Source: Clostridia bacterium
Lineage (GTDB): Bacteria > Bacillota > Clostridia > UBA1381 > UBA9506
Direction of reading: 5' to 3'
Assembly (NCBI GenBank): GCA_017416855.1
Contig: JAFQAZ010000021.1
Span: 124,001-188,000, forward strand
Length of the DNA: 64,000 bases
Within the stretch, counting starts at the first letter, position 1. Each line of letters begins with the position of its first letter. Of this stretch, positions 1-64,000 are shown one piece after another. Below the pieces are notes generated by a model that saw nothing but the letters and a program-made list of their open reading frames with translations, had not been told where the DNA came from and did not search any database. The position numbers and the translations under genes are program-made.

Positions 1-72
1 ATGAGTTCTCGTTCCGGCAGAAAGGTATTGGCTAGAAGAAGACTAAAAGGCAGAAAGGTTCTGTCTGCATAG
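1..72 (+). CDS. rpmH: 50S ribosomal protein L34, C-terminal part (cut by window edge)
   Basis: The first 23 codons read MSSRSGRKVLARRRLKGRKV-LSA and stop at TAG 70-72. This is the highly basic C-terminal half of bacterial L34, whose usual length is about 44 residues, so the 5' half lies left of base 1 and the ATG at base 1 is an internal methionine. L34 is a structural protein of the 50S subunit. It is followed by rnpA, yidD, yidC and jag in the order typical of Bacillota near the replication origin, which implies that dnaA lies nearby, off the window. Confidence 0.93.
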   Translation: MSSRSGRKVLARRRLKGRKVLSA

Positions 73-80
73 TTATGAAA

Positions 81-118
81 ATCAGTCGCTGAGAGCTTTC
101 GCTTTTAGCGACTTTATT
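81..118 (+). terminator. weak hairpin between rpmH and rnpA
   Basis: AGTCGCT (84-90) pairs with AGCGACT (107-113) around a 16-base loop and is followed by a short T-rich tail. The stem is short, so it is more likely a partial terminator or processing site that sets the high L34 to low RnpA ratio than a full stop; rnpA has no obvious promoter of its own. Confidence 0.4.
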
Positions 119-147
119 TCATAATTACAGCGACTTCAGGTGTCTTT

Positions 148-543
148 ATGAAGCAAACTATCAGTTTAAAGAAAAATGAACTTTTTTTACAGGTATATAA
201 AAAAGGAAAACGGGTACATCATAAGAACTATATTCTGTATTATTTGCCCAACAAATTAAACTGTAACCGTCTCGGCATTAAAACCGGTAAAAAACTGGCC
301 GGCGCTGTGCAACGAAACCGGATCAGAAGACTTGTTAAGGAAAGTTACCGTCTGCTTGAATCAGAGATAAAAACGGGATATGATTTTATTTTTGTTGCAA
401 AAGACGGAGCTTTGACAGCAGATTCTTTAAACGAAACCATGAAGGCGATGACTTATCTTGTAAACACTGCCCGCTTGTTTCAGCCCGCAGTAAAACCCAT
501 TCCTTCAAAAGAAACCGACACAGAGCAGCTTGAGGAAATTTAA
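148..543 (+). CDS. rnpA: Ribonuclease P protein component
   Basis: RnpA is the basic protein subunit that binds the RNase P catalytic RNA and helps it cut the 5' leaders of pre-tRNAs. The 131-residue product has the family's usual size. The signature is clear: an N-terminal region with FLQVYKKGKRVHHKNYILYY, the central RNR motif in AVQRNRIRRLVKESYR (about residues 53-68) and FIFVAKDG further on. It lies 75 bases after rpmH and 21 bases before yidD, as in most Bacillota. The C-terminal tail after residue 110 is acidic and poorly conserved. Confidence 0.96.
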   Translation: MKQTISLKKNELFLQVYKKGKRVHHKNYILYYLPNKLNCNRLGIKTGKKLAGAVQRNRIRRLVKESYRLLESEIKTGYDFIFVAKDGALTADSLNETMKAMTYLVNTARLFQPAVKPIPSKETDTEQLEEI

Positions 544-564
544 ACAGAAACGGGTTGTTTGATT

Positions 565-774
565 ATGAAAAAGATTTTAATCTTTCTCATTCGTTTATAT
601 CAGCGGTACATTTCCCCGCTCAAAAAACCTTGTTGTCGTTTTTACCCTACCTGTTCACAGTATGCCTTGGAGGCAATTACTAAAAAAGGAGTTTGGCGCG
701 GCTCATATCTTGCTCTCCGGCGGATTTTAAAATGCCATCCTTTCCACAAAGGCGGTTATGATCCCGTGGAATAA
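565..774 (+). CDS. yidD: Membrane protein insertion efficiency factor YidD
   Basis: A 69-residue protein of the YidD (UPF0161/DUF37) family, which assists YidC-dependent insertion of inner-membrane proteins. Family marks are the amphipathic N-terminus, [20 protein letters not shown] with its conserved cysteines, SQYALEAI and the C-terminal [13 protein letters not shown]. An upstream in-frame TTG at 559 is possible, but the ATG at 565 gives the usual MKK start. It lies between rnpA and yidC, the standard arrangement. Confidence 0.94.
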
Positions 775-837
775 ATCGCGCCAATATCACGTTGCATTGA
801 TTCACACTGCCGCTTAAAAGGAGGCATTTCATTAGGT

Positions 838-1737
838 ATGTTCAAAATTTTTGACCTGATTAATATCCCTTTGGGTTATTTATTTCGTTTTTTGTATCAG
901 ATGTTGAATAATTACGGCTGGACTCTGGTAGCCTTTACCGTAATTACAAAATTGATTTTGTTGCCTTTAACCATTAAGCAACAAAAATCAATGACAAAAA
1001 TGCAAGCAATTCAGCCCCGGTTACAGGAGCTGCAAAAAAAATATCAGTACGATCAGCAAAAGCTCAGTCAGGAAACCATGAAGCTTTATAAAGACAACGA
1101 CGTAAGCCCTATGGGCGGATGTCTGCCCCTTTTGATTCAGTTTCCTCTTTTGATTGCTTTGTACAACATTATCCGTAGTCCGTTGACCTATGTTATGCAG
1201 TTGGGTCAGAGTGGTCCTTCCATTGCAGAGATTGCTGAAGTGATGAACGAAGCCGGCGCTAATGTAATGGCAACTGACCAGATTGGTATGGCTGCTAAAA
1301 TAGGTGAATACAGTTCTATACTGGCCGAAAAATTTGCCGATCTTAATATTTTAAATATTGATTTCTCCTTTTTCGGTCTGAATTTATCACAGCTCCCCAG
1401 CTTAACTGTGATAACCCCCTTGACACTCATTCCGATTTTAGCCGGTCTGACGACCTTCTTGTCATCCTGGTTGTCCAGCAAAATGAGTGGTCAGAGTGCT
1501 CCCGCTGGAGCTGACGATAAGCAAAATACCATGAAGATGATGACCTACTTATTCCCGCTGATGACAGTATTCTTCTCTATTTCTCTGCCGGCTGGTTTAG
1601 GTTTCTACTGGATTTTGTCTAACATCATTCAAATTGCGCAGCAATTTGTTTTACACCGTATGTTTCCGCCCGTTTCTGCCAATGCACCTACGCAAAAGCA
1701 TTTCAGAGAACGTGAGGCTGAAAGGAGAAAAAAATGA
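838..1737 (+). CDS. yidC: Membrane protein insertase YidC/Oxa1/SpoIIIJ family
   Basis: YidC inserts and folds membrane proteins, alone or with SecYEG. The 299-residue protein has the compact Gram-positive layout: a first transmembrane helix near residues 25-45 (LVAFTVITKLILLPLTIKQQ), a cytoplasmic helical hairpin rich in Gln/Lys (KMQAIQPRLQELQKKYQYDQ), the MGGCLPLLIQFPLLIALYNI segment, and two later membrane spans ending in a basic tail (EREAERRKK). It lacks the large periplasmic domain of Gram-negative YidC. A good AAAGGAGG lies at 817-824. Its stop overlaps the jag start by four bases, so the two are translationally coupled. Confidence 0.96.
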   Translation: MFKIFDLINIPLGYLFRFLYQMLNNYGWTLVAFTVITKLILLPLTIKQQKSMTKMQAIQPRLQELQKKYQYDQQKLSQETMKLYKDNDVSPMGGCLPLLIQFPLLIALYNIIRSPLTYVMQLGQSGPSIAEIAEVMNEAGANVMATDQIGMAAKIGEYSSILAEKFADLNILNIDFSFFGLNLSQLPSLTVITPLTLIPILAGLTTFLSSWLSSKMSGQSAPAGADDKQNTMKMMTYLFPLMTVFFSISLPAGLGFYWILSNIIQIAQQFVLHRMFPPVSANAPTQKHFREREAERRKK

Positions 1738-2357
1738 GTAAAACCGTAAAAAAAGCGGCTAAAACCGTTAAAGAAGCTATCCAACTCGCTTTGGCTGAAT
1801 TAAGACTGACCGAAGATGATGTTGTAATTGAAGTTATTGAAGAAGGTTCTAAGGGTTTGTTTGGTTTGGGTGCTAAAGACGCTGTTGTTCAGGTTACTTC
1901 CAATGTGAACCCCGAAGATCGTGCCAGGGACTTTTTAGAAGATGTTTTCACCGCTATGGGCATGCGTGTAAGCATTGAAATTGAGCGCATTGAAAAAATC
2001 ATGAAAATTACTCTGTCCGGCGACAATATGGGCATTATTATCGGCAAACACGGTGACACCTTAGATGCTTTGGAGCATCTGGTAAGCTTAACTGTTAACC
2101 GTGGTGACAGTGATTATGTTAAAGTTGTGCTGGATACTGAGAATTATCGTGAAAAACGTCGTGCAACGCTGGTTCGTTTAGCAGAAAACCTGGCTGCTTC
2201 TGCTGTTAAAAACAAAAAGAAAATTACATTAGAACCCATGAGTGCCAGCGAGCGCAGAATTATCCACTCCACTCTGCAGAGTAATCCCGATGTTGACACC
2301 TACAGCATTGGTGAAGAACCTTACCGCAGATTGGTTATTGCTTTGAAAAAGAAATAA
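1734..2357 (+). CDS. jag: RNA-binding protein Jag/KhpB
   Basis: KhpB (Jag) is a KH-R3H RNA-binding protein that works with KhpA in post-transcriptional control of cell elongation and sporulation. The 207 residues show an N-terminal Jag domain (KTVKEAIQLALAEL, then GLFGLGAKDAVVQV, residues 10-60), a KH domain with GxxG-type loop IIIGKHGDTLDALEHL (about 97-112) and a C-terminal R3H domain (RRIIHSTLQ, about 176-184). Its ATG overlaps the yidC stop. A strong intrinsic terminator follows, closing the rpmH-jag transcription unit. Confidence 0.95.
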   Translation: MSKTVKKAAKTVKEAIQLALAELRLTEDDVVIEVIEEGSKGLFGLGAKDAVVQVTSNVNPEDRARDFLEDVFTAMGMRVSIEIERIEKIMKITLSGDNMGIIIGKHGDTLDALEHLVSLTVNRGDSDYVKVVLDTENYREKRRATLVRLAENLAASAVKNKKKITLEPMSASERRIIHSTLQSNPDVDTYSIGEEPYRRLVIALKKK

Positions 2358-2393
2358 TTGGGCGTTAATTGCATACTACCCGCGAGGGTTTGG

Positions 2394-2432
2394 AAGCTGT
2401 AAAAAACCCGGTGGTTTTTTACAGCTTTTATT
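2394..2432 (+). terminator. intrinsic terminator after jag
   Basis: A 15-bp perfect stem (AAGCTGTAAAAAACC, 2394-2408) closes on a CGGT loop with its complement at 2413-2427 and is followed by T-rich sequence. It ends the rpmH-jag operon 20 bases before rarA. Confidence 0.9.
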
Positions 2433-2453
2433 TTACAGTAAGGAGGAAAGACT

Positions 2454-3728
2454 ATGGCTAGTCCCTTAGCAGACAGAATCAGACCACAAAGTTTAGAAGA
2501 ATGTGTCGGTCAGACTCATCTTTTATCCGAAGGCAAAATTCTCCATCGTCTTATCACCTCCGGCAACATTCCCAATATGATTTTTTATGGTCCCTCCGGC
2601 ATTGGCAAAACCACGGTGGCCAACATTGCGGCTAAGCTTTCCGGCAAAACCCTGTATAAGCTCAATGCTACCAATGCCTCTGTGGCTGATATCAAGGCCA
2701 TCACCGCAGGGCTAGACAGTATGGGAAACAACGAGGGTGTACTCCTTTACTTAGATGAGATTCAGAACTTTAATAAAAAACAACAGCAATCTCTTTTGGA
2801 GTTCATCGAAAATGGCTCCATCACTTTAATTGCCAGCACAACAGAAAATCCTTACTTTTATATTTACAATGCTATTTTATCTCGTTCTACCGTCTTTGAA
2901 TTTTTACCGGTGAGTGCCGAAGATATTCAGAACGCTCTTTTGCGTGCTAAAGAGATTTTAGAAAAAGAAATGGACGTTTTCATTCAGATAGAAGAAGACG
3001 CTCTTCTCCACCTAGCCGGTTCTTCTTCCGGTGATGTGCGAAAGGCATTAAATTCTTTAGAGCTTTGTGCACAATCTGCTCCGTTGGGCAAAAAAGGCTT
3101 GGAGATAACGCTTTCTTTAGCTGAGCAATGCACCCAGAAGAAGGCCTTCCGTCACGACCGTGATGGCGACAGCCACTACGATGTAATCAGTGCCTTTCAG
3201 AAATCTCTCCGCGGTAGTGATCCGGATGCAGCCATTCACTATCTTGCCCGGCTTCTCTCCGGCGGTGATTTGCTCATTGCCTGCCGTCGTTTAATGGTAA
3301 CGGCTGCTGAGGATATCGGTTTAGCCTACCCACAGGCTATTTCCATTGTAAAATCCTGCGTTGACTGTGCTCTGCAGTTAGGTCTTCCGGAAGCAAGGAT
3401 TCCCCTGGCCGAGGCCACCATTTTATTAGCAACAGCACCGAAATCCAATTCGGCCATTTGTGCCATTGATGAAGCGATGCACGATATCCAGGAAGGAGAT
3501 ACCGGCGAAGTTCCTGTGCATTTAAAGGACACACATTATGGTGGTGCTAAAAAGATGGGGCGTGGACTCACTTATCAATACCCCCACAGTTATCCCAACC
3601 ATTATGTTCAGCAACAGTATCTGCCGGACACCATTAAAAACAAGATATACTACCGCGGTGGTCAGAACAAAAACGAACAGGCCATTCACACCTATTGGGA
3701 ACAGATTAAAAAGGGAGACAAGCAATGA
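2454..3728 (+). CDS. rarA: Replication-associated recombination protein RarA (MgsA-type AAA+ ATPase)
   Basis: RarA is a clamp-loader-like AAA+ ATPase that acts at stalled replication forks. The 424-residue product begins with the family's LADRIRPQSLEECVGQTHLL, has Walker A GPSGIGKTT (about residues 46-54), Walker B LYLDEIQNF (about 98-106), sensor ASTTENPY and the C-terminal tetramerisation part with GAKKMGRGLTYQYPHSYPNH. The start has AAGGAGG 9 bases upstream. It overlaps the next gene by four bases (ATGA), so it heads an operon with the methyltransferase and thiI. Confidence 0.94.
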   Translation: MASPLADRIRPQSLEECVGQTHLLSEGKILHRLITSGNIPNMIFYGPSGIGKTTVANIAAKLSGKTLYKLNATNASVADIKAITAGLDSMGNNEGVLLYLDEIQNFNKKQQQSLLEFIENGSITLIASTTENPYFYIYNAILSRSTVFEFLPVSAEDIQNALLRAKEILEKEMDVFIQIEEDALLHLAGSSSGDVRKALNSLELCAQSAPLGKKGLEITLSLAEQCTQKKAFRHDRDGDSHYDVISAFQKSLRGSDPDAAIHYLARLLSGGDLLIACRRLMVTAAEDIGLAYPQAISIVKSCVDCALQLGLPEARIPLAEATILLATAPKSNSAICAIDEAMHDIQEGDTGEVPVHLKDTHYGGAKKMGRGLTYQYPHSYPNHYVQQQYLPDTIKNKIYYRGGQNKNEQAIHTYWEQIKKGDKQ

Positions 3729-4465
3729 GTAGCTATGAGGGTTTTGCCCATTTATACGATGCCCTGACCTTTGACGTTAATTATAATGAAATAGCTGATT
3801 TTCTGTGTCAGCGTTTACAGGCTAACGGTATTACAAACGGTTTAGTGTTAGACCTGGCCTGTGGCACCGGCACACTGACACTGGCTTTATCACAAAAGGG
3901 TTATGAAATGCTGGGGGCTGATGCTTCTGAGGATATGCTTTCTGTGGCCAGACAAAAAGAGGGGGCAGAAAACATACTGTTTTTAAATCAGCCTATGGAA
4001 GATTTTGAGTTATATGGCACAGTAGATGCTATTGTTTGCGTGCTAGACAGCATTAATTATCTCACAGAGCCCGGTGCATTGGAAAAAACCTTTGCTCTTT
4101 GTGCCAATTACTTAAACCCTGATGGGGTGCTGATCTTTGATGTAAATTCTGAATATAAATTCCGCCAGGTGCTGGCTCAGGAAACCTATACATACGAAAC
4201 GGATGATATTTTTTACATCTGGGAAAACGATTATAATGAAGAATCCGATCTCTGCCATTTATATTTAACCTTTTTCGAAGAGACAGAAAACGGCTTATAC
4301 CGCCGGCTGGATGAAGTACATACCCAGCGACTCTATACTGACAGTCATCTGCAGAATGCATTGAATGCTGCTGGTCTTACGGTTACTGCCTGCTATGATG
4401 GCTACACGAAGGATAAACCAAAATCAGATTCCGAACGGATTGTATATGAAGTGAAAAAAAAATAA
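3725..4465 (+). CDS. Class I SAM-dependent methyltransferase
   Basis: A 246-residue Rossmann-fold methyltransferase. Motif I is LDLACGTGTLTLALSQKG (about residues 42-59), followed by the acidic motif II (MLGADASEDML) and a post-motif region (VDAIVCVLDSINYLT). The N-terminal YEGFAHLYDALTFDVNYNEI is typical of the YbcY/COG2226-type enzymes found beside tRNA and translation genes in Clostridia. The substrate cannot be read from the sequence. It is translationally coupled to rarA and lies 13 bases before thiI. Confidence 0.85.
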   Translation: MSSYEGFAHLYDALTFDVNYNEIADFLCQRLQANGITNGLVLDLACGTGTLTLALSQKGYEMLGADASEDMLSVARQKEGAENILFLNQPMEDFELYGTVDAIVCVLDSINYLTEPGALEKTFALCANYLNPDGVLIFDVNSEYKFRQVLAQETYTYETDDIFYIWENDYNEESDLCHLYLTFFEETENGLYRRLDEVHTQRLYTDSHLQNALNAAGLTVTACYDGYTKDKPKSDSERIVYEVKKK

Positions 4466-4478
4466 CGGAGGCAAACCA

Positions 4479-5645
4479 TTGAAACAACTGATTTTAATCA
4501 AATACGGAGAAATTATTTTAAAAGGATTAAACCGTCCCTTCTTTGAAGAGGCATTAGTTAAAAATATTAAGGCGGCTCTGCCTAAAGACTTTAAAGGCAC
4601 TGTTCACCGTGCGCAGGCCACTATTTATGTGGAACCGGAAGACCCGGAAACCATTGACGAAATTATCCGCCGTTTAACTAAGGTGTTTGGTATCACCTCC
4701 TTAACCCGTGCATTTATGCTGCCAAAGGACATTGAAGCTATGCAAAAAGGCTCAGCCGAGGTACTGGCGCCCATTCTTTCCAACATTAAAACCTTTAAAG
4801 TTGAAGCCAAGCGTGCTGATAAAAAATTCCCTATGACATCACCTGAAATCTGTCGCGAAGTGGGTGGCTATCTCCACGATGCTTTCCCCAATCTGACAGT
4901 TGATGTGAACAATCCGGAAGAAACCGTTATGGTAGAGGTCCGTGAACAATATGCCTATGTGTATTGCGGCCGCGTAAAGGGTGCCGGCGGTATGCCTGTC
5001 GGCTCTAACTCCAAGGCCACCCTTCTGCTCTCCGGCGGCATTGACAGTCCTGTTGCCGGCTATATGACGGCCAAACGTGGTGTTAAACTGAATGCCGTTC
5101 ACTTTTTCTCCTATCCTTATACCGGCGAGCGCGCCAAGGATAAGGTGATGACTCTGGCAAAGATTTTAGCCGAATATTCTCCCCGTATGGATGTACACAT
5201 TGTTCCCTTTACCGAGGCACAACTGGCCATCCGCAAGCATTGCCCTGAAGAACAACTCACCATTATTATGCGCCGTATTATGATGCGCATTGCAGAAAAA
5301 GTTGCTGTTAATACAAATTCTAAAGCCTTGATTACCGGCGAAAGCATCGGTCAGGTTGCCAGCCAGACAATGGAAGCCTTAGGGGTGACCAATCAGGTTG
5401 TTACTCAGGTGCCTGTTTTCCGCCCCGTAATCGGTATGGATAAAGAAGAAATTGTCACAATTGCAAGGCAAATCGGCACCTTTGAAACATCCATTCTGCC
5501 TTACGAGGATTGCTGTACCATCTTTACACCGAAGCATCCCAACACCAAGCCAAAGTTGGATAGAATCATAGAGTCCGAGCAGCGTTTGGATATTGAAAAA
5601 CTGGTGAACGATGCTGTAGCCGGCATTGAAATTATTACTGTTTAA
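4479..5645 (+). CDS. thiI: tRNA 4-thiouridine synthase ThiI
   Basis: ThiI adenylates uridine-8 of tRNA and transfers sulfur to make s4U; in many bacteria it also supplies sulfur for the thiamine thiazole ring. The 388 residues contain an N-terminal ferredoxin-like region, a THUMP domain (about 60-165) and the PP-loop ATPase motif LLLSGGIDSPVAGYM (about 183-197). The C-terminal EDCCTIFTPKHPNTKP carries the conserved catalytic Cys pair. There is no rhodanese domain, as usual in Bacillota. The start is TTG at 4479, with ACGGAGG 8 bases upstream. Confidence 0.95.
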   Translation: MKQLILIKYGEIILKGLNRPFFEEALVKNIKAALPKDFKGTVHRAQATIYVEPEDPETIDEIIRRLTKVFGITSLTRAFMLPKDIEAMQKGSAEVLAPILSNIKTFKVEAKRADKKFPMTSPEICREVGGYLHDAFPNLTVDVNNPEETVMVEVREQYAYVYCGRVKGAGGMPVGSNSKATLLLSGGIDSPVAGYMTAKRGVKLNAVHFFSYPYTGERAKDKVMTLAKILAEYSPRMDVHIVPFTEAQLAIRKHCPEEQLTIIMRRIMMRIAEKVAVNTNSKALITGESIGQVASQTMEALGVTNQVVTQVPVFRPVIGMDKEEIVTIARQIGTFETSILPYEDCCTIFTPKHPNTKPKLDRIIESEQRLDIEKLVNDAVAGIEIITV

Positions 5646-5659
5646 TAAGGAGAACTAAA

Positions 5660-6157
5660 ATGTCAAACGCTGTTGTCAGTTTCTTTCAAAGCTTAGGGTT
5701 ATCAGATGACTTAGTCGTTTTTATTGTTTCTATGCTGCCCATTGTAGAGCTTCGCGGAGCCATTCCCCTGGGCTTTGTGATGAGAATGAATCCCTGGGAG
5801 CTGTTCGCCCTGACGGTGATAGGCAATATTTTACCTATTCCTTTTATTATTTTATGTGCGCGTCCTATTGTAAATTTTTTCCTGAAAACAAAACTACTCC
5901 GTCCTATTGGTGAATGGTTGGAAGCAAAGGTAAGGAAAAATTCACACAAGGTTGCAAAATATAAGTTCTGGGGTTTATGTTTATTTGTAGCAATTCCGTT
6001 ACCGGGCACCGGCGGCTGGACAGGCGCACTATTGGCCGCTTTAATGGATCTGCGGATGAAAAGTGCGCTACCCTCCATTATTTTAGGCGTTATCACTGCC
6101 GGTTTGATTATGGTGTTCGGCAGTAGTGTGGTTTCGTTTATTATCGGATTGTTTTAA
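5660..6157 (+). CDS. COG2426-family small multidrug-export membrane protein
   Basis: A 165-residue integral membrane protein of the Pfam Sm_multidrug_ex (COG2426) family. Marks are the early [14 protein letters not shown] motif, membrane segments near residues 15-40, 45-70, 100-125 and 135-165, and the [16 protein letters not shown] motif. The family was named after a weak drug-export annotation and its real substrate is unsettled; the PGTG motif recalls DedA-like re-entrant loops. It lies 14 bases after thiI and 23 bases before thyX in the same operon. Confidence 0.8.
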
Positions 6158-6180
6158 TATATAGAAAGAAGGTTTTTTAC

Positions 6181-6957
6181 ATGGCACTTCACGTTGAATT
6201 ATTGCAACACACCGGTGAACCGGAAAAAATTATTTCTGCTGCCGCCAAGCTTTGTTACTCAAACTCCGGCGTGGAAGATATTTTAAATGGTTTGGATCAG
6301 GACGGTATTCATAAATTTTTAAAAATGCTGATGGATTTGGGACACGAAAGCCCTATTGAGCACGTCAGTTTCACCTTCGGTATTGAAGGTGTGAGCCGCA
6401 GCTTGCTCGCCCAGATTACCCGTCACAGAATTGCAAGCTATTCTGTAAAATCACAGCGCTATGTAAAAGAAGGCCAGTTCGAGTTTATCACACCGCCGGC
6501 TATCAGCGAAAATGAAGAGGCTCATGCACTATATCTTCAGTCCATGCAGGATGCCCAGGAAACCTATAATAAGTTAGCAGATATGCTTTCAGAGAGATAT
6601 TATGCCGAATACATAGAAGCCGGCGTACCAGAGAAAAAGGCAAAAAATCAGGCTGAGAAAAAAGCCATTGAAGACGCTCGCTTTGTATTGCCGAACGCCT
6701 GCGAGACCAAAATGATTGTAACAATGAATGCCAGAAGCTTAATGAACTTCTTCCATCATCGTTGCTGTAGCCGTGCACAATGGGAAATTCAGGCACTGGC
6801 TAATGAAATGCTCCGTCTGGTTCGCCAGGTTGCCCCCACGCTCTTTGCTTTGGCCGGTCCTTCCTGCCTGCAGGGTCCCTGCCCGGAGGGTAAGATGAGT
6901 TGCGGCAAGGCATTACAGATGCGCCGTCAGTATCTTGGCGAAGGAGAGAATCAATAA
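6181..6957 (+). CDS. thyX: Flavin-dependent thymidylate synthase
   Basis: ThyX methylates dUMP to dTMP using methylene-tetrahydrofolate, FAD and NADPH. The 258-residue protein has the ThyX signature [14 protein letters not shown] (about residues 80-93, consensus RHRxxSxNxxSxR) plus [19 protein letters not shown] further on. No thyA is present in the window. It is followed directly by tmk, whose ATG overlaps the thyX stop (TAATG), so the two successive steps of dTTP synthesis are translationally coupled. Confidence 0.95.
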
Positions 6958-7628
6958 TGGGCAAACTGATTGTAATTGAGGGTGTGGATGCCAGCGGCAA
7001 GGCCACCCAGACACAGCGGCTCTATGAACGGTTAGCCGCAGATTATAAGAACATCCGTCAGATTTCCTTTCCTGACTATGACAGTGATTTTTCCTTACCT
7101 ATCAAACGGTATTTAGCCGGGGATTTAGGCAATCAGGCAGACAGCGTGAGCCCTTATGCAGCATCTTTATTCTATGCTATTGACCGTTATGCAAGCTTCA
7201 AGCGGGATTGGGGCGAATTTTACCAGGGCGGTGGTATTTTAATTGCCGACCGTTATGTAACCTCTAACCTGGTTCATCAGGCTGCCAAAATTGACGGTGA
7301 CAAAACAGAATTTATTCATTGGCTCAGTGATTTAGAATACGACCGTTTAGAGCTCCCAAAACCGGATCTGGTACTGTTTCTGGATATGCCTCCGGCCTGC
7401 GCAAGAAGGCTAATGCAGGACAGAGCCAATAAAATCACCGGAAAGCAGCAAAAGGATATCCACGAGCGCGACCCGTATCATCTTGATCGGGCTTACCATA
7501 ACGCTATGGAAATTGCCAACATTACCGGTTGGCAGGTTGTGCACTGTGCAAACGGTGAAAATATTCGTTCCATTGATGAAATTCACGAAGAAATGTATGA
7601 AATTGTGAAAATGAAGTTGGAGCAATAA
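6957..7628 (+). CDS. tmk: Thymidylate kinase
   Basis: Phosphorylates dTMP to dTDP. The 223-residue product carries P-loop GVDASGKATQT near the N-terminus, DRYVTSNLVHQAAK with the DRY/H motif (about residues 95-108) and a lid region near PPACARRLMQDRANK. The start was placed at 6957 because this ATG overlaps the thyX stop and gives the canonical MGKLIVIEG beginning; a longer in-frame reading inside thyX is ignored. The residue after the P-loop GK is Ala rather than Ser/Thr, a variant form of the motif. Confidence 0.9.
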   Translation: MGKLIVIEGVDASGKATQTQRLYERLAADYKNIRQISFPDYDSDFSLPIKRYLAGDLGNQADSVSPYAASLFYAIDRYASFKRDWGEFYQGGGILIADRYVTSNLVHQAAKIDGDKTEFIHWLSDLEYDRLELPKPDLVLFLDMPPACARRLMQDRANKITGKQQKDIHERDPYHLDRAYHNAMEIANITGWQVVHCANGENIRSIDEIHEEMYEIVKMKLEQ

Positions 7629-7698
7629 AGAGAAAACAAGAGAAAAACGAAGAAAATGAAACTTTGTAGAAAGTATTTTAATTTTTTTAAAAAAAGGG

Positions 7699-7727
7699 TT
7701 GACAAAAGCATTTTCTTAGCTTATAAT
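7699..7727 (+). promoter_or_regulatory. sigma-A promoter of rplM-rpsI
   Basis: TTGACA (7699-7704) and TATAAT (7722-7727) are both consensus and separated by exactly 17 bases, about 55 bases upstream of rplM. A strong constitutive promoter fits ribosomal protein genes. Confidence 0.9.
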
Positions 7728-7781
7728 ATTACATGTTGCATTTTGGAAATTATGTTTAAATGATACAGGAGGTAAAGTTTG

Positions 7782-8219
7782 ATGAGTACATTTATGGCTA
7801 AAGCTCATGAAATGGAAAAGAAATGGTATATCATAGATGCTGCTGGCAAACCCTTAGGCCGTGTTGCAGCACAGGCAGCCGCTATTCTGCGCGGTAAGCA
7901 TAAGCCTGAGTTCACCCCTCATTGCGATTGTGGTGACTTCGTGATTATCATCAACGCAGCAAATGCTGTTTTAACCGGCAAAAAGCTGCAGCAGAAACAT
8001 TATTACAGACACACCGGTTATGTTGGCGGCCTGAAGGCTGTTCGTTATGACAAGCTGATGAGCGAACGTCCGGAATTTGCTATGACCAAGGCTATCAAGG
8101 GTATGCTCCCCCACAACACTCTGGGTGCAAAAGCATTGACCAGACTGCGTGTATACGCAGCTGATGCTCACGAGCATGCAGCACAGAAACCTGAAGCCTG
8201 GACACAGGAAATTAAATAA
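7782..8219 (+). CDS. rplM: 50S ribosomal protein L13
   Basis: An early-assembling 50S protein. The 145-residue product has the L13 core [57 protein letters not shown] and MLPHNTLG, all family hallmarks. The start is ATG 7782, 8 bases after AGGAGGT; a TTG one codon earlier is too close to the ribosome binding site. Co-transcribed with rpsI from the promoter at 7699. Confidence 0.97.
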
Positions 8220-8233
8220 GGAGGATCGTGAAA

Positions 8234-8626
8234 ATGGCAGATTTATTTTATGGTACCGGTAGAAGAAAAAAATCTATCGCCCGCGTTAGATTAGTTGCCG
8301 GTAAAGGTGATATCACTGTAAATAATCGTTCTTTAGATGATTACTTTGGTCTGGAAACCTTAAAGGTTATCGTTAAGCAGCCCTTAGTTGCTACCAAGAC
8401 CGAAGGCAAATATGACGTTATCGTTTCCGTTGTTGGCGGCGGCTTCACCGGTCAGGCAGGCGCAATCCGTCATGGTATTGCTCGTGCTCTCTTAGAAGTT
8501 GATGCTGAAACCTTCCGCCCCATTCTGAAGAAAGCCGGTTTCTTAACCCGCGACCCCAGAATGAAGGAAAGAAAGAAGTACGGCTTGAAGGCTGCTCGTC
8601 GTGCACCGCAGTTCTCCAAACGTTAA
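8234..8626 (+). CDS. rpsI: 30S ribosomal protein S9
   Basis: S9 sits in the head of the 30S subunit, with its C-terminal tail reaching the P site. The 130-residue product has [15 protein letters not shown] at the N-terminus, [20 protein letters not shown] in the middle, [20 protein letters not shown] and the universal C-terminal FSKR. ATG 8234 is chosen over GTG 8228 because AGGAGG at 8219-8224 gives 9-base spacing to it. It ends at a strong terminator. Confidence 0.97.
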
Positions 8627-8640
8627 TCATCGTTTATTCA

Positions 8641-8671
8641 AATCCCACGCAATTTGCGTGGGATTTTTTTT
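8641..8671 (+). terminator. intrinsic terminator after rpsI
   Basis: AATCCCACGC (8641-8650) pairs perfectly with GCGTGGGATT (8655-8664) around an AATT loop, followed by seven more T residues. Confidence 0.95.
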
Positions 8672-8709
8672 GCAAAAACTTAATTCGTTCACATTTTTTG
8701 AAATAGATT

Positions 8710-8738
8710 TTGCTTTTTTTATTGTTATGTGCTATAAT
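8710..8738 (+). promoter_or_regulatory. sigma-A promoter of the DUF436 gene
   Basis: TTGCTT (8710-8715), 17-base spacer and a consensus TATAAT (8733-8738), 38 bases ahead of the ATG at 8776. Confidence 0.75.
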
Positions 8739-8775
8739 AACATCAAGAAGCAGTTCAATAGAAAGAAGGAACATT

Positions 8776-9327
8776 ATGTATACAGAGATTACACAGCAGG
8801 CCAAAACTGCTGTTTGCGAATTGATTGAGGCAGCAAACTTACAAAAAGGCGATTTATTGGTCATCGGCTGCTCTACCAGCGAAGTGGGCGGTGAAAAAAT
8901 TGGCAAAGGCTCCAGCATTGATATTGCCCGTGCTTTGCACGAAGGCATTGTGCCGGTGCTTTCTGAAAAAGGCATATATCTTGCCGCACAGTGTTGTGAG
9001 CATTTGAACCGTGCCGTTATTGTTGAGGCCGAAGCCGCAGAAAAATTCGGTTACGAGCCCGTTAATGTAGTGCCTCAGCCTAAGGCTGGCGGTTCCTTCG
9101 CCACCACCGTATATGAACACATGAAGGCGCCTGTTGCCGTGGAAGGTGTGCGTGCCAAAGCAGGTCTTGACATCGGCGGTACCTTGATTGGTATGCAATT
9201 AAAAGCCGTAGCTGTGCCGGTGCGTCTTTCTTTGGATATGATTGGCAAGGCCCGAATTTTATGTGCCAGAACCCGTCCGAAATTTGTAGGCGGTGTCCGT
9301 GCACACTATAATGAAGAGTTGCTGTAA
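8776..9327 (+). CDS. TIGR01440/DUF436 (YwlG) family protein
   Basis: A 183-residue protein of the YwlG/UPF0340 family, whose biochemical role is not established. It shows the family pattern: DLLVIGCSTSEVGGEKIGK (about residues 28-46), GIYLAAQCCEHLNRA (about 74-88), the VVPQPKAGGSFAT segment and the closing GARTRPKF-like CARTRPKFVGGVRAHYNEE. The ATG at 8776 has GAAGGA 8 bases upstream. It has its own promoter and no obvious operon link to the kinase-like gene downstream. Confidence 0.85.
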   Translation: MYTEITQQAKTAVCELIEAANLQKGDLLVIGCSTSEVGGEKIGKGSSIDIARALHEGIVPVLSEKGIYLAAQCCEHLNRAVIVEAEAAEKFGYEPVNVVPQPKAGGSFATTVYEHMKAPVAVEGVRAKAGLDIGGTLIGMQLKAVAVPVRLSLDMIGKARILCARTRPKFVGGVRAHYNEELL

Positions 9328-9379
9328 TGAAACAGTTCATTTTCTCATAAACTATATAAAAAGAAAGGTGATGGATGTT

Positions 9380-10000
9380 ATGAAAAACACAATTATTACC
9401 ATTGGCAGACAGTTCGGAAGCGGCGGCCATGAAATTGCAAAAGCTGTGGCAGATGCCCTCTCCATTCCCTTTTACGACAAGGAGATTATTATTGAAGCCG
9501 CAAAAAAAAGCGGTTTAAATGAGAATCTCTTCAAAAACTCTGATGAACGAACAGTTTCCAGTTTTTTATATTCCGTTGCCCTGGGAACCTACTCCCCGGT
9601 GAACAGTATGGCCGGCATTCCCATGATGACCATGAACGAAACCATTTTTCAGACACAAGCAGAGGTTATTAGGGAATTTGCTGCAAAAGGTTCCTGCATT
9701 TTTGTCGGTCGTTGTGCGGACTATATCTTAGAAGACAATCCGGATTGCCGCAAAATCTATATTTATGCAGATATGCCTTACCGCATTGAAAGAATTCAAA
9801 AGTTATACAATCTGGATGCCGCAAAAGCGGAAAGCACCATTATAAAAACAGACAAAAAGCGCGCTAATTTTTATAATTACTACACCGGCAAGAAATGGAA
9901 TGCTGTGGAGAATTATGACCTATGCGTTAACAGCGGCAAGCTGGGCATTACGGGAACTGTAGAACTCATCCTTTCATATCTACGCTTGCAGGAGGTTTAA
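9380..10000 (+). CDS. Cytidylate kinase-like family protein
   Basis: A 206-residue P-loop protein of the cytidylate-kinase-like family (Pfam PF13189). The N-terminus has TIGRQFGSGGHEIAKAVADA, where GRQFGSGG is the variant P-loop, then IPFYDKEII, a central CIFVGRCADYIL and YNYYTGKKWNAVENYDLCVN near the end. The substrate is not known for the family; it differs from the true Cmk that phosphorylates CMP. ATG 9380 is 11 bases from AGAAAGG; ATG 9371 is too close. uppP follows after 3 bases. Confidence 0.82.
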   Translation: MKNTIITIGRQFGSGGHEIAKAVADALSIPFYDKEIIIEAAKKSGLNENLFKNSDERTVSSFLYSVALGTYSPVNSMAGIPMMTMNETIFQTQAEVIREFAAKGSCIFVGRCADYILEDNPDCRKIYIYADMPYRIERIQKLYNLDAAKAESTIIKTDKKRANFYNYYTGKKWNAVENYDLCVNSGKLGITGTVELILSYLRLQEV

Positions 10001-10003
10001 ACC

Positions 10004-10807
10004 GTGGACTTTATTAAAACCTTTATTTTAGGTATTGTGGAGGGCATTAGTGAATGGCTGCCCATCAGCAGTACCGGACATATGATTTTAGTCAATGAAT
10101 TTATGAACACCAAAACCGGGTTCTTAACGGAGGATTTATTCTTATATGGCATTCAGTTGGGCGCCATTCTGGCCATTGTGACATTGTATTTCCACAAACT
10201 GAATCCCTTTGCTCCTTCCAAAAGCAAAGAAGAACGTTTGGACACCTGGCAGATGTGGTTCAAAGTGGCTGTGGCCTGTGTGCCGGCCGCGGTTTTAGGT
10301 TTGTTACTCAACGATTTTATGGAAAACTTTGAAAATCCCTGGGTGATCAGCGCTACACTGATTCTTTACGGTATTGCTTTTCTGTTTATTGAACGAAAAG
10401 AAAAAACAGCCGGAATCAGTTCGATGAAAGATATGACCTATAAAACTGCCATCTACATCGGCTTGTTTCAGGTGTTATCCATCATCCCCGGCACATCCCG
10501 TTCCGGTGCCACCATTTTAGGTGCTATGCTCTTAGGTTGTTCCCGGGAAATCTCAGCTGAATTTTCATTTTTCCTGGCGATTCCGGTGATGGTGGGCGTC
10601 AGCCTGCTAAAGCTTGTAACCAACGACTATGTGATGACAGGCACCGAATGGGGCCTTTTAGCTCTGGGTATGGTGGTAGCCTATGTCGTATCTATGGCAG
10701 CCGTTAAATTTCTGGTAGACTATGTAAAACGGCACGATTTCAAGGTGTTTGGCTGGTATCGCATTGTATTGGGTCTGATTGTGATTTTATATTTCTCAAT
10801 TTTTTAA
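10004..10807 (+). CDS. uppP: Undecaprenyl-diphosphatase UppP (BacA)
   Basis: Recycles undecaprenyl diphosphate to the monophosphate lipid carrier for peptidoglycan and wall glycopolymer synthesis; overproduction gives bacitracin resistance. The 267-residue membrane protein holds both active-site motifs: EGISEWLPISSTGHMIL (about residues 14-30) and PGTSRSGATILGAM (about 164-177), plus several hydrophobic spans. The start is GTG at 10004 with AGGAGG 7 bases upstream, and only 3 bases separate it from the preceding gene. A bidirectional terminator follows. Confidence 0.95.
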   Translation: MDFIKTFILGIVEGISEWLPISSTGHMILVNEFMNTKTGFLTEDLFLYGIQLGAILAIVTLYFHKLNPFAPSKSKEERLDTWQMWFKVAVACVPAAVLGLLLNDFMENFENPWVISATLILYGIAFLFIERKEKTAGISSMKDMTYKTAIYIGLFQVLSIIPGTSRSGATILGAMLLGCSREISAEFSFFLAIPVMVGVSLLKLVTNDYVMTGTEWGLLALGMVVAYVVSMAAVKFLVDYVKRHDFKVFGWYRIVLGLIVILYFSIF

Positions 10808-10927
10808 AATAAACACAAAGTCAATTTTTCTATCCATAATGATAAGGGAATAAGAATAATTGTTCAGAGTGAACAAACTGAGCTAAAGTTGTATATTCAT
10901 ACTACGCAGGCGAATGTTGGTTCGCAG

Positions 10928-10975
10928 AAAAAGAAGCTATAGCAAAATGATTTCATTTTGCTATAGCTTCTTTTC
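10928..10975. terminator. bidirectional terminator between uppP and wecB
   Basis: GAAGCTATAGCAAAATG (10933-10949) and its perfect complement (10954-10970) enclose a 4-base loop. T-runs follow on the + strand and A-runs precede it (T-run on the - strand), so it can serve both convergent genes. Confidence 0.9.
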
Positions 10976-11001
10976 GTTCTGGACTATTTTTACATCCCTA
11001 T

Positions 11002-12153
11002 TTATTCAACAACCCATTCTTCGGGTTTATCTTGTTTCCCAAAGGCATATAAAATGGCATCCACAATTCTACGGGAAGCCTGGCCGTCACCATAAGGATT
11101 GATGGCTCGGCTCATTTCTGCATAGGCCCCTTCATTTTCTAACAGTTCATTCGCCATAGAGAGAATGGTTTCTTCCTCTGTGCCGGCAATTTTAACTGTT
11201 CCCGCATATACGGCCTCAGGACGTTCTGTTTCGCTACGCAATACCAAAACCGGCTTACCCAAAGAAGGAGCTTCCTCCTGCAAACCACCGGAATCTGTCA
11301 TAACAAAATAACAGCGATTCATCAGATTGTGCAGTTCTTCCACATCCACAGGATCAATGAGATGGATTCTGTCATGACCACCCAGAATAGCTTTCGCCGG
11401 CTCTCTGACTGCCGGATTCAAATGCATGGGATAAATCACCTGAACATCCTCATGAGCTTCCACCATTCTGCGGACAGCTGAGAAAATGTGCTGCATAGGC
11501 TCACCTAAGTTTTCGCGTCTGTGAGCTGTTAACAGAATCACACGGCCTTTTGAAAAATCAACCGTTTGCAAAGCTTCTGTCTGGAACTGATAATCATCTG
11601 TAACGGTAAGACGAACCGCATCAATAACTGTGTTGCCGGTGACAAAAATCTTTTCCTCCGGCACCAGTTCCTTCAGTAGATTGTTCTTATTATTATCCGT
11701 AGGAGCAAAATATAAATCCGTGAGTGCCGTTGTGAGCTTACGGTTCATTTCTTCAGGATAGGGTGAATATTTATCGTAGGTACGCAAGCCGGCCTCCACA
11801 TGGCCAACCTGAATTTTGCAGTAAAAGGCTGCTAAAGCACCGGCAAAAGTTGTTGATGTGTCCCCATGCACCAGCACAATATCCGGCTGACTTTCCTGCA
11901 TAACACCCTCTAAGCCGTTCAAAGCGCGGGATGTGATGGAAGATAAGGTCTGCCGCTGTTGCATAATATTTAAATCATATTGAGGGGTAATATTGAATCT
12001 CTCCAGCACCTGATCCAGCATCTGACGGTGCTGAGCTGTTACGCAGACAATGGATTCAATTTCTTCCCGCTTTTCCAGTTCTTTAACAAGAGGAGCCATT
12101 TTAATTGCCTCAGGTCGTGTACCGAAAACTGTCATAACTTTAATCTTCTGCAT
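11002..12153 (-). CDS. wecB: UDP-N-acetylglucosamine 2-epimerase (non-hydrolysing)
   Basis: Interconverts UDP-GlcNAc and UDP-ManNAc for wall teichoic-acid-like or other surface glycopolymers. The 383-residue product has the family marks GTRPEAIKMAPLVKEL at the N-terminus, VLVHGDTSTTFAGALAA (about residues 91-107), GHVEAGLRT, HRRENLGEP and the DSGGLQEEAPSLGKPVLV segment. ATG 12153 is preceded by GGAGGTAAC; the longer in-frame reading begins inside the neighbour gene. It lies 22 bases downstream of the tagO-type gene, consistent with one operon. In Bacillus the equivalent is called mnaA. Confidence 0.93.
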   Translation of the reverse strand: MQKIKVMTVFGTRPEAIKMAPLVKELEKREEIESIVCVTAQHRQMLDQVLERFNITPQYDLNIMQQRQTLSSITSRALNGLEGVMQESQPDIVLVHGDTSTTFAGALAAFYCKIQVGHVEAGLRTYDKYSPYPEEMNRKLTTALTDLYFAPTDNNKNNLLKELVPEEKIFVTGNTVIDAVRLTVTDDYQFQTEALQTVDFSKGRVILLTAHRRENLGEPMQHIFSAVRRMVEAHEDVQVIYPMHLNPAVREPAKAILGGHDRIHLIDPVDVEELHNLMNRCYFVMTDSGGLQEEAPSLGKPVLVLRSETERPEAVYAGTVKIAGTEEETILSMANELLENEGAYAEMSRAINPYGDGQASRRIVDAILYAFGKQDKPEEWVVE

Positions 12154-12175
12154 AGTTACCTCCAAATAGCAACAA

Positions 12176-13273
12176 TCAATGTTCGTCTTTTGCCTCGTTG
12201 TCTTCCTGCTGCTCCTCATGTTCTCCACTCGGACGGTTAATCATAGTCAAAGCAAACAAACCAAACAGCACAACAGAAAGAATTAAAAAGAGAGCCCGTG
12301 TAACATCTGTGAGCAGCATAACAATGGCGCTGACGGCCAGAATGGCTGATAGACTGTATAAAATGATAACGGTTGTTTTATGCGAAAATCCACGATCAAT
12401 CAATCTATGATGCAGATGACCGCGGTCAGGTGCCATAATTGACTGTCCTTTCAGCAAACGACGGATAATGGCAAACAATGTATCAAAAATCGGAAGTCCC
12501 AGAACCAGAAACGGAACGGCAAATGCCACGTACGTTTTAAAGGGTCCCTGAATGGATATACAAGCCAGCGAAAAACCTAAGAAGGTTGCCCCGGTATCTC
12601 CCATAAATAGCTTAGCCGGGTTAAAATTATAAGGCAAAAAGCCAAAGCACGCGCCGGCTAAAGCTGCCGCCATAACGAGCAAGGTGATGGATGTAACATG
12701 TTCAATTAAAAGAACAGATAAGAGAGCCACTGCTGCAATGGAAGAAACACCGGCCGCCAACCCGTCCAGACCGTCAATCAGATTCACGGCGTTGGTAACG
12801 CCTACAATCCACAAGATGCTACCGCCATAAGAAAGCCAGTCCGGCAGACGCAACAAACCGGGACCAAAGGGATTGGAAATGGCAATGACACGAACACCAA
12901 GACAAACCGGAATGATGGCTGCTACAATCTGAATAAAAAACTTAAGAATGGCAGGCCGTGGCTTAATATCATCAAATATACCTAACACAACCACAATTAA
13001 GCTGCCCATTAAAATACCCAGCAGATTTAAATTCAAAGTGTTATTCGCCTGAACAAAATCACCAAAGCACAGCACGCTGACCAAAAAGCCGTAAAAAATA
13101 GCCAGACCACCAAGTAGGGCCTTGGGCTCCTTATGCATGCGGCGGTTATCTTTCGGAATATCCACCGCCCCTACTTTAAATGAAAGCTTTTGTACCAAAG
13201 GCGTTGCCGCAAAGGAAATAATCAAAGCCACCACAAAAGCAAATATGATTAAAACCCCACTATTTTGATTCAT
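12176..13273 (-). CDS. tagO: Undecaprenyl-phosphate N-acetylglucosaminyl-1-phosphate transferase (TagO/WecA type)
   Basis: A polytopic membrane enzyme that moves GlcNAc-1-phosphate to undecaprenyl phosphate, the first committed step of wall teichoic acid or related polymers. The 365 residues show about ten hydrophobic spans, the catalytic GIFDDIKPRP (about 97-106), NLIDGLDGLAAG (about 161-172), LFMGDTGATFLGF, and the cytosolic HLHHRLIDRGFSHK. The C-terminal 20 residues are charged. Its partner wecB follows, so the pair supplies the linkage-unit sugars. A consensus promoter lies at 13335-13363. Confidence 0.92.
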   Translation of the reverse strand: MNQNSGVLIIFAFVVALIISFAATPLVQKLSFKVGAVDIPKDNRRMHKEPKALLGGLAIFYGFLVSVLCFGDFVQANNTLNLNLLGILMGSLIVVVLGIFDDIKPRPAILKFFIQIVAAIIPVCLGVRVIAISNPFGPGLLRLPDWLSYGGSILWIVGVTNAVNLIDGLDGLAAGVSSIAAVALLSVLLIEHVTSITLLVMAAALAGACFGFLPYNFNPAKLFMGDTGATFLGFSLACISIQGPFKTYVAFAVPFLVLGLPIFDTLFAIIRRLLKGQSIMAPDRGHLHHRLIDRGFSHKTTVIILYSLSAILAVSAIVMLLTDVTRALFLILSVVLFGLFALTMINRPSGEHEEQQEDNEAKDEH

Positions 13274-13334
13274 CTATAACAGTCCTTTCCAAGCAAATAA
13301 AATAGGAACACATAATGCAAACAATACTATTTAA

Positions 13335-13363
13335 ATTATATAATGTATTTCCATTTTTGTCAA
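13335..13363 (-). promoter_or_regulatory. sigma-A promoter of tagO-wecB
   Basis: On the minus strand TTGACA (13363-13358) and TATAAT (13340-13335) are separated by 17 bases, about 62 bases before the tagO start. Confidence 0.88.
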
Positions 13364-13448
13364 GTTTTCACCTTTCAGCCTATAGCTTTATTTTCTGTGG
13401 AATGATTTTTTTCGTTGAGATTTCAAAGAAAAACTGATGTTTGCATAA

Positions 13449-13480
13449 AGAAAATGGGCAAAGTTTGCAACTTTGCCCAT
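13449..13480 (-). terminator. terminator of the 13.5-kb membrane-protein gene
   Basis: ATGGGCAAAGTT (13454-13465) and its perfect complement (13469-13480) form a 12-bp stem with a 3-base loop; on the minus strand it is followed by TTTTC. It lies 16 bases after the stop of the gene at 13496-13960. Confidence 0.85.
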
Positions 13481-13495
13481 CATATAAATATCAAT

Positions 13496-13960
13496 TTATT
13501 CTGTGCTTGAGTGTGAATTGTTTTTTCGGCTCTTTATATAGCAACCAACATTACTAACAACAAACATGCAAATCCAAACACCTATGTATATAGGAGACAA
13601 AACAATTTTATCCATATTCGGCAATATAAACATACCAGGAATTGATATAAATGGCAAGAAAAACATTTGAGGAATAAATCCAATAACATGATCAAAATAT
13701 CCATTTATTGTTAATTCTTGATACAACACCAATACAAGCATTAGCAACCCAAATGAACATAAAATAATTGCTTGCACTACGGAATTATATTTGGAAGTTG
13801 CCACCTTAAATGACAAGTAACCCCATAAAATTAAAACTAACAAATCTATTAAAAGCATGATAAATCCAGATATGGGTAATAATGGCAGAAGATAATTTTT
13901 TGCTATGCCAAGAATAAGTGGGAATACTCCAACTAAAAATAGCTTTAACATATATTTCAT
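13496..13960 (-). CDS. Predicted four-helix membrane protein, unknown function
   Basis: No family is recognised. The 154-residue product is strongly hydrophobic, with predicted membrane spans near residues 5-25, 30-50, 60-82, and a last pair near 95-115 and 120-140, ending in a short basic and polar tail (KSRKNNSHSSTE). It has AGGAG 8 bases before the ATG and its own downstream terminator, which argues that it is expressed. The gene and its 5' flank are more AT-rich than the neighbouring wall and sigma genes, hinting at later acquisition. Confidence 0.6.
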   Translation of the reverse strand: MKYMLKLFLVGVFPLILGIAKNYLLPLLPISGFIMLLIDLLVLILWGYLSFKVATSKYNSVVQAIILCSFGLLMLVLVLYQELTINGYFDHVIGFIPQMFFLPFISIPGMFILPNMDKIVLSPIYIGVWICMFVVSNVGCYIKSRKNNSHSSTE

Positions 13961-14313
13961 AGTACCACTCCTTTTCTCGAATATTCACTCCATTCCTATA
14001 TGCTACCTGAATTATAGCAAAACCACACCCAAAAGTCAACAATTTTGGCATAGCGTCCTTTGTGACAAGCTCTTTCTGGTGGATATCCCGAAAGAGGTAA
14101 AAACAACAATTTTATATATTTGCTTATTATTTTTTATAAAAAACTATGGGTTTAGTCAACACAACCAACTTTTCGCAAATGATTATAGATCAACATTAAA
14201 ATCTTTTTGAGATTAGGCAAAAAATACGTATCAGAGAAAATCGAATTATTAGCCTTTCAAAATTTCTTTTTAAGGCAAAAATAATAATTTTTTGTTAATT
14301 TTCTGTTTTCCGC

Positions 14314-14342
14314 TTGACGGAATAAATAGAAAGGTGTATGAT
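14314..14342 (+). promoter_or_regulatory. sigma-A promoter of the HPr-like gene; surrounding gap otherwise empty
   Basis: TTGACG (14314-14319) and TATGAT (14337-14342) with a 17-base spacer lie 34 bases before the ATG at 14377. The 416-base gap between 13960 and 14377 is AT-rich; apart from this promoter I see no gene, repeat or hairpin in it. Confidence 0.75.
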
Positions 14343-14376
14343 GATAATAAATATTAATTTTTAGGAGGATATGTAT

Positions 14377-14604
14377 ATGAAGACTTTTAACATCTTACTG
14401 AGTTCTATTGATGATGTCAAAAATTTTGTCAACATCGTGAATAAATATAATTTCGATGTTGATTTAACATCCGGTCGTTATGTTGTGGATGCTAAATCCA
14501 TTATGGGTATTTTTAGTCTTGACCTTTCCAAACCCATCAGAGTGGATGTTCATTCTGAGAATGCCGAGGCATTTATTGAAGAGATGAAACCCTTTATGTC
14601 TTAA
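14377..14604 (+). CDS. HPr-like protein without the phospho-histidine motif
   Basis: The 75-residue protein aligns with HPr (PTS phosphocarrier) along its length: MKTFNILLSSIDDVKNFVN, then VDAKSIMGIFSLDLSKPI, which matches the HPr KSIMGxxSL segment holding regulatory Ser46. The TGxHAR motif with His15 that carries the PTS phosphate is absent; the region reads NKYNFDVDL. It is therefore not a standard phosphocarrier. Retention of a Ser46-like site recalls Crh of Bacillus, which works through HPr kinase and CcpA; that role is an inference. ATG 14377 is 8 bases from AGGAGG. A terminator follows, so it is monocistronic. Confidence 0.8.
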   Translation: MKTFNILLSSIDDVKNFVNIVNKYNFDVDLTSGRYVVDAKSIMGIFSLDLSKPIRVDVHSENAEAFIEEMKPFMS

Positions 14605-14619
14605 CTGTTCAACTGTTAA

Positions 14620-14650
14620 AAGCTACCGCTTAAAACGGTAGCTTTTTTTA
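14620..14650 (+). terminator. intrinsic terminator after the HPr-like gene
   Basis: AAGCTACCG (14620-14628) pairs with CGGTAGCTT (14636-14644), followed by TTTTTA. Confidence 0.92.
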
Positions 14651-14688
14651 TTTGCGCACTGACCTTTTTAGTCTTATTTCCATTAAAA

Positions 14689-14720
14689 GGTATAAATTTA
14701 CTTTTTTTGGCAATTATGAT
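14689..14720 (+). promoter_or_regulatory. possible sigma-F/sigma-G promoter of sigG
   Basis: GGTATAA (14689-14695) and GGCAATTATGAT (14709-14720) resemble the -35 (GTATA) and -10 (GGxAATAxTA-like) elements recognised by forespore sigma factors, with about 16 bases between them. No sigma-A promoter is visible in the same 100 bases. Confidence 0.45.
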
Positions 14721-14750
14721 AGTAAGACTTACAAAGGCTGGTGATCATAT

Positions 14751-15521
14751 TTGACTAACAAAGTAGAACTTTGCGGCGTAAACACAGCAAAACTGCCTGT
14801 TTTATCCAATGATGAAAAGGTAGCTCTCTTTGAAAAAATAAAAAACGGAGATAAGGCAGCAAGAGAAACCTTTATTGGCGGAAATTTGCGCCTTGTTTTA
14901 AGCGTTATTCAACGTTTTAACAACCGCGGTGAAAATCTGGACGATTTGTTTCAAATCGGTTGCATAGGTCTGATTAAGGCTATAGATAACTTCGATACCT
15001 CCCATAATGTTAAATTCTCCACTTATGCCGTGCCGATGATTATTGGTGAAATTCGTCGATATCTTAGAGACAACAACCAGATTCGTGTCAGCCGTTCGTT
15101 GCGAGATATTGCTTACAAAGCATTAAAAGCAAAAGAAGAATACGTAGCAAAACACACGAAAGAACCAACAATTGATGAGCTTGCCAAGCTTTTGGAACTT
15201 CCCAAAGAAGATATCGTATTTGCATTGGAATCCATTCAGGATCCTATCAGCTTGCACGAACCAGCCTATAATGACGGAACCGATACAATTTTTGTTATGG
15301 ATCAGGTAAAAGACACAAAAAATACGGATGAGCAATGGTTGGAGAACATTGCATTGAGTGATGCCATGAAACGCCTTTCTCAACGGGAAAAGCACATTAT
15401 TTCTCTGCGCTTTTTCGCCGGCAAAACCCAGATGGAGGTCGCTGATGAAATCGGCATTTCACAGGCACAGGTTTCCCGGTTAGAGAAGGGAGCGCTAGAG
15501 CGAATGAAAAAATACATTTAA
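14751..15521 (+). CDS. sigG: RNA polymerase sporulation sigma factor SigG
   Basis: Late forespore sigma factor of endospore formation. The 256-residue product opens with the SigG-specific NKVELCGVNTAKLPVL and has region 2 (GNLRLVLSVIQRF, DDLFQIGCIGLIKAIDNFD, VKFSTYAVPMIIGEIRRYLR), region 3 around SRSLRDIAYKAL, and a region 4 helix-turn-helix near SQREKHIISLRFFAGKTQME and VADEIGISQAQVSRLEKGAL. The start is TTG at 14751 with a weak GGCTGGTGAT upstream. The usual neighbours spoIIGA and sigE are not adjacent. Its presence suggests the organism can sporulate. Confidence 0.93.
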   Translation: MTNKVELCGVNTAKLPVLSNDEKVALFEKIKNGDKAARETFIGGNLRLVLSVIQRFNNRGENLDDLFQIGCIGLIKAIDNFDTSHNVKFSTYAVPMIIGEIRRYLRDNNQIRVSRSLRDIAYKALKAKEEYVAKHTKEPTIDELAKLLELPKEDIVFALESIQDPISLHEPAYNDGTDTIFVMDQVKDTKNTDEQWLENIALSDAMKRLSQREKHIISLRFFAGKTQMEVADEIGISQAQVSRLEKGALERMKKYI

Positions 15522-15613
15522 ATAGGGCTGTAGAAAAATGCACAGACCACACAAAGCAAATAGTATATATTTTATATGCCTGTAAAAATAATTTTAAAAA
15601 CAAGCATTTATAT

Positions 15614-15646
15614 AGTCATTCCTTTCATGGGAATGACTTTTTTTTG
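15614..15646 (+). terminator. intrinsic terminator after sigG
   Basis: GTCATTCC (15615-15622) pairs with GGAATGAC (15630-15637) and is followed by a run of eight or more T. Confidence 0.85.
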
Positions 15647-15699
15647 TGTTTTGTATTTTGAATAAGCTTCACACTCGGCGTACCCGACCTCCCACAACA

Positions 15700-15732
15700 T
15701 AAAAACACCAACTAACATGCGTCAGTTGGTGT
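15700..15732 (-). terminator. terminator of the GH88 gene
   Basis: ACACCAACT (15705-15713) and AGTTGGTGT (15724-15732) form a 9-bp stem; on the minus strand a T-run follows. It lies 15 bases past the GH88 stop. Confidence 0.85.
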
Positions 15733-15747
15733 CTTAGGTTTCAATTC

Positions 15748-16890
15748 TTATTCAAACAGCAAATCAAAGCCCTTCAGCTTATAAATTGCTTCTGCAAAGT
15801 AATAATCGCCATAGATAATGGGGATATGGGTTGTTTTACCAATTGTTTCGGGTTTATCTGTCCATCGCTCGGTACCCATCTGTACAATGGAATCCTCATC
15901 CATTTCGTAGTTACAGAAGTTTGCATCTAAAGCCTTCAGAAGTTTGATAGCTGCACGGTAATAAATCTTGCCTTCGTGTTCCGGCACATTTCTTGCAATT
16001 TCAATTAAGCCGCAAGCTGCGCAGGCACTGGCTGTTGTATCATATAAAACAGGTTCTTCCGGAGAACGGAAGTCTGCCTTGGGCAGATAGTCATCGCAAA
16101 CACAGGCAATAAAATAATGAGCGATGCGCTTAGCGGTGTCCAGATATTCCTGTTTGCCGGTGTGAATATAACTCAGAACAAAGCCGTGAAGCGCCCAAGC
16201 CTGACCGCGGGACCAGGAGGAATGTTCACCAAAGCCTTGACCACCGATTTCTTTTACATATTCACCAGTTTCCACATCATATTCCACAATGTGTTTTACA
16301 GAACCGTCGGGACGGATATGATTTTCCATCGTTGTATCAGCATGGCTCATTGCAATATGCTTATAACGGGGATCGCCGATTTCTCTGGAGGCCCAATACA
16401 GAAGCGGAATATTCATCATACAGTCAATAATAGCAACGCAAGGATCGGAATTCCAGGCACGGATAATTTTTGCGTTTAGATTGTAGCGGGCTGCCAGGGT
16501 GCTGGCTGCATACATAGTACGAACTTTGGATTTTTCATTTCCGGTGATTCTGTAATTCACGCCGGCAGAGATATGCCACATAAAGCCAACATCATGATGC
16601 AAACCAAAAAAGCCTTCTAAAGCTTCATCCAACAGTTCCTCTGTGCGCTCTGCTGTTTTTTTATAGGTTTCGTTCTTGGTACCTACATACATCAGCCACA
16701 TAAGGCCCGGCCAGAAACCATTGGTCCACCAGCTGATGTTGTGGTTGTTAATGTGTGTACCATTTTCAGTTGTATAGGGGACTTTGTCTCTGGAGCGTTC
16801 AGACACAACAGATAATTTTTTATCCAGTTTTTCCCATACGCCATCGATAAAAGCTTTGTCCTGCTCTACAGCTTTTGTCAAATCGAACAT
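15748..16890 (-). CDS. Glycoside hydrolase family 88 (unsaturated glucuronyl hydrolase)
   Basis: GH88 enzymes remove the unsaturated uronic acid that polysaccharide lyases leave on glycosaminoglycan or plant oligosaccharides. The 380-residue product follows the alpha6/alpha6-barrel layout: NISWWTNGFWPGLMWLMY (about residues 51-68), HHDVGFMW with a catalytic-type Asp (about 98-105), VAIIDCMMNIPLLYWAS with the second Asp, and GEHSSWSRGQAWALHGF (about 228-244). No signal peptide is seen, so it is cytoplasmic and acts on imported disaccharides. It has its own promoter and terminator; no lyase or transporter lies beside it. Confidence 0.88.
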   Translation of the reverse strand: MFDLTKAVEQDKAFIDGVWEKLDKKLSVVSERSRDKVPYTTENGTHINNHNISWWTNGFWPGLMWLMYVGTKNETYKKTAERTEELLDEALEGFFGLHHDVGFMWHISAGVNYRITGNEKSKVRTMYAASTLAARYNLNAKIIRAWNSDPCVAIIDCMMNIPLLYWASREIGDPRYKHIAMSHADTTMENHIRPDGSVKHIVEYDVETGEYVKEIGGQGFGEHSSWSRGQAWALHGFVLSYIHTGKQEYLDTAKRIAHYFIACVCDDYLPKADFRSPEEPVLYDTTASACAACGLIEIARNVPEHEGKIYYRAAIKLLKALDANFCNYEMDEDSIVQMGTERWTDKPETIGKTTHIPIIYGDYYFAEAIYKLKGFDLLFE

Positions 16891-16932
16891 TTTATTTCAT
16901 CCTTTCGTCAAATTCTATCTTATTTAAATCTA

Positions 16933-16961
16933 ATTATACCTTATCGTCGGTAAAAACGCAA
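16933..16961 (-). promoter_or_regulatory. promoter of the GH88 gene
   Basis: On the minus strand TTGCGT (16961-16956), 17-base spacer, TATAAT (16938-16933), about 43 bases before the start codon. Confidence 0.75.
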
Positions 16962-16990
16962 CCCTTATAAAGGAAATAATAAGCATAATT

Positions 16991-19003
<2,013 letters not shown>

Positions 19004-19054
19004 CTAAAGTAAAACACCCTACCGCACGGCAGCAGAGTGTTGATAACATCTATA

Positions 19055-19456
19055 TTATTTCGGATTGACGATGTCTCTCCAGTCTAAATCCCCACGATCC
19101 ATGCCGCGTACCAAAACCTCGGCAGTTGCCACATTGGTTGCAAGCGGCACATTGTGCACATCGCAGAGCCGTAAGAGCGCTGTTACATCCGGCTCATGAG
19201 GCTGAGCAGTTAACGGATCACGGAAGAACAACACCAGGTCCATTTCATTATAGGCAATGCGGGCACCGATTTGCTGGTCACCACCCTGGGGACCTGATAA
19301 GAAGCGATGAATATCAAGACCGGTTGCTTCGCTGACAAGACTGCCGGTTGTGCCGGTGGCACAAAGAGTATGCTTTTCTAATATGCCTTTATATGCTATA
19401 CAAAACTGAATCATCAATTCTTTCTTTTTATCGTGCGCAATCAGTGCAATATTCAT
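19055..19456 (-). CDS. mgsA: Methylglyoxal synthase
   Basis: Converts dihydroxyacetone phosphate to methylglyoxal and phosphate, a bypass that relieves sugar-phosphate accumulation. The 133 residues show the phosphate-binding [20 protein letters not shown] (about 41-60), [13 protein letters not shown] (about 62-74) with the catalytic Asp, and [15 protein letters not shown] (about 85-99). ATG 19456 follows AAAGGACG. It lies downstream of the shape cluster and upstream of ligA on the same strand, an arrangement seen in other Clostridia. Confidence 0.95.
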
Positions 19457-19610
19457 CTTGTGACGTCCTTTCCCCATTAAACAGGTATTTTATTACTGCA
19501 ATTAAACTACATCAATTGATTGTCAAACTTTTTTTGCCAAATCAAGAATATTGTACCATAATTTCATTGTTCTGTCTATATATTTTCATAAAAAATTCAC
19601 AGAAATATTC

Positions 19611-19652
19611 AAAAAAGGTTGTTGCATCTTTACGATTCGCAACAACCTTTTT
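19611..19652 (-). terminator. terminator after mrdA
   Basis: AAAAAGGTTGTTGC (near 19612-19625) pairs with its complement (19639-19652); on the minus strand the hairpin runs into a T-run. It closes the maf-mreBCD-mrdA cluster. Confidence 0.88.
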
Positions 19653-19661
19653 AATTCATCA

Positions 19662-21719
19662 TTACGGCAGCAGTACATTTTCCAAGGGTGATGTTGACTC
19701 TTCATGTTTGCCCCCAAAGAAATATTCCCAAAAAATATCTCTGGCAATATAAGAGGCGTTACCACCGCCACCACCGTGTTCTAACACAACCGCCACAGCA
19801 ATCTGTGGATTATCATAAGGCGCATAGCCTACATAAATACCGTTACTGGAGCCGCTGGAAACCTGTGCACTACCTGTTTTACCGCCGGTTTTAACAGGAA
19901 AGTCTGCAAAAGCTGCACTGGCTGTTCCCTCTGAGGTAACCAGTTTCATACCGGCGAGCACCGCCTGCAGGTTTTCTTCCTTAACCTCCAGCTTATGCTT
20001 AATTTTTGGTGTATTTTCATAAATAATTGCATTATCCACATTGGATTTAACAGCCTTCAGAAGATGCACTTCATAATTGGTGCCGCCATTGGCTAGTGTT
20101 GCCACATAGTTTGCCAGTTGAAGGGGGGTAAACAAGCTGTCAGACTGTCCGATAGCTGCCTGCAGCACATCACCGGGATACCATTCCCGTCCGTTTTTCT
20201 CACGAAGCGCCGGCCCGGCCACCTGCCCTTTATCCTCACCGGCCAGTTCAATACCGGTATATTCGCCCAGACCCAGCTTGGCAGCATATTCCTGAATAGG
20301 CTCTATGCCCATTCTTTTTCCCATTTCATAGAAAAAATAGTTGCAGGAATGCTGAATTGCCTGAGAAATATTAATTGTACCGTGGTTCATATGACTACTG
20401 CGATAAATATGACACATAAAGTTGTGATTCAGGTAATTATAAACACCGGTTGTTGTCATCAGCTCTGACGGTGTAACCACTCCTGATTCCAGCGAAGCCA
20501 GAGCTGTGCACAGCTTAAAGGTGGAACCCGGTTCATAAATACCGTTTAAAGCACGGTTGAACATCGGTCTGTTCGCATTGTGCAAAAGAGCATTATAGTC
20601 TTCATAAAATCGTTCCGGATTATAGGTCGGATACGACGCAATAGCCAGAACTTCCCCGGTATTCAAATCCACCGCAACAGCCGCACCGGCACAGGCATCG
20701 TGCCCACTGCCGTAATCACTTGTGGCGGCAATTTTTTGAATATTCTTCTCTAAAGATTTCTCTGCCGCCCACTGCAGGTCCATATCAACAGTCAGCATAA
20801 CCGAATGGCCGGGAACCGGATCACGGGAATAGACGATTTCTGTTTCCCCTTCACGGATTTTCCGTTCAACACTATTGGTTCCGTCTTTACCTTTTAAATA
20901 CTGTTCAAAGGCTTTTTCGGCCCCTTCTTTGCCAAGATAATCATTCATGCCATAGCCCTGATGCTTCAATGTGGCATATTCCTCAGAGCTGATGATGCCG
21001 ACGCGACCCAGAATGTGAGCCGCCAGGCTGCCGCTGACATACTGGCGAATGGGTTCGCTATATACCGTTACACAGAAAAACTGATTGCGCTTTTCTTTAA
21101 TGGTAGTAACAGTTTCAATATCAACATCCGTAGCAAAGACATATGGGTTGTTAGAAGAAAAATTACGTTTTTCCATCTCGTAGCGGATGCCTGTAATGAT
21201 CCGCACTTCCTCCGGGGAATACTCATCGCTGATGTTATATCGTTGTTTATACTTCTCCAGTACTTCCTCTGCAGAAATATCAGCATCATACTTTCTTTCT
21301 GTTAGAAAGCTGTTTTTAGCCTTTTGCTGCGCTTCCTCATTGTCTCCCGGAAACTGAAAGACAAAAGGTGCCGTGCGCGATATGGGAAAAGAATCATCAT
21401 ATTCCATTCCTTTGGAAGAAAATAATGTCGCCATATTAAAAACCACCCTGTTCAGGGCGTTTTTATCATCATTAATTTTCGCAATTGCCACCGTGTAACC
21501 CTCACGGTTGGTGACCAGCGCTCGGCCATAACGGTCTAAAATTTCACCACGAGGCGCTTTTACCGGAATGTTTCTTGCCAAACGGCTATCAGAGATTTCT
21601 CTGTAATTATCGCCTTCTATAATTTGTAGACTGAACAGACGGGAGATGGCAAGCAGCGTCAATAAGACAATCAGAACATAGAGAATGACGCCGCGCTTTT
21701 TCAATTGTTTGTCCTCCAT
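19662..21719 (-). CDS. mrdA: Penicillin-binding protein 2 (elongation transpeptidase)
   Basis: Class B PBP that cross-links peptidoglycan during side-wall elongation together with MreBCD and RodA. The 685-residue protein has one N-terminal membrane helix (VILYVLIVLLTLLAISRLFS, about residues 10-29), a pedestal domain (PRGEILDRYGRALVTNREG) and the transpeptidase domain with STFK (in YEPGSTFKLC, about 400-409), the SCN triad member (IQHSCNYFFYEMG) and KTGS (GGKTGSAQV). ATG 21719 is used because GAAGGAGGCA precedes it by the right distance; an earlier in-frame ATG lies inside mreD without a site. Confidence 0.95.
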   Translation of the reverse strand: MEDKQLKKRGVILYVLIVLLTLLAISRLFSLQIIEGDNYREISDSRLARNIPVKAPRGEILDRYGRALVTNREGYTVAIAKINDDKNALNRVVFNMATLFSSKGMEYDDSFPISRTAPFVFQFPGDNEEAQQKAKNSFLTERKYDADISAEEVLEKYKQRYNISDEYSPEEVRIITGIRYEMEKRNFSSNNPYVFATDVDIETVTTIKEKRNQFFCVTVYSEPIRQYVSGSLAAHILGRVGIISSEEYATLKHQGYGMNDYLGKEGAEKAFEQYLKGKDGTNSVERKIREGETEIVYSRDPVPGHSVMLTVDMDLQWAAEKSLEKNIQKIAATSDYGSGHDACAGAAVAVDLNTGEVLAIASYPTYNPERFYEDYNALLHNANRPMFNRALNGIYEPGSTFKLCTALASLESGVVTPSELMTTTGVYNYLNHNFMCHIYRSSHMNHGTINISQAIQHSCNYFFYEMGKRMGIEPIQEYAAKLGLGEYTGIELAGEDKGQVAGPALREKNGREWYPGDVLQAAIGQSDSLFTPLQLANYVATLANGGTNYEVHLLKAVKSNVDNAIIYENTPKIKHKLEVKEENLQAVLAGMKLVTSEGTASAAFADFPVKTGGKTGSAQVSSGSSNGIYVGYAPYDNPQIAVAVVLEHGGGGGNASYIARDIFWEYFFGGKHEESTSPLENVLLP

Positions 21720-21733
21720 GTTCCTTGCCTCCT

Positions 21734-22243
21734 TCATTCAAAATAGCTTATCTTTTTAACGATGGGATGTATGGCCAATGCAAACACAAAATTATATGCC
21801 ACCATAGGCAGAATTTTACAGAAAACAGCATACCAGCCTGCACCCTTACCCCAAATAACAAAGTAAAAAAGATAGGTTAAAACTTCATAAGGAACGGTTA
21901 ATACGGCAACAAATACCATAGATACAAATGCATTGTGGTTAAACAAGTTATCGCTGACAGAAAGGCAGAGCCAGGCCACATACACACAAAGAAGCGTATT
22001 CATTCCCATAGTTCTTCCGCCAAACAAATCCAGAATCAGGCCACAGGCCACACCAACCACTAAAGAACTGTAGTCATCATGCAAAAGCCCATAGCAAACC
22101 ACAATGATAAACAAAAGATTCGGAATGACATGAAACACTTCAATGCCACGGAGAACCGTGGTTTGAAGTGTTGCAGATAACAGTATTAAAATGCCGGTTA
22201 AAGCCCAACTGAGAGCAGGGCTTGTTTGTCTGAACTGATTCAT
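21734..22243 (-). CDS. mreD: Rod shape-determining protein MreD
   Basis: A 169-residue integral membrane protein with five or six hydrophobic spans, typical of MreD. The conserved core is FHVIPNLLFIIVVCYGLLHD and GLILDLFGGRTMGMNTLL. MreD links MreC to the elongasome. It lies 4 bases downstream of mreC and just before mrdA, so the order mreB-mreC-mreD-mrdA is the classic one. Confidence 0.93.
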   Translation of the reverse strand: MNQFRQTSPALSWALTGILILLSATLQTTVLRGIEVFHVIPNLLFIIVVCYGLLHDDYSSLVVGVACGLILDLFGGRTMGMNTLLCVYVAWLCLSVSDNLFNHNAFVSMVFVAVLTVPYEVLTYLFYFVIWGKGAGWYAVFCKILPMVAYNFVFALAIHPIVKKISYFE

Positions 22244-22247
22244 GGTA

Positions 22248-23069
22248 TTACCTATTGCTCCGGAGAATCATAACTTCCCGGATCCTTTCAAAATCAACGG
22301 CTGTTTCAATAATTGCATGTTGAGAATAGCCCATAGAATCGCTTTTAATCTCTGATACCGTTCCGATTAAAAGGCCGGCAGGATACACGCCACCCAAACC
22401 GGAGGTCACCACCGTATCCCCCACAACAACCGTGCTGGAATCGTTTGTGATAAAATTCATCATACACTGGTCGCTGTCTGCCAAAGATAAATCACCATCA
22501 ACAATAGCAAGGCTCTGTGTACGGTTAATGGAGGCGCCAACAGAACTATCTGCATCAATAATGGTGATCACCTTTGACCAGTTGTGCCCTACTTCCATCA
22601 CACGACCTACAAGGCCCTGACCAGACACCACAGCATCATCAACCAAAATACCGTCGTTACTGCCTTTATCTACCGTGAAGGTATAAAACCAATTGCCGGG
22701 ATCCTTGGCGATGACAGAAGCACCGACCATATCCTGATCCTGGGAATTGGATTTCAGTTCTAAGAGCGATCTGAGCCGCTCGTTTTCTTCCTTATAGCCT
22801 TCCAGTTCCCGCACCTGCCGTGACAGTTCGTCCACCTGGTCCTTCAGCTCTAAATTTTCCTGCTGAAAATCCTTCATATCACCGACAAAATTGAAGAAAC
22901 CACCAACGCCGTTGCCAATGCCGGAAAAGAATTTTTGTACCGGACTTAAAATGGTGCCCAGTATATTACCGGAAGAGGAATCGGGCAAGGCAAAAGAGAG
23001 GGCCATAAAAACCAAAATCACAACTGTGATAATGGCAATAACAACCGGCATTTTTCTTCTTTTTTCCAT
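22248..23069 (-). CDS. mreC: Rod shape-determining protein MreC
   Basis: A 273-residue bitopic membrane protein of the elongasome. It has an N-terminal membrane helix (VVIAIITVVILVFMALSFA, about residues 9-27), a coiled coil (ENLELKDQVDELSRQVRELE and following, about 70-105) and the beta-barrel domain with DPGNWFYTFTVDKGSNDGI (about 126-144), GLVGRV and TSGLGGVYPAGLLIG. These are the standard MreC parts. It sits between mreB and mreD. Confidence 0.95.
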   Translation of the reverse strand: MEKRRKMPVVIAIITVVILVFMALSFALPDSSSGNILGTILSPVQKFFSGIGNGVGGFFNFVGDMKDFQQENLELKDQVDELSRQVRELEGYKEENERLRSLLELKSNSQDQDMVGASVIAKDPGNWFYTFTVDKGSNDGILVDDAVVSGQGLVGRVMEVGHNWSKVITIIDADSSVGASINRTQSLAIVDGDLSLADSDQCMMNFITNDSSTVVVGDTVVTSGLGGVYPAGLLIGTVSEIKSDSMGYSQHAIIETAVDFERIREVMILRSNR

Positions 23070-23103
23070 TGTCCTCCTCCTTTTCTCTCAATATAATCCC
23101 AAT

Positions 23104-24126
23104 TTATCTCCACCGTCTGGAACGATTGCTCAAAATGCCCTGACCGGATTTTTCTAAAGCTGAAAGTGCCAGGCCGGTACCCAACGCCACACAGTCTAAC
23201 GCGTTATCAGCCACATAAACAGGAATACCTGTTTCTTCAGCGATTAACACATCCAGACCACGAATCAACGCCCCACCACCTGTTAAAGTAATACCGCGGT
23301 TCATAACGTCTGCTGCCAGTTCCGGCGGTGTTTTTTCCAATGTATTTTTAATAGCATCTACAATGGAAAAAATAGACTCCGACAAAGCGCCACGAATTTC
23401 ACGGCTTGTCAAAGAAACGGTTCTGGGCAGACCGGTAATCAGGTCACGACCTTTTACTTCCATCGTGCTTTCATCTTCATATTCATAAGCGGAGCCAATG
23501 CCGAACTTAATTTCTTCAGCAGTACGTTCACCAATCATCAGATTATATTCTTTTTTAATGTAATCTACAATATCATCATCCAGTTCGTCACCGGCGATGC
23601 GCAGAGACTGGCTGGCAACAATACCGCCATAAGAAATAACGGCCACTTCTGTGGTACCGCCACCGATATCAACAACCATGCTACCCGTAGGCTCGGATAC
23701 CGGCAGACCGGCACCGATGGCTGCTGCCATAGGTTCTTCAATCAAATAAGCATTTTTGCCGCCAGCAGATAAAACAGATTCTTCTACTGCACGACGTTCC
23801 ACTTCGGTTACACCAAAGGGAATACAAACCACAACAGTTGGTTTGAAGAAAGAAGAGGGATATGCCTTTTTAATAAAATACTTAAGCATAGCCTGTGTGC
23901 TGGCAAAGTCAGCAATAACGCCATCCTTTAAAGGGCGAATTGCCACCACATTGCCAGGGGTACGACCAATCATTTCTTTGGCTTCATTACCCACTTTTAA
24001 AATTTTACCTTCACTTTTGTTCACAGCCACAACGGAGGGCTCGCGAAGAATGATGCCCTTACCCTTTAAGTATACCAGGGTGTTTGCTGTTCCTAAATCG
24101 ATACCAATATCCTTTGCAAATGACAT
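23104..24126 (-). CDS. mreB: Rod shape-determining protein MreB
   Basis: Actin-like ATPase whose membrane-bound filaments guide lateral wall synthesis. The 340-residue product shows the phosphate-1 loop [18 protein letters not shown] (about residues 7-24), phosphate-2 [17 protein letters not shown] (about 151-167), and the adenosine motif [12 protein letters not shown] (about 286-297). Start codon directly follows the maf stop. Together with mreC, mreD and mrdA it defines a rod-shaped cell. Confidence 0.97.
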
Positions 24127-24750
24127 TTACATTACCTCCCAAATTAATTCAACTTCAAATTCTTCCTGTAAAAGCTTACCTAAACGCGATAAGGGTAAAC
24201 CCACAACATTATAATAATCGCCTTCAATTTTCTCTATAAACAAGCCGCCCAAGCCCTGAATTCCGTATGAGCCTGCTTTGTCTAACGGTTCCTTTGAGGC
24301 AACATAAGATGCAATTTCACTGTCTGATAATTTTTTAAAATAAACCAGCGTTTCTTCCGCTACACTAACGCTCTTTCCATCTTTTCGGCGGAACACCGTT
24401 ACACCGGTGAGCACGCTATGGCATCTGTCGGATAACCGTCTGAGCATTTGGGCAGCATCCTGCCCATCCTGCGGTTTTGTCAGAATTTCATCATCTAACA
24501 CCACCACCGTGTCAGCACCAATGACCAATGCCTCTTCAGACTGCGTTCTGGCAACATCAGCCGCCTTTAAAAGCGAAAGACTCTGTACCACCATAGCAGG
24601 AGAAAGTCCCTCTGAAATGGTTTCATCTGCCTGTGATGGCACCACAGTAAAGGGCAGACCTATTTGTTCTAACAATTCCCGACGGCGAGGAGAGCCCGAC
24701 GCCAGTACCACAGAAACATTCGGTGGTAGTTTAATTTTTATATTATTCAT
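24127..24750 (-). CDS. maf: Maf family nucleotide pyrophosphatase
   Basis: Maf proteins hydrolyse non-canonical or modified nucleoside triphosphates such as dTTP, UTP and methylated forms; Bacillus Maf is linked to septation. The 207-residue product has VLASGSPRRRELLEQIGLPF (about residues 15-34), GADTVVVLDDEILTKPQ (about 77-93) and DKAGSYGIQGLGGLFIEKI (about 157-175), all diagnostic. ATG 24750 has GGAGAC 6 bases upstream and overlaps the previous stop (TGATG). The maf-mreB linkage is widespread in Bacillota. Confidence 0.94.
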   Translation of the reverse strand: MNNIKIKLPPNVSVVLASGSPRRRELLEQIGLPFTVVPSQADETISEGLSPAMVVQSLSLLKAADVARTQSEEALVIGADTVVVLDDEILTKPQDGQDAAQMLRRLSDRCHSVLTGVTVFRRKDGKSVSVAEETLVYFKKLSDSEIASYVASKEPLDKAGSYGIQGLGGLFIEKIEGDYYNVVGLPLSRLGKLLQEEFEVELIWEVM

Positions 24751-25274
24751 CACTGTCTCCTAGGTGAAAGAATTAAGCTTTCTATTTGTTTCGCCGCAAT
24801 TCCTGTCAGCAATCCGCAAGTCGCCGCCAGAATGGTCAAAACAGGTAAATATGAAAAAATATACACATTTTCCAAAACCAAAGCGCAAACAGCCGTCTGA
24901 CCTGCATTAAAAAAGAATGCACCCAGCATACTCCGACCAACTGTGCTGATTTTACTTGGAAAAAGCTTTTTCAAGCACGCCATAGCTACAATACTGAGTA
25001 TAGTGCCTGCGCCGCTATAAAACATCATCGTCAGTGCTCCGGAAAACAAAGAGCTCAACAAGCAACGAAGCAGGCCGACCAGCAGAGCAAAGCCGGCTCC
25101 ATACCATGAAAAAGCCAATAGCGTCACCACATTGGCAAGCCCAAGCTTTCCTCCGGGCAGCACCTGAAAAACCGGAATCAGGCTTTCAGCATAGTGCAAA
25201 ACCAACCCGCAGGAAACCAATAACCCGGCAGTTGTAACATAACGGGCATTCCATTTATCAGTACGCAACGCCAT
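24750..25274 (-). CDS. Gx transporter family protein (heptaprenyl diphosphate synthase component I-like)
   Basis: A 174-residue polytopic membrane protein of the Gx/Hpre_diP_synt_I family (Pfam PF07456). It shows LVLHYAESLIPVFQVLPGGK, LGLANVVTLLAFSWYG and a run of four or five membrane spans, similar in look to ECF-type S components. Despite the historical name, enzyme activity is doubtful and a small-molecule transporter role is likelier. ATG 25274 follows AAGGGAGC; the gene overlaps the NusG-II gene by 17 bases and maf by one. Confidence 0.85.
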   Translation of the reverse strand: MALRTDKWNARYVTTAGLLVSCGLVLHYAESLIPVFQVLPGGKLGLANVVTLLAFSWYGAGFALLVGLLRCLLSSLFSGALTMMFYSGAGTILSIVAMACLKKLFPSKISTVGRSMLGAFFFNAGQTAVCALVLENVYIFSYLPVLTILAATCGLLTGIAAKQIESLILSPRRQ

Positions 25275-25626
25275 CCACGCTCCCTTCCCCTTCAATGCGA
25301 ATGACCAGCCGATTCGGTAGACAAACCAGCATTTCGCCGCTTTTTTGAATGCTTCCGGCCGCTATTTCCAGATGGTCAGGACAGTCTGATTCCGTTACGC
25401 GCACACTACCATTTTCAATCACTATTTTATTATACCCAAATTCCGTTCTGATTGCAAGAGTCTTACCATTTTTTTCTTGTAGTGTATAACGACCATATTC
25501 GCTTCCGTCTACCTCCACAACAGCCTGCAAGCCCGGACTGCTTGAAAACAAAAACCCCTGCAAAGAAAGAGCCAGAACGGCACCTGCAATCAAGATACAG
25601 AAAATCGCTTTATCCCATTTTGTCAT
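25258..25626 (-). CDS. NusG domain II-containing protein
   Basis: A 122-residue protein with an N-terminal membrane anchor (AIFCILIAGAVLALSLQGFL, about residues 7-26) and a C-terminal beta domain of the NusG-II (DUF1312, PF07009) type. Visible marks are the GKTLAIRTEFGYNKIVIENG stretch and the ESDCPDH motif. In Bacillota it commonly accompanies a Gx transporter gene, as here, and the two may form one export or uptake unit. The exact role is unknown. Confidence 0.82.
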   Translation of the reverse strand: MTKWDKAIFCILIAGAVLALSLQGFLFSSSPGLQAVVEVDGSEYGRYTLQEKNGKTLAIRTEFGYNKIVIENGSVRVTESDCPDHLEIAAGSIQKSGEMLVCLPNRLVIRIEGEGSVDGVAY

Positions 25627-25664
25627 AGCATACCGTTGCCGCAGAGTGACGGCATTCCTCCTGT

Positions 25665-27701
25665 TTATTGCATTCCACGGTAAAAATGACCCCTTGTAAA
25701 TCCGCCTTCCGGCGCTTCTTTTTTCTTACCGGACAGAGCTTCCTGATACTCTCTTATTATTATACAACAAGTTTCATAATTTTCAAGGGAAAAACACAAT
25801 CTGATGCCATTTATTTGTAAATTTTTTATGTCTAGAATCCTGTCGGCCATATAAAGCGGTTTCGAATTATAGATAATATTGCCACAATGTCTCGAACCAA
25901 TGGGAAAAACCTCATTTTTTCTGTCCTTCAGGGCAAACTCCCCTTCATCGCAAACACAGCCGTAAGCACTTTTAATGATACAGTTTTCCAACAACATCAA
26001 AGGCAAACGGCCATAGCCAATCACCTCTAAAAAGGTATCTGTATGTCTGCGCAAGCTGCTGATGGCCTTCATATTCAGTTCCGGCGACAGCACAAACCGG
26101 GTTACACCCATCTCCTGCAGCATGGCAATGCTTTGACTGTTGGTGATATTCAACCGGTGACCAGCCGTAATCTCCCTACCCTGCATCTTGGCCAACTGAC
26201 CGATATTTTGAATACAAACGCCCTCTTTTTCGCCTATTTCAACAGTTTGCAATTCTTTGTTGATAGGCGGCAGTAGCACAACAGGGTCTTTGACCTCTTT
26301 AGCATCTGCAAGCAAGGATGCCGGCATATAAATCCGCTCGATGCCCATATCAACTGCTGCCTTAAGTTGTTCTTTTGTGTTTACCTCTGCACAAAGAACC
26401 GGTGTTTCTGTCTTACAATATGTTTTTTTCTCTTCTTGAACAGGAGCTGCAACCGGCTCTCTGTGGAAACAGTTCACAATTTTTTGCTCCAACTGCTCTA
26501 AAGCACTCCGACGGAGAGCGTTTAAGTCTTTAATAGCAACGGCCACGTCATCAGAAGCTTCTACAGAAACCTCTTTAGCATAGAATGCGGTGCCACCCAG
26601 CTTCCGGAGTTGTTCCTCCATCCGGCTTTTCTCTGTGGCGCGGGTGCGCGCCTTCTGACACAGTTCTCCCGTTACCGAAACTGAAATTCCCTCTCCATTT
26701 TCAACCCGGAGATATAAGGGTTCCTCTGTGCGAGCAACCAGCTGCATTGTAACAGGCAGAGTCTTCTGTTTCTTTTCAATCTCCGGCAGGGCTCCGGCAA
26801 TTTTCGTTCCATCTGCCATATCCATCATATTACCATAGGTGCATCCGTCAAAATATCCGTAACAGGAGCCACCGCGGGAGAAAAACTTCAGCATACTGCG
26901 GATGTCATCTGCTGATACCGTTCCTTCTGTCGCCTGCTTATAAATCCTGGTCACCATAGCCACATATTCAGGACTTTTCATGCGTCCTTCTATTTTCAGC
27001 GAAGTAACACCTAAATTTTTCAGTTCCTGCACCCTGTCTGCCAGGCACAAATCTTTCGGGCAAAGCAACGGCAAGGTCTCCGTTACCGGCTGACCGTTTT
27101 TCAAAAGCGTATAAGGCAAACGACAGGGCTGTGCACAGCCGCCTCGGTTGCCGCTCCGCCCGCCTAAAATGCTACTCATCAGGCATTGACCGGAGTACGA
27201 AATGCACAATGCTCCATGGACAAAATACTCCAGTTCCATCTGTGTTTTTTCTCTGATAGCCGCAATCTCTTTCGCTGTTACTTCCCGGGCTAGCACCACG
27301 CGGCTTGCACCTATTCTTTCCAGCATAGCAATGCCGTCGCTGTTTGTCACGGTCATTTGTGTGCTGGCGTGAACAGGAAACTCCGGCAATTCCTGACGCA
27401 CCCGTCGTACCAGACCCCAATCCTGCATAATCAGGGCATCTACGCCAATGGCATAAGCATACCGGATAAACGCCATTGCCTCATCCAATTCTGTTTCTTT
27501 CAAAAGGGTATTGCAACACAAATAAAGCCGACTATTTCGCAAATGACAATAATCAACGGCCGTGGCCAATTCTTCATCTGTAAAATTTTGTGCGCTTTTA
27601 CGTGCGCTGTAGCGGTTGCCGCCCACATATACCGCATCGGCACCGTTTTCCACAGCTGCCCGCAAAGCCTCAAAGCTACCGGCAGGAGCCAAAATTTCCA
27701 T
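25665..27701 (-). CDS. U32 family peptidase
   Basis: A 678-residue member of the U32 'collagenase-like' family. The N-terminus reads MEILAPAGSFEALRAAVENG and DAVYVGGNRYSARKSAQNF, then come the family signature ELEYFVHGALCISYSGQCLM with its cysteines (about residues 155-174) and RGGCAQPCRLPY (about 185-196), with a DUF3656-like region to about 380 and a second U32-like half to the C-terminus. Related proteins (RlhA, TrhP) act in RNA hydroxylation with prephenate, so an RNA modification role is as likely as proteolysis. queG follows upstream with 2 bases between them, which supports an RNA link. Confidence 0.88.
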   Translation of the reverse strand: MEILAPAGSFEALRAAVENGADAVYVGGNRYSARKSAQNFTDEELATAVDYCHLRNSRLYLCCNTLLKETELDEAMAFIRYAYAIGVDALIMQDWGLVRRVRQELPEFPVHASTQMTVTNSDGIAMLERIGASRVVLAREVTAKEIAAIREKTQMELEYFVHGALCISYSGQCLMSSILGGRSGNRGGCAQPCRLPYTLLKNGQPVTETLPLLCPKDLCLADRVQELKNLGVTSLKIEGRMKSPEYVAMVTRIYKQATEGTVSADDIRSMLKFFSRGGSCYGYFDGCTYGNMMDMADGTKIAGALPEIEKKQKTLPVTMQLVARTEEPLYLRVENGEGISVSVTGELCQKARTRATEKSRMEEQLRKLGGTAFYAKEVSVEASDDVAVAIKDLNALRRSALEQLEQKIVNCFHREPVAAPVQEEKKTYCKTETPVLCAEVNTKEQLKAAVDMGIERIYMPASLLADAKEVKDPVVLLPPINKELQTVEIGEKEGVCIQNIGQLAKMQGREITAGHRLNITNSQSIAMLQEMGVTRFVLSPELNMKAISSLRRHTDTFLEVIGYGRLPLMLLENCIIKSAYGCVCDEGEFALKDRKNEVFPIGSRHCGNIIYNSKPLYMADRILDIKNLQINGIRLCFSLENYETCCIIIREYQEALSGKKKEAPEGGFTRGHFYRGMQ

Positions 27702-27703
27702 TA

Positions 27704-28603
27704 CTACTTCTCCTCGTTATATCGTCTGAAATTTTTTAATATTGTCTGTTTCGAACACCAGGAAAACGGATAATTCTTATACCGTTCTTTAAATTGACGG
27801 TTACTCAACGCCGCTATGCTTTCCTCGTTCAATTGCCGTAATGGTTCTCTGTAAAACTCTCTGATCGGTGTATCCGGCACGTGTTGATTATGCGGACAAA
27901 CCGATTGGCAAACATCACAGCCATATACATTCCTTTGATGTTCCAAAATGCTTTGTTGTTCCTCTGTCAATACTTTCGTCTGTGTCAAATAAGAAACGCA
28001 GCGTTCACAATCAAAACCAAAATTGTCTGAAAGTGCCTGTCCCGGGCAGGAACGGATGCAAGCGCCACAACCGACACAACTTGCCTTCATAGGTTCATCT
28101 GCTTCTAAAGGTACATTTAATACCAACGCTCCAACAAAGCAATAGGATCCATACACCGGATGAATCAACACATTATTTTTTCCGTAAAAGCCCAATCCGG
28201 CTTTCCAAGCCAGATGCCTATCCACCAAAGAGCTCGTATCACACACCGGCAAACATTGCGCTTTTGGCTCTTTGCTTTGAATAAAATCGGCTATTTTCTT
28301 CAAGTATTGTTTCACCACAAGGTGATAATCCTGCACCGCCGCATAACGGGATATGTTTTCCGGCTGAACAGCACGGATATAATACGGAAACAGGCACACC
28401 AGCACGCTTTTCGCTTCTGGCATCAGTTGACATACCGATATCCGTTTTTCGATATCTTTTTCCTCAAAAGAACAAGCGGAAAAGTTCTGGTGACGCTTTT
28501 CAAGATAAGAAAGCAGTTGTTCATCCCGATCAGCATTGCAAATGCCCACAGCCGGAACAGACAGACTTTTCGCATATTCTTTTATCTCTTCAGCTTGTAG
28601 CAT
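27704..28603 (-). CDS. queG: Epoxyqueuosine reductase QueG
   Basis: Last step of queuosine synthesis at the tRNA wobble position: reduction of epoxyqueuosine by a cobalamin and two [4Fe-4S] enzyme. The 299-residue protein has the DUF1730 N-terminal part (MPEAKSVLVCLFPYYI), DTSSLVDRHLAWKAGLGFYG with the catalytic Asp, and two clusters of cysteines: CVGCGACIRSCPGQAL (about residues 189-204) and CERC..CDVCQSVCPHN (about 210-250). It needs cobalamin, notable given CobU-like and DUF4430 genes in the window. No other queuosine gene is near. Confidence 0.93.
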   Translation of the reverse strand: MLQAEEIKEYAKSLSVPAVGICNADRDEQLLSYLEKRHQNFSACSFEEKDIEKRISVCQLMPEAKSVLVCLFPYYIRAVQPENISRYAAVQDYHLVVKQYLKKIADFIQSKEPKAQCLPVCDTSSLVDRHLAWKAGLGFYGKNNVLIHPVYGSYCFVGALVLNVPLEADEPMKASCVGCGACIRSCPGQALSDNFGFDCERCVSYLTQTKVLTEEQQSILEHQRNVYGCDVCQSVCPHNQHVPDTPIREFYREPLRQLNEESIAALSNRQFKERYKNYPFSWCSKQTILKNFRRYNEEK

Positions 28604-28623
28604 TTCGCTCCTCTTTCCCGTAA

Positions 28624-28654
28624 AAACAAGGCCTGCCGTTGAAAAGGCAGGCCT
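28624..28654 (-). terminator. terminator after ireB
   Basis: AGGCCTGCC (28629-28637) and GGCAGGCCT (28646-28654) form a GC-rich 9-bp stem; on the minus strand it is followed by TGTTTTTA. Confidence 0.92.
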
Positions 28655-28663
28655 CTGTTATAC

Positions 28664-28915
28664 TTAGTTATTGTCAATGTAATTCTTAACCAGCGCCTCT
28701 AACAGTTCATCTCGTTCAACCTTCCGGATCAACGCTCTGGCATTATTATGGCTTGTAATGTAAGTAGGATCTCCGGACATAATATATCCTACCAACTGGC
28801 TGATCGGATGATAACCCTTCTCCTTTAAAGCCGCATATACAGTTGTGATAACAGACCGGATATACTCCTCTCTGTCTACCCCGAACTGGTACTGCTGTGT
28901 TTCGTTAAAATCCAT
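28664..28915 (-). CDS. ireB: IreB family regulatory phosphoprotein (UPF0297)
   Basis: Small cytoplasmic substrate of the Ser/Thr kinase IreK (PrkC) that affects wall-antibiotic tolerance in enterococci. The 83 residues contain [20 protein letters not shown], which bears a candidate Thr pair region, [39 protein letters not shown] and the end YIDNN, all highly conserved in this family. ATG 28915 is placed 8 bases after GGCGG. The usual neighbours alaS and ruvX are not present here. Confidence 0.93.
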
Positions 28916-29018
28916 AATCATCGCCGCCTTTCATTTCTGTAAAACCATTAGAATGCTATAATATCTTATTTACATTATACAACATTCATACCGCTTATGC
29001 AAGTTTTTTCTTACTCTG

Positions 29019-29579
29019 TCATTTAATTTTAACAGGTAAGCCGGCCACCATCAGATATGCCTCATCCGCCTGTGCTGCCACTTTTGTATTCACACGGCAG
29101 GTAATATCTCGTCGGATTCTGTTAAAGCGATCCGTCGGACGGCTACCCATCCCCAATTCATTGGTCAACATAATCACAGGAGAAGGAACACTTTTGGCTG
29201 CTTTTACCACTTCGCGCACGCTCTTCTGAATGCTTTTTTCAATCTCCACTACACTAGAAATCGGCACAGATTCCCAGCATTCATTATAATCACCTAACAA
29301 TTGTGTCACCATCACCGAAAGTCTGTCCAGCACAATGCCGTCATAGGCCGCCCCAAACTCTTCAATATGCCGGGCAATGCCATCGTAGGCCTCCAAAGTA
29401 TCCCAGCCGGAGGGCCTGAGCATTTTTCGGCACGCAATCCGGTTTTTAACTTCTTCATCGTCTTCCGGAACCAAGGTGGCAATGTAGAGAATGCTGTCAC
29501 CAACGGTTTCTGCCAGCCCTTGTGCAAAATCACTTTTGCCGCTTCTTTTTCCGCCAACAACCAAAATCAGTTTACCCAT
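29019..29579 (-). CDS. CobU/CobP homologue lacking the guanylyl-acceptor histidine
   Basis: Homologue of the bifunctional adenosylcobinamide kinase/guanylyltransferase of cobalamin nucleotide-loop assembly. The 186 residues match along the whole length: P-loop GGKRSGKSDFAQGL (about 8-21), IATLVPEDDEEVKNRI, TNELGMGSRPTDRFNRIRRD (about 136-155), the ADEAYLMVAGLPVKIK end. Salmonella CobU reads RIQHHK where this protein reads RIACRK, so both His45 and the guanylylated His46 are replaced. Kinase function may remain; the transferase step should not work as described. It follows rho by 25 bases, with no other cobalamin gene nearby. Confidence 0.82.
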   Translation of the reverse strand: MGKLILVVGGKRSGKSDFAQGLAETVGDSILYIATLVPEDDEEVKNRIACRKMLRPSGWDTLEAYDGIARHIEEFGAAYDGIVLDRLSVMVTQLLGDYNECWESVPISSVVEIEKSIQKSVREVVKAAKSVPSPVIMLTNELGMGSRPTDRFNRIRRDITCRVNTKVAAQADEAYLMVAGLPVKIK

Positions 29580-29604
29580 ATGCATGCCCTCCTGTTGTTT
29601 TATT

Positions 29605-30939
29605 TTATTTTTGATTTTTTCTGGATGTTTCAAAGTTTTTCATAATAACCTCAACCATTTCGTCATTGTTCTTTGTCCTGATTAAGGTATTAATCAGTTG
29701 TTCTGTTACTTCCTGAACCGTTAAAGACGAAGACATATCACGACGAATAGCCCACACCGCCTCCAGTTCCTTTTGCGACTGCAACAGTTCTTCTTTTCTG
29801 GTGCCGGATTTCTGAATATCCACCGCCGGAAAAATCCGTTTTTCAGAAAGCCGTCTGTCCAAATGCAGTTCCATATTACCGGTACCCTTAAACTCTTCAA
29901 AAATCACATCATCCATACGGCTACCGGTTTCAATCAAAGCCGTTGCCAGAATGGTCAGGCTACCCCCGTTCTCAATGTTTCGTGCTGCTCCAAAAAACTT
30001 CTTCGGTTTGTGCAGTGCCCCGGGATCCAGACCGCCGGAAAGGGTTCTGCCCGAAGGAGGAACTGTCAGGTTATAAGCCCGCGCCAACCGTGTAATGGAA
30101 TCTAAAAGAACCACCACATCTTTTCGTTGTTCAACCAGTCTTTGTGCCCGTTCCAGCACAATTTCCGCCACCTTGGTGTGATGCTCCGGCGGTTGATCAA
30201 AGGTCGAAAACACCACATCTCCTGAGATGGAACGCTTCATATCCGTAACCTCTTCCGGCCGTTCATCAATCAAAAGAACAATTAGCGTTACTTCTGGATG
30301 ATTTTTTTCAATATTGTTGGCAATATTTTTCAAAACCGTAGTTTTACCTGCTTTTGGGGGTGCTACAATTAAGCCACGCTGGCCCTTACCGATGGGAGCT
30401 ATCAAATCCACCAATCGCATCGAAAAATCATTCTGTGCATTTTCTAACCGGATACGTTCCTCCGGATAAATTGGTGTTAAGTATTCAAAAGGGCGTCGAC
30501 GAATAGCCTTATCCGGCGTATCATCATTCACATGCTGCACAAAAATTAATGCCGGAAATTTTTCGCCCTCTTTTGGTGCACGAGCAATGCCGGTCACTTT
30601 ATCGCCGGTTTTCAGGTTAAACCGACGAATCTGAGTGGGGGATACATACACATCCTTCGGCGTTGACAAATAGTTTTCGCCGCGCAAAAAGCCGTATCCC
30701 TCTGCCAGAACTTCCAGAATACCGCCTACAAGATTGTCAGTCCCCTGCAGCATCAGACCGTTTTTTTCCTGCACAGGAGCTTTTTCAGTTTCTTTGTCCT
30801 GAATCGTTTCTTGTCCTTCTGCTTCTTGTTGCAAAAGCAATTCAATCAGTTCCTGCTTTTTATATTTCGCAATTCCTTTAATTCCTTTTTCTTTAGCAAT
30901 CAGCCTGAGTTCATCAATTTTTTTAGTTGAAAAATCCAC
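29605..30939 (-). CDS. rho: Transcription termination factor Rho
   Basis: Hexameric RNA helicase that ends transcription at unstructured C-rich RNA. The 444-residue product has the Rho N-terminal helical domain ([20 protein letters not shown]), a cold-shock RNA-binding domain ([14 protein letters not shown], about residues 75-88), Walker [14 protein letters not shown] (about 176-188), Walker [17 protein letters not shown] (about 254-269) and the R loop [17 protein letters not shown]. The start is GTG 30939, with AGGAGGT 6 bases upstream; the earlier in-frame ATG has no such site. It lies at the right-hand border of the phage-like cluster. Confidence 0.95.
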
Positions 30940-31012
30940 AGATATACCTCCTGTATAACAGAACAAAACAGTCAGAAAATAATAAAAAAATCAAAATTGT
31001 ATATAAAGAATA

Positions 31013-31065
31013 ATGATACAATTAATCAAAGAAATAAAGCTATGCTCTATGATTAATTGTATCAT
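31013..31065. repeat. 16-bp AT-rich inverted repeat at the end of the phage-like cluster
   Basis: ATGATACAATTAATCA (31013-31028) and its exact reverse complement (31050-31065) flank a 21-base spacer, between the last phage-like gene and rho. The stem is AT-rich and no strong T-run follows on either strand, so it could be a weak bidirectional terminator or an operator for rho; the function is not shown by the sequence. Confidence 0.7.
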
Positions 31066-31173
31066 ACCCCTCCGCGAGACGCAATATATAAAAATAAACA
31101 AAAAAATATAACGTAAATCATATAAAAAGCCAAATTAAAATGACGGAAAGTCTCTTTTTTCAACAACTTAAAA

Positions 31174-31365
31174 CTAGCTTTCATTTTTTTCGTTGTTTTT
31201 CTTAGCAAAGAAATATGTAATGACCATTGTAACCACATTAGAAAACAACAAAAATACATTCTCGTCCATTTTTTTATTAGCCATAGCAACAAAAACCAAA
31301 GCAAATACCAATACCAGTGTCACGATGCTTTTCACATCAAACAATTTCCAGAAGTGATTCATCAT
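31174..31365 (-). CDS. small holin-like membrane protein
   Basis: A 63-residue protein with two predicted membrane helices (SIVTLVLVFALVFVAMA, about residues 13-29, and VFLLFSNVVTMVITYFFAK, about 37-55) and a charged tail (KKNNEKNES). This size and layout, next to an amidase at the end of a phage late module, fit a holin or holin partner. No named family is certain. GAGGAG lies a few bases before the ATG. A frame-shifted open frame over the same bases (31062-31304) is judged spurious. Confidence 0.6.
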   Translation of the reverse strand: MMNHFWKLFDVKSIVTLVLVFALVFVAMANKKMDENVFLLFSNVVTMVITYFFAKKNNEKNES

Positions 31366-31375
31366 AATGCTCCTC

Positions 31376-32083
31376 TCATTTCACTTGGTTTACCAGCTTA
31401 TAATATCCCCAATAAAGAGGCGAGCCATTTCTTTTTGCCTCGTCCAGGGCCTGCACAAAGTTTGGTATTTCAGTTATAGGAAAATAACTGTGGTTTAATT
31501 CCCACACAATATCATTCGGTGTTTCCAACAACTTATGACTTTGCATCCCCAATCCTTCCAGAAGGCCCTCTGCAATGACTTGAAAAACAGCTTCCTTTTT
31601 CTGTTGATATAGATTCATATCATCTTTGTCATCAATAAAACAAATTTCCAAAAGGCTATACGCCACTCCTTGCTTGTTACACACATTCATAACAAGCAAA
31701 TTGTTTCTGCGCTTTACGCCTCTGTTTGCAAAACCGACAGAAGCCAGTTTTTTCACCATTACTTCCTCAAGCTTGCAACTCTTTGCAGCGTGATGTACCA
31801 AGCATTCCGTTCCTGTGATTTTGCCATTTCCTTTTTCATCAAAGGCCGCGGCATTAAAATGAATTTCCAGAACATAATCATACTGTTTAAAATCAAAGTG
31901 TTTGCCCGCTGATAAATACTTATATAAATTTTTACGAACATCAAAAGCATCCACGCAAACCCGGGACGACAGTTTCTCCTTTAACGCCTCCACCACTTCT
32001 CTTGTCAGTTCTGCTTCTCGATAGCCACATCCGCAGGCACCTGCATCCCCTTGACCATGTCCGGCAACCAATAAAACTTTCAA
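31376..32083 (-). CDS. N-acetylmuramoyl-L-alanine amidase (phage endolysin type)
   Basis: Zinc amidase of the Amidase_3 fold that cuts the peptide from muramic acid; in this context the endolysin. The 235-residue product has VLLVAGHGQGDAGACGCGY with the first zinc His (residues 3-21), GYREAELTREVVEAL with the zinc Glu, YVLEIHFNAAAFD with the second His, and LLEICFIDDKDDM with the catalytic Glu. No signal peptide is seen, so release would depend on a holin. The start is TTG 32083, 7 bases after AAAGGAGG; the ATG upstream overlaps that site. The C-terminal 60 residues are of unknown type. Confidence 0.88.
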   Translation of the reverse strand: MKVLLVAGHGQGDAGACGCGYREAELTREVVEALKEKLSSRVCVDAFDVRKNLYKYLSAGKHFDFKQYDYVLEIHFNAAAFDEKGNGKITGTECLVHHAAKSCKLEEVMVKKLASVGFANRGVKRRNNLLVMNVCNKQGVAYSLLEICFIDDKDDMNLYQQKKEAVFQVIAEGLLEGLGMQSHKLLETPNDIVWELNHSYFPITEIPNFVQALDEAKRNGSPLYWGYYKLVNQVK

Positions 32084-32096
32084 GCGTATTCCTCCT

Positions 32097-32414
32097 TTAT
32101 ATTTCATTCGGCATCTGCATCATCTGATGATATAAATCCGTAGCCACATCATTGCCACCCAGCTCGTGATAGCTGTCGTAAGCCCGTGTTAGTGCTTCTT
32201 TAGCATAGAGGGGGCAAAAGCCCCGCTCTGTATATTTATCGTAAGACCGTATAATCTCCGCCCTAAGAAGACACTGCACACCCTTTTTAAAGGCATTTTC
32301 CTTCTTGTGACTCTGCCGGAATCCGGCTATTGCCATACTGATTAAGGAAACACAACTACCACACACAAAGGGCACCAGCCAACGTAGAACTAAATCCCAG
32401 ACCTCATTCTGCAT
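32097..32414 (-). CDS. phage holin-like protein with one membrane helix
   Basis: A 105-residue protein with an N-terminal membrane helix (WLVPFVCGSCVSLISMAIAG, about residues 12-31) and a helical cytosolic part (RAEIIRSYDKYTERGFCPLY, then YDSYHELGGNDVATDLYHQM). This layout is common directly upstream of amidases in clostridial phages and is usually called a holin or lysis accessory protein. ATG 32414 follows GGAGGTGGAGG and overlaps the end of the preceding small gene. Confidence 0.65.
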   Translation of the reverse strand: MQNEVWDLVLRWLVPFVCGSCVSLISMAIAGFRQSHKKENAFKKGVQCLLRAEIIRSYDKYTERGFCPLYAKEALTRAYDSYHELGGNDVATDLYHQMMQMPNEI

Positions 32415-32589
32415 TTTCCTCCACCTCCGGATATTGCGCATCAATGGCCATGCTGATTTCTGCTAAATCCTTTTCTGAAAGCACGCCCTTTTCCAGCCAA
32501 CCGGCAGCGTTTAAAATCACCTGATAATCCGCCATCCTGCCAACAGCGTTAAGTAAACCTTTCTTGATAAAATCCTTTAAATTAAACAT
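32404..32589 (-). CDS. small phage protein (XkdX-like position)
   Basis: A 61-residue, mostly helical protein (DFIKKGLLNAVGRMADYQVI, then GWLEKGVLSEKDLAEISMAI). Short proteins of this kind sit between fibre genes and lysis genes in many Bacillota phages, where XkdX-like proteins also occur. The function is not known. Its ATG overlaps the stop of the fibre gene (TAATG), and its own end overlaps the next start by 11 bases. Confidence 0.65.
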   Translation of the reverse strand: MFNLKDFIKKGLLNAVGRMADYQVILNAAGWLEKGVLSEKDLAEISMAIDAQYPEVEENAE

Positions 32590-33968
32590 TACACATTCCC
32601 TCCTAATGAAATGATTGCATTTGTCAGTTGTTCAATGACCTTGCTTATGTCCTTGTTATATTGGCACGATACTACAGCCCCACCCGTGTCGGGCAAAAGA
32701 CTTGTGTATGGATGATATAAAACCACATGATCTACTGTGCCATCTGCATTAACTGTATATTTTGTTTCTTTATATTCTTCGTATGGCTCTGCTGCACTAC
32801 CAGCATTAAGCATAATTCTTGATTGATAATTCTTATACTCCCCTGCACCAGTAAAATATAAAAGTATCTCTGTAGTTTCTGTTAGGGTAAAGCTTTTGCT
32901 TCTTGTCGACATCATACCAGCTGCACCATAACAACCAATTGTCACAATTGTTTTACCAGCACGACTTCTAACAACAAAGTAAAAAGCAGTGTCACCATTG
33001 CCAACAGTATTAACACAAGTGCCACTTATATATTGATTTGAAAAAGTATAAGTGCCAGGAGGTAATATAGTGCCATTAAGTTTATTCATGGAAACACCAT
33101 TAGTAGAAGAGCCATTTAAAGTTAATAAATTATTAGAAAAAGTTAAAGATAAATTACCTGTATACTCAGCAAAAGAATAATCAAAAGGCTTGCTTAAATT
33201 CTTTCCAGTTTGTACCAAAGTAACTGCAGAAGGATTTTCCACGCCCGAAACCTTTACTGTCGATGTGTGCGAAACAGGGGAAACATCATCCATAAATACT
33301 ACCGCACCATTAGTCAAGCCCTTCAAAGCGTTACCAAAGGTATTGTTCATCTGCCTGTAAGCTTCCTGACGCTCTACCTCCGCCGCTATGCGCTCCGCTT
33401 CAGACTGAACTCTTCTTTCTTCTCCCTGTTCTCTTGTTGTTTCAGCGTTAAGTCGTTGTTCTTCTGCCATGAGTCTTTCTGTTTCAGCAAGAACACGGCT
33501 TTCTTCTGTCGCAACAATATCCACAATAGGTCGTGCTTTTTCTGTTACTTCTCTTGCTTCTACTAGGGTATTATGCAATTCCGTCAAAAGAGGAGCCGCA
33601 TCTTCTGCCAGTTCTCCCTCTCCAAATCCCTCTCGCACAGAAATGATCAGTTCCTTCACTGTTAAATACCCACCATCTTGCGTTAACAAGGCCACCTCTA
33701 AGGAAAGTGTTCCCGGTATGGCATACATAGAAGACTTCACATCATAAAAAGCATGTCCCAGCGCATCAACCACACCTTCATCGAAAACCACAACACCATC
33801 GGACCGTTTTCCCTTCACCACCAAACTGCATCCCGTAGCATCATATACGCCATTATCATAAAAAACAAACTGTAACCGATACGCTTGCACATCTCCGGTG
33901 GTAAAAACTGCATCTGTTTCAAGAGTTCGTTTTCCCTTCATATCTGTTCGAATTGTATATGTAATCAC
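32589..33968 (-). CDS. BppU-type baseplate upper protein / receptor-binding protein
   Basis: The 459-residue product starts with a BppU-like N-terminal domain (TYTIRTDMKGKRTLETDAVF, about residues 3-22, to about 110), which docks on the baseplate. A long charged coiled coil follows (about 135-205, rich in AEEQRLNAETTREQGEERR). The C-terminal half is a beta-rich head with LTFSNNLLTLNGSS and an end YNKDISKVIEQLTNAIISLG seen in many tail fibres. The head-encoding DNA (about 32740-33200) is more AT-rich than the rest of the cluster. GTG start at 33968 after AGGGGGATAAC. Confidence 0.8.
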   Translation of the reverse strand: MITYTIRTDMKGKRTLETDAVFTTGDVQAYRLQFVFYDNGVYDATGCSLVVKGKRSDGVVVFDEGVVDALGHAFYDVKSSMYAIPGTLSLEVALLTQDGGYLTVKELIISVREGFGEGELAEDAAPLLTELHNTLVEAREVTEKARPIVDIVATEESRVLAETERLMAEEQRLNAETTREQGEERRVQSEAERIAAEVERQEAYRQMNNTFGNALKGLTNGAVVFMDDVSPVSHTSTVKVSGVENPSAVTLVQTGKNLSKPFDYSFAEYTGNLSLTFSNNLLTLNGSSTNGVSMNKLNGTILPPGTYTFSNQYISGTCVNTVGNGDTAFYFVVRSRAGKTIVTIGCYGAAGMMSTRSKSFTLTETTEILLYFTGAGEYKNYQSRIMLNAGSAAEPYEEYKETKYTVNADGTVDHVVLYHPYTSLLPDTGGAVVSCQYNKDISKVIEQLTNAIISLGGNV

Positions 33969-33978
33969 CGTTATCCCC

Positions 33979-34875
33979 CTAACATAATGTAATATGAAGA
34001 TTCACCGCCGGCGAGGTATTATATCCTGCCTGTGCCCGCTTCGCTCTTTGATACACACGAAGCACCCCATCATCACCTATTTCAAACCGCAAATATACAT
34101 AGTAATGATGATTACTTACAGAAGACAAAACGGAATAGCTCACTAACAGCTCACTATTTTCCGATTGATAGGTGAATCCTCTCTCCACATCGGCAAGATT
34201 CGCCATCGTTGACATCGTACTAAAGGCAGAACCACTCTCCAATTCAGCAAAACCGCAACACGCATTATAAATATACTCGCCGGATTCTATTCCTTCTGAC
34301 CAGACTGCCACATGTTGATAACCAACATCAGCAAGGTCTATTTCCCACAGCAGTTTTTCTTCCAGAACTCCATCCCAGTAAAACCGTTTAACAAAGGTTT
34401 CACTGCCGTGCACGCCTGGAAACGGATTTTTCATCCAGGCTTTGGCTGGTCCACCGACCACTGTTCCCTCTGCCGTTATCCGGCCAAGTAACACATAATC
34501 TGCACCTGACGGTTGTTCTTCCGTGCAGCGTGGCATCACAAATCCTGTCAACACATCATGTTCAAACCAAACATATACTTCTTTGTTTTCGGGTAAATCA
34601 AGCGTAACACCCTCTGTATCAATGACTACCTTTCGTCCGTCTTCCATAAACAAAACACCTTCGCCTATTTGCACCTGCCCAGTTGTCAACGAAAGGACAC
34701 AGCCCGTCGAAACGCCTTTTGTCACCAACGACTGTGCGATACCATTTAAATCATCTACACCATAGGTCATATCATCCGAAAATTGTAAATCGCCGCCGCC
34801 CAAGTCTTCAGCCACCTGATTCAGATATTCCGCTGTCACCAATTCATTATCTAAAAAATTTACAGTATAAGCCAT
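33979..34875 (-). CDS. phage baseplate or tail tip protein, unknown family
   Basis: A 298-residue protein with no motif I can name with certainty. It starts AYTVNFLDNELVTAEYLNQV, which resembles the N-termini of small tail tip proteins in clostridial siphophages, and continues as a beta-rich chain (VLSLTTGQVQIGEGVLFMED, KEVYVWFEHDVLTGFVMPRC). Its place between the Gp37-like hub and the BppU-type protein supports a baseplate role. AAGGAGAGG precedes the ATG. Confidence 0.65.
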   Translation of the reverse strand: MAYTVNFLDNELVTAEYLNQVAEDLGGGDLQFSDDMTYGVDDLNGIAQSLVTKGVSTGCVLSLTTGQVQIGEGVLFMEDGRKVVIDTEGVTLDLPENKEVYVWFEHDVLTGFVMPRCTEEQPSGADYVLLGRITAEGTVVGGPAKAWMKNPFPGVHGSETFVKRFYWDGVLEEKLLWEIDLADVGYQHVAVWSEGIESGEYIYNACCGFAELESGSAFSTMSTMANLADVERGFTYQSENSELLVSYSVLSSVSNHHYYVYLRFEIGDDGVLRVYQRAKRAQAGYNTSPAVNLHITLC

Positions 34876-34889
34876 CTTTTCCTCTCCTT

Positions 34890-35831
34890 TCAGTTAAACA
34901 TTGGTTCTTCTCCGCAATTGTCCGCTTCGTACCAGATATGCACACTGTTGATTTGCTTCTCTTCCGACATAGAAAAACCCCCTCTTGTGATACGTAACTC
35001 CATAGAATCACCAAGTTCATAGTCTTTTCCAAACTGCAGGCCTTTCATAAAAGCTGACGCCGTTTTCTGTCTTATCTTCTTTCCAAGAACTTGCTTTGCT
35101 TCAAGCTCTGTCTGATGGCCCAACAAGCAATCCCATCGTAGCATTCCGGCCTCGTCATCATTTTGACTGATATATGTCCAGATATCCTCTCCGCCATTTT
35201 CGTCTTCCTGCCGGAACCAGCCACCGCTATAAGCGTCCAGTCCATTTTCCGAATAAGAACAGTCATATACATTTCCGTTATCCTCTGATAGCACAACCGG
35301 CCGTCTCTTACCATATCTTGCCTCATAAATCCAGGTTTTTTTTATAGGATCAAACCGCAGCAAATGTCCTGCTTTGTCCTGTTCCAGACATTTTATCACC
35401 GCCTCCGATACCGTACAATCTTCTAAAATTCCAAAATCCTGTATTGCTCCGCTCCCTGTTTCAGGCGCAAGTTCCAGTTCCGATACATCGTTAAAGGCCT
35501 CCTGCACCAGCTTTCCCGTCACCTGCTCTGCCGTACCGTTTAACGCCTCACAAGCTGGCACAACACGTCTTGTCAGAAGCCAGTTACAGGTCCTGCCGTA
35601 TAACACACATTCATGAGTCAACCGCCAACCGACAATAACCCCCTGCTTATCTCCCTGCACAACCAACAAATATTTATGCTTATGCAAAAGCTTCGTCACC
35701 TTATCCGATGTAGCCGTATGCAGTTCAAAAGTGCCAACATCATTAAAATAAAGCTCCCAGTTAACGGAAAACACATCGTGAAGAATTAAAAGCGGCGTAA
35801 AAGAAAAATCGTAAAACCAAATGCTTTCCAA
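34890..35831 (-). CDS. siphovirus ReqiPepy6 Gp37-like tail hub protein
   Basis: A 313-residue protein matching the Gp37-like (PF14594) tail proteins: it starts ESIWFYDFSFTPLLILHDVF, has GVIVGWRLTHECVLYGRTCN, RRVVPACEAL, and a later YDCSYSENGLDAY. Proteins of this family occupy the tail hub or Tal position directly after the distal tail gene, as here. The start is TTG 35831, immediately after the Dit stop, with GGAGG 11 bases upstream inside the Dit end. Confidence 0.8.
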   Translation of the reverse strand: MESIWFYDFSFTPLLILHDVFSVNWELYFNDVGTFELHTATSDKVTKLLHKHKYLLVVQGDKQGVIVGWRLTHECVLYGRTCNWLLTRRVVPACEALNGTAEQVTGKLVQEAFNDVSELELAPETGSGAIQDFGILEDCTVSEAVIKCLEQDKAGHLLRFDPIKKTWIYEARYGKRRPVVLSEDNGNVYDCSYSENGLDAYSGGWFRQEDENGGEDIWTYISQNDDEAGMLRWDCLLGHQTELEAKQVLGKKIRQKTASAFMKGLQFGKDYELGDSMELRITRGGFSMSEEKQINSVHIWYEADNCGEEPMFN

Positions 35832-36680
35832 TCACATCACCGCCTCCAGATATTTTTCCTTCATTCGGCAAGTCACCAATATATCACTATCTATTGCAAA
35901 ATTTGTCACTGTAAACTTATTTTCACCGGGTTCCATGTACATATTCTTGAGAATTGTATCCTGTGACATAAAGAAAATCAGATTCCCCTCATTGTTATCT
36001 TCCCGAACAGCGTCACTTGTAATGCTCCGTCCGGCAACATCCACCGTAACGGTTTCTCCTTCCTGCAAATCATATTGCAGATTAAGATGTGCACCGGTCG
36101 TTTTGTTTTCCAATAAAATCCCTGACCCACCACCGGATGCCTTATTGCAGAAAATAATAAAAACAGGCTCTGATGCCACATCGCCCCGGTTATCTACGAC
36201 ACTATCCATAATTCTTCTCGTAAACAGACAAGGCATTTTAAAATGACTTTCCACTAAATCTTCCCGGCTATATAAAGCCTTTTTCACAGCTTCCGCTCCT
36301 TCAAAAAACGGATCATCCGCCGTAAACTGAACCACAAATTCTCTATAGGCACCACTGGGCTTTTGGATTTCAAAATGGCTGCAATAAGCATTAATCCTCC
36401 GTATTTTAACACCATCTGTTACAGTTAAGCGACCTTTTTGATTTAAAACTCTCATTCCCAGCGAGAGGGTTTCACCATCGCCGGCATAATCCCCACGAAG
36501 AGTCACCACTCTTGCCTCTGCTTTTTCCCGGATGGTTACCTGACCAGGACTTTCCGCATAACTTGCCGTAAAAAAAGATTTTTCCGCCAACGAAAGCCCG
36601 CTATAATTCGTTATATTCCAATGTTCGTTTCCGCCACCGAACCGTATTGCCCCGATTTCATTTTCATAATAAAGCAGCAT
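35832..36680 (-). CDS. distal tail protein (Dit family)
   Basis: A 282-residue protein of the siphophage distal tail/phage tail family. It reads GNEHWNITNYSGLSLAEKSF at the N-terminus, RVVTLRGDYAGDGETLSLG, FVVQFTADDPFFEGAEAV and a C-terminal galectin-like portion (PGENKFTVTNFAIDSDILVT). Dit caps the tail tube and ties it to the hub. ATG 36680 lies 7 bases from GGGAGG; an ATG two codons earlier is too close. It follows the tape measure gene as expected. Confidence 0.82.
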   Translation of the reverse strand: MLLYYENEIGAIRFGGGNEHWNITNYSGLSLAEKSFFTASYAESPGQVTIREKAEARVVTLRGDYAGDGETLSLGMRVLNQKGRLTVTDGVKIRRINAYCSHFEIQKPSGAYREFVVQFTADDPFFEGAEAVKKALYSREDLVESHFKMPCLFTRRIMDSVVDNRGDVASEPVFIIFCNKASGGGSGILLENKTTGAHLNLQYDLQEGETVTVDVAGRSITSDAVREDNNEGNLIFFMSQDTILKNMYMEPGENKFTVTNFAIDSDILVTCRMKEKYLEAVM

Positions 36681-36682
36681 CT

Positions 36683-37846
36683 TCATCCCTCCCTGAGTTG
36701 TTCAATTGCTGCATGATTCCTGATGCTGCGCAATTGCTCAGCAACTGTTTCACCGGAACCGTTCAGAACATATGTCATAGAATTCTGCACATTCTGAATG
36801 GTATTGTTCTCCGCTGCAGACATCAGACTTCCTGTCTCCAGCGCCACTGCAGGCACCATTGACTGAATTGCTTGCCAAAGCACCTTCTGTAAGTCTCCAA
36901 CTTTATTGATAAATCCCGTACCAAAGGCTTCTGCTGATAGAGCCCCTTCCTGAAAAAAGCCTTCCGGTATGGTGCCATACCACTTCGTCAGCTCTGTTTC
37001 CACTATTCCAAGAGCCTCCTTTGTATCGTCTCTGTAACTTTGGTAGGCTGTTTCTCTGGCAAGTTTCTGAATTGCCTTCCAGTCCTCTAGGTATTTTGAT
37101 AAATCATGTTCGTCTAAGGATAACAGCGCTTCCTGATATAAAACTGCTTCTTCAACCGGCATTTCTAAAATGGAATGAAACAGTTCTTCGGGAATCTCCT
37201 GTTTCGCTCGCACTGTATTCAGCAAATCTGCATATTGTTCCAGTGTTTCTCGTTCCTTGGATAAATCCACCACCGTATCCACGTACACTTCTTTGCTGTC
37301 TTTTGACCCATTGCTGATAAATGTAGTCGTCTTTTGCCTGAACAGTTGCCCATAACCCACCAGCTTCTTTTCCATCTTTTCCCTAGCTTTTTCCAGTTCT
37401 CCCAGGCTTTCTGTTGCTCTCTGCGCTATATCAGAAAACGCGGCTACGATAGCATTTTTTTGTATTTGAATATGTTGTTCAACCTCGCTGAGATGTTCCT
37501 TCAGCGTATCAACATATTCTTGATTGCCTTTTTTCTGCAATCTGAGTCGCTCGCTATTTTGCAGATTTTCAACCTGACGGGCCGTACGTGCATTCTTGAG
37601 TTTGCTTTGCAATATACTTTGTTGATTGGCTTCTTCGGCATCTGCAATTTCTTTTTCCAGTCTTTGCTTTTCGTCAAAAAAATCCCGTTGTTCGCCTAAT
37701 ATTTCCTCATTAAGCTTTTCCAGTGCACTCCGGGTTGTCCCGGCATTTTCAGCAAGCCCCAGCCCGAAGCCTTCTGTAAATAATCGGCCTGTTGTTTTTC
37801 CCGCTTCCATCGGTTCCTGTATAATTTGTTCCTTCCGATCTGCCAT
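36683..37846 (-). CDS. very short tail tape measure protein
   Basis: The 387 residues resemble the C-terminal part of long clostridial tape measure proteins: TGRLFTEGFGLGLAENAGTT, a long coiled coil (about 25-160, with RLEKEIADAEEANQQSILQS), IAQRATESLGELEKAREKM, IPEELFHSILEMPVEEAVLY, FQEGALSAEAFGTGFINKVG and the end RSIRNHAAIEQLREG. Typical tape measures have 700-2000 residues. The usual N-terminal membrane-like part is missing. The frame stays open at least 28 codons before the ATG, into the end of Gp15, and the AAAGGG site is weak, so either the start is off or an internal deletion joined the genes. Confidence 0.78.
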   Translation of the reverse strand: MADRKEQIIQEPMEAGKTTGRLFTEGFGLGLAENAGTTRSALEKLNEEILGEQRDFFDEKQRLEKEIADAEEANQQSILQSKLKNARTARQVENLQNSERLRLQKKGNQEYVDTLKEHLSEVEQHIQIQKNAIVAAFSDIAQRATESLGELEKAREKMEKKLVGYGQLFRQKTTTFISNGSKDSKEVYVDTVVDLSKERETLEQYADLLNTVRAKQEIPEELFHSILEMPVEEAVLYQEALLSLDEHDLSKYLEDWKAIQKLARETAYQSYRDDTKEALGIVETELTKWYGTIPEGFFQEGALSAEAFGTGFINKVGDLQKVLWQAIQSMVPAVALETGSLMSAAENNTIQNVQNSMTYVLNGSGETVAEQLRSIRNHAAIEQLREG

Positions 37847-37920
37847 ATTCGGTCCAAACCCTTTCTGCTCACAAACTTCTATTGATTCCTTACCGTGAGC
37901 CTGTAAGAAATCACTTTGCT

Positions 37921-38496
37921 TTAAAACAATTGTGCCAAAGCAGACACCGTTGCTGCTTCCTTCTCTTCTTCTGACCGTGTATCTTCCAAGCGGTAAAGTT
38001 CCTTCATTCTTCTGTAAAACCTTTGTTCTTCCGAATTCTTTACCTTCCCGATATCCACCGCACGATATCGCATAACCTGCAACAGCAGCGTTTCTTCAGC
38101 CAAACCTTCAAACAAGGCTTTAAACTGCCACCAATGCAAGTTTTCTTTGGCTAAATCAATTCCATATTGTTGATAAAACCCTGCATAAATCAGTGTTTCA
38201 TCCTGCACATAGCTGTAAAGCGACTGCTTTCTTCCTTTGGAACACTTTTTCTTTACTTTTCGCCCGCCACCGTAAAAATCTGCTATGCCATAAACCGCTT
38301 CTTCTAAAGTATCCGGAAGCACTGGATAACAAAGATGCATCAAATCAGGTATTTTCGAAATAAAACTCCCCTGTTCTTCAAATAACAGCACCTCTACCTG
38401 TATCCACCGGCGAAAATCCGTATAAATGGGATAACTCTTCCCTGCCACCGTCACCTCATCCGGTAGCTTTCCGCCAAGCAACAATGTCTGCTTCAC
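37921..38496 (-). CDS. bacteriophage Gp15 family protein
   Basis: A 191-residue protein of the Gp15 family (PF06854) that precedes the tape measure gene in many Listeria-, Lactobacillus- and clostridial-type siphophages and probably acts as a tail assembly factor. It shows LPDEVTVAGKSYPIYTDFRR (about residues 9-28), YGIADFYGGG and LAKENLHWWQFKALFEGLAE (about 117-136), the strongest family motif. The start is GTG 38496 after GGAGGAG. The usual gp14-type chaperone between tail tube and Gp15 is absent. Confidence 0.85.
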   Translation of the reverse strand: MKQTLLLGGKLPDEVTVAGKSYPIYTDFRRWIQVEVLLFEEQGSFISKIPDLMHLCYPVLPDTLEEAVYGIADFYGGGRKVKKKCSKGRKQSLYSYVQDETLIYAGFYQQYGIDLAKENLHWWQFKALFEGLAEETLLLQVMRYRAVDIGKVKNSEEQRFYRRMKELYRLEDTRSEEEKEAATVSALAQLF

Positions 38497-38563
38497 AATT
38501 TTCCAACTCCTCCGCCCGCAACATAACTGCAAGCACTTACTGCGGGCGGATAAGAGCTTTTTA

Positions 38564-39055
38564 TTATTCTGCTGTAAAGGTGCAGGTCATCCAGTCATCT
38601 GCACTGGTTGCCTTGCCAAACACCTTTTCACCCTTCACCTTCAAGTTGCCGGAATAGGTATAGGCATCCATAGAATTTCCTTCACTGTCACAAATCACAG
38701 CGAAATCTCTTTTGACTGCGGGGCAGCTTTCATCTTCAGCCATGCGTGATAAATCCACCATAATGATGGAGCGCACCGCTTTATCGCCCACCAGTTCTTT
38801 TTCTGCAATGCCGGCTAAATCCATATGTACAGCATCGTCTTCAAACTGGTCAAAAGAATAGCTGATGCTGGGACTGTAACCCACCACATCCGACTGTTCA
38901 AATTCCTGATCCACATATTGTCTGGAATATTCAATAGGCCCTTTTTTCGTAGCAATTTCATTGAAACCTTTCATTCTGTAATAGGTAACGGCACCTTCTG
39001 TATCCGTCACACCAAAAAACGCCAGCTTGTCGCTTCTTTTTACAATTTTATTCAT
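38564..39055 (-). CDS. major tail tube protein
   Basis: A 163-residue protein in the tail tube position. It begins NKIVKRSDKLAFFGVTDTEG and has YRMKGFNEIATKKGPIEYSR, YVDQEFEQSDVVGYSPSISY and a C-terminal DDWMTCTFTAE, a pattern known in tube proteins of clostridial siphophages. Position between the terminator-type connector and Gp15 supports this. AGGGAG lies 8 bases before ATG 39055, which overlaps the preceding stop. Confidence 0.78.
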   Translation of the reverse strand: MNKIVKRSDKLAFFGVTDTEGAVTYYRMKGFNEIATKKGPIEYSRQYVDQEFEQSDVVGYSPSISYSFDQFEDDAVHMDLAGIAEKELVGDKAVRSIIMVDLSRMAEDESCPAVKRDFAVICDSEGNSMDAYTYSGNLKVKGEKVFGKATSADDWMTCTFTAE

Positions 39056-39441
39056 CTTTCACACTCCCTTTGATAATATAGTAATCTCCATGTCATTTCA
39101 TAGCATACGCTACCGTACTCCCTGTCCTGCACAGCACTGCTTTTCACAATTTCAAATCGTTGTGCACACCGTCCGTCTTTCAATTGGGGAACTCCTTGCA
39201 AAAACCACTCTGATACACGTTCAAAATAATGTTCCGCATCCGTTCCGTTATAAAGCCGTACTAAAACCTTAAACATAAATTGCCTCAGGGTTGCTCCGTC
39301 TGCATATTGTTGCACAACAGGATTGCAGGCCACCATCTGCACACTCACCGAACCGTCTTCTTCTCCCAAAAAATCCTGACCGATGATTGTATTCTCAAAA
39401 AACGGACATTTCTGTAAATAGTCTGTCACTTGTTTCAGCAT
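39052..39441 (-). CDS. tail terminator-like / minor capsid protein
   Basis: A 129-residue protein with KQVTDYLQKCPFFENTIIGQ, VACNPVVQQYADGATLRQF and YFERVSEWFLQG. Proteins of this layout are annotated as minor capsid or tail completion proteins just before the tube gene. A tail terminator role is an inference from position. ATG 39441 is used because GGAGG precedes it; earlier in-frame ATG lies in the neighbour. Confidence 0.7.
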   Translation of the reverse strand: MLKQVTDYLQKCPFFENTIIGQDFLGEEDGSVSVQMVACNPVVQQYADGATLRQFMFKVLVRLYNGTDAEHYFERVSEWFLQGVPQLKDGRCAQRFEIVKSSAVQDREYGSVCYEMTWRLLYYQRECER

Positions 39442-39451
39442 TTTTTGCCTC

Positions 39452-39751
39452 CTAACGCCTGCCCACAATTTTCCAATGGGAAAGCCCACTGCCTACGCGC
39501 CTGTTGTCACTTATTTCCGCCACAGTATACCAAACCGAGCTGCCCTCCCGGCAAATCTGATCACCACAGCATATGTCCGTTTCAACTGTTTTCGGCAAAC
39601 GGACGATTAACTGTCCGCTTCCGTTAAACCCAACGCGTTCCGATTGCACGCCCACGGTTTCCGTGCAAAAAACATTGGCAATCACGCAGTCTGAAGCACC
39701 GTCCTGATTCCGTTTCCGCAAACGGATACTATCTGTCATATGCAACGTCAT
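39452..39751 (-). CDS. head closure-like / minor capsid protein
   Basis: A 99-residue, beta-rich protein (SGQLIVRLPKTVETDICCGD, SSVWYTVAEISDNRRVGSG). Third-last of the head-tail joining genes. No exact family is assigned by eye; head closure is inferred from order. ATG 39751 overlaps the preceding stop (ATGA); ATG 39739 is another possible start. Confidence 0.65.
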   Translation of the reverse strand: MTLHMTDSIRLRKRNQDGASDCVIANVFCTETVGVQSERVGFNGSGQLIVRLPKTVETDICCGDQICREGSSVWYTVAEISDNRRVGSGLSHWKIVGRR

Positions 39752-40077
39752 CGCCCCCTGTATAGCATGCCACTTTCGCCATAATGCCGGCGTACCAACC
39801 GCAGTATTTCGTTCTCAGCACCACAATCATCATAGGTCACATCATAACCATCCAGGCTTTCCCTTTGCAATCCTTTCCGACTGTTTTCCCGGTACAGTTC
39901 CTCACAAATTTCACACAGCACCCATTGCCTTTTTTCAGGTTCACACCGCTCCTTGTTGGTTCTTAACATATTGCCAAGCAGCGACTCAGCCCGTTGTGCA
40001 AAGCCATCAAAAACTTCTCTGGGAATAACCGTACCACCATAGGTGCAGCTATAAAAATCATAATTTACACAAGCCAT
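39748..40077 (-). CDS. head-tail connector (adaptor-like) protein
   Basis: A 109-residue protein right after the capsid gene, the usual place for the gp6/gp15-type adaptor. It reads YTYGGTVIPREVFDGFAQRA-like at residues 8-25 and has helices (KRQWVLCEICEELYRENSRK, NEILRLVRRHY). The adaptor assignment rests on position and helical content. ATG 40077 is 6 bases from AGGAGG. Confidence 0.68.
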   Translation of the reverse strand: MACVNYDFYSCTYGGTVIPREVFDGFAQRAESLLGNMLRTNKERCEPEKRQWVLCEICEELYRENSRKGLQRESLDGYDVTYDDCGAENEILRLVRRHYGESGMLYRGR

Positions 40078-40131
40078 ATGCATCCTCCTGACTGTTCATC
40101 CGGGGCAGAATCGCCCCGGATATCGCTTTTA

Positions 40132-41166
40132 TCAGCCATTAGTTACCAGTTTTGCAATGGCAATAGCCTTAGGATCATGAACCACAGACCAGTTAGCAGA
40201 AGTCGCCAGCTGTGCATCAGTGGGGCTATTATTCCAGCCGGATGCTGGCGCCGCAAAAGAAAAGCCGTTGGGATGAATAGTTTCACGGATTCTGGTATAT
40301 AAGGTGTCCTGGCCGCCGTTCTTTGCGGGATCGCGATACACCTCAGCCGGCACATCCACACGGCCTTTTGCTGTTCTGATAGCACCTTCACCCAAAAGAT
40401 AGGTAGTGTAAGACATCAGGTCTTTGTTGTCACCGGTACCGCCCACAGGTGCCGCCGGCACACTGTCGTCAATAATAACAGTATATCCGTTAACAGAGGC
40501 CAGCGTAGTGGGACGCTGAATACCGTTTGCATCGGTATATTTCCAAAATTCAAGCATCTGCATATTTTCCAACTGTTTTGCCACATTAGAGTGCATAATC
40601 GCCAAAGAAAACAGATTCTTGTTATCCCCCAGCGCCATGGTCGCCAGATCGTTTAAATCAGTAGCACCAATGGTATAAGGTGTTGCAGTAGAAGAAGTCA
40701 AGTCCGCAATGTGGCTCTCCTTCCATTTCTTTGCATTGCCGCTGTTGCCACTAATGCCAAAGATTGCATTTAAAATGGAAATCAGCGTATTCTGGCGCTG
40801 TTTTGCCCAATACTTACCAATAGTCATAGCAATGTGATTCATAGGATCATTGCCGGAAAGCTCTGCCGCAAAATTTCTTGCCGTAAAGCCCTTACCACGG
40901 CCATAAACCACACCGGTCTGACTGCCACCGGTCGGTTCAGATGTAGTAATATCAGTAGCACCGTCATAGTTATCCGGTGCACCTTCTAACACACTGTAAA
41001 AGGGAATGGTATATAAACTGCCTTCCGCCTGAATGCGTGATGCAATCATACCATCTTCCACCAGAGCACCGCTGTCAATCATTGCTGTTTTTGCCGGATC
41101 GGGAGCGGCATCCCAGCTCTGGATAAACACTTCTGAATCAAAGGGAAAATTTAAATAAGTAGCCAT
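40132..41166 (-). CDS. major capsid protein
   Basis: The 344-residue protein has features of HK97-fold coat proteins of the clostridial type made without a protease: an N-terminal AAPDPAKTAMIDSGALVEDG, GGSQTGVVYGRGKGFTARNF, DPMNHIAMTIGKYWAKQRQN, the central LFSLAIMHSNVAKQLENMQM, and late IRETIHPNGFSFAAPASGWN. The scaffold gene lies directly upstream and no prohead protease is present. ATG overlaps the scaffold stop (TAATG), after GGAGGTAAC. Confidence 0.87.
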   Translation of the reverse strand: MATYLNFPFDSEVFIQSWDAAPDPAKTAMIDSGALVEDGMIASRIQAEGSLYTIPFYSVLEGAPDNYDGATDITTSEPTGGSQTGVVYGRGKGFTARNFAAELSGNDPMNHIAMTIGKYWAKQRQNTLISILNAIFGISGNSGNAKKWKESHIADLTSSTATPYTIGATDLNDLATMALGDNKNLFSLAIMHSNVAKQLENMQMLEFWKYTDANGIQRPTTLASVNGYTVIIDDSVPAAPVGGTGDNKDLMSYTTYLLGEGAIRTAKGRVDVPAEVYRDPAKNGGQDTLYTRIRETIHPNGFSFAAPASGWNNSPTDAQLATSANWSVVHDPKAIAIAKLVTNG

Positions 41167-41780
41167 TATTTGTTACCTCCTGTTTTTTGTGTCATGGCAA
41201 TATATAGCTCCGGCCGTTCCTTTTTCAGTTTCAGCCGTTCCATATATCCCATCTTTTTAAAATCTTCTCGGGATAAATCAGCTTTATCATAACTGGCCGG
41301 GTGAATCACCTGAACGATATGTTTGTCTGCCTCAAACAGATAACTGTTTTCTTTTTTCAGTTCCCACAGCTGTTCCTCAAAGCCTTTTAATCCCTCTTCA
41401 TCCAAGGTGATTTTTTCCATATCCAAAAGAGCCTTAACGGCAATTATATTCCGTGCACCGGATGCCTGTAAAGCCTGCTCAAGTGCCAACTGCAATCGTT
41501 CGGCATTTGTCCGGCTTTCATAAGCAGCAATCAGTTCTTCCTGCTTAGCTTCCGCTACGCTTAAAGCCTCAGAAAGAGCTTCTTTTTCCTCTGCAACTGT
41601 CTGTAATTCCGCCAGTTCTTCTGCTTGCTGCGCCACCTTTTCACGCAGCTGTTTCAATTCTCCGCCCCGCTGGTTAAATTCAGATTTGGGCACAAATCGT
41701 TTGCCCAACTCTTCCTTAAACACATCAAAGCTTTCGTCGGTTACGGCCTCGCCGTAAAGTTGTTTTAATACCTCCAGCAT
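41166..41780 (-). CDS. phage scaffolding protein (GP20-like)
   Basis: A 204-residue, highly charged and helical protein. A coiled coil covers about residues 35-100 (LREKVAQQAEELAELQTVAE), then LQALEQ-like helices with ARNIIAVKALLDMEKITLDE and a C-terminal FKKMGYMERLKLKKERPELY. These are marks of the minor structural GP20/scaffold family (PF06810). It directs capsid assembly and leaves the shell. AAAGGAG precedes ATG 41780. Confidence 0.85.
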   Translation of the reverse strand: MLEVLKQLYGEAVTDESFDVFKEELGKRFVPKSEFNQRGGELKQLREKVAQQAEELAELQTVAEEKEALSEALSVAEAKQEELIAAYESRTNAERLQLALEQALQASGARNIIAVKALLDMEKITLDEEGLKGFEEQLWELKKENSYLFEADKHIVQVIHPASYDKADLSREDFKKMGYMERLKLKKERPELYIAMTQKTGGNK

Positions 41781-41947
41781 CTCTGCTCCTTTCTCTGCGA
41801 TATCCTTTTATGGTAGCCTGTCCTACCTGTCGCCGTCTATTTCTATTCCGCCGACTCAGGCGGTCATATTCGTCTGAACCCTAACATGGCAGTCTGCTCT
41901 GGTCAGAACGAAGACCTGTTTAACGTCTGTTGCCCAAAGACAAGCTA
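41781..41947 (-). other. 167-base non-coding gap between portal and scaffold genes
   Basis: Read on the minus strand this stretch has stops in all frames and no protein with a ribosome binding site. Phages of this type normally carry a minor head protein gene here. It contains several short CAGAC/GTCTG repeats and pairing segments (for example TTCTGACCAGA) and may be a structured leader of the scaffold-capsid mRNA or the scar of a deletion. Confidence 0.45.
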
Positions 41948-43306
41948 TCACACGTCCGTGTTTTCGGTTATCTGTAATTTTTCCTTTGCCTGTTCTTCCG
42001 TTTCGCCAAAATACCAGGTTCTGAATTCCCACTTACTCAGAATTCCCTGATCCACCAGCTGTTTCATTTCTTCAAACTGAGCCTTTCTGTCCACCGCCAT
42101 ACTGTCATCAAACTCAAATGTCACCTGGCAGTTTCCCTTGGGCAGCAAATCGAACACCGTTGCCATGGTTTCCAAACCACTCACCAGATCAGCTAACGCT
42201 TTCTGTAACGCCTTTTGAATGTCTGTCACGGTAGAATAAGAGCGTTGACGTAGCAAGGTCAGTTCCGTTGCTGTTCTTGCTTTAACATTGAGATTCGATA
42301 CAGTCCCTCTGGCCAGACCACAGGTATCTTCCACGCGTATTAAAATCTCATTTAAGCCGTCAATATAGGAGGCATCGCGCAACGTTGGCGCATACACGCT
42401 GTATAAATCGCTGCCACCAACATCAATATCTAATGCTCTGAATAACCGTTTCGAATGAGCCGGCAACTGCATATCGCCACCTTCCATCCGCAGGGCATCC
42501 ACACTGGCATCCACAGCCAACTCACCACCTTCATATTCCCACATCAGGCGGGAGAACTGCTTATCAGCCTCCTGAATCATATCCACACTCTTGGCAAACA
42601 CCGAAACCCCCAAAGGCGAGTCCATATCCACCACATTTGCCAAAGGCATTTTAAAATAGGAGAACAAAGGCTTCTGCACTCCCGGCAAAATGACTCTTTC
42701 CGCAAGTTCTGCCCACTCCGGCACTTCCTGCATAGAAACAGGACGGCCCAAGCTCCAGAACCCATGTCCGCAAAAAGCATGATTCTGTACTGTCACACCG
42801 GCACCATCCAAAAGATGTTCCTCCAAACGGGTATACATCCGTCCTTTATACTGTAACCTCTCCACAAACACAGCCGAAACCACTTCACCGCGGCTATCCA
42901 CTCCCAAGGGGAAAAACCTGTTTGTCCGTACATATTCAACCGCCAGTCTGCTCTTATCAAAATAAGGTTTAAAGACCACACCACCGGTGGCACAGGCATA
43001 TTCTACCAGCCGCCTGATATCAAATATCACACTGTCATAAACCTGTTCCTGTATAACATCCGCTCGGCGGCTACCGGAAATCTTTGAATTAAAATCCAAA
43101 GTAGCCTGGCAAGCCAGTTCACCGGCAATCGTAGCTGCCAGATTCAGGCTTTTTACCTGTTCATTCAGCCACGGTGCACGATTTTTATACAGTTTCTCCC
43201 ACAACAGCATTGCTTCACTCATTTTAGGCGAAATCAGCACCTTTTTTTGCAGTGCATTTTCAATCCCCTTTACAAATAACACATAATCTCCTTCAAATTC
43301 CATCAT
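41948..43306 (-). CDS. phage portal protein
   Basis: A 452-residue portal (SPP1 gp6-like family), the dodecameric DNA channel at one capsid vertex. It shows LWEKLYKNRAPWLNEQVKSL (about residues 40-59), GGVVFKPYFDKSRLAVEYV, FFPLGVDSRGEVVSAVFVER (about 133-152), and the helix-rich end (KARTATELTLLRQRSYSTVT, then EFDDSMAVDRKAQFEEMKQL). ATG 43306 overlaps the terminase stop (ATGA). Confidence 0.88.
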   Translation of the reverse strand: MMEFEGDYVLFVKGIENALQKKVLISPKMSEAMLLWEKLYKNRAPWLNEQVKSLNLAATIAGELACQATLDFNSKISGSRRADVIQEQVYDSVIFDIRRLVEYACATGGVVFKPYFDKSRLAVEYVRTNRFFPLGVDSRGEVVSAVFVERLQYKGRMYTRLEEHLLDGAGVTVQNHAFCGHGFWSLGRPVSMQEVPEWAELAERVILPGVQKPLFSYFKMPLANVVDMDSPLGVSVFAKSVDMIQEADKQFSRLMWEYEGGELAVDASVDALRMEGGDMQLPAHSKRLFRALDIDVGGSDLYSVYAPTLRDASYIDGLNEILIRVEDTCGLARGTVSNLNVKARTATELTLLRQRSYSTVTDIQKALQKALADLVSGLETMATVFDLLPKGNCQVTFEFDDSMAVDRKAQFEEMKQLVDQGILSKWEFRTWYFGETEEQAKEKLQITENTDV

Positions 43307-44754
43307 TTTCCTCTCCTCCTCCAAACTTCTTCCAATGCATAACGAACCGCATCAATGGAATGATTATCTCTGTCAGGATAACCACTCACCACCTGGCCGT
43401 CTTCCGTCATTTCATATTCATAATCCATAAATTCCTTAGCCGCATAAGGGCACCGTTTCGGGTCAATCACAATTTCCTGCAGTGAAGAAAGCCACTTCAT
43501 CGAATAATCCACGCTTCCCTGACCTTTCTTGGCTCTACGTACCAAAAAACCCATTTCCCTCAAATCCGCAATGGATTTTGGACCTTCTCCCCCTGAATCT
43601 GCTGTAATTTTATCCTTCTGTGTTATGCCGTGCCCCTTAAGCAGACTCGCAATTTCCCTATTCGGCAGTTTGTTGCCGCTGATTTCATCGAAAATGTAAA
43701 GTCGCCTTTCTGCCGGCAGATAGCTCATCCGATGAAAACGGAAGGGATCAGGATACCATCCCCAGTCAATACCGTTATACACCCTGTCAAACGCTCCAAT
43801 TTCCTGCTCTGCAATCTCCCGAATCACCAGGTTGGTAAACACATTGCCCCCTTCTTCATTGGGGACGCCACAATATTCATGTTCATAGGCCGCCGGATTG
43901 ACTTCCTTTAAATGCTCTGCTTCTTCTAAAAACACCTTACCCAGCCACTCCGGTGGAATATCCAAATAACTTGTCTTGCAAACAAGCCGTGTTTCTTTCG
44001 GCACCATTACATATTGGTTTGCCCAACTGCCTGCTGTCCGCGGCGGATTAAATGATTTAAAAATAAAAGCTTCATCGCCGCCACGAATCACCGATTGTTC
44101 AATGCTTCGTATCTCCTCTTCCCCACAAAACTGATCAAGCTCTTCAAACCATAAAATACCGATATATCCAAAAGGCACCTTAATGGATTTCAGCTTTGCC
44201 GGATCATCTGCACCTCTGAAATAAATCTTCTGTCCTGTAGGCTTATAAATCATTTCCAAAGGATTCAGCCTGAATTCAAAGAATTCCTCTAAGCCCAGTT
44301 CTCCAATAGCCCATTTCAACTGGGCATACACACTGTCCCGCAGAGTATCCTTCACCCGCCTGCACAATACCGCATGAAGATTCGGTTTTGAAAGCAGAAT
44401 ATCCAAAACCGCAAGGCTCACAAACGTCGATTTAGCACTCCCTCGGCCACCGTACAAAACATATTCCGTGTGGGCTCCTTTTTTAATATCGCGCCACACC
44501 GTCAGGTATTTTTCTGCCAGCATCCTGGCCGGCATTTCAAAACTGGAGTCTTTTTTTTCCTCTGCCGCTTCCGATAACGCCCGCACTTCCTTAATTGCAT
44601 GCAAATCGCCATCCTTAGCTTTCTGCACTAAAGCTCTGGCAATCTCCATAGCATTGTCGCCGCGACCAGCCTCTACAGCCACTTCTTCGCTTTCAACCGG
44701 TCTCGCCAGCAATTCTTTCACATACCGCGCCAAATTGGATTCTCCGTCCTGCAC
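43303..44754 (-). CDS. terminase large subunit with an extra N-terminal domain
   Basis: The packaging motor and nuclease. The 483-residue protein has Walker A GGRGSAKST (about residues 101-109), Walker B ILWFEELDQF (about 201-210), a coupling SFNPPRTAGSW, and nuclease Asp residues in NGIDWGWYPDPF, TADSGGEGP and PDRDNHSIDAV. The first 75 residues (with AMEIARALVQKAKDGDLHAI) precede the ATPase and resemble small-terminase-associated helices, and no separate small-terminase gene is present. GTG 44754 is chosen because GGGGGTGA lies 4 bases upstream. Confidence 0.9.
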   Translation of the reverse strand: MQDGESNLARYVKELLARPVESEEVAVEAGRGDNAMEIARALVQKAKDGDLHAIKEVRALSEAAEEKKDSSFEMPARMLAEKYLTVWRDIKKGAHTEYVLYGGRGSAKSTFVSLAVLDILLSKPNLHAVLCRRVKDTLRDSVYAQLKWAIGELGLEEFFEFRLNPLEMIYKPTGQKIYFRGADDPAKLKSIKVPFGYIGILWFEELDQFCGEEEIRSIEQSVIRGGDEAFIFKSFNPPRTAGSWANQYVMVPKETRLVCKTSYLDIPPEWLGKVFLEEAEHLKEVNPAAYEHEYCGVPNEEGGNVFTNLVIREIAEQEIGAFDRVYNGIDWGWYPDPFRFHRMSYLPAERRLYIFDEISGNKLPNREIASLLKGHGITQKDKITADSGGEGPKSIADLREMGFLVRRAKKGQGSVDYSMKWLSSLQEIVIDPKRCPYAAKEFMDYEYEMTEDGQVVSGYPDRDNHSIDAVRYALEEVWRRRGK

Positions 44755-44872
44755 ACCGTCACCCCCTCTTCGCAATACCATTCTACAGCAAAAAAATTTC
44801 CCAAAATGCAATTTGCAAAATTAGCGAAAAAAGTATCAAAAAACGACATTCTTTGAATTTTTATTTAAAATC

Positions 44873-44901
44873 TTGACAAATTCGATCCATTTATATATAA
44901 T
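44873..44901 (+). promoter_or_regulatory. sigma-A promoter of thiT
   Basis: TTGACA (44873-44878), 17-base spacer and TATAAT (44896-44901), both consensus, just before the TPP riboswitch. Confidence 0.9.
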
Positions 44902-44911
44902 AACAGTAACA

Positions 44912-45003
44912 AATAAATATCGGGGAGCCATAACGGCTGAGAGGAAATATCATTTCGACCCGTAACCTGATTTGGGTAATGCCAACGTAGGGAATATTTC
45001 ATG
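44912..45003 (+). promoter_or_regulatory. TPP riboswitch (THI element)
   Basis: The aptamer core is unmistakable: CGGGGAGCC, GGCTGAGAGG, GACCCGTAACCTGATTTGGG, TAATGCCAACGTAGGGA, closed by an AAATAT/ATATTT stem (44915-44920 with 44994-44999). It binds thiamine pyrophosphate and lowers expression of the thiamine uptake gene. An open frame starting at TTG 44972 runs through it and is not taken as coding. Confidence 0.96.
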
Positions 45004-45014
45004 CTTGCTTGTAG

Positions 45015-45050
45015 CGGAAACAGTCTTTTACCTGGCTGTTTCCGTTTTTT
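45015..45050 (+). terminator. riboswitch expression-platform terminator
   Basis: CGGAAACAG (45015-45023) pairs with CTGTTTCCG (45036-45044) and is followed by TTTTTT, 24 bases before the thiT start, so TPP binding probably acts by premature termination. Confidence 0.9.
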
Positions 45051-45073
45051 ATTGCAACAAAAGGAGGATCACC

Positions 45074-45721
45074 ATGAAAACCAAAAAACTTGTCACCACC
45101 GCTATGCTCATTGCTGTAGCTACTGTATTATCAATCTTTCAGCCCTTTCAGTTGCCTTTTGGGGGCGGCATTACTATTGCCTCCATGATGCCGCTGATTC
45201 TCTTGGCCTTCTGCTACGGCACCAGCTGGGGATTATTCTCCGCCTTTCTCTTTAGTCTGTTACAACTTTTATTGGGAGCCAAAACTGTAGCTGCTTTTTT
45301 CCTCCCCGGTGACAGTCAGATGATTCTCTGGCACGCCCTGCTCATTTGCTTTTTAGATTACATCCTGGCCTATTCCACCTTAGGCTTAGGCGGTCTTTTT
45401 AAAAACAAAATAAAAAACAGCACCGTTTCTATCACAATCGGTACTGTTTTCGCATTATCTCTTCGCTATATTGTGCATATCATCTCCGGTGCTGTTTTCT
45501 TCGGCTCCTGGGCAGAGTGGTTTTTCTCGCAGGATGGCTTTTATGCCTTCGGCTCTGCCATACTGGAAACCTTCTCCGGCTTCAGCCTGGCTCTCATTTA
45601 CTCCGTCATCTATAACGGAACCTATATGATTCCCGAAATCATCATCACGACTATCCTAACCCCTATTATTTATAAAGCTCTGTCTTCAGCAAAACTAATG
45701 AATCATAATTCCACAAACTAA
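45074..45721 (+). CDS. thiT: Energy-coupled thiamine transporter ThiT
   Basis: S component of an ECF transporter for thiamine. The 215-residue membrane protein has six predicted spans, the N-terminal TKKLVTTAMLIAVATVLSIF, FGGGITIASMMPLILLAFCY (about residues 32-51), YGTSWGLFSAFLFSLLQLLL and the substrate-pocket region LRYIVHIISGAVFFGSWAEW (about 134-153) with the aromatic and His residues typical of ThiT. ATG 45074 follows AAGGAGG. Control by the TPP riboswitch just upstream confirms the assignment. The ECF module (EcfA, EcfT) is not in the window. Confidence 0.95.
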   Translation: MKTKKLVTTAMLIAVATVLSIFQPFQLPFGGGITIASMMPLILLAFCYGTSWGLFSAFLFSLLQLLLGAKTVAAFFLPGDSQMILWHALLICFLDYILAYSTLGLGGLFKNKIKNSTVSITIGTVFALSLRYIVHIISGAVFFGSWAEWFFSQDGFYAFGSAILETFSGFSLALIYSVIYNGTYMIPEIIITTILTPIIYKALSSAKLMNHNSTN

Positions 45722-45722
45722 G

Positions 45723-45764
45723 AAAACCCTCCCTGAATTAGGTGGGGAGTGATAAGGAAGTATT
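45723..45764. repeat. left inverted repeat of the TnpX element
   Basis: Outer part AAAACCCTCCCTGAA and inner part GGGG..ATAAGGAAGTATT match, in inverse orientation, the right end at 51348-51387. The outer 11 bases (CCCTCCCTGAA) with TTCAGGGAGGG plus T-run on the right look like the two halves of one terminator stem, so the true element may begin only at the inner part. Confidence 0.75.
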
Positions 45765-45808
45765 ACAAATATCACTATCTACCGACAAGCAGGGTGTAAA
45801 AGAGAGTT

Positions 45809-45843
45809 AAGCATATCACATTTTTACTGTGGTGTGCTTTTTC
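45809..45843 (+). terminator. hairpin with T-run in the left element end
   Basis: AAGCATATCACA (45809-45820) pairs, with two G-T pairs, with TGTGGTGTGCTT (45828-45839), followed by TTTT. It can stop thiT read-through now that the original terminator is split. Confidence 0.6.
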
Positions 45844-46000
45844 TCATATAGGGGTAAAATGTCACACAATAGAGGTTAAAAAATGCCCTGTTTTAGCGGT
45901 TTTCAAAGCCTAAAACTTACAAAGTAATGGTCTTATATTCAAAACCCCAAAAATGGCTTCTATCGTTCCACAAAAATCTAAAAATGAACACTTTTTGAAA

Positions 46001-46124
46001 AAGGGGATTTAAGTCCGTTTTTCGGCTTAAATCCCCTTAACTGACATACTGCAAAAAAGAACAGGTTTGTCAAGGGCGAGCATAGCTCGTGCATTTACCC
46101 TTGACTTGCCTGTTCTGTTTTTGC
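46001..46124. terminator. two strong hairpins at the 3' end of the cargo operon; rest of the 45.8-46.1 kb gap empty
   Basis: AAGGGGATTTAAG (46001-46013) pairs with CTTAAATCCCCTT (46026-46038). A second, longer hairpin (46051-46124) pairs GCAAAAA-AGAACAGG with CCTGTTCT-GTTTTTGC and has inner TCAAGGG/CCCTTGA and CGAGCATAGCTCG parts; it has A-run and T-run flanks and can act as a bidirectional terminator for the operon that ends at 46137. No gene is visible in the 415 bases between thiT and 46137. Confidence 0.8.
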
Positions 46125-46136
46125 TAAAAATACTTT

Positions 46137-46322
46137 TTACGGATAATATGGATTAGGTTTAAATAGTAAAATTATCAAATCAACAATTACACCAATTCCA
46201 AAAAGTCCGCCTGTGCAAAGATATACAATTCCTAAAAGTATTCTACTTTCGTAAAATTTGTGTATTCCTAAATATCCTAAGAATAGACACAGAAAGAATG
46301 AAACCCACTTACTTTTTGCCAA
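46137..46322 (-). CDS. TM2 domain-containing membrane protein
   Basis: A 61-residue protein with two membrane helices joined by a short turn. It matches the TM2 domain: WVSFFLCLFLGYLGIHKFYE (residues 6-25), where GxxGxHxFY is the core motif, then GIVYLCTGGLFGIGVIVDLI. TM2 proteins are of unsettled function and often occur with other envelope proteins. The start is TTG 46322, 7 bases after GGGAGGA, directly at the EcsC stop, so it is the last gene of the four-gene operon. Confidence 0.85.
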   Translation of the reverse strand: MAKSKWVSFFLCLFLGYLGIHKFYESRILLGIVYLCTGGLFGIGVIVDLIILLFKPNPYYP

Positions 46323-47048
46323 TTATTCTTCCTCCCTTTCGTTTTCGCTATCAATTACCTCAATAGATGTCGCAGCTTCTTCCGCTTTCTCATCATAAAT
46401 GTAATTGCCTTCAAAAAACCATTTGTATGTTCTATCTCCTATGGCTTTAGTTTCAACCAAATCCAAGCCGCCACCAATAACTGCTCCAACTCCGGGAACA
46501 AGTTTTCCCATATTGATTATACCTTTTGTACCAAACTTTGTAATAAATCTAAAGCCTACTTTTTGATTTATTTTTGTCAAGACCTTACCAGGGATTTTCT
46601 TGATTAAACTATTTGTCAATTTTATGCCAAATTTAATCCCTGCCTGTTTTAACATTTCGTTAACGGCAACACCTGCAAGGCAGGCATACACAAATGTTTG
46701 CGTTTCATCACTTTTTAAGTCAAATCCTGCCATATAAGCAGCACAAGCTATCATTCTCATCTGTACATACAAAACACTTGTGATGTTTGCAGGCAGTGTT
46801 ACAGGCAAAGTAATAAATCCCCCAAACCCAGTAAGAAATCCTGATGTAGTGCATTTAATAATTTGATTTTTAATCATTGCTTTACATGCCTGTTCTGTTG
46901 TCGGATAATTTTCCATATACTCCGTTGCGATTTGTTCTACCGCCGGGCTGACATGTGGAATACCTTGCATAGATTTATCATAACAAGTATCAAGAATTTT
47001 CATTATGTCTTCTTGTGATAACAATTTTTTCTTTTCCTCTTTTTCCAA
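46323..47048 (-). CDS. EcsC family protein
   Basis: A 241-residue protein of the EcsC family. It has an acidic and helical N-terminus, a central hydrophobic region (GFLTGFGGFITLPVTLPANI, about residues 74-93, with NITSVLYVQMRMIACAAYMA), a second conserved stretch (KIPGKVLTKINQKVGFRFIT) and the Gly-rich GKLVPGVGAVIGGGLDLVET (about 187-206), all usual for EcsC. The family takes its name from the ecs locus of Bacillus, but its activity is not known. It ends in an acidic tail. It lies 22 bases after the DUF4230 lipoprotein gene. Confidence 0.85.
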   Translation of the reverse strand: MEKEEKKKLLSQEDIMKILDTCYDKSMQGIPHVSPAVEQIATEYMENYPTTEQACKAMIKNQIIKCTTSGFLTGFGGFITLPVTLPANITSVLYVQMRMIACAAYMAGFDLKSDETQTFVYACLAGVAVNEMLKQAGIKFGIKLTNSLIKKIPGKVLTKINQKVGFRFITKFGTKGIINMGKLVPGVGAVIGGGLDLVETKAIGDRTYKWFFEGNYIYDEKAEEAATSIEVIDSENEREEE

Positions 47049-47070
47049 CCGAATTCACCCTCATTCTAAA

Positions 47071-47691
47071 TTATTGACTTTTTGTATTTTCTTCAATGTT
47101 TGTATCGGCAGACTCCTCATAAACCCATTTAATTTGATATTCTATGTTAGATATTTCGCCCAATTTTTTTATATAGTTTTCAATTAGTTCTTTGGCTCTG
47201 TCTTGTGCATTGAGTAGTAATGATTTATTACTTTTTACACTTTCAGACATTTCTATCTGTGCTGAATTTATTGCAGCAGTTTGGTCATCGGCTGTAATTT
47301 TATTCTTTATCCAACCGTCTGCTGATTTTATGTAAGACTCCTCGTTTAAGTCATTTTCGCGTATATCTATATCTAACAATTCTGCATTTGGTAAAGTAAC
47401 AGTAATATTATTTCCGCTAATTTCCATATTGACTTTAGACATATCTATACCTATTTTTGCAATTCCGGTATATTCAATCCAAAATTCTCTGTCTTTTTTA
47501 AACCAAGAATCAGCTACTTTCTTTGATTTAGCAACATTATGGTAATAACATTCCAATGTTGCTAAATTGCATATTGAACGGATTTGAGTTATATCTGGCT
47601 CTTTAACAATTACATCTTTGTTTTGTTTGCACCCTGACAACATAAAGCAGAAAATTAATGTGGTTACAATAAGTAGTTTTATTTTCTTCAT
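47071..47691 (-). CDS. DUF4230 lipoprotein
   Basis: A 206-residue exported lipoprotein. The signal peptide ends in LSGC (KKIKLLIVTTLIFCFMLSGC, residues 2-21), followed by a DUF4230 domain (IRSICNLATLECYYHNVAKS, WIEYTGIAKIGIDMSKVNM, ITVTLPNAELLDIDI). DUF4230 proteins are common envelope proteins of unknown role. It resembles its upstream neighbour, so the two are probably paralogues, one lipid-anchored and one helix-anchored. ATG 47691 lies 9 bases from AAAGGAG. Confidence 0.82.
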   Translation of the reverse strand: MKKIKLLIVTTLIFCFMLSGCKQNKDVIVKEPDITQIRSICNLATLECYYHNVAKSKKVADSWFKKDREFWIEYTGIAKIGIDMSKVNMEISGNNITVTLPNAELLDIDIRENDLNEESYIKSADGWIKNKITADDQTAAINSAQIEMSESVKSNKSLLLNAQDRAKELIENYIKKLGEISNIEYQIKWVYEESADTNIEENTKSQ

Positions 47692-47708
47692 AATACCAGT
47701 TACTCCTT

Positions 47709-48374
47709 TCATTTAATCTCTACTGTATAGCTATTGTCAATGGTGTCAATCCAAGGCTTGAATAATGCTTCTACCGATGATATTGCATTTTCTCTTGCTG
47801 TATCGTGCAATACATTTTCTTTCTCAATTCTTGCTTTTAAATCATCTTTACAAAGTTTGTATGCTTCTTGTGAAATATCTTCTGTTTCATACTTGTTTTT
47901 TGTAAATATGTATTCCATAGTACCCATATCTACTTTTGTGCTATGGATTTCAACTTCAGGGATAGTTATTTTAACTTTTTTCTCTTCTTCTATGACTTCA
48001 ATTCCGATTTCGTTAAAATCAATTCCAGCCGTCACTGTTCCTTCGTAAGCTACATAATACATTGCATCATTGTTTTCATCATATTTTGTTGCAGTAGCAT
48101 TGTAAGTATAATCAACGGTTGAAAGCTCATTTATTTCAATTACTTTCTGCAAAGAAGATTTTGAAATTGTTGTTAATTGCCCACCATTATTTTGAGTAAT
48201 TGCTAATAAAATTCCAACAACCAATATTAACACTAATGATAGAATGATTATTATTTTTGTCTGCAATCTCAATTTAGGAATTTGGATTTTTTTCTTCTCC
48301 TTTACAACATCGTTTTCTTCATTAGAAATTATTTGCTCCCGCTCAGGAATAACTGTTTTTTCTTTTGTTTCCAT
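47709..48374 (-). CDS. DUF4230 membrane-anchored protein
   Basis: A 221-residue bitopic protein: a cytoplasmic N-terminal 40 residues, one membrane helix (KIIIILSLVLILVVGILLAI, about 40-59) and an extracytoplasmic DUF4230 domain (SSLQKVIEINELSTVDYTYN, YYVAYEGTVTAGIDFNEIGI, KVKITIPEVEIHSTKVD). First gene of the cargo operon; GGAGGTT lies 6 bases before the ATG. A 240-base structured leader with an internal terminator separates it from its promoter. Confidence 0.82.
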   Translation of the reverse strand: METKEKTVIPEREQIISNEENDVVKEKKKIQIPKLRLQTKIIIILSLVLILVVGILLAITQNNGGQLTTISKSSLQKVIEINELSTVDYTYNATATKYDENNDAMYYVAYEGTVTAGIDFNEIGIEVIEEEKKVKITIPEVEIHSTKVDMGTMEYIFTKNKYETEDISQEAYKLCKDDLKARIEKENVLHDTARENAISSVEALFKPWIDTIDNSYTVEIK

Positions 48375-48462
48375 TAAAACAACCTCCGTCTATTTTTTCT
48401 CGCAACAGTCTTTGTAAAATTCGCGAAAATTACAACGCATATTATGGATTACTTTTCGCAAC

Positions 48463-48622
48463 AAAAAAAGTGCGCCCCCACAACAAGAGAACGCACCGAA
48501 AAAGTGTAATCCCTCATTGTTGCTACACAATCTCTCCCACTATGGTATGAGTAAATAGAGAAAACACCTTTTACCAAAGTATTTTCCCACAGTGGTTTAA
48601 ATCATATTCAGATTGTGTAGCA
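48463..48622 (-). ncRNA. structured RNA or attenuator upstream of the DUF4230 operon
   Basis: A promoter at 48657-48629 would start an RNA near 48622. The RNA folds on an 18-bp perfect DNA inverted repeat (48516-48533 with 48610-48627), which encloses a second pairing region (CCACTGTGG with CCATAGTGG), and ends at a GGTGCG/CGCAC hairpin (48470-48474 with 48492-48496) followed by seven T on the minus strand. It is about 160 bases long and stops about 90 bases before the first gene. It could be an independent small RNA, an attenuator of the operon, or, as DNA, part of oriT. Confidence 0.6.
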
Positions 48623-48628
48623 ACAATA

Positions 48629-48657
48629 ATTATAACATATAAAGGATATATTTTCAA
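48629..48657 (-). promoter_or_regulatory. sigma-A promoter of the structured RNA and DUF4230 operon
   Basis: On the minus strand TTGAAA (48657-48652), 17-base spacer, consensus TATAAT (48634-48629). Confidence 0.78.
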
Positions 48658-48786
48658 GATTTTAATAGAAATATGTCGAAAATGACGATAAATATTTTAT
48701 GGTTTTGCATAATTTTCTTTCTTTGATTGTGTCATAAACGAGAGAGAAAATTTTTGATTTGGTGTGTGTAAAAATTCAATTTCAGA

Positions 48787-48869
48787 TGTTACCTATATGA
48801 GATAAAAAATAATAAAAGTTTTTGCAAAAAAGTTGCTATTTTGAATTTCTGCGTGTTACTTATATGAGA
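48787..48869. repeat. two 16-bp direct repeats upstream of mobC
   Basis: TGTTACCTATATGAGA (48787-48802) and TGTTACTTATATGAGA (48854-48869) differ at one base and start 67 bases apart; both are preceded by a TTCAATTTC/GAATTTC-like stretch. Lying 80-165 bases before mobC, they are candidate MobC or recombinase binding sites. The rest of the 48.6-48.95 kb stretch is AT-rich with no gene. Confidence 0.65.
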
Positions 48870-48951
48870 ACAAAATTTTTTCCCTCAAAGGTTGTATTTT
48901 TACAGCTTTTATCGTTTATTAAATGAACACAAAAAGAAAGGCGGAATTTTT

Positions 48952-49293
48952 ATGGCAAACAGAGTAAGGAACAAACAAATTATTGTAAGGGTTACGGAAG
49001 AAGAAAGGGCATTGATTGACTTGAAGATGTCGCAGCTTCCTACCTCAAGGTTAGGGGCATATATGCGGAAAATGGCGATTGACGGACATATCATTTTACT
49101 CGATATTCCCGAAATCAAAAAACATACTGCCGAACTCAATGCAATTGGCAGAAACATCAACATAATAGCAAGGAAAGTTTCTCAAAATATTTTCTATGAA
49201 CAGGACATTAAAGAACTCAAAAATTTAATGGACGAGGTATGGAAAACCGAAAGAAAATTATTACTGTATTTTCAAAGAGTTTCTAAAAAATAA
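48952..49293 (+). CDS. mobC: MobC-like relaxosome protein
   Basis: A 113-residue, basic ribbon-helix-helix protein of the bacterial mobilization family (PF05713). It begins with NRVRNKQIIVRVTEEERALI (residues 3-22), has LGAYMRKMAIDGHIILLD and the conserved ELNAIGRNINIIARKV (about 62-77). MobC-type proteins bind oriT and help the relaxase nick. ATG 48952 follows AAAGGCGG. The expected relaxase gene that normally overlaps or follows mobC is absent here. Confidence 0.85.
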   Translation: MANRVRNKQIIVRVTEEERALIDLKMSQLPTSRLGAYMRKMAIDGHIILLDIPEIKKHTAELNAIGRNINIIARKVSQNIFYEQDIKELKNLMDEVWKTERKLLLYFQRVSKK

Positions 49294-49330
49294 AGGGTTT
49301 GGGATTTCCCAAAAATAAAATCAAATTTTC

Positions 49331-49434
49331 GTAAGTGGGTACTCACTTACTGTGCTTGCTATTTAGTGAAAAATAGCAGGCAAATGAAAATTGATTTTTC
49401 GCCAATGGCTATCCATTGGCTATGCTTGCTATTA
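49331..49434. repeat. two tandem hairpin modules with a shared tail between mobC and tnpW
   Basis: Module 1 has a 20-bp palindrome GTAAGTGGGTACTCACTTAC (49331-49350) then TGTGCTTGCTATTT; module 2 has GCCAATGGCTATCCATTGGC (49401-49420) then TATGCTTGCTATTA. They start 70 bases apart. Tails are nearly identical, while the stems differ in sequence yet stay palindromic. Confidence 0.8.
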
Positions 49435-49473
49435 TATAGTTTTTAATTACTTAACGGAAAGGATTGGATAGGA

Positions 49474-51337
<1,864 letters not shown>

Positions 51338-51347
51338 TCTTGCGGAA

Positions 51348-51387
51348 AATACTTCCTTATTAACCCCGTACTTTCAGGGAGGGTTTT
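51348..51387. repeat. right inverted repeat of the TnpX element
   Basis: AATACTTCCTTAT..CCCC then TTCAGGGAGGG with a T-run, the inverse of the left end at 45723-45764. The outer TTCAGGGAGGG plus T7 acts as a terminator half for the + strand. Confidence 0.75.
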
Positions 51388-51400
51388 TTTCTTTACTTGA

Positions 51401-52921
51401 TTAATCATCAATACTGTTATCTGTTGCTCTTTCATACAAAGCCACAACTTCAGCAGAAGGCTTTTTATCAATCAAGGTTACAACTATAGCCGCAATGGCA
51501 CCAATAATAAAACCGGGAACAATTTCATAAACACCTGTGGTACTAAATAACAACCACAAAATATCCACAACTGCACCAACCACAATGCCGGCTATCGCAC
51601 CTTTATAAGTAAAGCGTTTCCAGAACAATGAGAAAATAACTGTGGGACCAAAGGCAGCACCAAACAGACCCCAAGCATTACCAACCATATTCATAATGGC
51701 CTGTGCACCATCACTTTTACTGCTGGCAATAAAATAAGCAATAACAGAAACGATTACAACCACCAAACGACCAACCCACAATAATTCCTTACCAGAAGCA
51801 CCTTTTCTGATAAAAGGTTTGTAAATATCACTAGTAAAGGATGAAGATGCTACTAAAAGCTGAGAATCAGCTGTTGACATAGAAGCTGCAATAATGGCGG
51901 CTAATAAAAGACCGGCAATAAATGCAGGGAAGATAATTCTCGAAAGCTGAATGAATATTGTTTCCTGCAAGCCATTTTCCAGGAGATATTGTGCCAAAGG
52001 CATCTCCATACCGGGTAAACCACCAACAAACATTCTGCCAAAATAAGCAATTAAAACAGCAGCACCTAAAGAAAGTACTACCCAGATAATTGCAACAGTT
52101 GCAGATTTCTTAACCATGCTGGGCTTTTCAATAGACATAAAGCGCACCAGAATGTGCGGCATGCCAAAATAACCAAGACCCCAACCCAAACCGGATACAA
52201 TGTCCTGCCAGCTGGCATTGAAGAAATTAGCTACAAAGCTATACTCCACACCATTAGCATCCACAACAGTTTCCTGTAACAATGCAGGATTAATATCCTT
52301 AAATGCTACTAAAACAATTGGAACAGCAAGCAACGCCACCAACATTAAAAGACCTTGGAAAAAGTCTGTCCAGCAAACTGCTTTAAAACCACCTAAGAAG
52401 GTATAAACAAGCAGAATTGCTACGAAAATAATCATTTCCACTTCATAGGAAAGCTGAGGAATCAGCTGATGAAACACCGTAGCACCGGCCGAAAAAGCAG
52501 AAGCAACATATAAAGTGAAGCTCACCATAAACACTACTGCACAAATAATCTTCAGTGTAGGATTGGCCGTTAAGAAACGATTGGATAAATACTGTGGCAT
52601 CGTAATGGCATCGCCGGAAGCCTTTGAAAACTTACGCAAGCGTTTTGCTACTAAAATCCAGTTTAGTGCTGTACCAATTGCCAGACCAATACCAATCCAG
52701 GCTTGTCCGAAACCAAACGCTAAAATACTGCCCGGGAGACCCATCAAAAGCCAGGCACTCATATCAGAAGCCTGAGCACTCATAGCCGTAACCCAAGGTC
52801 CCATCTGGCGACCACCTAAAAAATAATCTTTTTCACCGCTCTGGCCCTTAGCTTTTGCAAAAAATACTACACCAATAGCCAGCATAGCTACAAAATACAG
52901 AGCAAATGCAAATAATTCCAT
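51401..52921 (-). CDS. putP: Sodium/proline-type symporter (SSS family)
   Basis: A 506-residue membrane protein of the solute:sodium symporter family, with about 13 spans. Family marks are KDYFLGGRQMGPWVTAMSAQ (about residues 29-48), SDMSAWLLMGLPGS (about 50-63, the PutP hallmark), LVYTFLGGFKAVCWTDFFQG and the AIIAASMSTADSQLLVASSS sodium site (about 332-351). Proline is the likely substrate by similarity to PutP; the match cannot be proven here. ATG 52921 follows GGAGGG. It converges on thiT with the mobile element between them. Confidence 0.88.
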   Translation of the reverse strand: MELFAFALYFVAMLAIGVVFFAKAKGQSGEKDYFLGGRQMGPWVTAMSAQASDMSAWLLMGLPGSILAFGFGQAWIGIGLAIGTALNWILVAKRLRKFSKASGDAITMPQYLSNRFLTANPTLKIICAVVFMVSFTLYVASAFSAGATVFHQLIPQLSYEVEMIIFVAILLVYTFLGGFKAVCWTDFFQGLLMLVALLAVPIVLVAFKDINPALLQETVVDANGVEYSFVANFFNASWQDIVSGLGWGLGYFGMPHILVRFMSIEKPSMVKKSATVAIIWVVLSLGAAVLIAYFGRMFVGGLPGMEMPLAQYLLENGLQETIFIQLSRIIFPAFIAGLLLAAIIAASMSTADSQLLVASSSFTSDIYKPFIRKGASGKELLWVGRLVVVIVSVIAYFIASSKSDGAQAIMNMVGNAWGLFGAAFGPTVIFSLFWKRFTYKGAIAGIVVGAVVDILWLLFSTTGVYEIVPGFIIGAIAAIVVTLIDKKPSAEVVALYERATDNSIDD

Positions 52922-52989
52922 TATATAATCCCTCCAAAAAAAATATACAGACATTATACCATATTTTGCATGAATATGCAACAATTATT

Positions 52990-53916
52990 TTAACAACAAC
53001 TCAATTCTGCCATCAATTTTGCTACATTTTCTTCTGAATATTCTATCTCAGCCGAATACTGTCGCACAACATCCGCCATTTTTTCGAAACTAATCTGCCC
53101 GTTTACGCTTTCTATTTGCGCGCAAAGAGCCCCGATTAAAAAGCAGCTCAGCAGCGCAAACCGCACACGTGCACCATATTCTCCGTCCCACATCGCCTCC
53201 GCAAGATGACGAAAAACAAAATACACCGCGAGTTGCTCAAAAAAGATTTGAAATTTTTCGCTCTTAAAAATACTTTCATCGAAGGAAAAACCCTTCAATC
53301 CCTCCAGCATATCTGTCCAGCTCTCATCCAGCCGTTCCAGAGAAACATATAACTTCTGTGCCTTTTTTAACGAAAAATCAAAAGAAAAGCCAAAAAGCTT
53401 TGCCACGCTGTCAAAACGCTCTTTCACATTTTGATTTCTATCCTGCAACACAGCAAAAATCGTCTGCCGTATTGCCAAAAACATGGTTTCTTCTTCCGTC
53501 AGCTGAATATTCTCTGGCATTTTCACCGAAAACGGTTCTTCTGCCGAAAGAATCAGCCTGGCCGCTTCTTCGCAACAAAGACCCAATCCCATTTCCGTAA
53601 AGGAAGGATAAAAATTCTTAAACCGCGGATGCAAGGAGCATATCTCACAAATAGCCTCCTCACCGCATTCACAAATCAACTCGCAAAGCCCGTCTTCCTT
53701 TAAAAATGGGCACCGCTCATCTGGGCCTAAGATGAAATGAGGTTCTTCTCCCTCAATGCTTTTCCGTATCCTGTCGCCCAAATCAGTATTCAAAGACTCA
53801 TAAAAAGCCATTGTTTCGTCGTCAATATCAATCTCCCAGCCAACGCAGCAACTATGTTTGCACCGATCAGCAATACATTGAAAATTCTGGTAATAACCGG
53901 GTACTGCCTCTTTCAT
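52990..53916 (-). CDS. fliB: FliB-like protein (flagellin lysine-N-methylase family)
   Basis: A 308-residue cysteine-rich protein of the FliB family. It starts EAVPGYYQNFQCIADRCKHS, with metal-binding Cys in CKHSCCVGWEIDIDDE (about residues 19-34), CPFLKEDGLCELICECGEEA (about 69-88), ICEICSLHPRFKNFYPSFTE and LGLCCEEAARLIL. FliB methylates flagellin lysines in Salmonella and clostridia, and homologues outside flagellar loci are common. No flagellar gene is in the window. Confidence 0.87.
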   Translation of the reverse strand: MKEAVPGYYQNFQCIADRCKHSCCVGWEIDIDDETMAFYESLNTDLGDRIRKSIEGEEPHFILGPDERCPFLKEDGLCELICECGEEAICEICSLHPRFKNFYPSFTEMGLGLCCEEAARLILSAEEPFSVKMPENIQLTEEETMFLAIRQTIFAVLQDRNQNVKERFDSVAKLFGFSFDFSLKKAQKLYVSLERLDESWTDMLEGLKGFSFDESIFKSEKFQIFFEQLAVYFVFRHLAEAMWDGEYGARVRFALLSCFLIGALCAQIESVNGQISFEKMADVVRQYSAEIEYSEENVAKLMAELSCC

Positions 53917-53937
53917 AAAGCCCCCTCCCTTCCGGAG

Positions 53938-55092
53938 TTAGTCCAGACAATACGCAATAGCTGCCATTCGCTTTGCCGCAAAGGCAAGCGAGTCAATATA
54001 GGCATATTCACCTACATTATGGAGATTACCTCCCAAAAGACCAAAACCCTCTAAACAAGGTAATCCTTTCTGGGTTAAATCGGCAGCATCAGTCGCACCA
54101 AAAAAACCTTTTGCTTCAATCTCCTCAAGGCCGTTTTCCAAATATATTTTTTTCACTTTTTCAAACAAAGCCATATTCTTTTCTGTCTTAAGCATCGCAC
54201 AACGACTGCTGGCCAACGTCAGTTTGCAACTGGTGCCCTCCACAAAAGATGTGGCGGCAATTTCTTCTGCAAACTTCACAATTTCTTTTCTTTCTTCCTC
54301 TGTATAAAAGCGGAAATCTGCTGTAAAGGTGCAACATTCAGGCACCGTATTCTCCGCCGTGCCGCCCTGTATCAATCCACAGTTACAGGTAATCGTCTCT
54401 TTATCCTTATACGTTTCCAGCCGAATAATTTTCTGTGCCGCTTCGCAAATGGCGCTGGCACCGTCTCCGCAACGACTGGAATGTACTGGCCGTCCTGTAA
54501 TTTCAAAACGATATTTGCAAATACCCTTGGTGGTTACAATGTGGCTCCCCAATGTGCCAATCTCCGTATTCAAAAATGCCACACAGTCCTTGGATTTTTC
54601 ATACATATAATCAACAGTTGTCTTCTTGCTATTGCGACTACCGTTTTCTTCATCACTCTGTAAAAGAAGTTTCACCGGCCTGTCTGTAAATCCGCATTTT
54701 CCCAAAGCATCCATTGCCATAAACGATGCCGCCAAGCCACCTTTGCAGTCAATCACACCGGGGCCATACATTTTTTCCTCATCACAATGCACCGGAGTCT
54801 CGCCAAAAGAGCCTACGGGATGCACTGTGTCCATATGTCCTGAAAAGCATACCGGCGCTCCCTTTGCCTCCGGATTCATGGTAATGCAGAGAACGTCACC
54901 TGATACAGGTTGCTTTTGCCGTTCCACCAGCCACCCTTTTGCAGTGGCCTTTTTTTCAAAATACCGGCCAACCCGATCAACAGCCTCTTTATTCTCCGTA
55001 GGGCTTTCAATGATGCAGATATCAGTTAAAAACTGTATGTATTCTGTCTGCAACGAGTCAATCGTTTCAAAAAGTTTCTGACATTTCATCAT
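53938..55092 (-). CDS. M20 family metallopeptidase
   Basis: A 384-residue zinc-dependent exopeptidase or deacylase of the M20 family. It shows the first metal site VCFSGHMDTVHPVG (about residues 80-93), GPGVIDCKGGLAASFMAMDA (about 109-128) with the bridging Asp, LLLQSDEENGSRNSKK with catalytic Glu-Glu, a dimerisation domain (FEITGRPVHSSRCGDGASAI) and the last metal His in GGNLHNVGEYA. Carboxypeptidase G2-like or dipeptidase substrates are possible; the specific one cannot be told. Confidence 0.87.
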   Translation of the reverse strand: MMKCQKLFETIDSLQTEYIQFLTDICIIESPTENKEAVDRVGRYFEKKATAKGWLVERQKQPVSGDVLCITMNPEAKGAPVCFSGHMDTVHPVGSFGETPVHCDEEKMYGPGVIDCKGGLAASFMAMDALGKCGFTDRPVKLLLQSDEENGSRNSKKTTVDYMYEKSKDCVAFLNTEIGTLGSHIVTTKGICKYRFEITGRPVHSSRCGDGASAICEAAQKIIRLETYKDKETITCNCGLIQGGTAENTVPECCTFTADFRFYTEEERKEIVKFAEEIAATSFVEGTSCKLTLASSRCAMLKTEKNMALFEKVKKIYLENGLEEIEAKGFFGATDAADLTQKGLPCLEGFGLLGGNLHNVGEYAYIDSLAFAAKRMAAIAYCLD

Positions 55093-55189
55093 GCTTTACC
55101 TCTTTTTCTTTTTGTCAAATTCATATGAAAAACTATATTTTTAATGATATAAAGACTGTATAATTTAGATGCTATTTATATAGTCTGCT

Positions 55190-55216
55190 TGCGACACATA
55201 TGGTTTAGATGCAACT
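55190..55216. repeat. cassette-region repeat R1 (middle part only)
   Basis: Contains TTGCGACACATATGGTTTAGATGCAACTT-type sequence, the middle block of the repeats R2 and R3 further right. A weaker copy (TAATTTAGATGCTATTT) lies just before it near 55160. Confidence 0.7.
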
Positions 55217-55220
55217 TTTC

Positions 55221-55352
55221 AAAGGCTTCTCCTCGAGGAGAGGCTCCGCCGTAGGCGGTGGTGAGGTGTAGATTGCGAAAGCAATCGTTATTCTTTTCCA
55301 CCTCATCCGAGTTGCTTCGCAACCCACCTTCCCCTCAAGGGGAAGGCTTTTT
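55221..55352. repeat. MITE-like multi-hairpin repeat
   Basis: About 130 bases with imperfect terminal inverted repeats (AAGGCTTCTCCTCGAGGAG near 55222 and CTCAAGGGGAAGGCTTTT near 55335) and internal small hairpins: CCGCC/GGCGG, GATTGC/GCAATC and GTTGC/GCAAC. GTGAGGTG and CACCTCATCC are the inner paired arms. This fits the palindromic CCTCATCC-type intergenic repeats common in gut clostridia. No coding capacity. Confidence 0.75.
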
Positions 55353-55365
55353 TATTCCGCCAAAA

Positions 55366-55451
55366 TTCGACATATCCATATTGCGAAATATAAGGTTTAG
55401 ATGCAACTTATTTTAGTAGCAAGTTCGTATCAAGTTAAGATCGAAAATTAT
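55366..55451. repeat. cassette-region repeat R2
   Basis: Three blocks in order: TTCGACATATCCATAT, then TTGCGAAATATAAGGTTTAGATGC.. (a close variant of the middle block), then AGTTCGTATCAAGTT..AAAATTATTT. Its last bases contain the stop codon of the RDD gene on the minus strand. Matches R3 and R4. Confidence 0.8.
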
Positions 55452-55810
55452 TTATCTATAACTTTTGTTTTCGCTAATCTATCGCCTAATCTTTCCTTAT
55501 CAAGTAAAACTAAAAGTGCCTCAACAGGCCAAATAAGAATTGTAATGTTTCTGATAATTAGATTAAATAACGATGCCTTATTACCATTCAGATCTACAAC
55601 TTTAATTTTCATTATTCTTTTGCCAATGCTTTGACCACCTATAACATCTTTAAAAAAGTAAATAAACATAAATACCAATAAAAATATGTAATACAATTTC
55701 CAGAACAGTTCAAAATCTGTTTTCACAAACACTTCAACCATTCCAAGCATAGCAAACGCAAAACATATAATTATGTGGTCAATTAAAAATGCAACTATTC
55801 TCTTTCCCAT
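55448..55810 (-). CDS. RDD family membrane protein
   Basis: A 120-residue protein of the RDD family. The core is MGKRIVAFLIDHIIICFAFA (residues 1-20; R and D of RDD in RIVAFLID), a second span (LFWKLYYIFLLVFMFIYFF) and IGGQSIGKRIMKIKVVDLNG (about 57-76), followed by a last span (ITILIWPVEALLVLLDKER). RDD proteins are suspected ion or solute transporters. GGAG lies 9 bases before the ATG. The stop codon lies in repeat R2 and the 5' end touches R3. Confidence 0.85.
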   Translation of the reverse strand: MGKRIVAFLIDHIIICFAFAMLGMVEVFVKTDFELFWKLYYIFLLVFMFIYFFKDVIGGQSIGKRIMKIKVVDLNGNKASLFNLIIRNITILIWPVEALLVLLDKERLGDRLAKTKVIDK

Positions 55811-55838
55811 ATCTTTTCTCCTTTATTTTTCGCCAATA

Positions 55839-55925
55839 TTCGACGTATCCATATTGCGACACATAAGGTTTAGATGCAACTTGTTTTTAAAGAAAGTTCG
55901 TATAAAGTCATAACTGAAAAATTAC
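55839..55925. repeat. cassette-region repeat R3
   Basis: TTCGACGTATCCATAT, then TTGCGACACATAAGGTTTAG and ATGCAACTT, then AAAGTTCGTATAAAGTC..GAAAAATTACTT. All three blocks match R2. It holds the stop codon of the next small gene (55922). Confidence 0.8.
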
Positions 55926-56179
55926 TTGTTTTTTTCTACTATTCCATTTGACTCCAAAAAATCAATAAGTTTTTCAAGATAAGCCAATCGTTCATGATTT
56001 ATAGGCGGATTTTCCATATATCCGAAATCTCCACCAACACTTTCATAGCTTTCCTCACAATAACACATATGCAAAAGATATCCCCATTCCAATTCAGAAT
56101 TATCTTCATTCAATAACTTTTCAAATATTTCAATCGGCTCATTTTCAAACATCATCATTATTAAATCATGTTCTTTCAT
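55922..56179 (-). CDS. unknown 85-residue acidic protein in a repeat-flanked cassette
   Basis: No family recognised. The product is acidic and helical, with KEHDLIMMMFENEPIEIFEK at the N-terminus, a cysteine pair region (LLHMCYCEESYESVGGDFG) and the end AYLEKLIDFLESNGIVEKNK. Small acidic cytoplasmic proteins like this are frequent among immunity or regulatory proteins, which is only a resemblance. ATG 56179 follows GGGAGAA; a longer frame would run into repeat R4. Confidence 0.5.
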   Translation of the reverse strand: MKEHDLIMMMFENEPIEIFEKLLNEDNSELEWGYLLHMCYCEESYESVGGDFGYMENPPINHERLAYLEKLIDFLESNGIVEKNK

Positions 56180-56203
56180 TTTAAAGTTCTCCCTTCGACA
56201 TCT

Positions 56204-56250
56204 TTCGACATATCCATATAGTTCGTATCCAGTTGATACCAAAAATTATT
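56204..56250. repeat. cassette-region repeat R4 (middle block missing)
   Basis: TTCGACATATCCATAT joined directly to AGTTCGTATCCAGTT and AAAAATTATTT. The two outer blocks of R2 and R3 are present, the middle block is not. Contains the stop codon of the frameshifted gene (56246-56248). Confidence 0.75.
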
Positions 56251-56535
56251 TAATCTCCTCAAATTTAAATTCTTCATTTATGTATTCATCAAGACTTCCG
56301 TTAATTCTGGTGAATTTGTGAATTCCTTCTGCCAATTTCAAATTATTTGCCTGCATATATAAAGAAATTGTTTTTCTGATAGGTTCTTCTATTTGTTCTA
56401 ATGTTCTATACTGTCAATATTATTAGGATGGCCATATTCTTCATTTACATCTGAATTGATGTATGGCATTTCATATTCCGTTGACTTGTAAAACCTTTTT
56501 TCGTCTGTGTCAGAACGGTAAGCAGTTATTAGCAT
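56246..56535 (-). pseudogene. frameshifted small gene of unknown function
   Basis: On the minus strand ATG 56535 opens MLITAYRSDTDEKRFYKSTE and continues to a stop after DSIEH (near 56400). A shift of one base there continues as TLEQIEEPIRKTISLYMQAN, with no stop until TAA at 56246, which lies in repeat R4. Together they give a protein of about 96 residues. A ribosome binding site (AAGGGG) precedes the ATG. A one-base deletion, or a sequencing error, is the simplest cause. No family is recognised. Confidence 0.65.
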
Positions 56536-56850
56536 TACACTTACCCCTTTATATATGTTTTTCAAACTATATTATAATACCATACAATTAAATATTCAAG
56601 AAGCATTTATGTTAAAAATTAAAGCATAATCTTTGAATATAAAATAAAATTTTAACGTTAGAATATATTGTCCCGAAAAAAGCAAGTGTCAAGTCAATTC
56701 ATAATCTGTGAAACAATCTAATTTCACAATAGCAAAACAACTCCTTCGGAGTAGCTAAATTAAATTCGCTTATAGCGTGCAAAGCACTCTTAGCTGACGC
56801 AGGCAATTTAGCTGAGCTAGCTCAATTTAGCTCGCGTTGCGAATTTTCCA
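56536..56850. repeat. AT-rich gap with a hairpin-rich stretch (56736-56845)
   Basis: No gene is visible in this 315-base gap. The right part contains small perfect hairpins (ACTCCttcGGAGT, CGCttataGCG, GTGCaaaGCAC, GAGCTAGCTC) inside a larger AAATTCGC/GCGAATTT pairing, a build similar to the MITE-like repeat at 55221. Confidence 0.5.
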
Positions 56851-56893
56851 GAAAAAAAAGACATTTTTCATTGTCGAAAAATGTCTTTTTTTC
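56851..56893 (-). terminator. terminator of tRNA-Arg
   Basis: GACATTTTTC and GAAAAATGTC form the stem (about 56860-56884), with A-run and T-run on either side. It starts directly after the encoded CCA end of the tRNA on the minus strand. Confidence 0.85.
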
Positions 56894-56968
56894 TGGTACG
56901 CCTGATAGGAATCGAACCTACGCACCCGGCTCCGGAGGCCGGTGCTCTATCCACTGAGCTACAGGCGC
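56894..56968 (-). tRNA. tRNA-Arg (anticodon CCG)
   Basis: On the minus strand the gene begins GCGCCTGTAGCTCAG, has D-loop TGGATAGAGC, anticodon stem-loop CCGGC-CTCCGGA-GCCGG with anticodon CCG (codon CGG), the T arm with GGTTCGATTCC, and ends CAGGCGT-A-CCA with CCA encoded. The acceptor stem pairs over 7 positions, with one G-T. An accessory cassette region ends at its 3' side, a common place for insertions. Confidence 0.97.
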
Positions 56969-56984
56969 ATATAAAGGGGATTTT

Positions 56985-57632
56985 TCAATCCCCATTTTTT
57001 GTATTTTGTGTAATCTTATAGGAAAGGGTCATCAGACTGTCACTTAAGTGAACATTTTCCACCGCCACATCAGCCGGCACCTCAATATCCGTATAAGAAA
57101 AGTTCAAAAGACCTTTAATCCCAATCTTCACAAGCCGCGGCACCACCATTTCAATGGCCAGCTTCGGCAATGCCAGAATGGCAATATCCACACGGTTTTT
57201 CATGCAAAAATCTTCCAGAGTCTCCATCATCTGAACCGGCAACCCTTGAATCACCTGCCCGGAAAGAGCCGGATCCTTATCAAAAATACCCACCAGTTCA
57301 AAACCCCGTTTTGCAAAATTAGAATGATTCGCAAGGGCATGCCCCAAGTGACCGGCACCCACAATAATGGTTTTATAGCCATTGGTCAAGCCTAAAATGC
57401 TTCCGATTTCGCGATGTAAATTTTCAATATCATACCCATATCCCTGCTGGCCAAATCCGCCAAAGCAGTTAAAGTCCTGCCGGATCTGAGAGGCGGTAAC
57501 GCCCATTTTCTTTCCCAGTTCTCCGGAGGAAATACGGGTAACACCTTTTTTCAGCAATTCACCCAAATAACGGTAATACCGTGGAAGGCGTTTCACAACA
57601 ACAACCGGAACATCTCTGTTCGCACTTCTCAT
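56985..57632 (-). CDS. rex: Redox-sensing transcriptional repressor Rex
   Basis: Rex senses the NADH/NAD+ ratio and represses fermentation and reoxidation genes when NADH is low. The 215-residue protein has a winged-helix DNA-binding domain (GVTASQIRQDFNCFGGFGQQ, about residues 44-63, with GYGYDIENL) and a Rossmann NADH-binding domain (TIIVGAGHLGHALANHSNF, about 88-106, and VDIAILALPKLAIEMVVPRL). It is co-directional with icd and starts 14 bases after it, so Rex is made from the aconitase-isocitrate dehydrogenase operon. Confidence 0.95.
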   Translation of the reverse strand: MRSANRDVPVVVVKRLPRYYRYLGELLKKGVTRISSGELGKKMGVTASQIRQDFNCFGGFGQQGYGYDIENLHREIGSILGLTNGYKTIIVGAGHLGHALANHSNFAKRGFELVGIFDKDPALSGQVIQGLPVQMMETLEDFCMKNRVDIAILALPKLAIEMVVPRLVKIGIKGLLNFSYTDIEVPADVAVENVHLSDSLMTLSYKITQNTKNGD

Positions 57633-57646
57633 TTACTTACTTCCTT

Positions 57647-58807
57647 TTAAAGAGACGCAATTGTCTCCATTACATATTCGGCAAATTCCTCGCCTGTAGC
57701 ACCGGTATCACGGCCGGTAATCACCAGTTTCTTTTCCTGGTACATACAAATATCCAAAGCTTTTTCCAGCTTATCTGCCTCTTTCTGATAGCCGATGTGG
57801 GATAAAAGCATTACGCCTGCACGGATAATACTGCAGGGGTCTGCATATTTATCGCGGCCTTCTGCCACCATACGGGGTGCAGAACCGTGAATAGCTTCAA
57901 ACATAGCATAACGTTTACCCAAATTTGAGCTGCCGGCAGTACCAACGCCACCCTGAAATTCAGCAGCTTCATCGGTGATAATATCGCCATAAAGATTCGG
58001 CAGAACCACAACCTGGAACTGGGTTCTTCTCTTTTCATCAACCAGCTTTGCGGTCATAATATCAATATACCAGTCATCAAACTCAATGTCCGGATATTCT
58101 TTAGCAACTTCTTTGCAAATGTTTAAGAACTTACCATCTGTTGTTTTAATAACATTTGCCTTAGTAACAGCTGTCACCCTTGTTTTGCCATTTTTCTTAG
58201 CAAATTCAAAAGCCGCACGGGCAATACGTTCACTACCCTCCTGGGTGGTTACGGTAAAGTCAATGGCCAAATCATCATTAAAATGAATACCCTGACTACC
58301 CAAAGCATAACCGCCCTCTGTGTTTTCACGGAAGAAGGTCCAGTCAATGCCCTGCTCCGGTACCTTTACAGGACGCACATTAGCAAACAAATCAAGTTCT
58401 TTACGCATAGCCACATTGGCACTTTCAATATTGGGCCACGGGTCACCGGCACGGGGGGTGGTAGTAGGGCCTTTCAAAATAACATGACAAGCCTTTAATT
58501 CTTCCAGCACATCATCCGGAATGGCCTTGCCGGCTTTCACACGGTTTTCAATGGTGAGACCATCAATATTACGGAACTCAACCTTGCCCTTTGCCACTTC
58601 GTCCTTTAATAAGTATTCCAGAATACGTTGTGCCGCTTTTGTAATAGCAGGACCAATCCCGTCACCGCCGCAAACGCCAATAATGATAGTATCCAACGTA
58701 CTGTAATCAATAAAATCCTTTTGCGCTTTCATTTTTTCAACACGCGCAAGCTGTTGTTCAATAATCGCTGCAAATTTTTCTGCTGCACTCTGAATGGTCT
58801 CTGCCAT
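57647..58807 (-). CDS. icd: Isocitrate dehydrogenase (isocitrate/isopropylmalate family)
   Basis: Oxidative decarboxylation of isocitrate to 2-oxoglutarate, probably with NAD+. The 386-residue product has VCGGDGIGPAITKAA (about residues 44-58), the substrate Arg region (VAMRKELDLFANVRPVKVPE), ENTEGGYALGSQG, NLYGDIITDEAAEFQGGVG with metal Asp residues (about 280-298) and FEAIHGSAPRMVAEGRDKYA for the cofactor. Placement next to aconitase favours isocitrate over isopropylmalate. Rex follows in the same operon. Confidence 0.9.
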   Translation of the reverse strand: MAETIQSAAEKFAAIIEQQLARVEKMKAQKDFIDYSTLDTIIIGVCGGDGIGPAITKAAQRILEYLLKDEVAKGKVEFRNIDGLTIENRVKAGKAIPDDVLEELKACHVILKGPTTTPRAGDPWPNIESANVAMRKELDLFANVRPVKVPEQGIDWTFFRENTEGGYALGSQGIHFNDDLAIDFTVTTQEGSERIARAAFEFAKKNGKTRVTAVTKANVIKTTDGKFLNICKEVAKEYPDIEFDDWYIDIMTAKLVDEKRRTQFQVVVLPNLYGDIITDEAAEFQGGVGTAGSSNLGKRYAMFEAIHGSAPRMVAEGRDKYADPCSIIRAGVMLLSHIGYQKEADKLEKALDICMYQEKKLVITGRDTGATGEEFAEYVMETIASL

Positions 58808-58836
58808 AGTTAGTATCCCCTTTTTTTATGTAAAAA

Positions 58837-60765
58837 TTACTGATTCTGCAACTTGATATAATTAATTAAACCGCCGGCATAAAGCATTTCTTTCTGGCGA
58901 TCAGACGCAGTAAGAATTGTAACATACTTCTTGCCCTTTGTCAAGTTTTCCACTATAATTTCATCCCCTGCCGCAATCTGTGCAGGTGCGTTATGAATAG
59001 CCAATTCGTCACCCATATCAATGTCATCATAATCGGCTTCATTCTTAAACACCAAGGGCAGAATACCGGAGTTAATCAGGTTTGCCATATGGATTCTGGC
59101 AAAGGATTTTGCTAACACCCCTTTAATACCCAAGTATAAAGGTGCCAGTGCTGCATGCTCACGGGAAGAACCCTGACCGTAGTTCACACCACCGACAATA
59201 AATCCGCCGCCATTTGCTTTAGCGCGGGCAGGAAACTCAGGATCGCAAGGAGTCAAACAGAACTCAGCCAGATGCGGAATATTAGAACGGAAGTGCAACA
59301 GTTTTGCATTCGAAGGCATAATGTGATCGGTGGTAATATTATCCTCCACCTTAATCAGGCTCTTACCGGTAACCGTTTCCGGCATTTTGGTGTTTAAGGG
59401 GAAAGGCTTAATGTTAGGTCCTCTCACTACTTCAACCTCTGCACCGTTTTCAGCCGGAGCCACTACCATGTTATCGTTAGCCAGGAATTTTTCCGGCATG
59501 GTAACAGTGGGCGCTTCACCCAGCTCTCTGGGGTCTGTTAACACGCCTGTAATGGCAGATGCTGCTGCCACTTCAGGGCTCACCAGATAAACCTGAGCAG
59601 AAACAGTACCGCTTCTGCCTTCAAAGTTACGGTTAAAGGTTCTCAAAGAGACGGCATTTGTTTTCGGAGACTGTCCCATACCAATGCAAGGACCGCAGGC
59701 AGACTCTAAAATACGGGCACCGGCTGCAACCATGTCAGCCAGAGCGCCATTTTGCGCCAGCATGGTGAGCACCTGCTTAGAACCGGGTGCAATCACCAGG
59801 CTCACATCCGGATGAACGGTTTTGCCCTTTAAAACGGCTGCAACCTTCATCATGTCGGCATAAGAAGAGTTGGTACAGCTACCAATAGCCACCTGGTCAA
59901 CTTTAATTTTGCCGATTTTGCTGACCTCCAGCACATTATCCGGGCTGTGGGGCTGTGCCGCCAGAGGCTCAATATCTGAAAGATTGACAGTAATTTCTTC
60001 ATCATAAACGCAATCTGCATCTGCTGCCAGAGGAGTATAATCCTGTTCGCGACCCTGTGCCTTTAAGAAAGCATGAGTCGTTTCATCGCTGGGGAAAATA
60101 GAGGTGGTTGCCCCCAACTCTGCACCCATATTGGTAATGGTGGCACGTTCCGGAACAGAAAGAGTTGCCACGCCTTCACCGGTATATTCTAAAATCTTAC
60201 CCACGCCGCCTTTAACGGAAAGCATTCTGAGAACAGTTAAAATGACATCTTTTGCCGTTACCCAGGGACGCAGTTTACCGGTTAATTTAACATTTAAAAT
60301 TCTCGGCATCGTAATGTAATAAGCACCGCCACCCATCGCAACGGCTACATCCAGACCACCGGCACCAATGGCCAACATACCCAAGCCGCCGCCGGTGGGT
60401 GTATGACTATCGGATCCAAGTAAGGTCATGCCGGGCACACCAAAGCGCTCTAACTGTACCTGATGACAAATGCCATTACCGGGACGTGAGAAATAGATGC
60501 CGTGTTTATTGGTAACTGTCTGAATATATTTATGGTCGTCCGCATTTTCAAAACCGGACTGAATGGTGTTATGGTCAATATATGCCACCGATTTTTTGGT
60601 TTTAACCTTATCAATGCCCATAGCTTCAAACTGAAGATATGCCATGGTGCCGGTGGAATCCTGCGTTAGAGTCTGGTCGATGCGAATGGAAATTTCTTCG
60701 CCGGCCTTCATTTCACCGCTGACTAAATGCTCTTTAATAATCTTTTGTGCTAATGTTAATGCCAT
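58837..60765 (-). CDS. acnA: Aconitate hydratase
   Basis: [4Fe-4S] enzyme converting citrate to isocitrate. The 642-residue length is that of the short mitochondrial-like type. Marks are HTPTGGGLGMLAIGAGGLD (about residues 121-139), cluster cysteines in AIGSCTNSSYADMMKVAA (about 296-313) and ESACGPCIGMGQSP (about 361-374), and the swivelling domain with GGVNYGQGSSREHAALAP. The operon acn-icd makes 2-oxoglutarate for glutamate synthesis; no citrate synthase is in the window. A consensus promoter lies upstream. Confidence 0.93.
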   Translation of the reverse strand: MALTLAQKIIKEHLVSGEMKAGEEISIRIDQTLTQDSTGTMAYLQFEAMGIDKVKTKKSVAYIDHNTIQSGFENADDHKYIQTVTNKHGIYFSRPGNGICHQVQLERFGVPGMTLLGSDSHTPTGGGLGMLAIGAGGLDVAVAMGGGAYYITMPRILNVKLTGKLRPWVTAKDVILTVLRMLSVKGGVGKILEYTGEGVATLSVPERATITNMGAELGATTSIFPSDETTHAFLKAQGREQDYTPLAADADCVYDEEITVNLSDIEPLAAQPHSPDNVLEVSKIGKIKVDQVAIGSCTNSSYADMMKVAAVLKGKTVHPDVSLVIAPGSKQVLTMLAQNGALADMVAAGARILESACGPCIGMGQSPKTNAVSLRTFNRNFEGRSGTVSAQVYLVSPEVAAASAITGVLTDPRELGEAPTVTMPEKFLANDNMVVAPAENGAEVEVVRGPNIKPFPLNTKMPETVTGKSLIKVEDNITTDHIMPSNAKLLHFRSNIPHLAEFCLTPCDPEFPARAKANGGGFIVGGVNYGQGSSREHAALAPLYLGIKGVLAKSFARIHMANLINSGILPLVFKNEADYDDIDMGDELAIHNAPAQIAAGDEIIVENLTKGKKYVTILTASDRQKEMLYAGGLINYIKLQNQ

Positions 60766-60795
60766 TTTATGACCTCCTAAATACCTAATAGAAGT

Positions 60796-60824
60796 ATTAT
60801 ATCTTTTTTTTTACTTTTTGTCAA
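60796..60824 (-). promoter_or_regulatory. sigma-A promoter of acn-icd-rex, with an overlapping inverted repeat
   Basis: On the minus strand TTGACA (60824-60819), 17-base spacer and TATAAT (60801-60796), both consensus. The repeat TTTTGTC (60816-60822) and GACAAAA (60835-60841) overlaps the -35 box and might be an operator; it does not match the usual Rex site well. Confidence 0.85.
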
Positions 60825-60849
60825 TAAAATCAAAGACAAAACATTTTAT

Positions 60850-61563
60850 CTATTGTTTTTTAAGAAAGTTACAAGTATACACAAATTCCACTTTATCCCC
60901 GGGTTTTAACATATACTGCGAACAGCCAAACATCGGCTTTTCTCCGTTTACCTTATAAAACCAACCGGAGGTATCACCGCAATCAAATTCGTATAAATTG
61001 CCAATCCCTTCAATGTATACCGATTGATACATAGGCGTATAAACAAATTCAAAATGAATCCCTCTGCTTTTCGTTTCGCGAAGAAGCAAATCAAAGACTG
61101 TCTCCCCTTCTGTAAACAAAAATGTTTCTGCCTGTAAAATCCATCCATCAACCGGAATAATTCCCCGTTTTTCTTCTGCAAGCATTTCTGGGTTCTTTAA
61201 CACCTCGTCACAGCATATAGACAAGGTGCAATTTGGTTTTGTTTCCGGCTCCGCTTCTTCCTTTTCCTCCGTGATTGACGGCTCCTCTGTTGCAGGACTC
61301 TTTTCAATACCCTTTTCCTCAGTATCACTTTTTTCCCTTTTAGGTGTTCCTTTTTCATTCTCTTTTTCAACCGCAACGACCTTCTCCGAACTAACCGTTG
61401 CGGGGCTCGCCGCAGGCGCTGTTGTTGCTTGCGTGAAAACGCCTTCTGAATCCTTGTTTATTGCATTTCCACCATCAGGTTGCTCTCCTGCCATAAACGC
61501 CAGCGTTAGAATAAACAAAATTGCTGTGACAACCCCTGCGATCCGTACACTTTTTCGTTTCAT
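60850..61563 (-). CDS. secreted DUF4430 domain protein
   Basis: A 237-residue exported protein. It has an N-terminal signal or anchor helix (IAGVVTAILFILTLAFMAGE, about residues 8-27), a long Glu/Lys/Thr/Pro-rich linker (about 30-110) and a C-terminal DUF4430 domain (TVFDLLLRETKSRGIHFEFV, YIEGIGNLYEFDCGDTSGWF, YKVNG and LKPGDKVEFVYT, about 150-233). DUF4430 is the fold of the beta domain of animal intrinsic factor and transcobalamin. Its ATG overlaps the stop of the large SLH protein, so both are made together. Confidence 0.82.
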   Translation of the reverse strand: MKRKSVRIAGVVTAILFILTLAFMAGEQPDGGNAINKDSEGVFTQATTAPAASPATVSSEKVVAVEKENEKGTPKREKSDTEEKGIEKSPATEEPSITEEKEEAEPETKPNCTLSICCDEVLKNPEMLAEEKRGIIPVDGWILQAETFLFTEGETVFDLLLRETKSRGIHFEFVYTPMYQSVYIEGIGNLYEFDCGDTSGWFYKVNGEKPMFGCSQYMLKPGDKVEFVYTCNFLKKQ

Positions 61564-64000
61564 TTCTCAATCACTTCCGCAAACCGCATAATCATAGTCG
61601 ATACCTCTGCTCTTGTGGCTGTCTTCTTCGGAGCCAGCAGGTTTTCATCCGTACCGTTGATAATTCCTGCATCAACTGCATATTTCATCGCCTCACGAGC
61701 ATATTCCGATATGTTGTCTGCATCCTGAAAATCAAAAGAACCCTTCACTGTTTTCACATCACATCCGCAAAAAGCAGCATACCGATACAGAATGACCGCA
61801 AGCTGTTCCCTTGTAATAGATGCATCCGGCGCAAACGATGTCTCCGACACTCCGGAAACCAGCTTGTTGCCAGCCGCCCATGCCACACTGTCGCTGAACC
61901 AACTCCCTGAAGGAACATCTGTAAAGTTTCCTCTCTGATGTTCTTCCTCCGGCGATGCCAACCGATAAAGCACCGTAACCAACATCCCTCTTGTCATCGT
62001 CGCATTAGGTTCAAATCCTTTCCCTGTGCCTTGTAACAGATTCTTTTCATAAACATATTGTACAGCATCATAATACCATTCTCCCGACCGTACATCAGAA
62101 AAGGTCTTGTCTGTGAAAGTAGTTCGTTCCGCTTCTTGTTTTGTATCTTGATTATCCACATCTATTTTTTCCGGCGTGATCAATGTAACCGAACCAGAAG
62201 TTGTTCCACCACCGCCAGAAACGTATGGTCTGGTAAGAGAAATGTTGATCCGTTTAACCATGTGTTTTTCTGCATCTTCTGCTGAAATGCTTAATAGTCC
62301 TGTCTGATTTATATAGCCGACTGCTGCAACAGAGTATGAATACACCCCTTCAGCCAGGTCATAACAGTTCTTAGAAACAGCCTCAGCCCCTTGAACAGTC
62401 ACCGCACCGCTACCGGGTATAACATCAAAAATTACAGGACAATGAGCCACATCAGAAGCATTTGCTTCCTCCATGGAAAAATCAGAAAAATCATACATCC
62501 TTTCTCCATCATCTGACAACAACCGCCAGGCCAGTAAACCCCTGAACCCCTGTTCCGTGGCAAATGCATTCGGAAATCCTGTCAAATCTCCATTTGCAGT
62601 TGACAACAAACCATCAATCAGACTTTTTCCACCATTTGCAATAGTTGATGCATCCATCTTCATTGCCGAAAAAGCGCAAATTGCCAGGCCGGTGGATGCC
62701 GATTCATATCCTTCAAATCCATCAATCAACCCATCTGACCGTTGTTCTGCCTTTACAATCTCTGTGGCCTCATCAACAACCGCTTTCACGCTGTCTGTTT
62801 CATAGTAAGGTGAAAGCGCTAATATCATAGGTGTCATAGCATCTGTGCCATATTCCACAACCTGCCAGTCAGCGGCGCTTGTAACTGCCGCACACACAAG
62901 TTTTTCCATTTGTTCTGCCGTTGCATATTCCTCTGCCTGCGACAAGGCAAGGATCACATAAGGCAATGTATATATATTTGTCACCGCCCCATCATCACTG
63001 TCGACAAGAGCTGTCAGCTTGCTCACAAGATCAATATGTTCATATTGTTCTGTATAAATGTTCCGTGCATCATAACCAAGTGACCGCAATGCTAAAATGC
63101 CTTTTGATAAATCCCCCGGTGTTTCTGCTGTTTTTGCAAAATTCACCAGCGCCTTCAGCGCTTCTTCTTTTTTAGTCTCATTCAGGCAAAATTCACTGTC
63201 AGGAAACACGCTTTCATAAGCAACCATATCCGCAACAATCCACGGCAAATTCCCACCCGCCTCTGCAAAATTACAATCAGCAAAGTTGGCGGCAATATTG
63301 TGAATGATCTCAATTTCCGGCGGCAATGTCACCGTAGCAACGCAAACCGGTGCCGTAATGGCCGCCACAACCGTTCCATTCTCCAACGTTTTACTTTTTT
63401 TAGCAGAAATAATAAAATCACCTGTTTGCTCTAACGTAATGGTCGCCTGCCCGTTTTCATCGGTTACAACATCCGTTTCTATTCCATCAACAGTAATAAT
63501 CGCTCCCTCGCAGGGCGAAATCACCGTATTCCTGTTTTCATCATAACCACTGACATAGGTTAAGGTTATATCAAGCGCTTCGCCGGTTTCCACTTTTGTT
63601 GTCATCTTGTCAAAAGCGGCATATCCTTCCGTATTGGGATAAAAATTTTCATAAATACAAGCATCTATGTAGTCCCCGTCTTCAACCATAAACCCAAGTC
63701 CGGAAACTGTTTCAACACCACCGTTGACCTGATACCCGTATTTTTTGCTGGTATCCCCCCATAATTTATCAATAGAAAGCCCCCACTTGCCAACACTGGA
63801 AGCATATCCCTCTGTACCATCAGTATAATACTCTGCATGAAGTGCTGTAAAAACATCATCTAAAGTATATTCCTCCTTTCCCTGCAGCAAAACAGGCACA
63901 CATGCCATAGCCTCTCCAGACTTGCTTTCTGCAATAGTGCCCTCCACACTCATGGTAACATAAACAGAAACTCCCTCTGCTTCCTCCATTGCCATAACCG
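61560..64000 (-). CDS. SLH-anchored surface protein with DUF4430-like and helical-toroid domains (5' end beyond window)
   Basis: At least 811 residues; the frame is still open at base 64000 and no ribosome binding site or signal peptide is seen, so the start lies off the window. Order of parts: a DUF4430-like domain (EEYTLDDVFTALHAEYY, KYGYQVNGG, VEDGDYIDACIYEN, about 40-115), a Big-type beta domain (DGIETDVVTDENGQATITLE), an all-helical repeat region like a prenyltransferase/terpenoid toroid (about 230-490, TLPYVILALSQAEEYATAEQ, STGLAICAFSAMKMDASTIA), a beta region, and three SLH repeats (FSDVRSGEWYYDAVQYVYEK and following, about 630-811) that bind wall polymers. Confidence 0.82.
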   Translation of the reverse strand, partial: VMAMEEAEGVSVYVTMSVEGTIAESKSGEAMACVPVLLQGKEEYTLDDVFTALHAEYYTDGTEGYASSVGKWGLSIDKLWGDTSKKYGYQVNGGVETVSGLGFMVEDGDYIDACIYENFYPNTEGYAAFDKMTTKVETGEALDITLTYVSGYDENRNTVISPCEGAIITVDGIETDVVTDENGQATITLEQTGDFIISAKKSKTLENGTVVAAITAPVCVATVTLPPEIEIIHNIAANFADCNFAEAGGNLPWIVADMVAYESVFPDSEFCLNETKKEEALKALVNFAKTAETPGDLSKGILALRSLGYDARNIYTEQYEHIDLVSKLTALVDSDDGAVTNIYTLPYVILALSQAEEYATAEQMEKLVCAAVTSAADWQVVEYGTDAMTPMILALSPYYETDSVKAVVDEATEIVKAEQRSDGLIDGFEGYESASTGLAICAFSAMKMDASTIANGGKSLIDGLLSTANGDLTGFPNAFATEQGFRGLLAWRLLSDDGERMYDFSDFSMEEANASDVAHCPVIFDVIPGSGAVTVQGAEAVSKNCYDLAEGVYSYSVAAVGYINQTGLLSISAEDAEKHMVKRINISLTRPYVSGGGGTTSGSVTLITPEKIDVDNQDTKQEAERTTFTDKTFSDVRSGEWYYDAVQYVYEKNLLQGTGKGFEPNATMTRGMLVTVLYRLASPEEEHQRGNFTDVPSGSWFSDSVAWAAGNKLVSGVSETSFAPDASITREQLAVILYRYAAFCGCDVKTVKGSFDFQDADNISEYAREAMKYAVDAGIINGTDENLLAPKKTATRAEVSTMIMRFAEVIEK

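Follow-up and report, generated by a model that had tools for sequence, protein, structure and literature searches.

Animal intrinsic factor, transcobalamin and haptocorrin are built from a PF01122 toroid followed by a C-terminal beta domain. A first-pass annotation had proposed the same set of domains for two coupled surface proteins encoded at the right end of a 64,000-nucleotide stretch of a 2.37 Mb Clostridia genome (C21:124001-188000; hereafter the window), which raises the question of whether a bacterium might capture corrinoids at its cell wall with relatives of the animal carriers. All features of the gene pair lie on the minus strand. Two ORFs, at 60850-61563 (-) and 61560-63998 (-), overlap through an ATGA sequence, the larger of which is cut by the window end and continues to an ATG at L003:5059, corresponding to position 64058 in the frame of the window. 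The complete protein, of which 61560..64000 falls within the window, has 832 aa with a signal peptide MKKRMIAMLVLVMLFLGAFPVMA at its N-terminus and carries three SLH domains (61572..62108; Pfam E=7.1e-34), the putative wall anchor. The smaller ORF (60850..61563) encodes a protein of 237 aa that combines a hydrophobic segment at its N-terminus, a long charged linker and a DUF4430 domain (PF14478, Pfam E=3.8e-16; 60874..61107). ORF and Pfam analysis hence bore out both the SLH protein and the DUF4430 protein coupled to it by ATGA, and the toroid-like region proposed for the former was found to match PF01122.

The match of PF01122, "Eukaryotic cobalamin-binding protein", covered residues 281-451 of the SLH protein at E=3.6e-5 and is borderline when taken alone, scoring 23.3 bits in the protein scan and 25.3 bits in the whole-genome scan, that is, below and above the family cut-off of 25. 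PF01122, hhalign and superposition on 3kq4 together delimited an alpha6/alpha6 toroid homologous to the intrinsic factor alpha domain at residues 222-512 (62460..63332). Among 36 bacterial toroids the family matched 25 at E<=0.01, with a best value of 5.7e-9, and alignment of the 36 against intrinsic factor, haptocorrin and transcobalamin by hhalign resulted in a probability of 95 and P=2.4e-8. A PDB sequence search with the toroid profile returned no significant relative, and the link between toroid and carriers therefore rests on Pfam, hhalign and folds.

Folds were evaluated using a model of residues 8-584 of the window protein (mean pLDDT 94, pTM 0.84). The modelled toroid superposed on intrinsic factor (3kq4) with a Z of 19.4 over 238 residues at 21% identity, and on squalene-hopene cyclase with a Z of 21.5 at 13% identity. 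As the cyclase scored above intrinsic factor, the bare fold does not decide, and matches to squalene cyclases and to complement C3/C4 were taken as reflecting a shared toroid fold. The best bare-fold Z scores, from squalene-hopene cyclase and its relatives, are what would be expected of an alpha/alpha toroid enzyme at the cell surface, be it cyclase, epimerase or lyase-like. We give this explanation next to no credence, however, given that Prenyltrans matched 1 of the 36 toroids, that no lyase or glycosidase family was matched at E<=0.01 and that identity over the aligned fold was highest with intrinsic factor, at 20-21%.

The DUF4430 domain set was related to the beta domain of the same carriers by hhalign (probability 92, P=8e-7), making the domain of the 237-aa protein transcobalamin-like. 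A second DUF4430-like domain had been proposed within the SLH protein itself. This part of the annotation stood to a lesser degree, as the N-terminal ~120 aa (residues 8-128 of the 811-aa frame; 63612..63974), which form a strand-strand-helix-strands arrangement in the model, aligned with DUF4430 in hhalign at P=2.6e-4 and P=3.6e-4 and share the collinear motif GDTS..Y.VNG....G....GD.I but had no Pfam match. The profile of the domain matched nothing in the PDB, and its relation to DUF4430 is weakly supported. Between this domain and the toroid lies an Ig-like or carboxypeptidase-regulatory-like beta domain (63327..63629), assigned from the secondary structure of the model and a weak Pfam match of E=0.09. 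The domain set of intrinsic factor is accordingly present as far as toroid and DUF4430 are concerned, but not in the expected order, since within the SLH protein no DUF4430-type domain follows the toroid. Elsewhere in the genome a further DUF4430 protein of 149 aa, lipoprotein-like and with no cobalamin riboswitch nearby, is encoded on contig C26 (L004:10970-11419 (-)).

Relatives were obtained as 37 loci from a toroid-profile scan of named genomes, 8 of which were also recovered in an earlier whole-genome search, meaning that the two sets are not independent. They derive mostly from Clostridia and Oscillospiraceae of ruminant gut metagenomes, some being of other origin. In 26 of the 37, a DUF4430 gene lies downstream of the toroid gene, and several of the others stop at a contig end. 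In 16 loci, L058 and L067 among them, a DUF4430 domain is also located C-terminal of the toroid on one chain, as in intrinsic factor. Directly after the main toroid gene, L056, L057, L063, L065, L068, L073, L078 and L094 have a second and more distant one that usually precedes the DUF4430 gene where the latter is present, and in L079 a single chain contains two toroids.

Structure prediction of the toroid together with DUF4430, as the first-pass annotation had advised, was informative for the single-chain relative L058 (pLDDT 91). Its top 14 PDB matches in Foldseek were all transcobalamin, intrinsic factor or haptocorrin, with values of 3e-11 to 2.5e-9, and the next match followed at 4e-4. In this ligand-free model the two domains were not packed as in holo carriers, the rmsd over both being about 20 A. 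This agrees with the reported behaviour of transcobalamin, whose alpha and beta chains, when supplied separately, come together only in the presence of added cobalamin (PMC5599065), a ligand-dependent assembly that also fits the two-protein arrangement of the bacterial pair.

Whether the pair is tied to corrinoids was addressed through its upstream region, where a cobalamin riboswitch had been suggested as something to look for beyond base 64000. One is present on the same strand, ~160 bases before the start codon (RF00174, 64220-64442 in the window frame, equal to L003:5221-5443 and C21:188220-188442), with a score of 64.2 bits at a gathering score of 31.5 bits. An intrinsic terminator, formed by a 16-bp hairpin and a subsequent T run, lies between the riboswitch and the ATG (64095-64134 in the window frame, L003:5135-5096). 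This layout is usual for a switch that shuts genes off at plentiful corrinoid, which is the response we infer here. Just upstream of the riboswitch is a 325-aa ORF (L003:5470-6447 (-)) with no Pfam match at E<=1e-4. The genome has one other cobalamin riboswitch only, on contig C10.

The riboswitch is kept in relatives. Upstream DNA was present in 34 of the loci, of which 31 have a cobalamin riboswitch directly upstream on the same strand, followed in 25 of the 31 by a terminator-like hairpin before the gene. With only about one or two cobalamin riboswitches per genome, this association cannot be due to chance. No cobalamin riboswitch was found upstream of L065, L069 and L073, even at E<=5, and its occurrence in all relatives was consequently rejected. 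A PF01122 scan of 398 genomes of the phylum gave only 3 matches, the family being rare at that sensitivity, and the two besides the genome studied here were both from outside the order. One of them, L103, is a 1150-aa DUF4430 protein that ends in an SLH-like repeat and has a cobalamin riboswitch of 135.6 bits just upstream, and the other, L102, has none in the sequence covered. A riboswitch of a different type is found within the window at 44911-45010 (+), namely a TPP riboswitch (75.3 bits) immediately preceding the ORF of a small membrane protein (44972-45718), which is perhaps a thiamin-type ECF S component.

These data bear on the view that the larger gene encodes an ordinary SLH surface protein, adhesive or structural, that merely shares domains with the carriers. 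The three SLH domains and the many SLH proteins of the genome speak in its favor. Yet among the many SLH genes it is here that a cobalamin riboswitch and terminator are found, in an arrangement that persists in 31 of 34 relatives, and we regard an adhesin or structural protein as extremely unlikely.

The riboswitch could also be explained if the pair served corrinoid acquisition by binding proteins loaded with B12, fragments of envelopes or cells that produce B12, for example, in which case the toroid pocket would not be a corrinoid site. Riboswitch control shows only that the pair is important under corrinoid scarcity, and toroids are common to many proteins with different ligands. Residues of the toroid were compared with those of the carriers in the hhalign profile alignment of the 36 toroids, where the inner helices correspond and the intrinsic factor sequence agrees letter for letter with 2pmv. 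Tyr115, Asp153, Asp204 and Gln252 of intrinsic factor are presumably among the residues that contact cobalamin in its crystal structure. The residues aligned with Asp153 and, in a global alignment, with Gln252 are Asp385 (62841..62843) and Gln482 (62550..62552), both invariant (36/36). Tyr342 aligns with Tyr115 and is Y in 33/36 toroids, and the position of Asp204, residue 431, is E in 14 and N in 14 (28/36). The stretch Thr339-Asn340-Ile341-Tyr342 (62970..62981) aligns with the TNYYQ motif of haptocorrin, at which T is found in 22/36 and N in 26/36 toroids, and for this motif hydrogen bonds to the corrinoid ring have been suggested (PMC4350170). Judged from the alignment, presumed ligand positions of the carrier type appear to be conserved at the inner helices. 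That the toroid falls specifically in a cobalamin-binding family with invariant positions aligned to carrier contacts, and that its DUF4430 partner is likewise of carrier type, makes binding of such other ligands improbable.

Corrinoid capture at the wall would require a route inwards, and the first-pass annotation had called for ECF or BtuFCD genes nearby. Only the first of these was found. In L085, L087 and L094 the riboswitch operon runs past the DUF4430 gene into genes for a T component of the CbiQ type and for an ECF ATPase, the latter being a fused A-A-S subunit in L087, while the sequence of L094 ends within its ATPase gene. Genes of the CbiO/CbiQ type thus occur in the toroid operon of three relatives' genomes (G005, G014 and G015). 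In the genome studied here the homologous pair of CbiQ and fused ECF subunit is located on another contig, C10, immediately downstream of the second cobalamin riboswitch, and its fused subunit joins two ATPase domains to an S component with matches to PF07155 and PF12822. A corrinoid substrate is predicted for this ECF transporter from the riboswitch. A family search for the BtuF-type PF01497 gave no match in the genome, with 13/14 control genomes positive, and import by BtuFCD was rejected on this account.

The same genome encodes a MetH in which both B12 domains are present, as well as a radical SAM protein with a B12-binding domain. CbiD and CobS were not found in it by family search, and de novo corrinoid synthesis was rejected. 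As MetH is present while BtuF, CbiD and CobS are absent, the genome depends on corrinoid salvage, and to judge from its gene content the cell should need corrinoid from outside. Both QueG and the CobU homologue, cited in the first-pass annotation as uses for corrinoids within the window, were confirmed. The CobU family protein (29022-29633 (-); PF02283, 1e-41) occurs in a genome with neither CobS nor CbiD detected, which suggests either cobinamide salvage that is cut short or another role.

The transporter itself invites the explanation that the pair captures cobalt or a different tetrapyrrole in order to supply a CbiQ-like transporter. Its T component belongs to Pfam CbiQ, "Cobalt transport protein", cobalamin riboswitches control cobalt importers too, and in L083 the same type of riboswitch precedes an apparent CbiQ/CbiO/CbiD biosynthetic operon. 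On the other hand, with no CbiD or CobS the genome needs no cobalt for corrin synthesis, the S component falls into ECF S families of the vitamin type, and a bare metal ion would not be expected to call for a large hollow toroid; this explanation is accordingly judged highly improbable. Locus L083 (G011), which has no good toroid match, carries its single cobalamin riboswitch at 8264-8456 before CbiM-, CbiQ-, CbiO- and CbiD-like genes. Set against the scavenging genomes, the sequences look like those of a corrinoid maker and corrinoid scavengers inside one family.

We hold with considerable confidence that the gene pair encodes a two-part, wall-anchored and intrinsic-factor-like corrinoid capture system that feeds an ECF importer. 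The capture system put forward in the first-pass annotation is supported by the riboswitch, the ECF link and the carrier-type toroid and DUF4430 domains, with binding as a prediction; aligned pocket positions are conserved at sequence level, and the riboswitch and ECF genes make the genomic context other than one of adhesion only. Very probably the pair catches molecules of the B12 type at the wall. Under corrinoid shortage, the riboswitch would permit readthrough of the terminator, and the SLH protein would then be exported and held on a wall polymer, as its signal peptide and SLH domains indicate. Because it has three SLH domains and the genome encodes a pyruvyl transferase of the CsaB family, the polymer is likely pyruvylated. 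Homology and the conserved positions suggest that the central cavity of the toroid holds the corrinoid, over which a DUF4430-type beta domain would close, either the N-terminal one of the SLH protein or that of the coupled 237-aa protein. The latter is probably membrane-tethered, in view of its N-terminal hydrophobic segment and charged linker and of the lipobox-like start that replaces the hydrophobic segment in the small DUF4430 protein of some relatives (L012, L085). Corrinoid may then be handed via this membrane protein to the S component of the CbiQ and fused A-A-S transporter, and be used upon import by MetH and other corrinoid enzymes, the genes of which are present.

A more specific form of this capture mechanism can be put forward tentatively, although we consider it somewhat doubtful. 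The pair would be a split and doubly tethered intrinsic factor, in which the toroid on the wall and the beta domain on the membrane enclose one corrinoid, as happens in vitro with the separate transcobalamin chains, and so bring it from the wall to the ECF transporter. The clade would in that case be a living bacterial form of the lineage that gave animals their B12 carriers.

How corrinoids pass across the wall is poorly known for Gram-positive bacteria of the gut, where B12 is a nutrient that is competed for. If the proposed function is correct, these bacteria make use of a homologue of the B12 carrier of their host. Gram-positive proteins combining a toroid with SLBB domains, in both domain orders, were predicted in 2007 to scavenge B12; their operons also encode CbiO/CbiQ and a second, extracellular SLBB paralogue, B12 biosynthesis enzymes are lacking, and animals were proposed to have acquired their carriers from such proteins (Burroughs et al. 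2007, PMC1796856). The present proteins resemble that clade in joining SLBB (DUF4430) and toroid domains, in their predicted export and surface anchoring and in the second, ATGA-coupled SLBB paralogue. They also resemble it in the CbiO/CbiQ-type genes, which are in the operon of relatives and, in the genome studied here, on another contig under a riboswitch of their own. They differ in being SLH-anchored and under a cobalamin riboswitch; the text of that work makes no mention of riboswitch, S-layer or SLH (PMC1796856). The idea of toroid-SLBB B12 scavengers is hence already published, and what is new is the anchoring by SLH domains, the splitting and permutation of the beta domains and the evidence from the riboswitch. 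A literature search that covered few subscription papers found no later report joining toroid-DUF4430 proteins to a cobalamin riboswitch. If the function holds, both 2007 predictions, B12 scavenging and the origin of animal carriers in Gram-positive bacteria, can be put to a direct test using small soluble domains.

The capture of B12 at the surface of a gut commensal, as predicted here, has a counterpart in a surface lipoprotein of gut Bacteroides, which we take to be BtuG. That protein differs in being a lipoprotein of the Gram-negative outer membrane (PMC6143338). B12 ECF transporters (PMC5997447) have the same A, T and S components that are here under a cobalamin riboswitch, whereas in the present system A-A-S form one polypeptide, an extracellular capture protein is added and the S component is a candidate B12 type by Pfam family. 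Compared with intrinsic factor, transcobalamin and haptocorrin, the bacterial pair has a toroid and a DUF4430-type beta domain that are homologous at profile level, conserved inner-helix positions, secretion and a predicted role in ligand scavenging. It differs in that a beta-like domain precedes the toroid and the clear beta domain resides on a separate protein, and in having an SLH wall anchor, riboswitch control and, as we infer, delivery to an ECF transporter instead of endocytosis.
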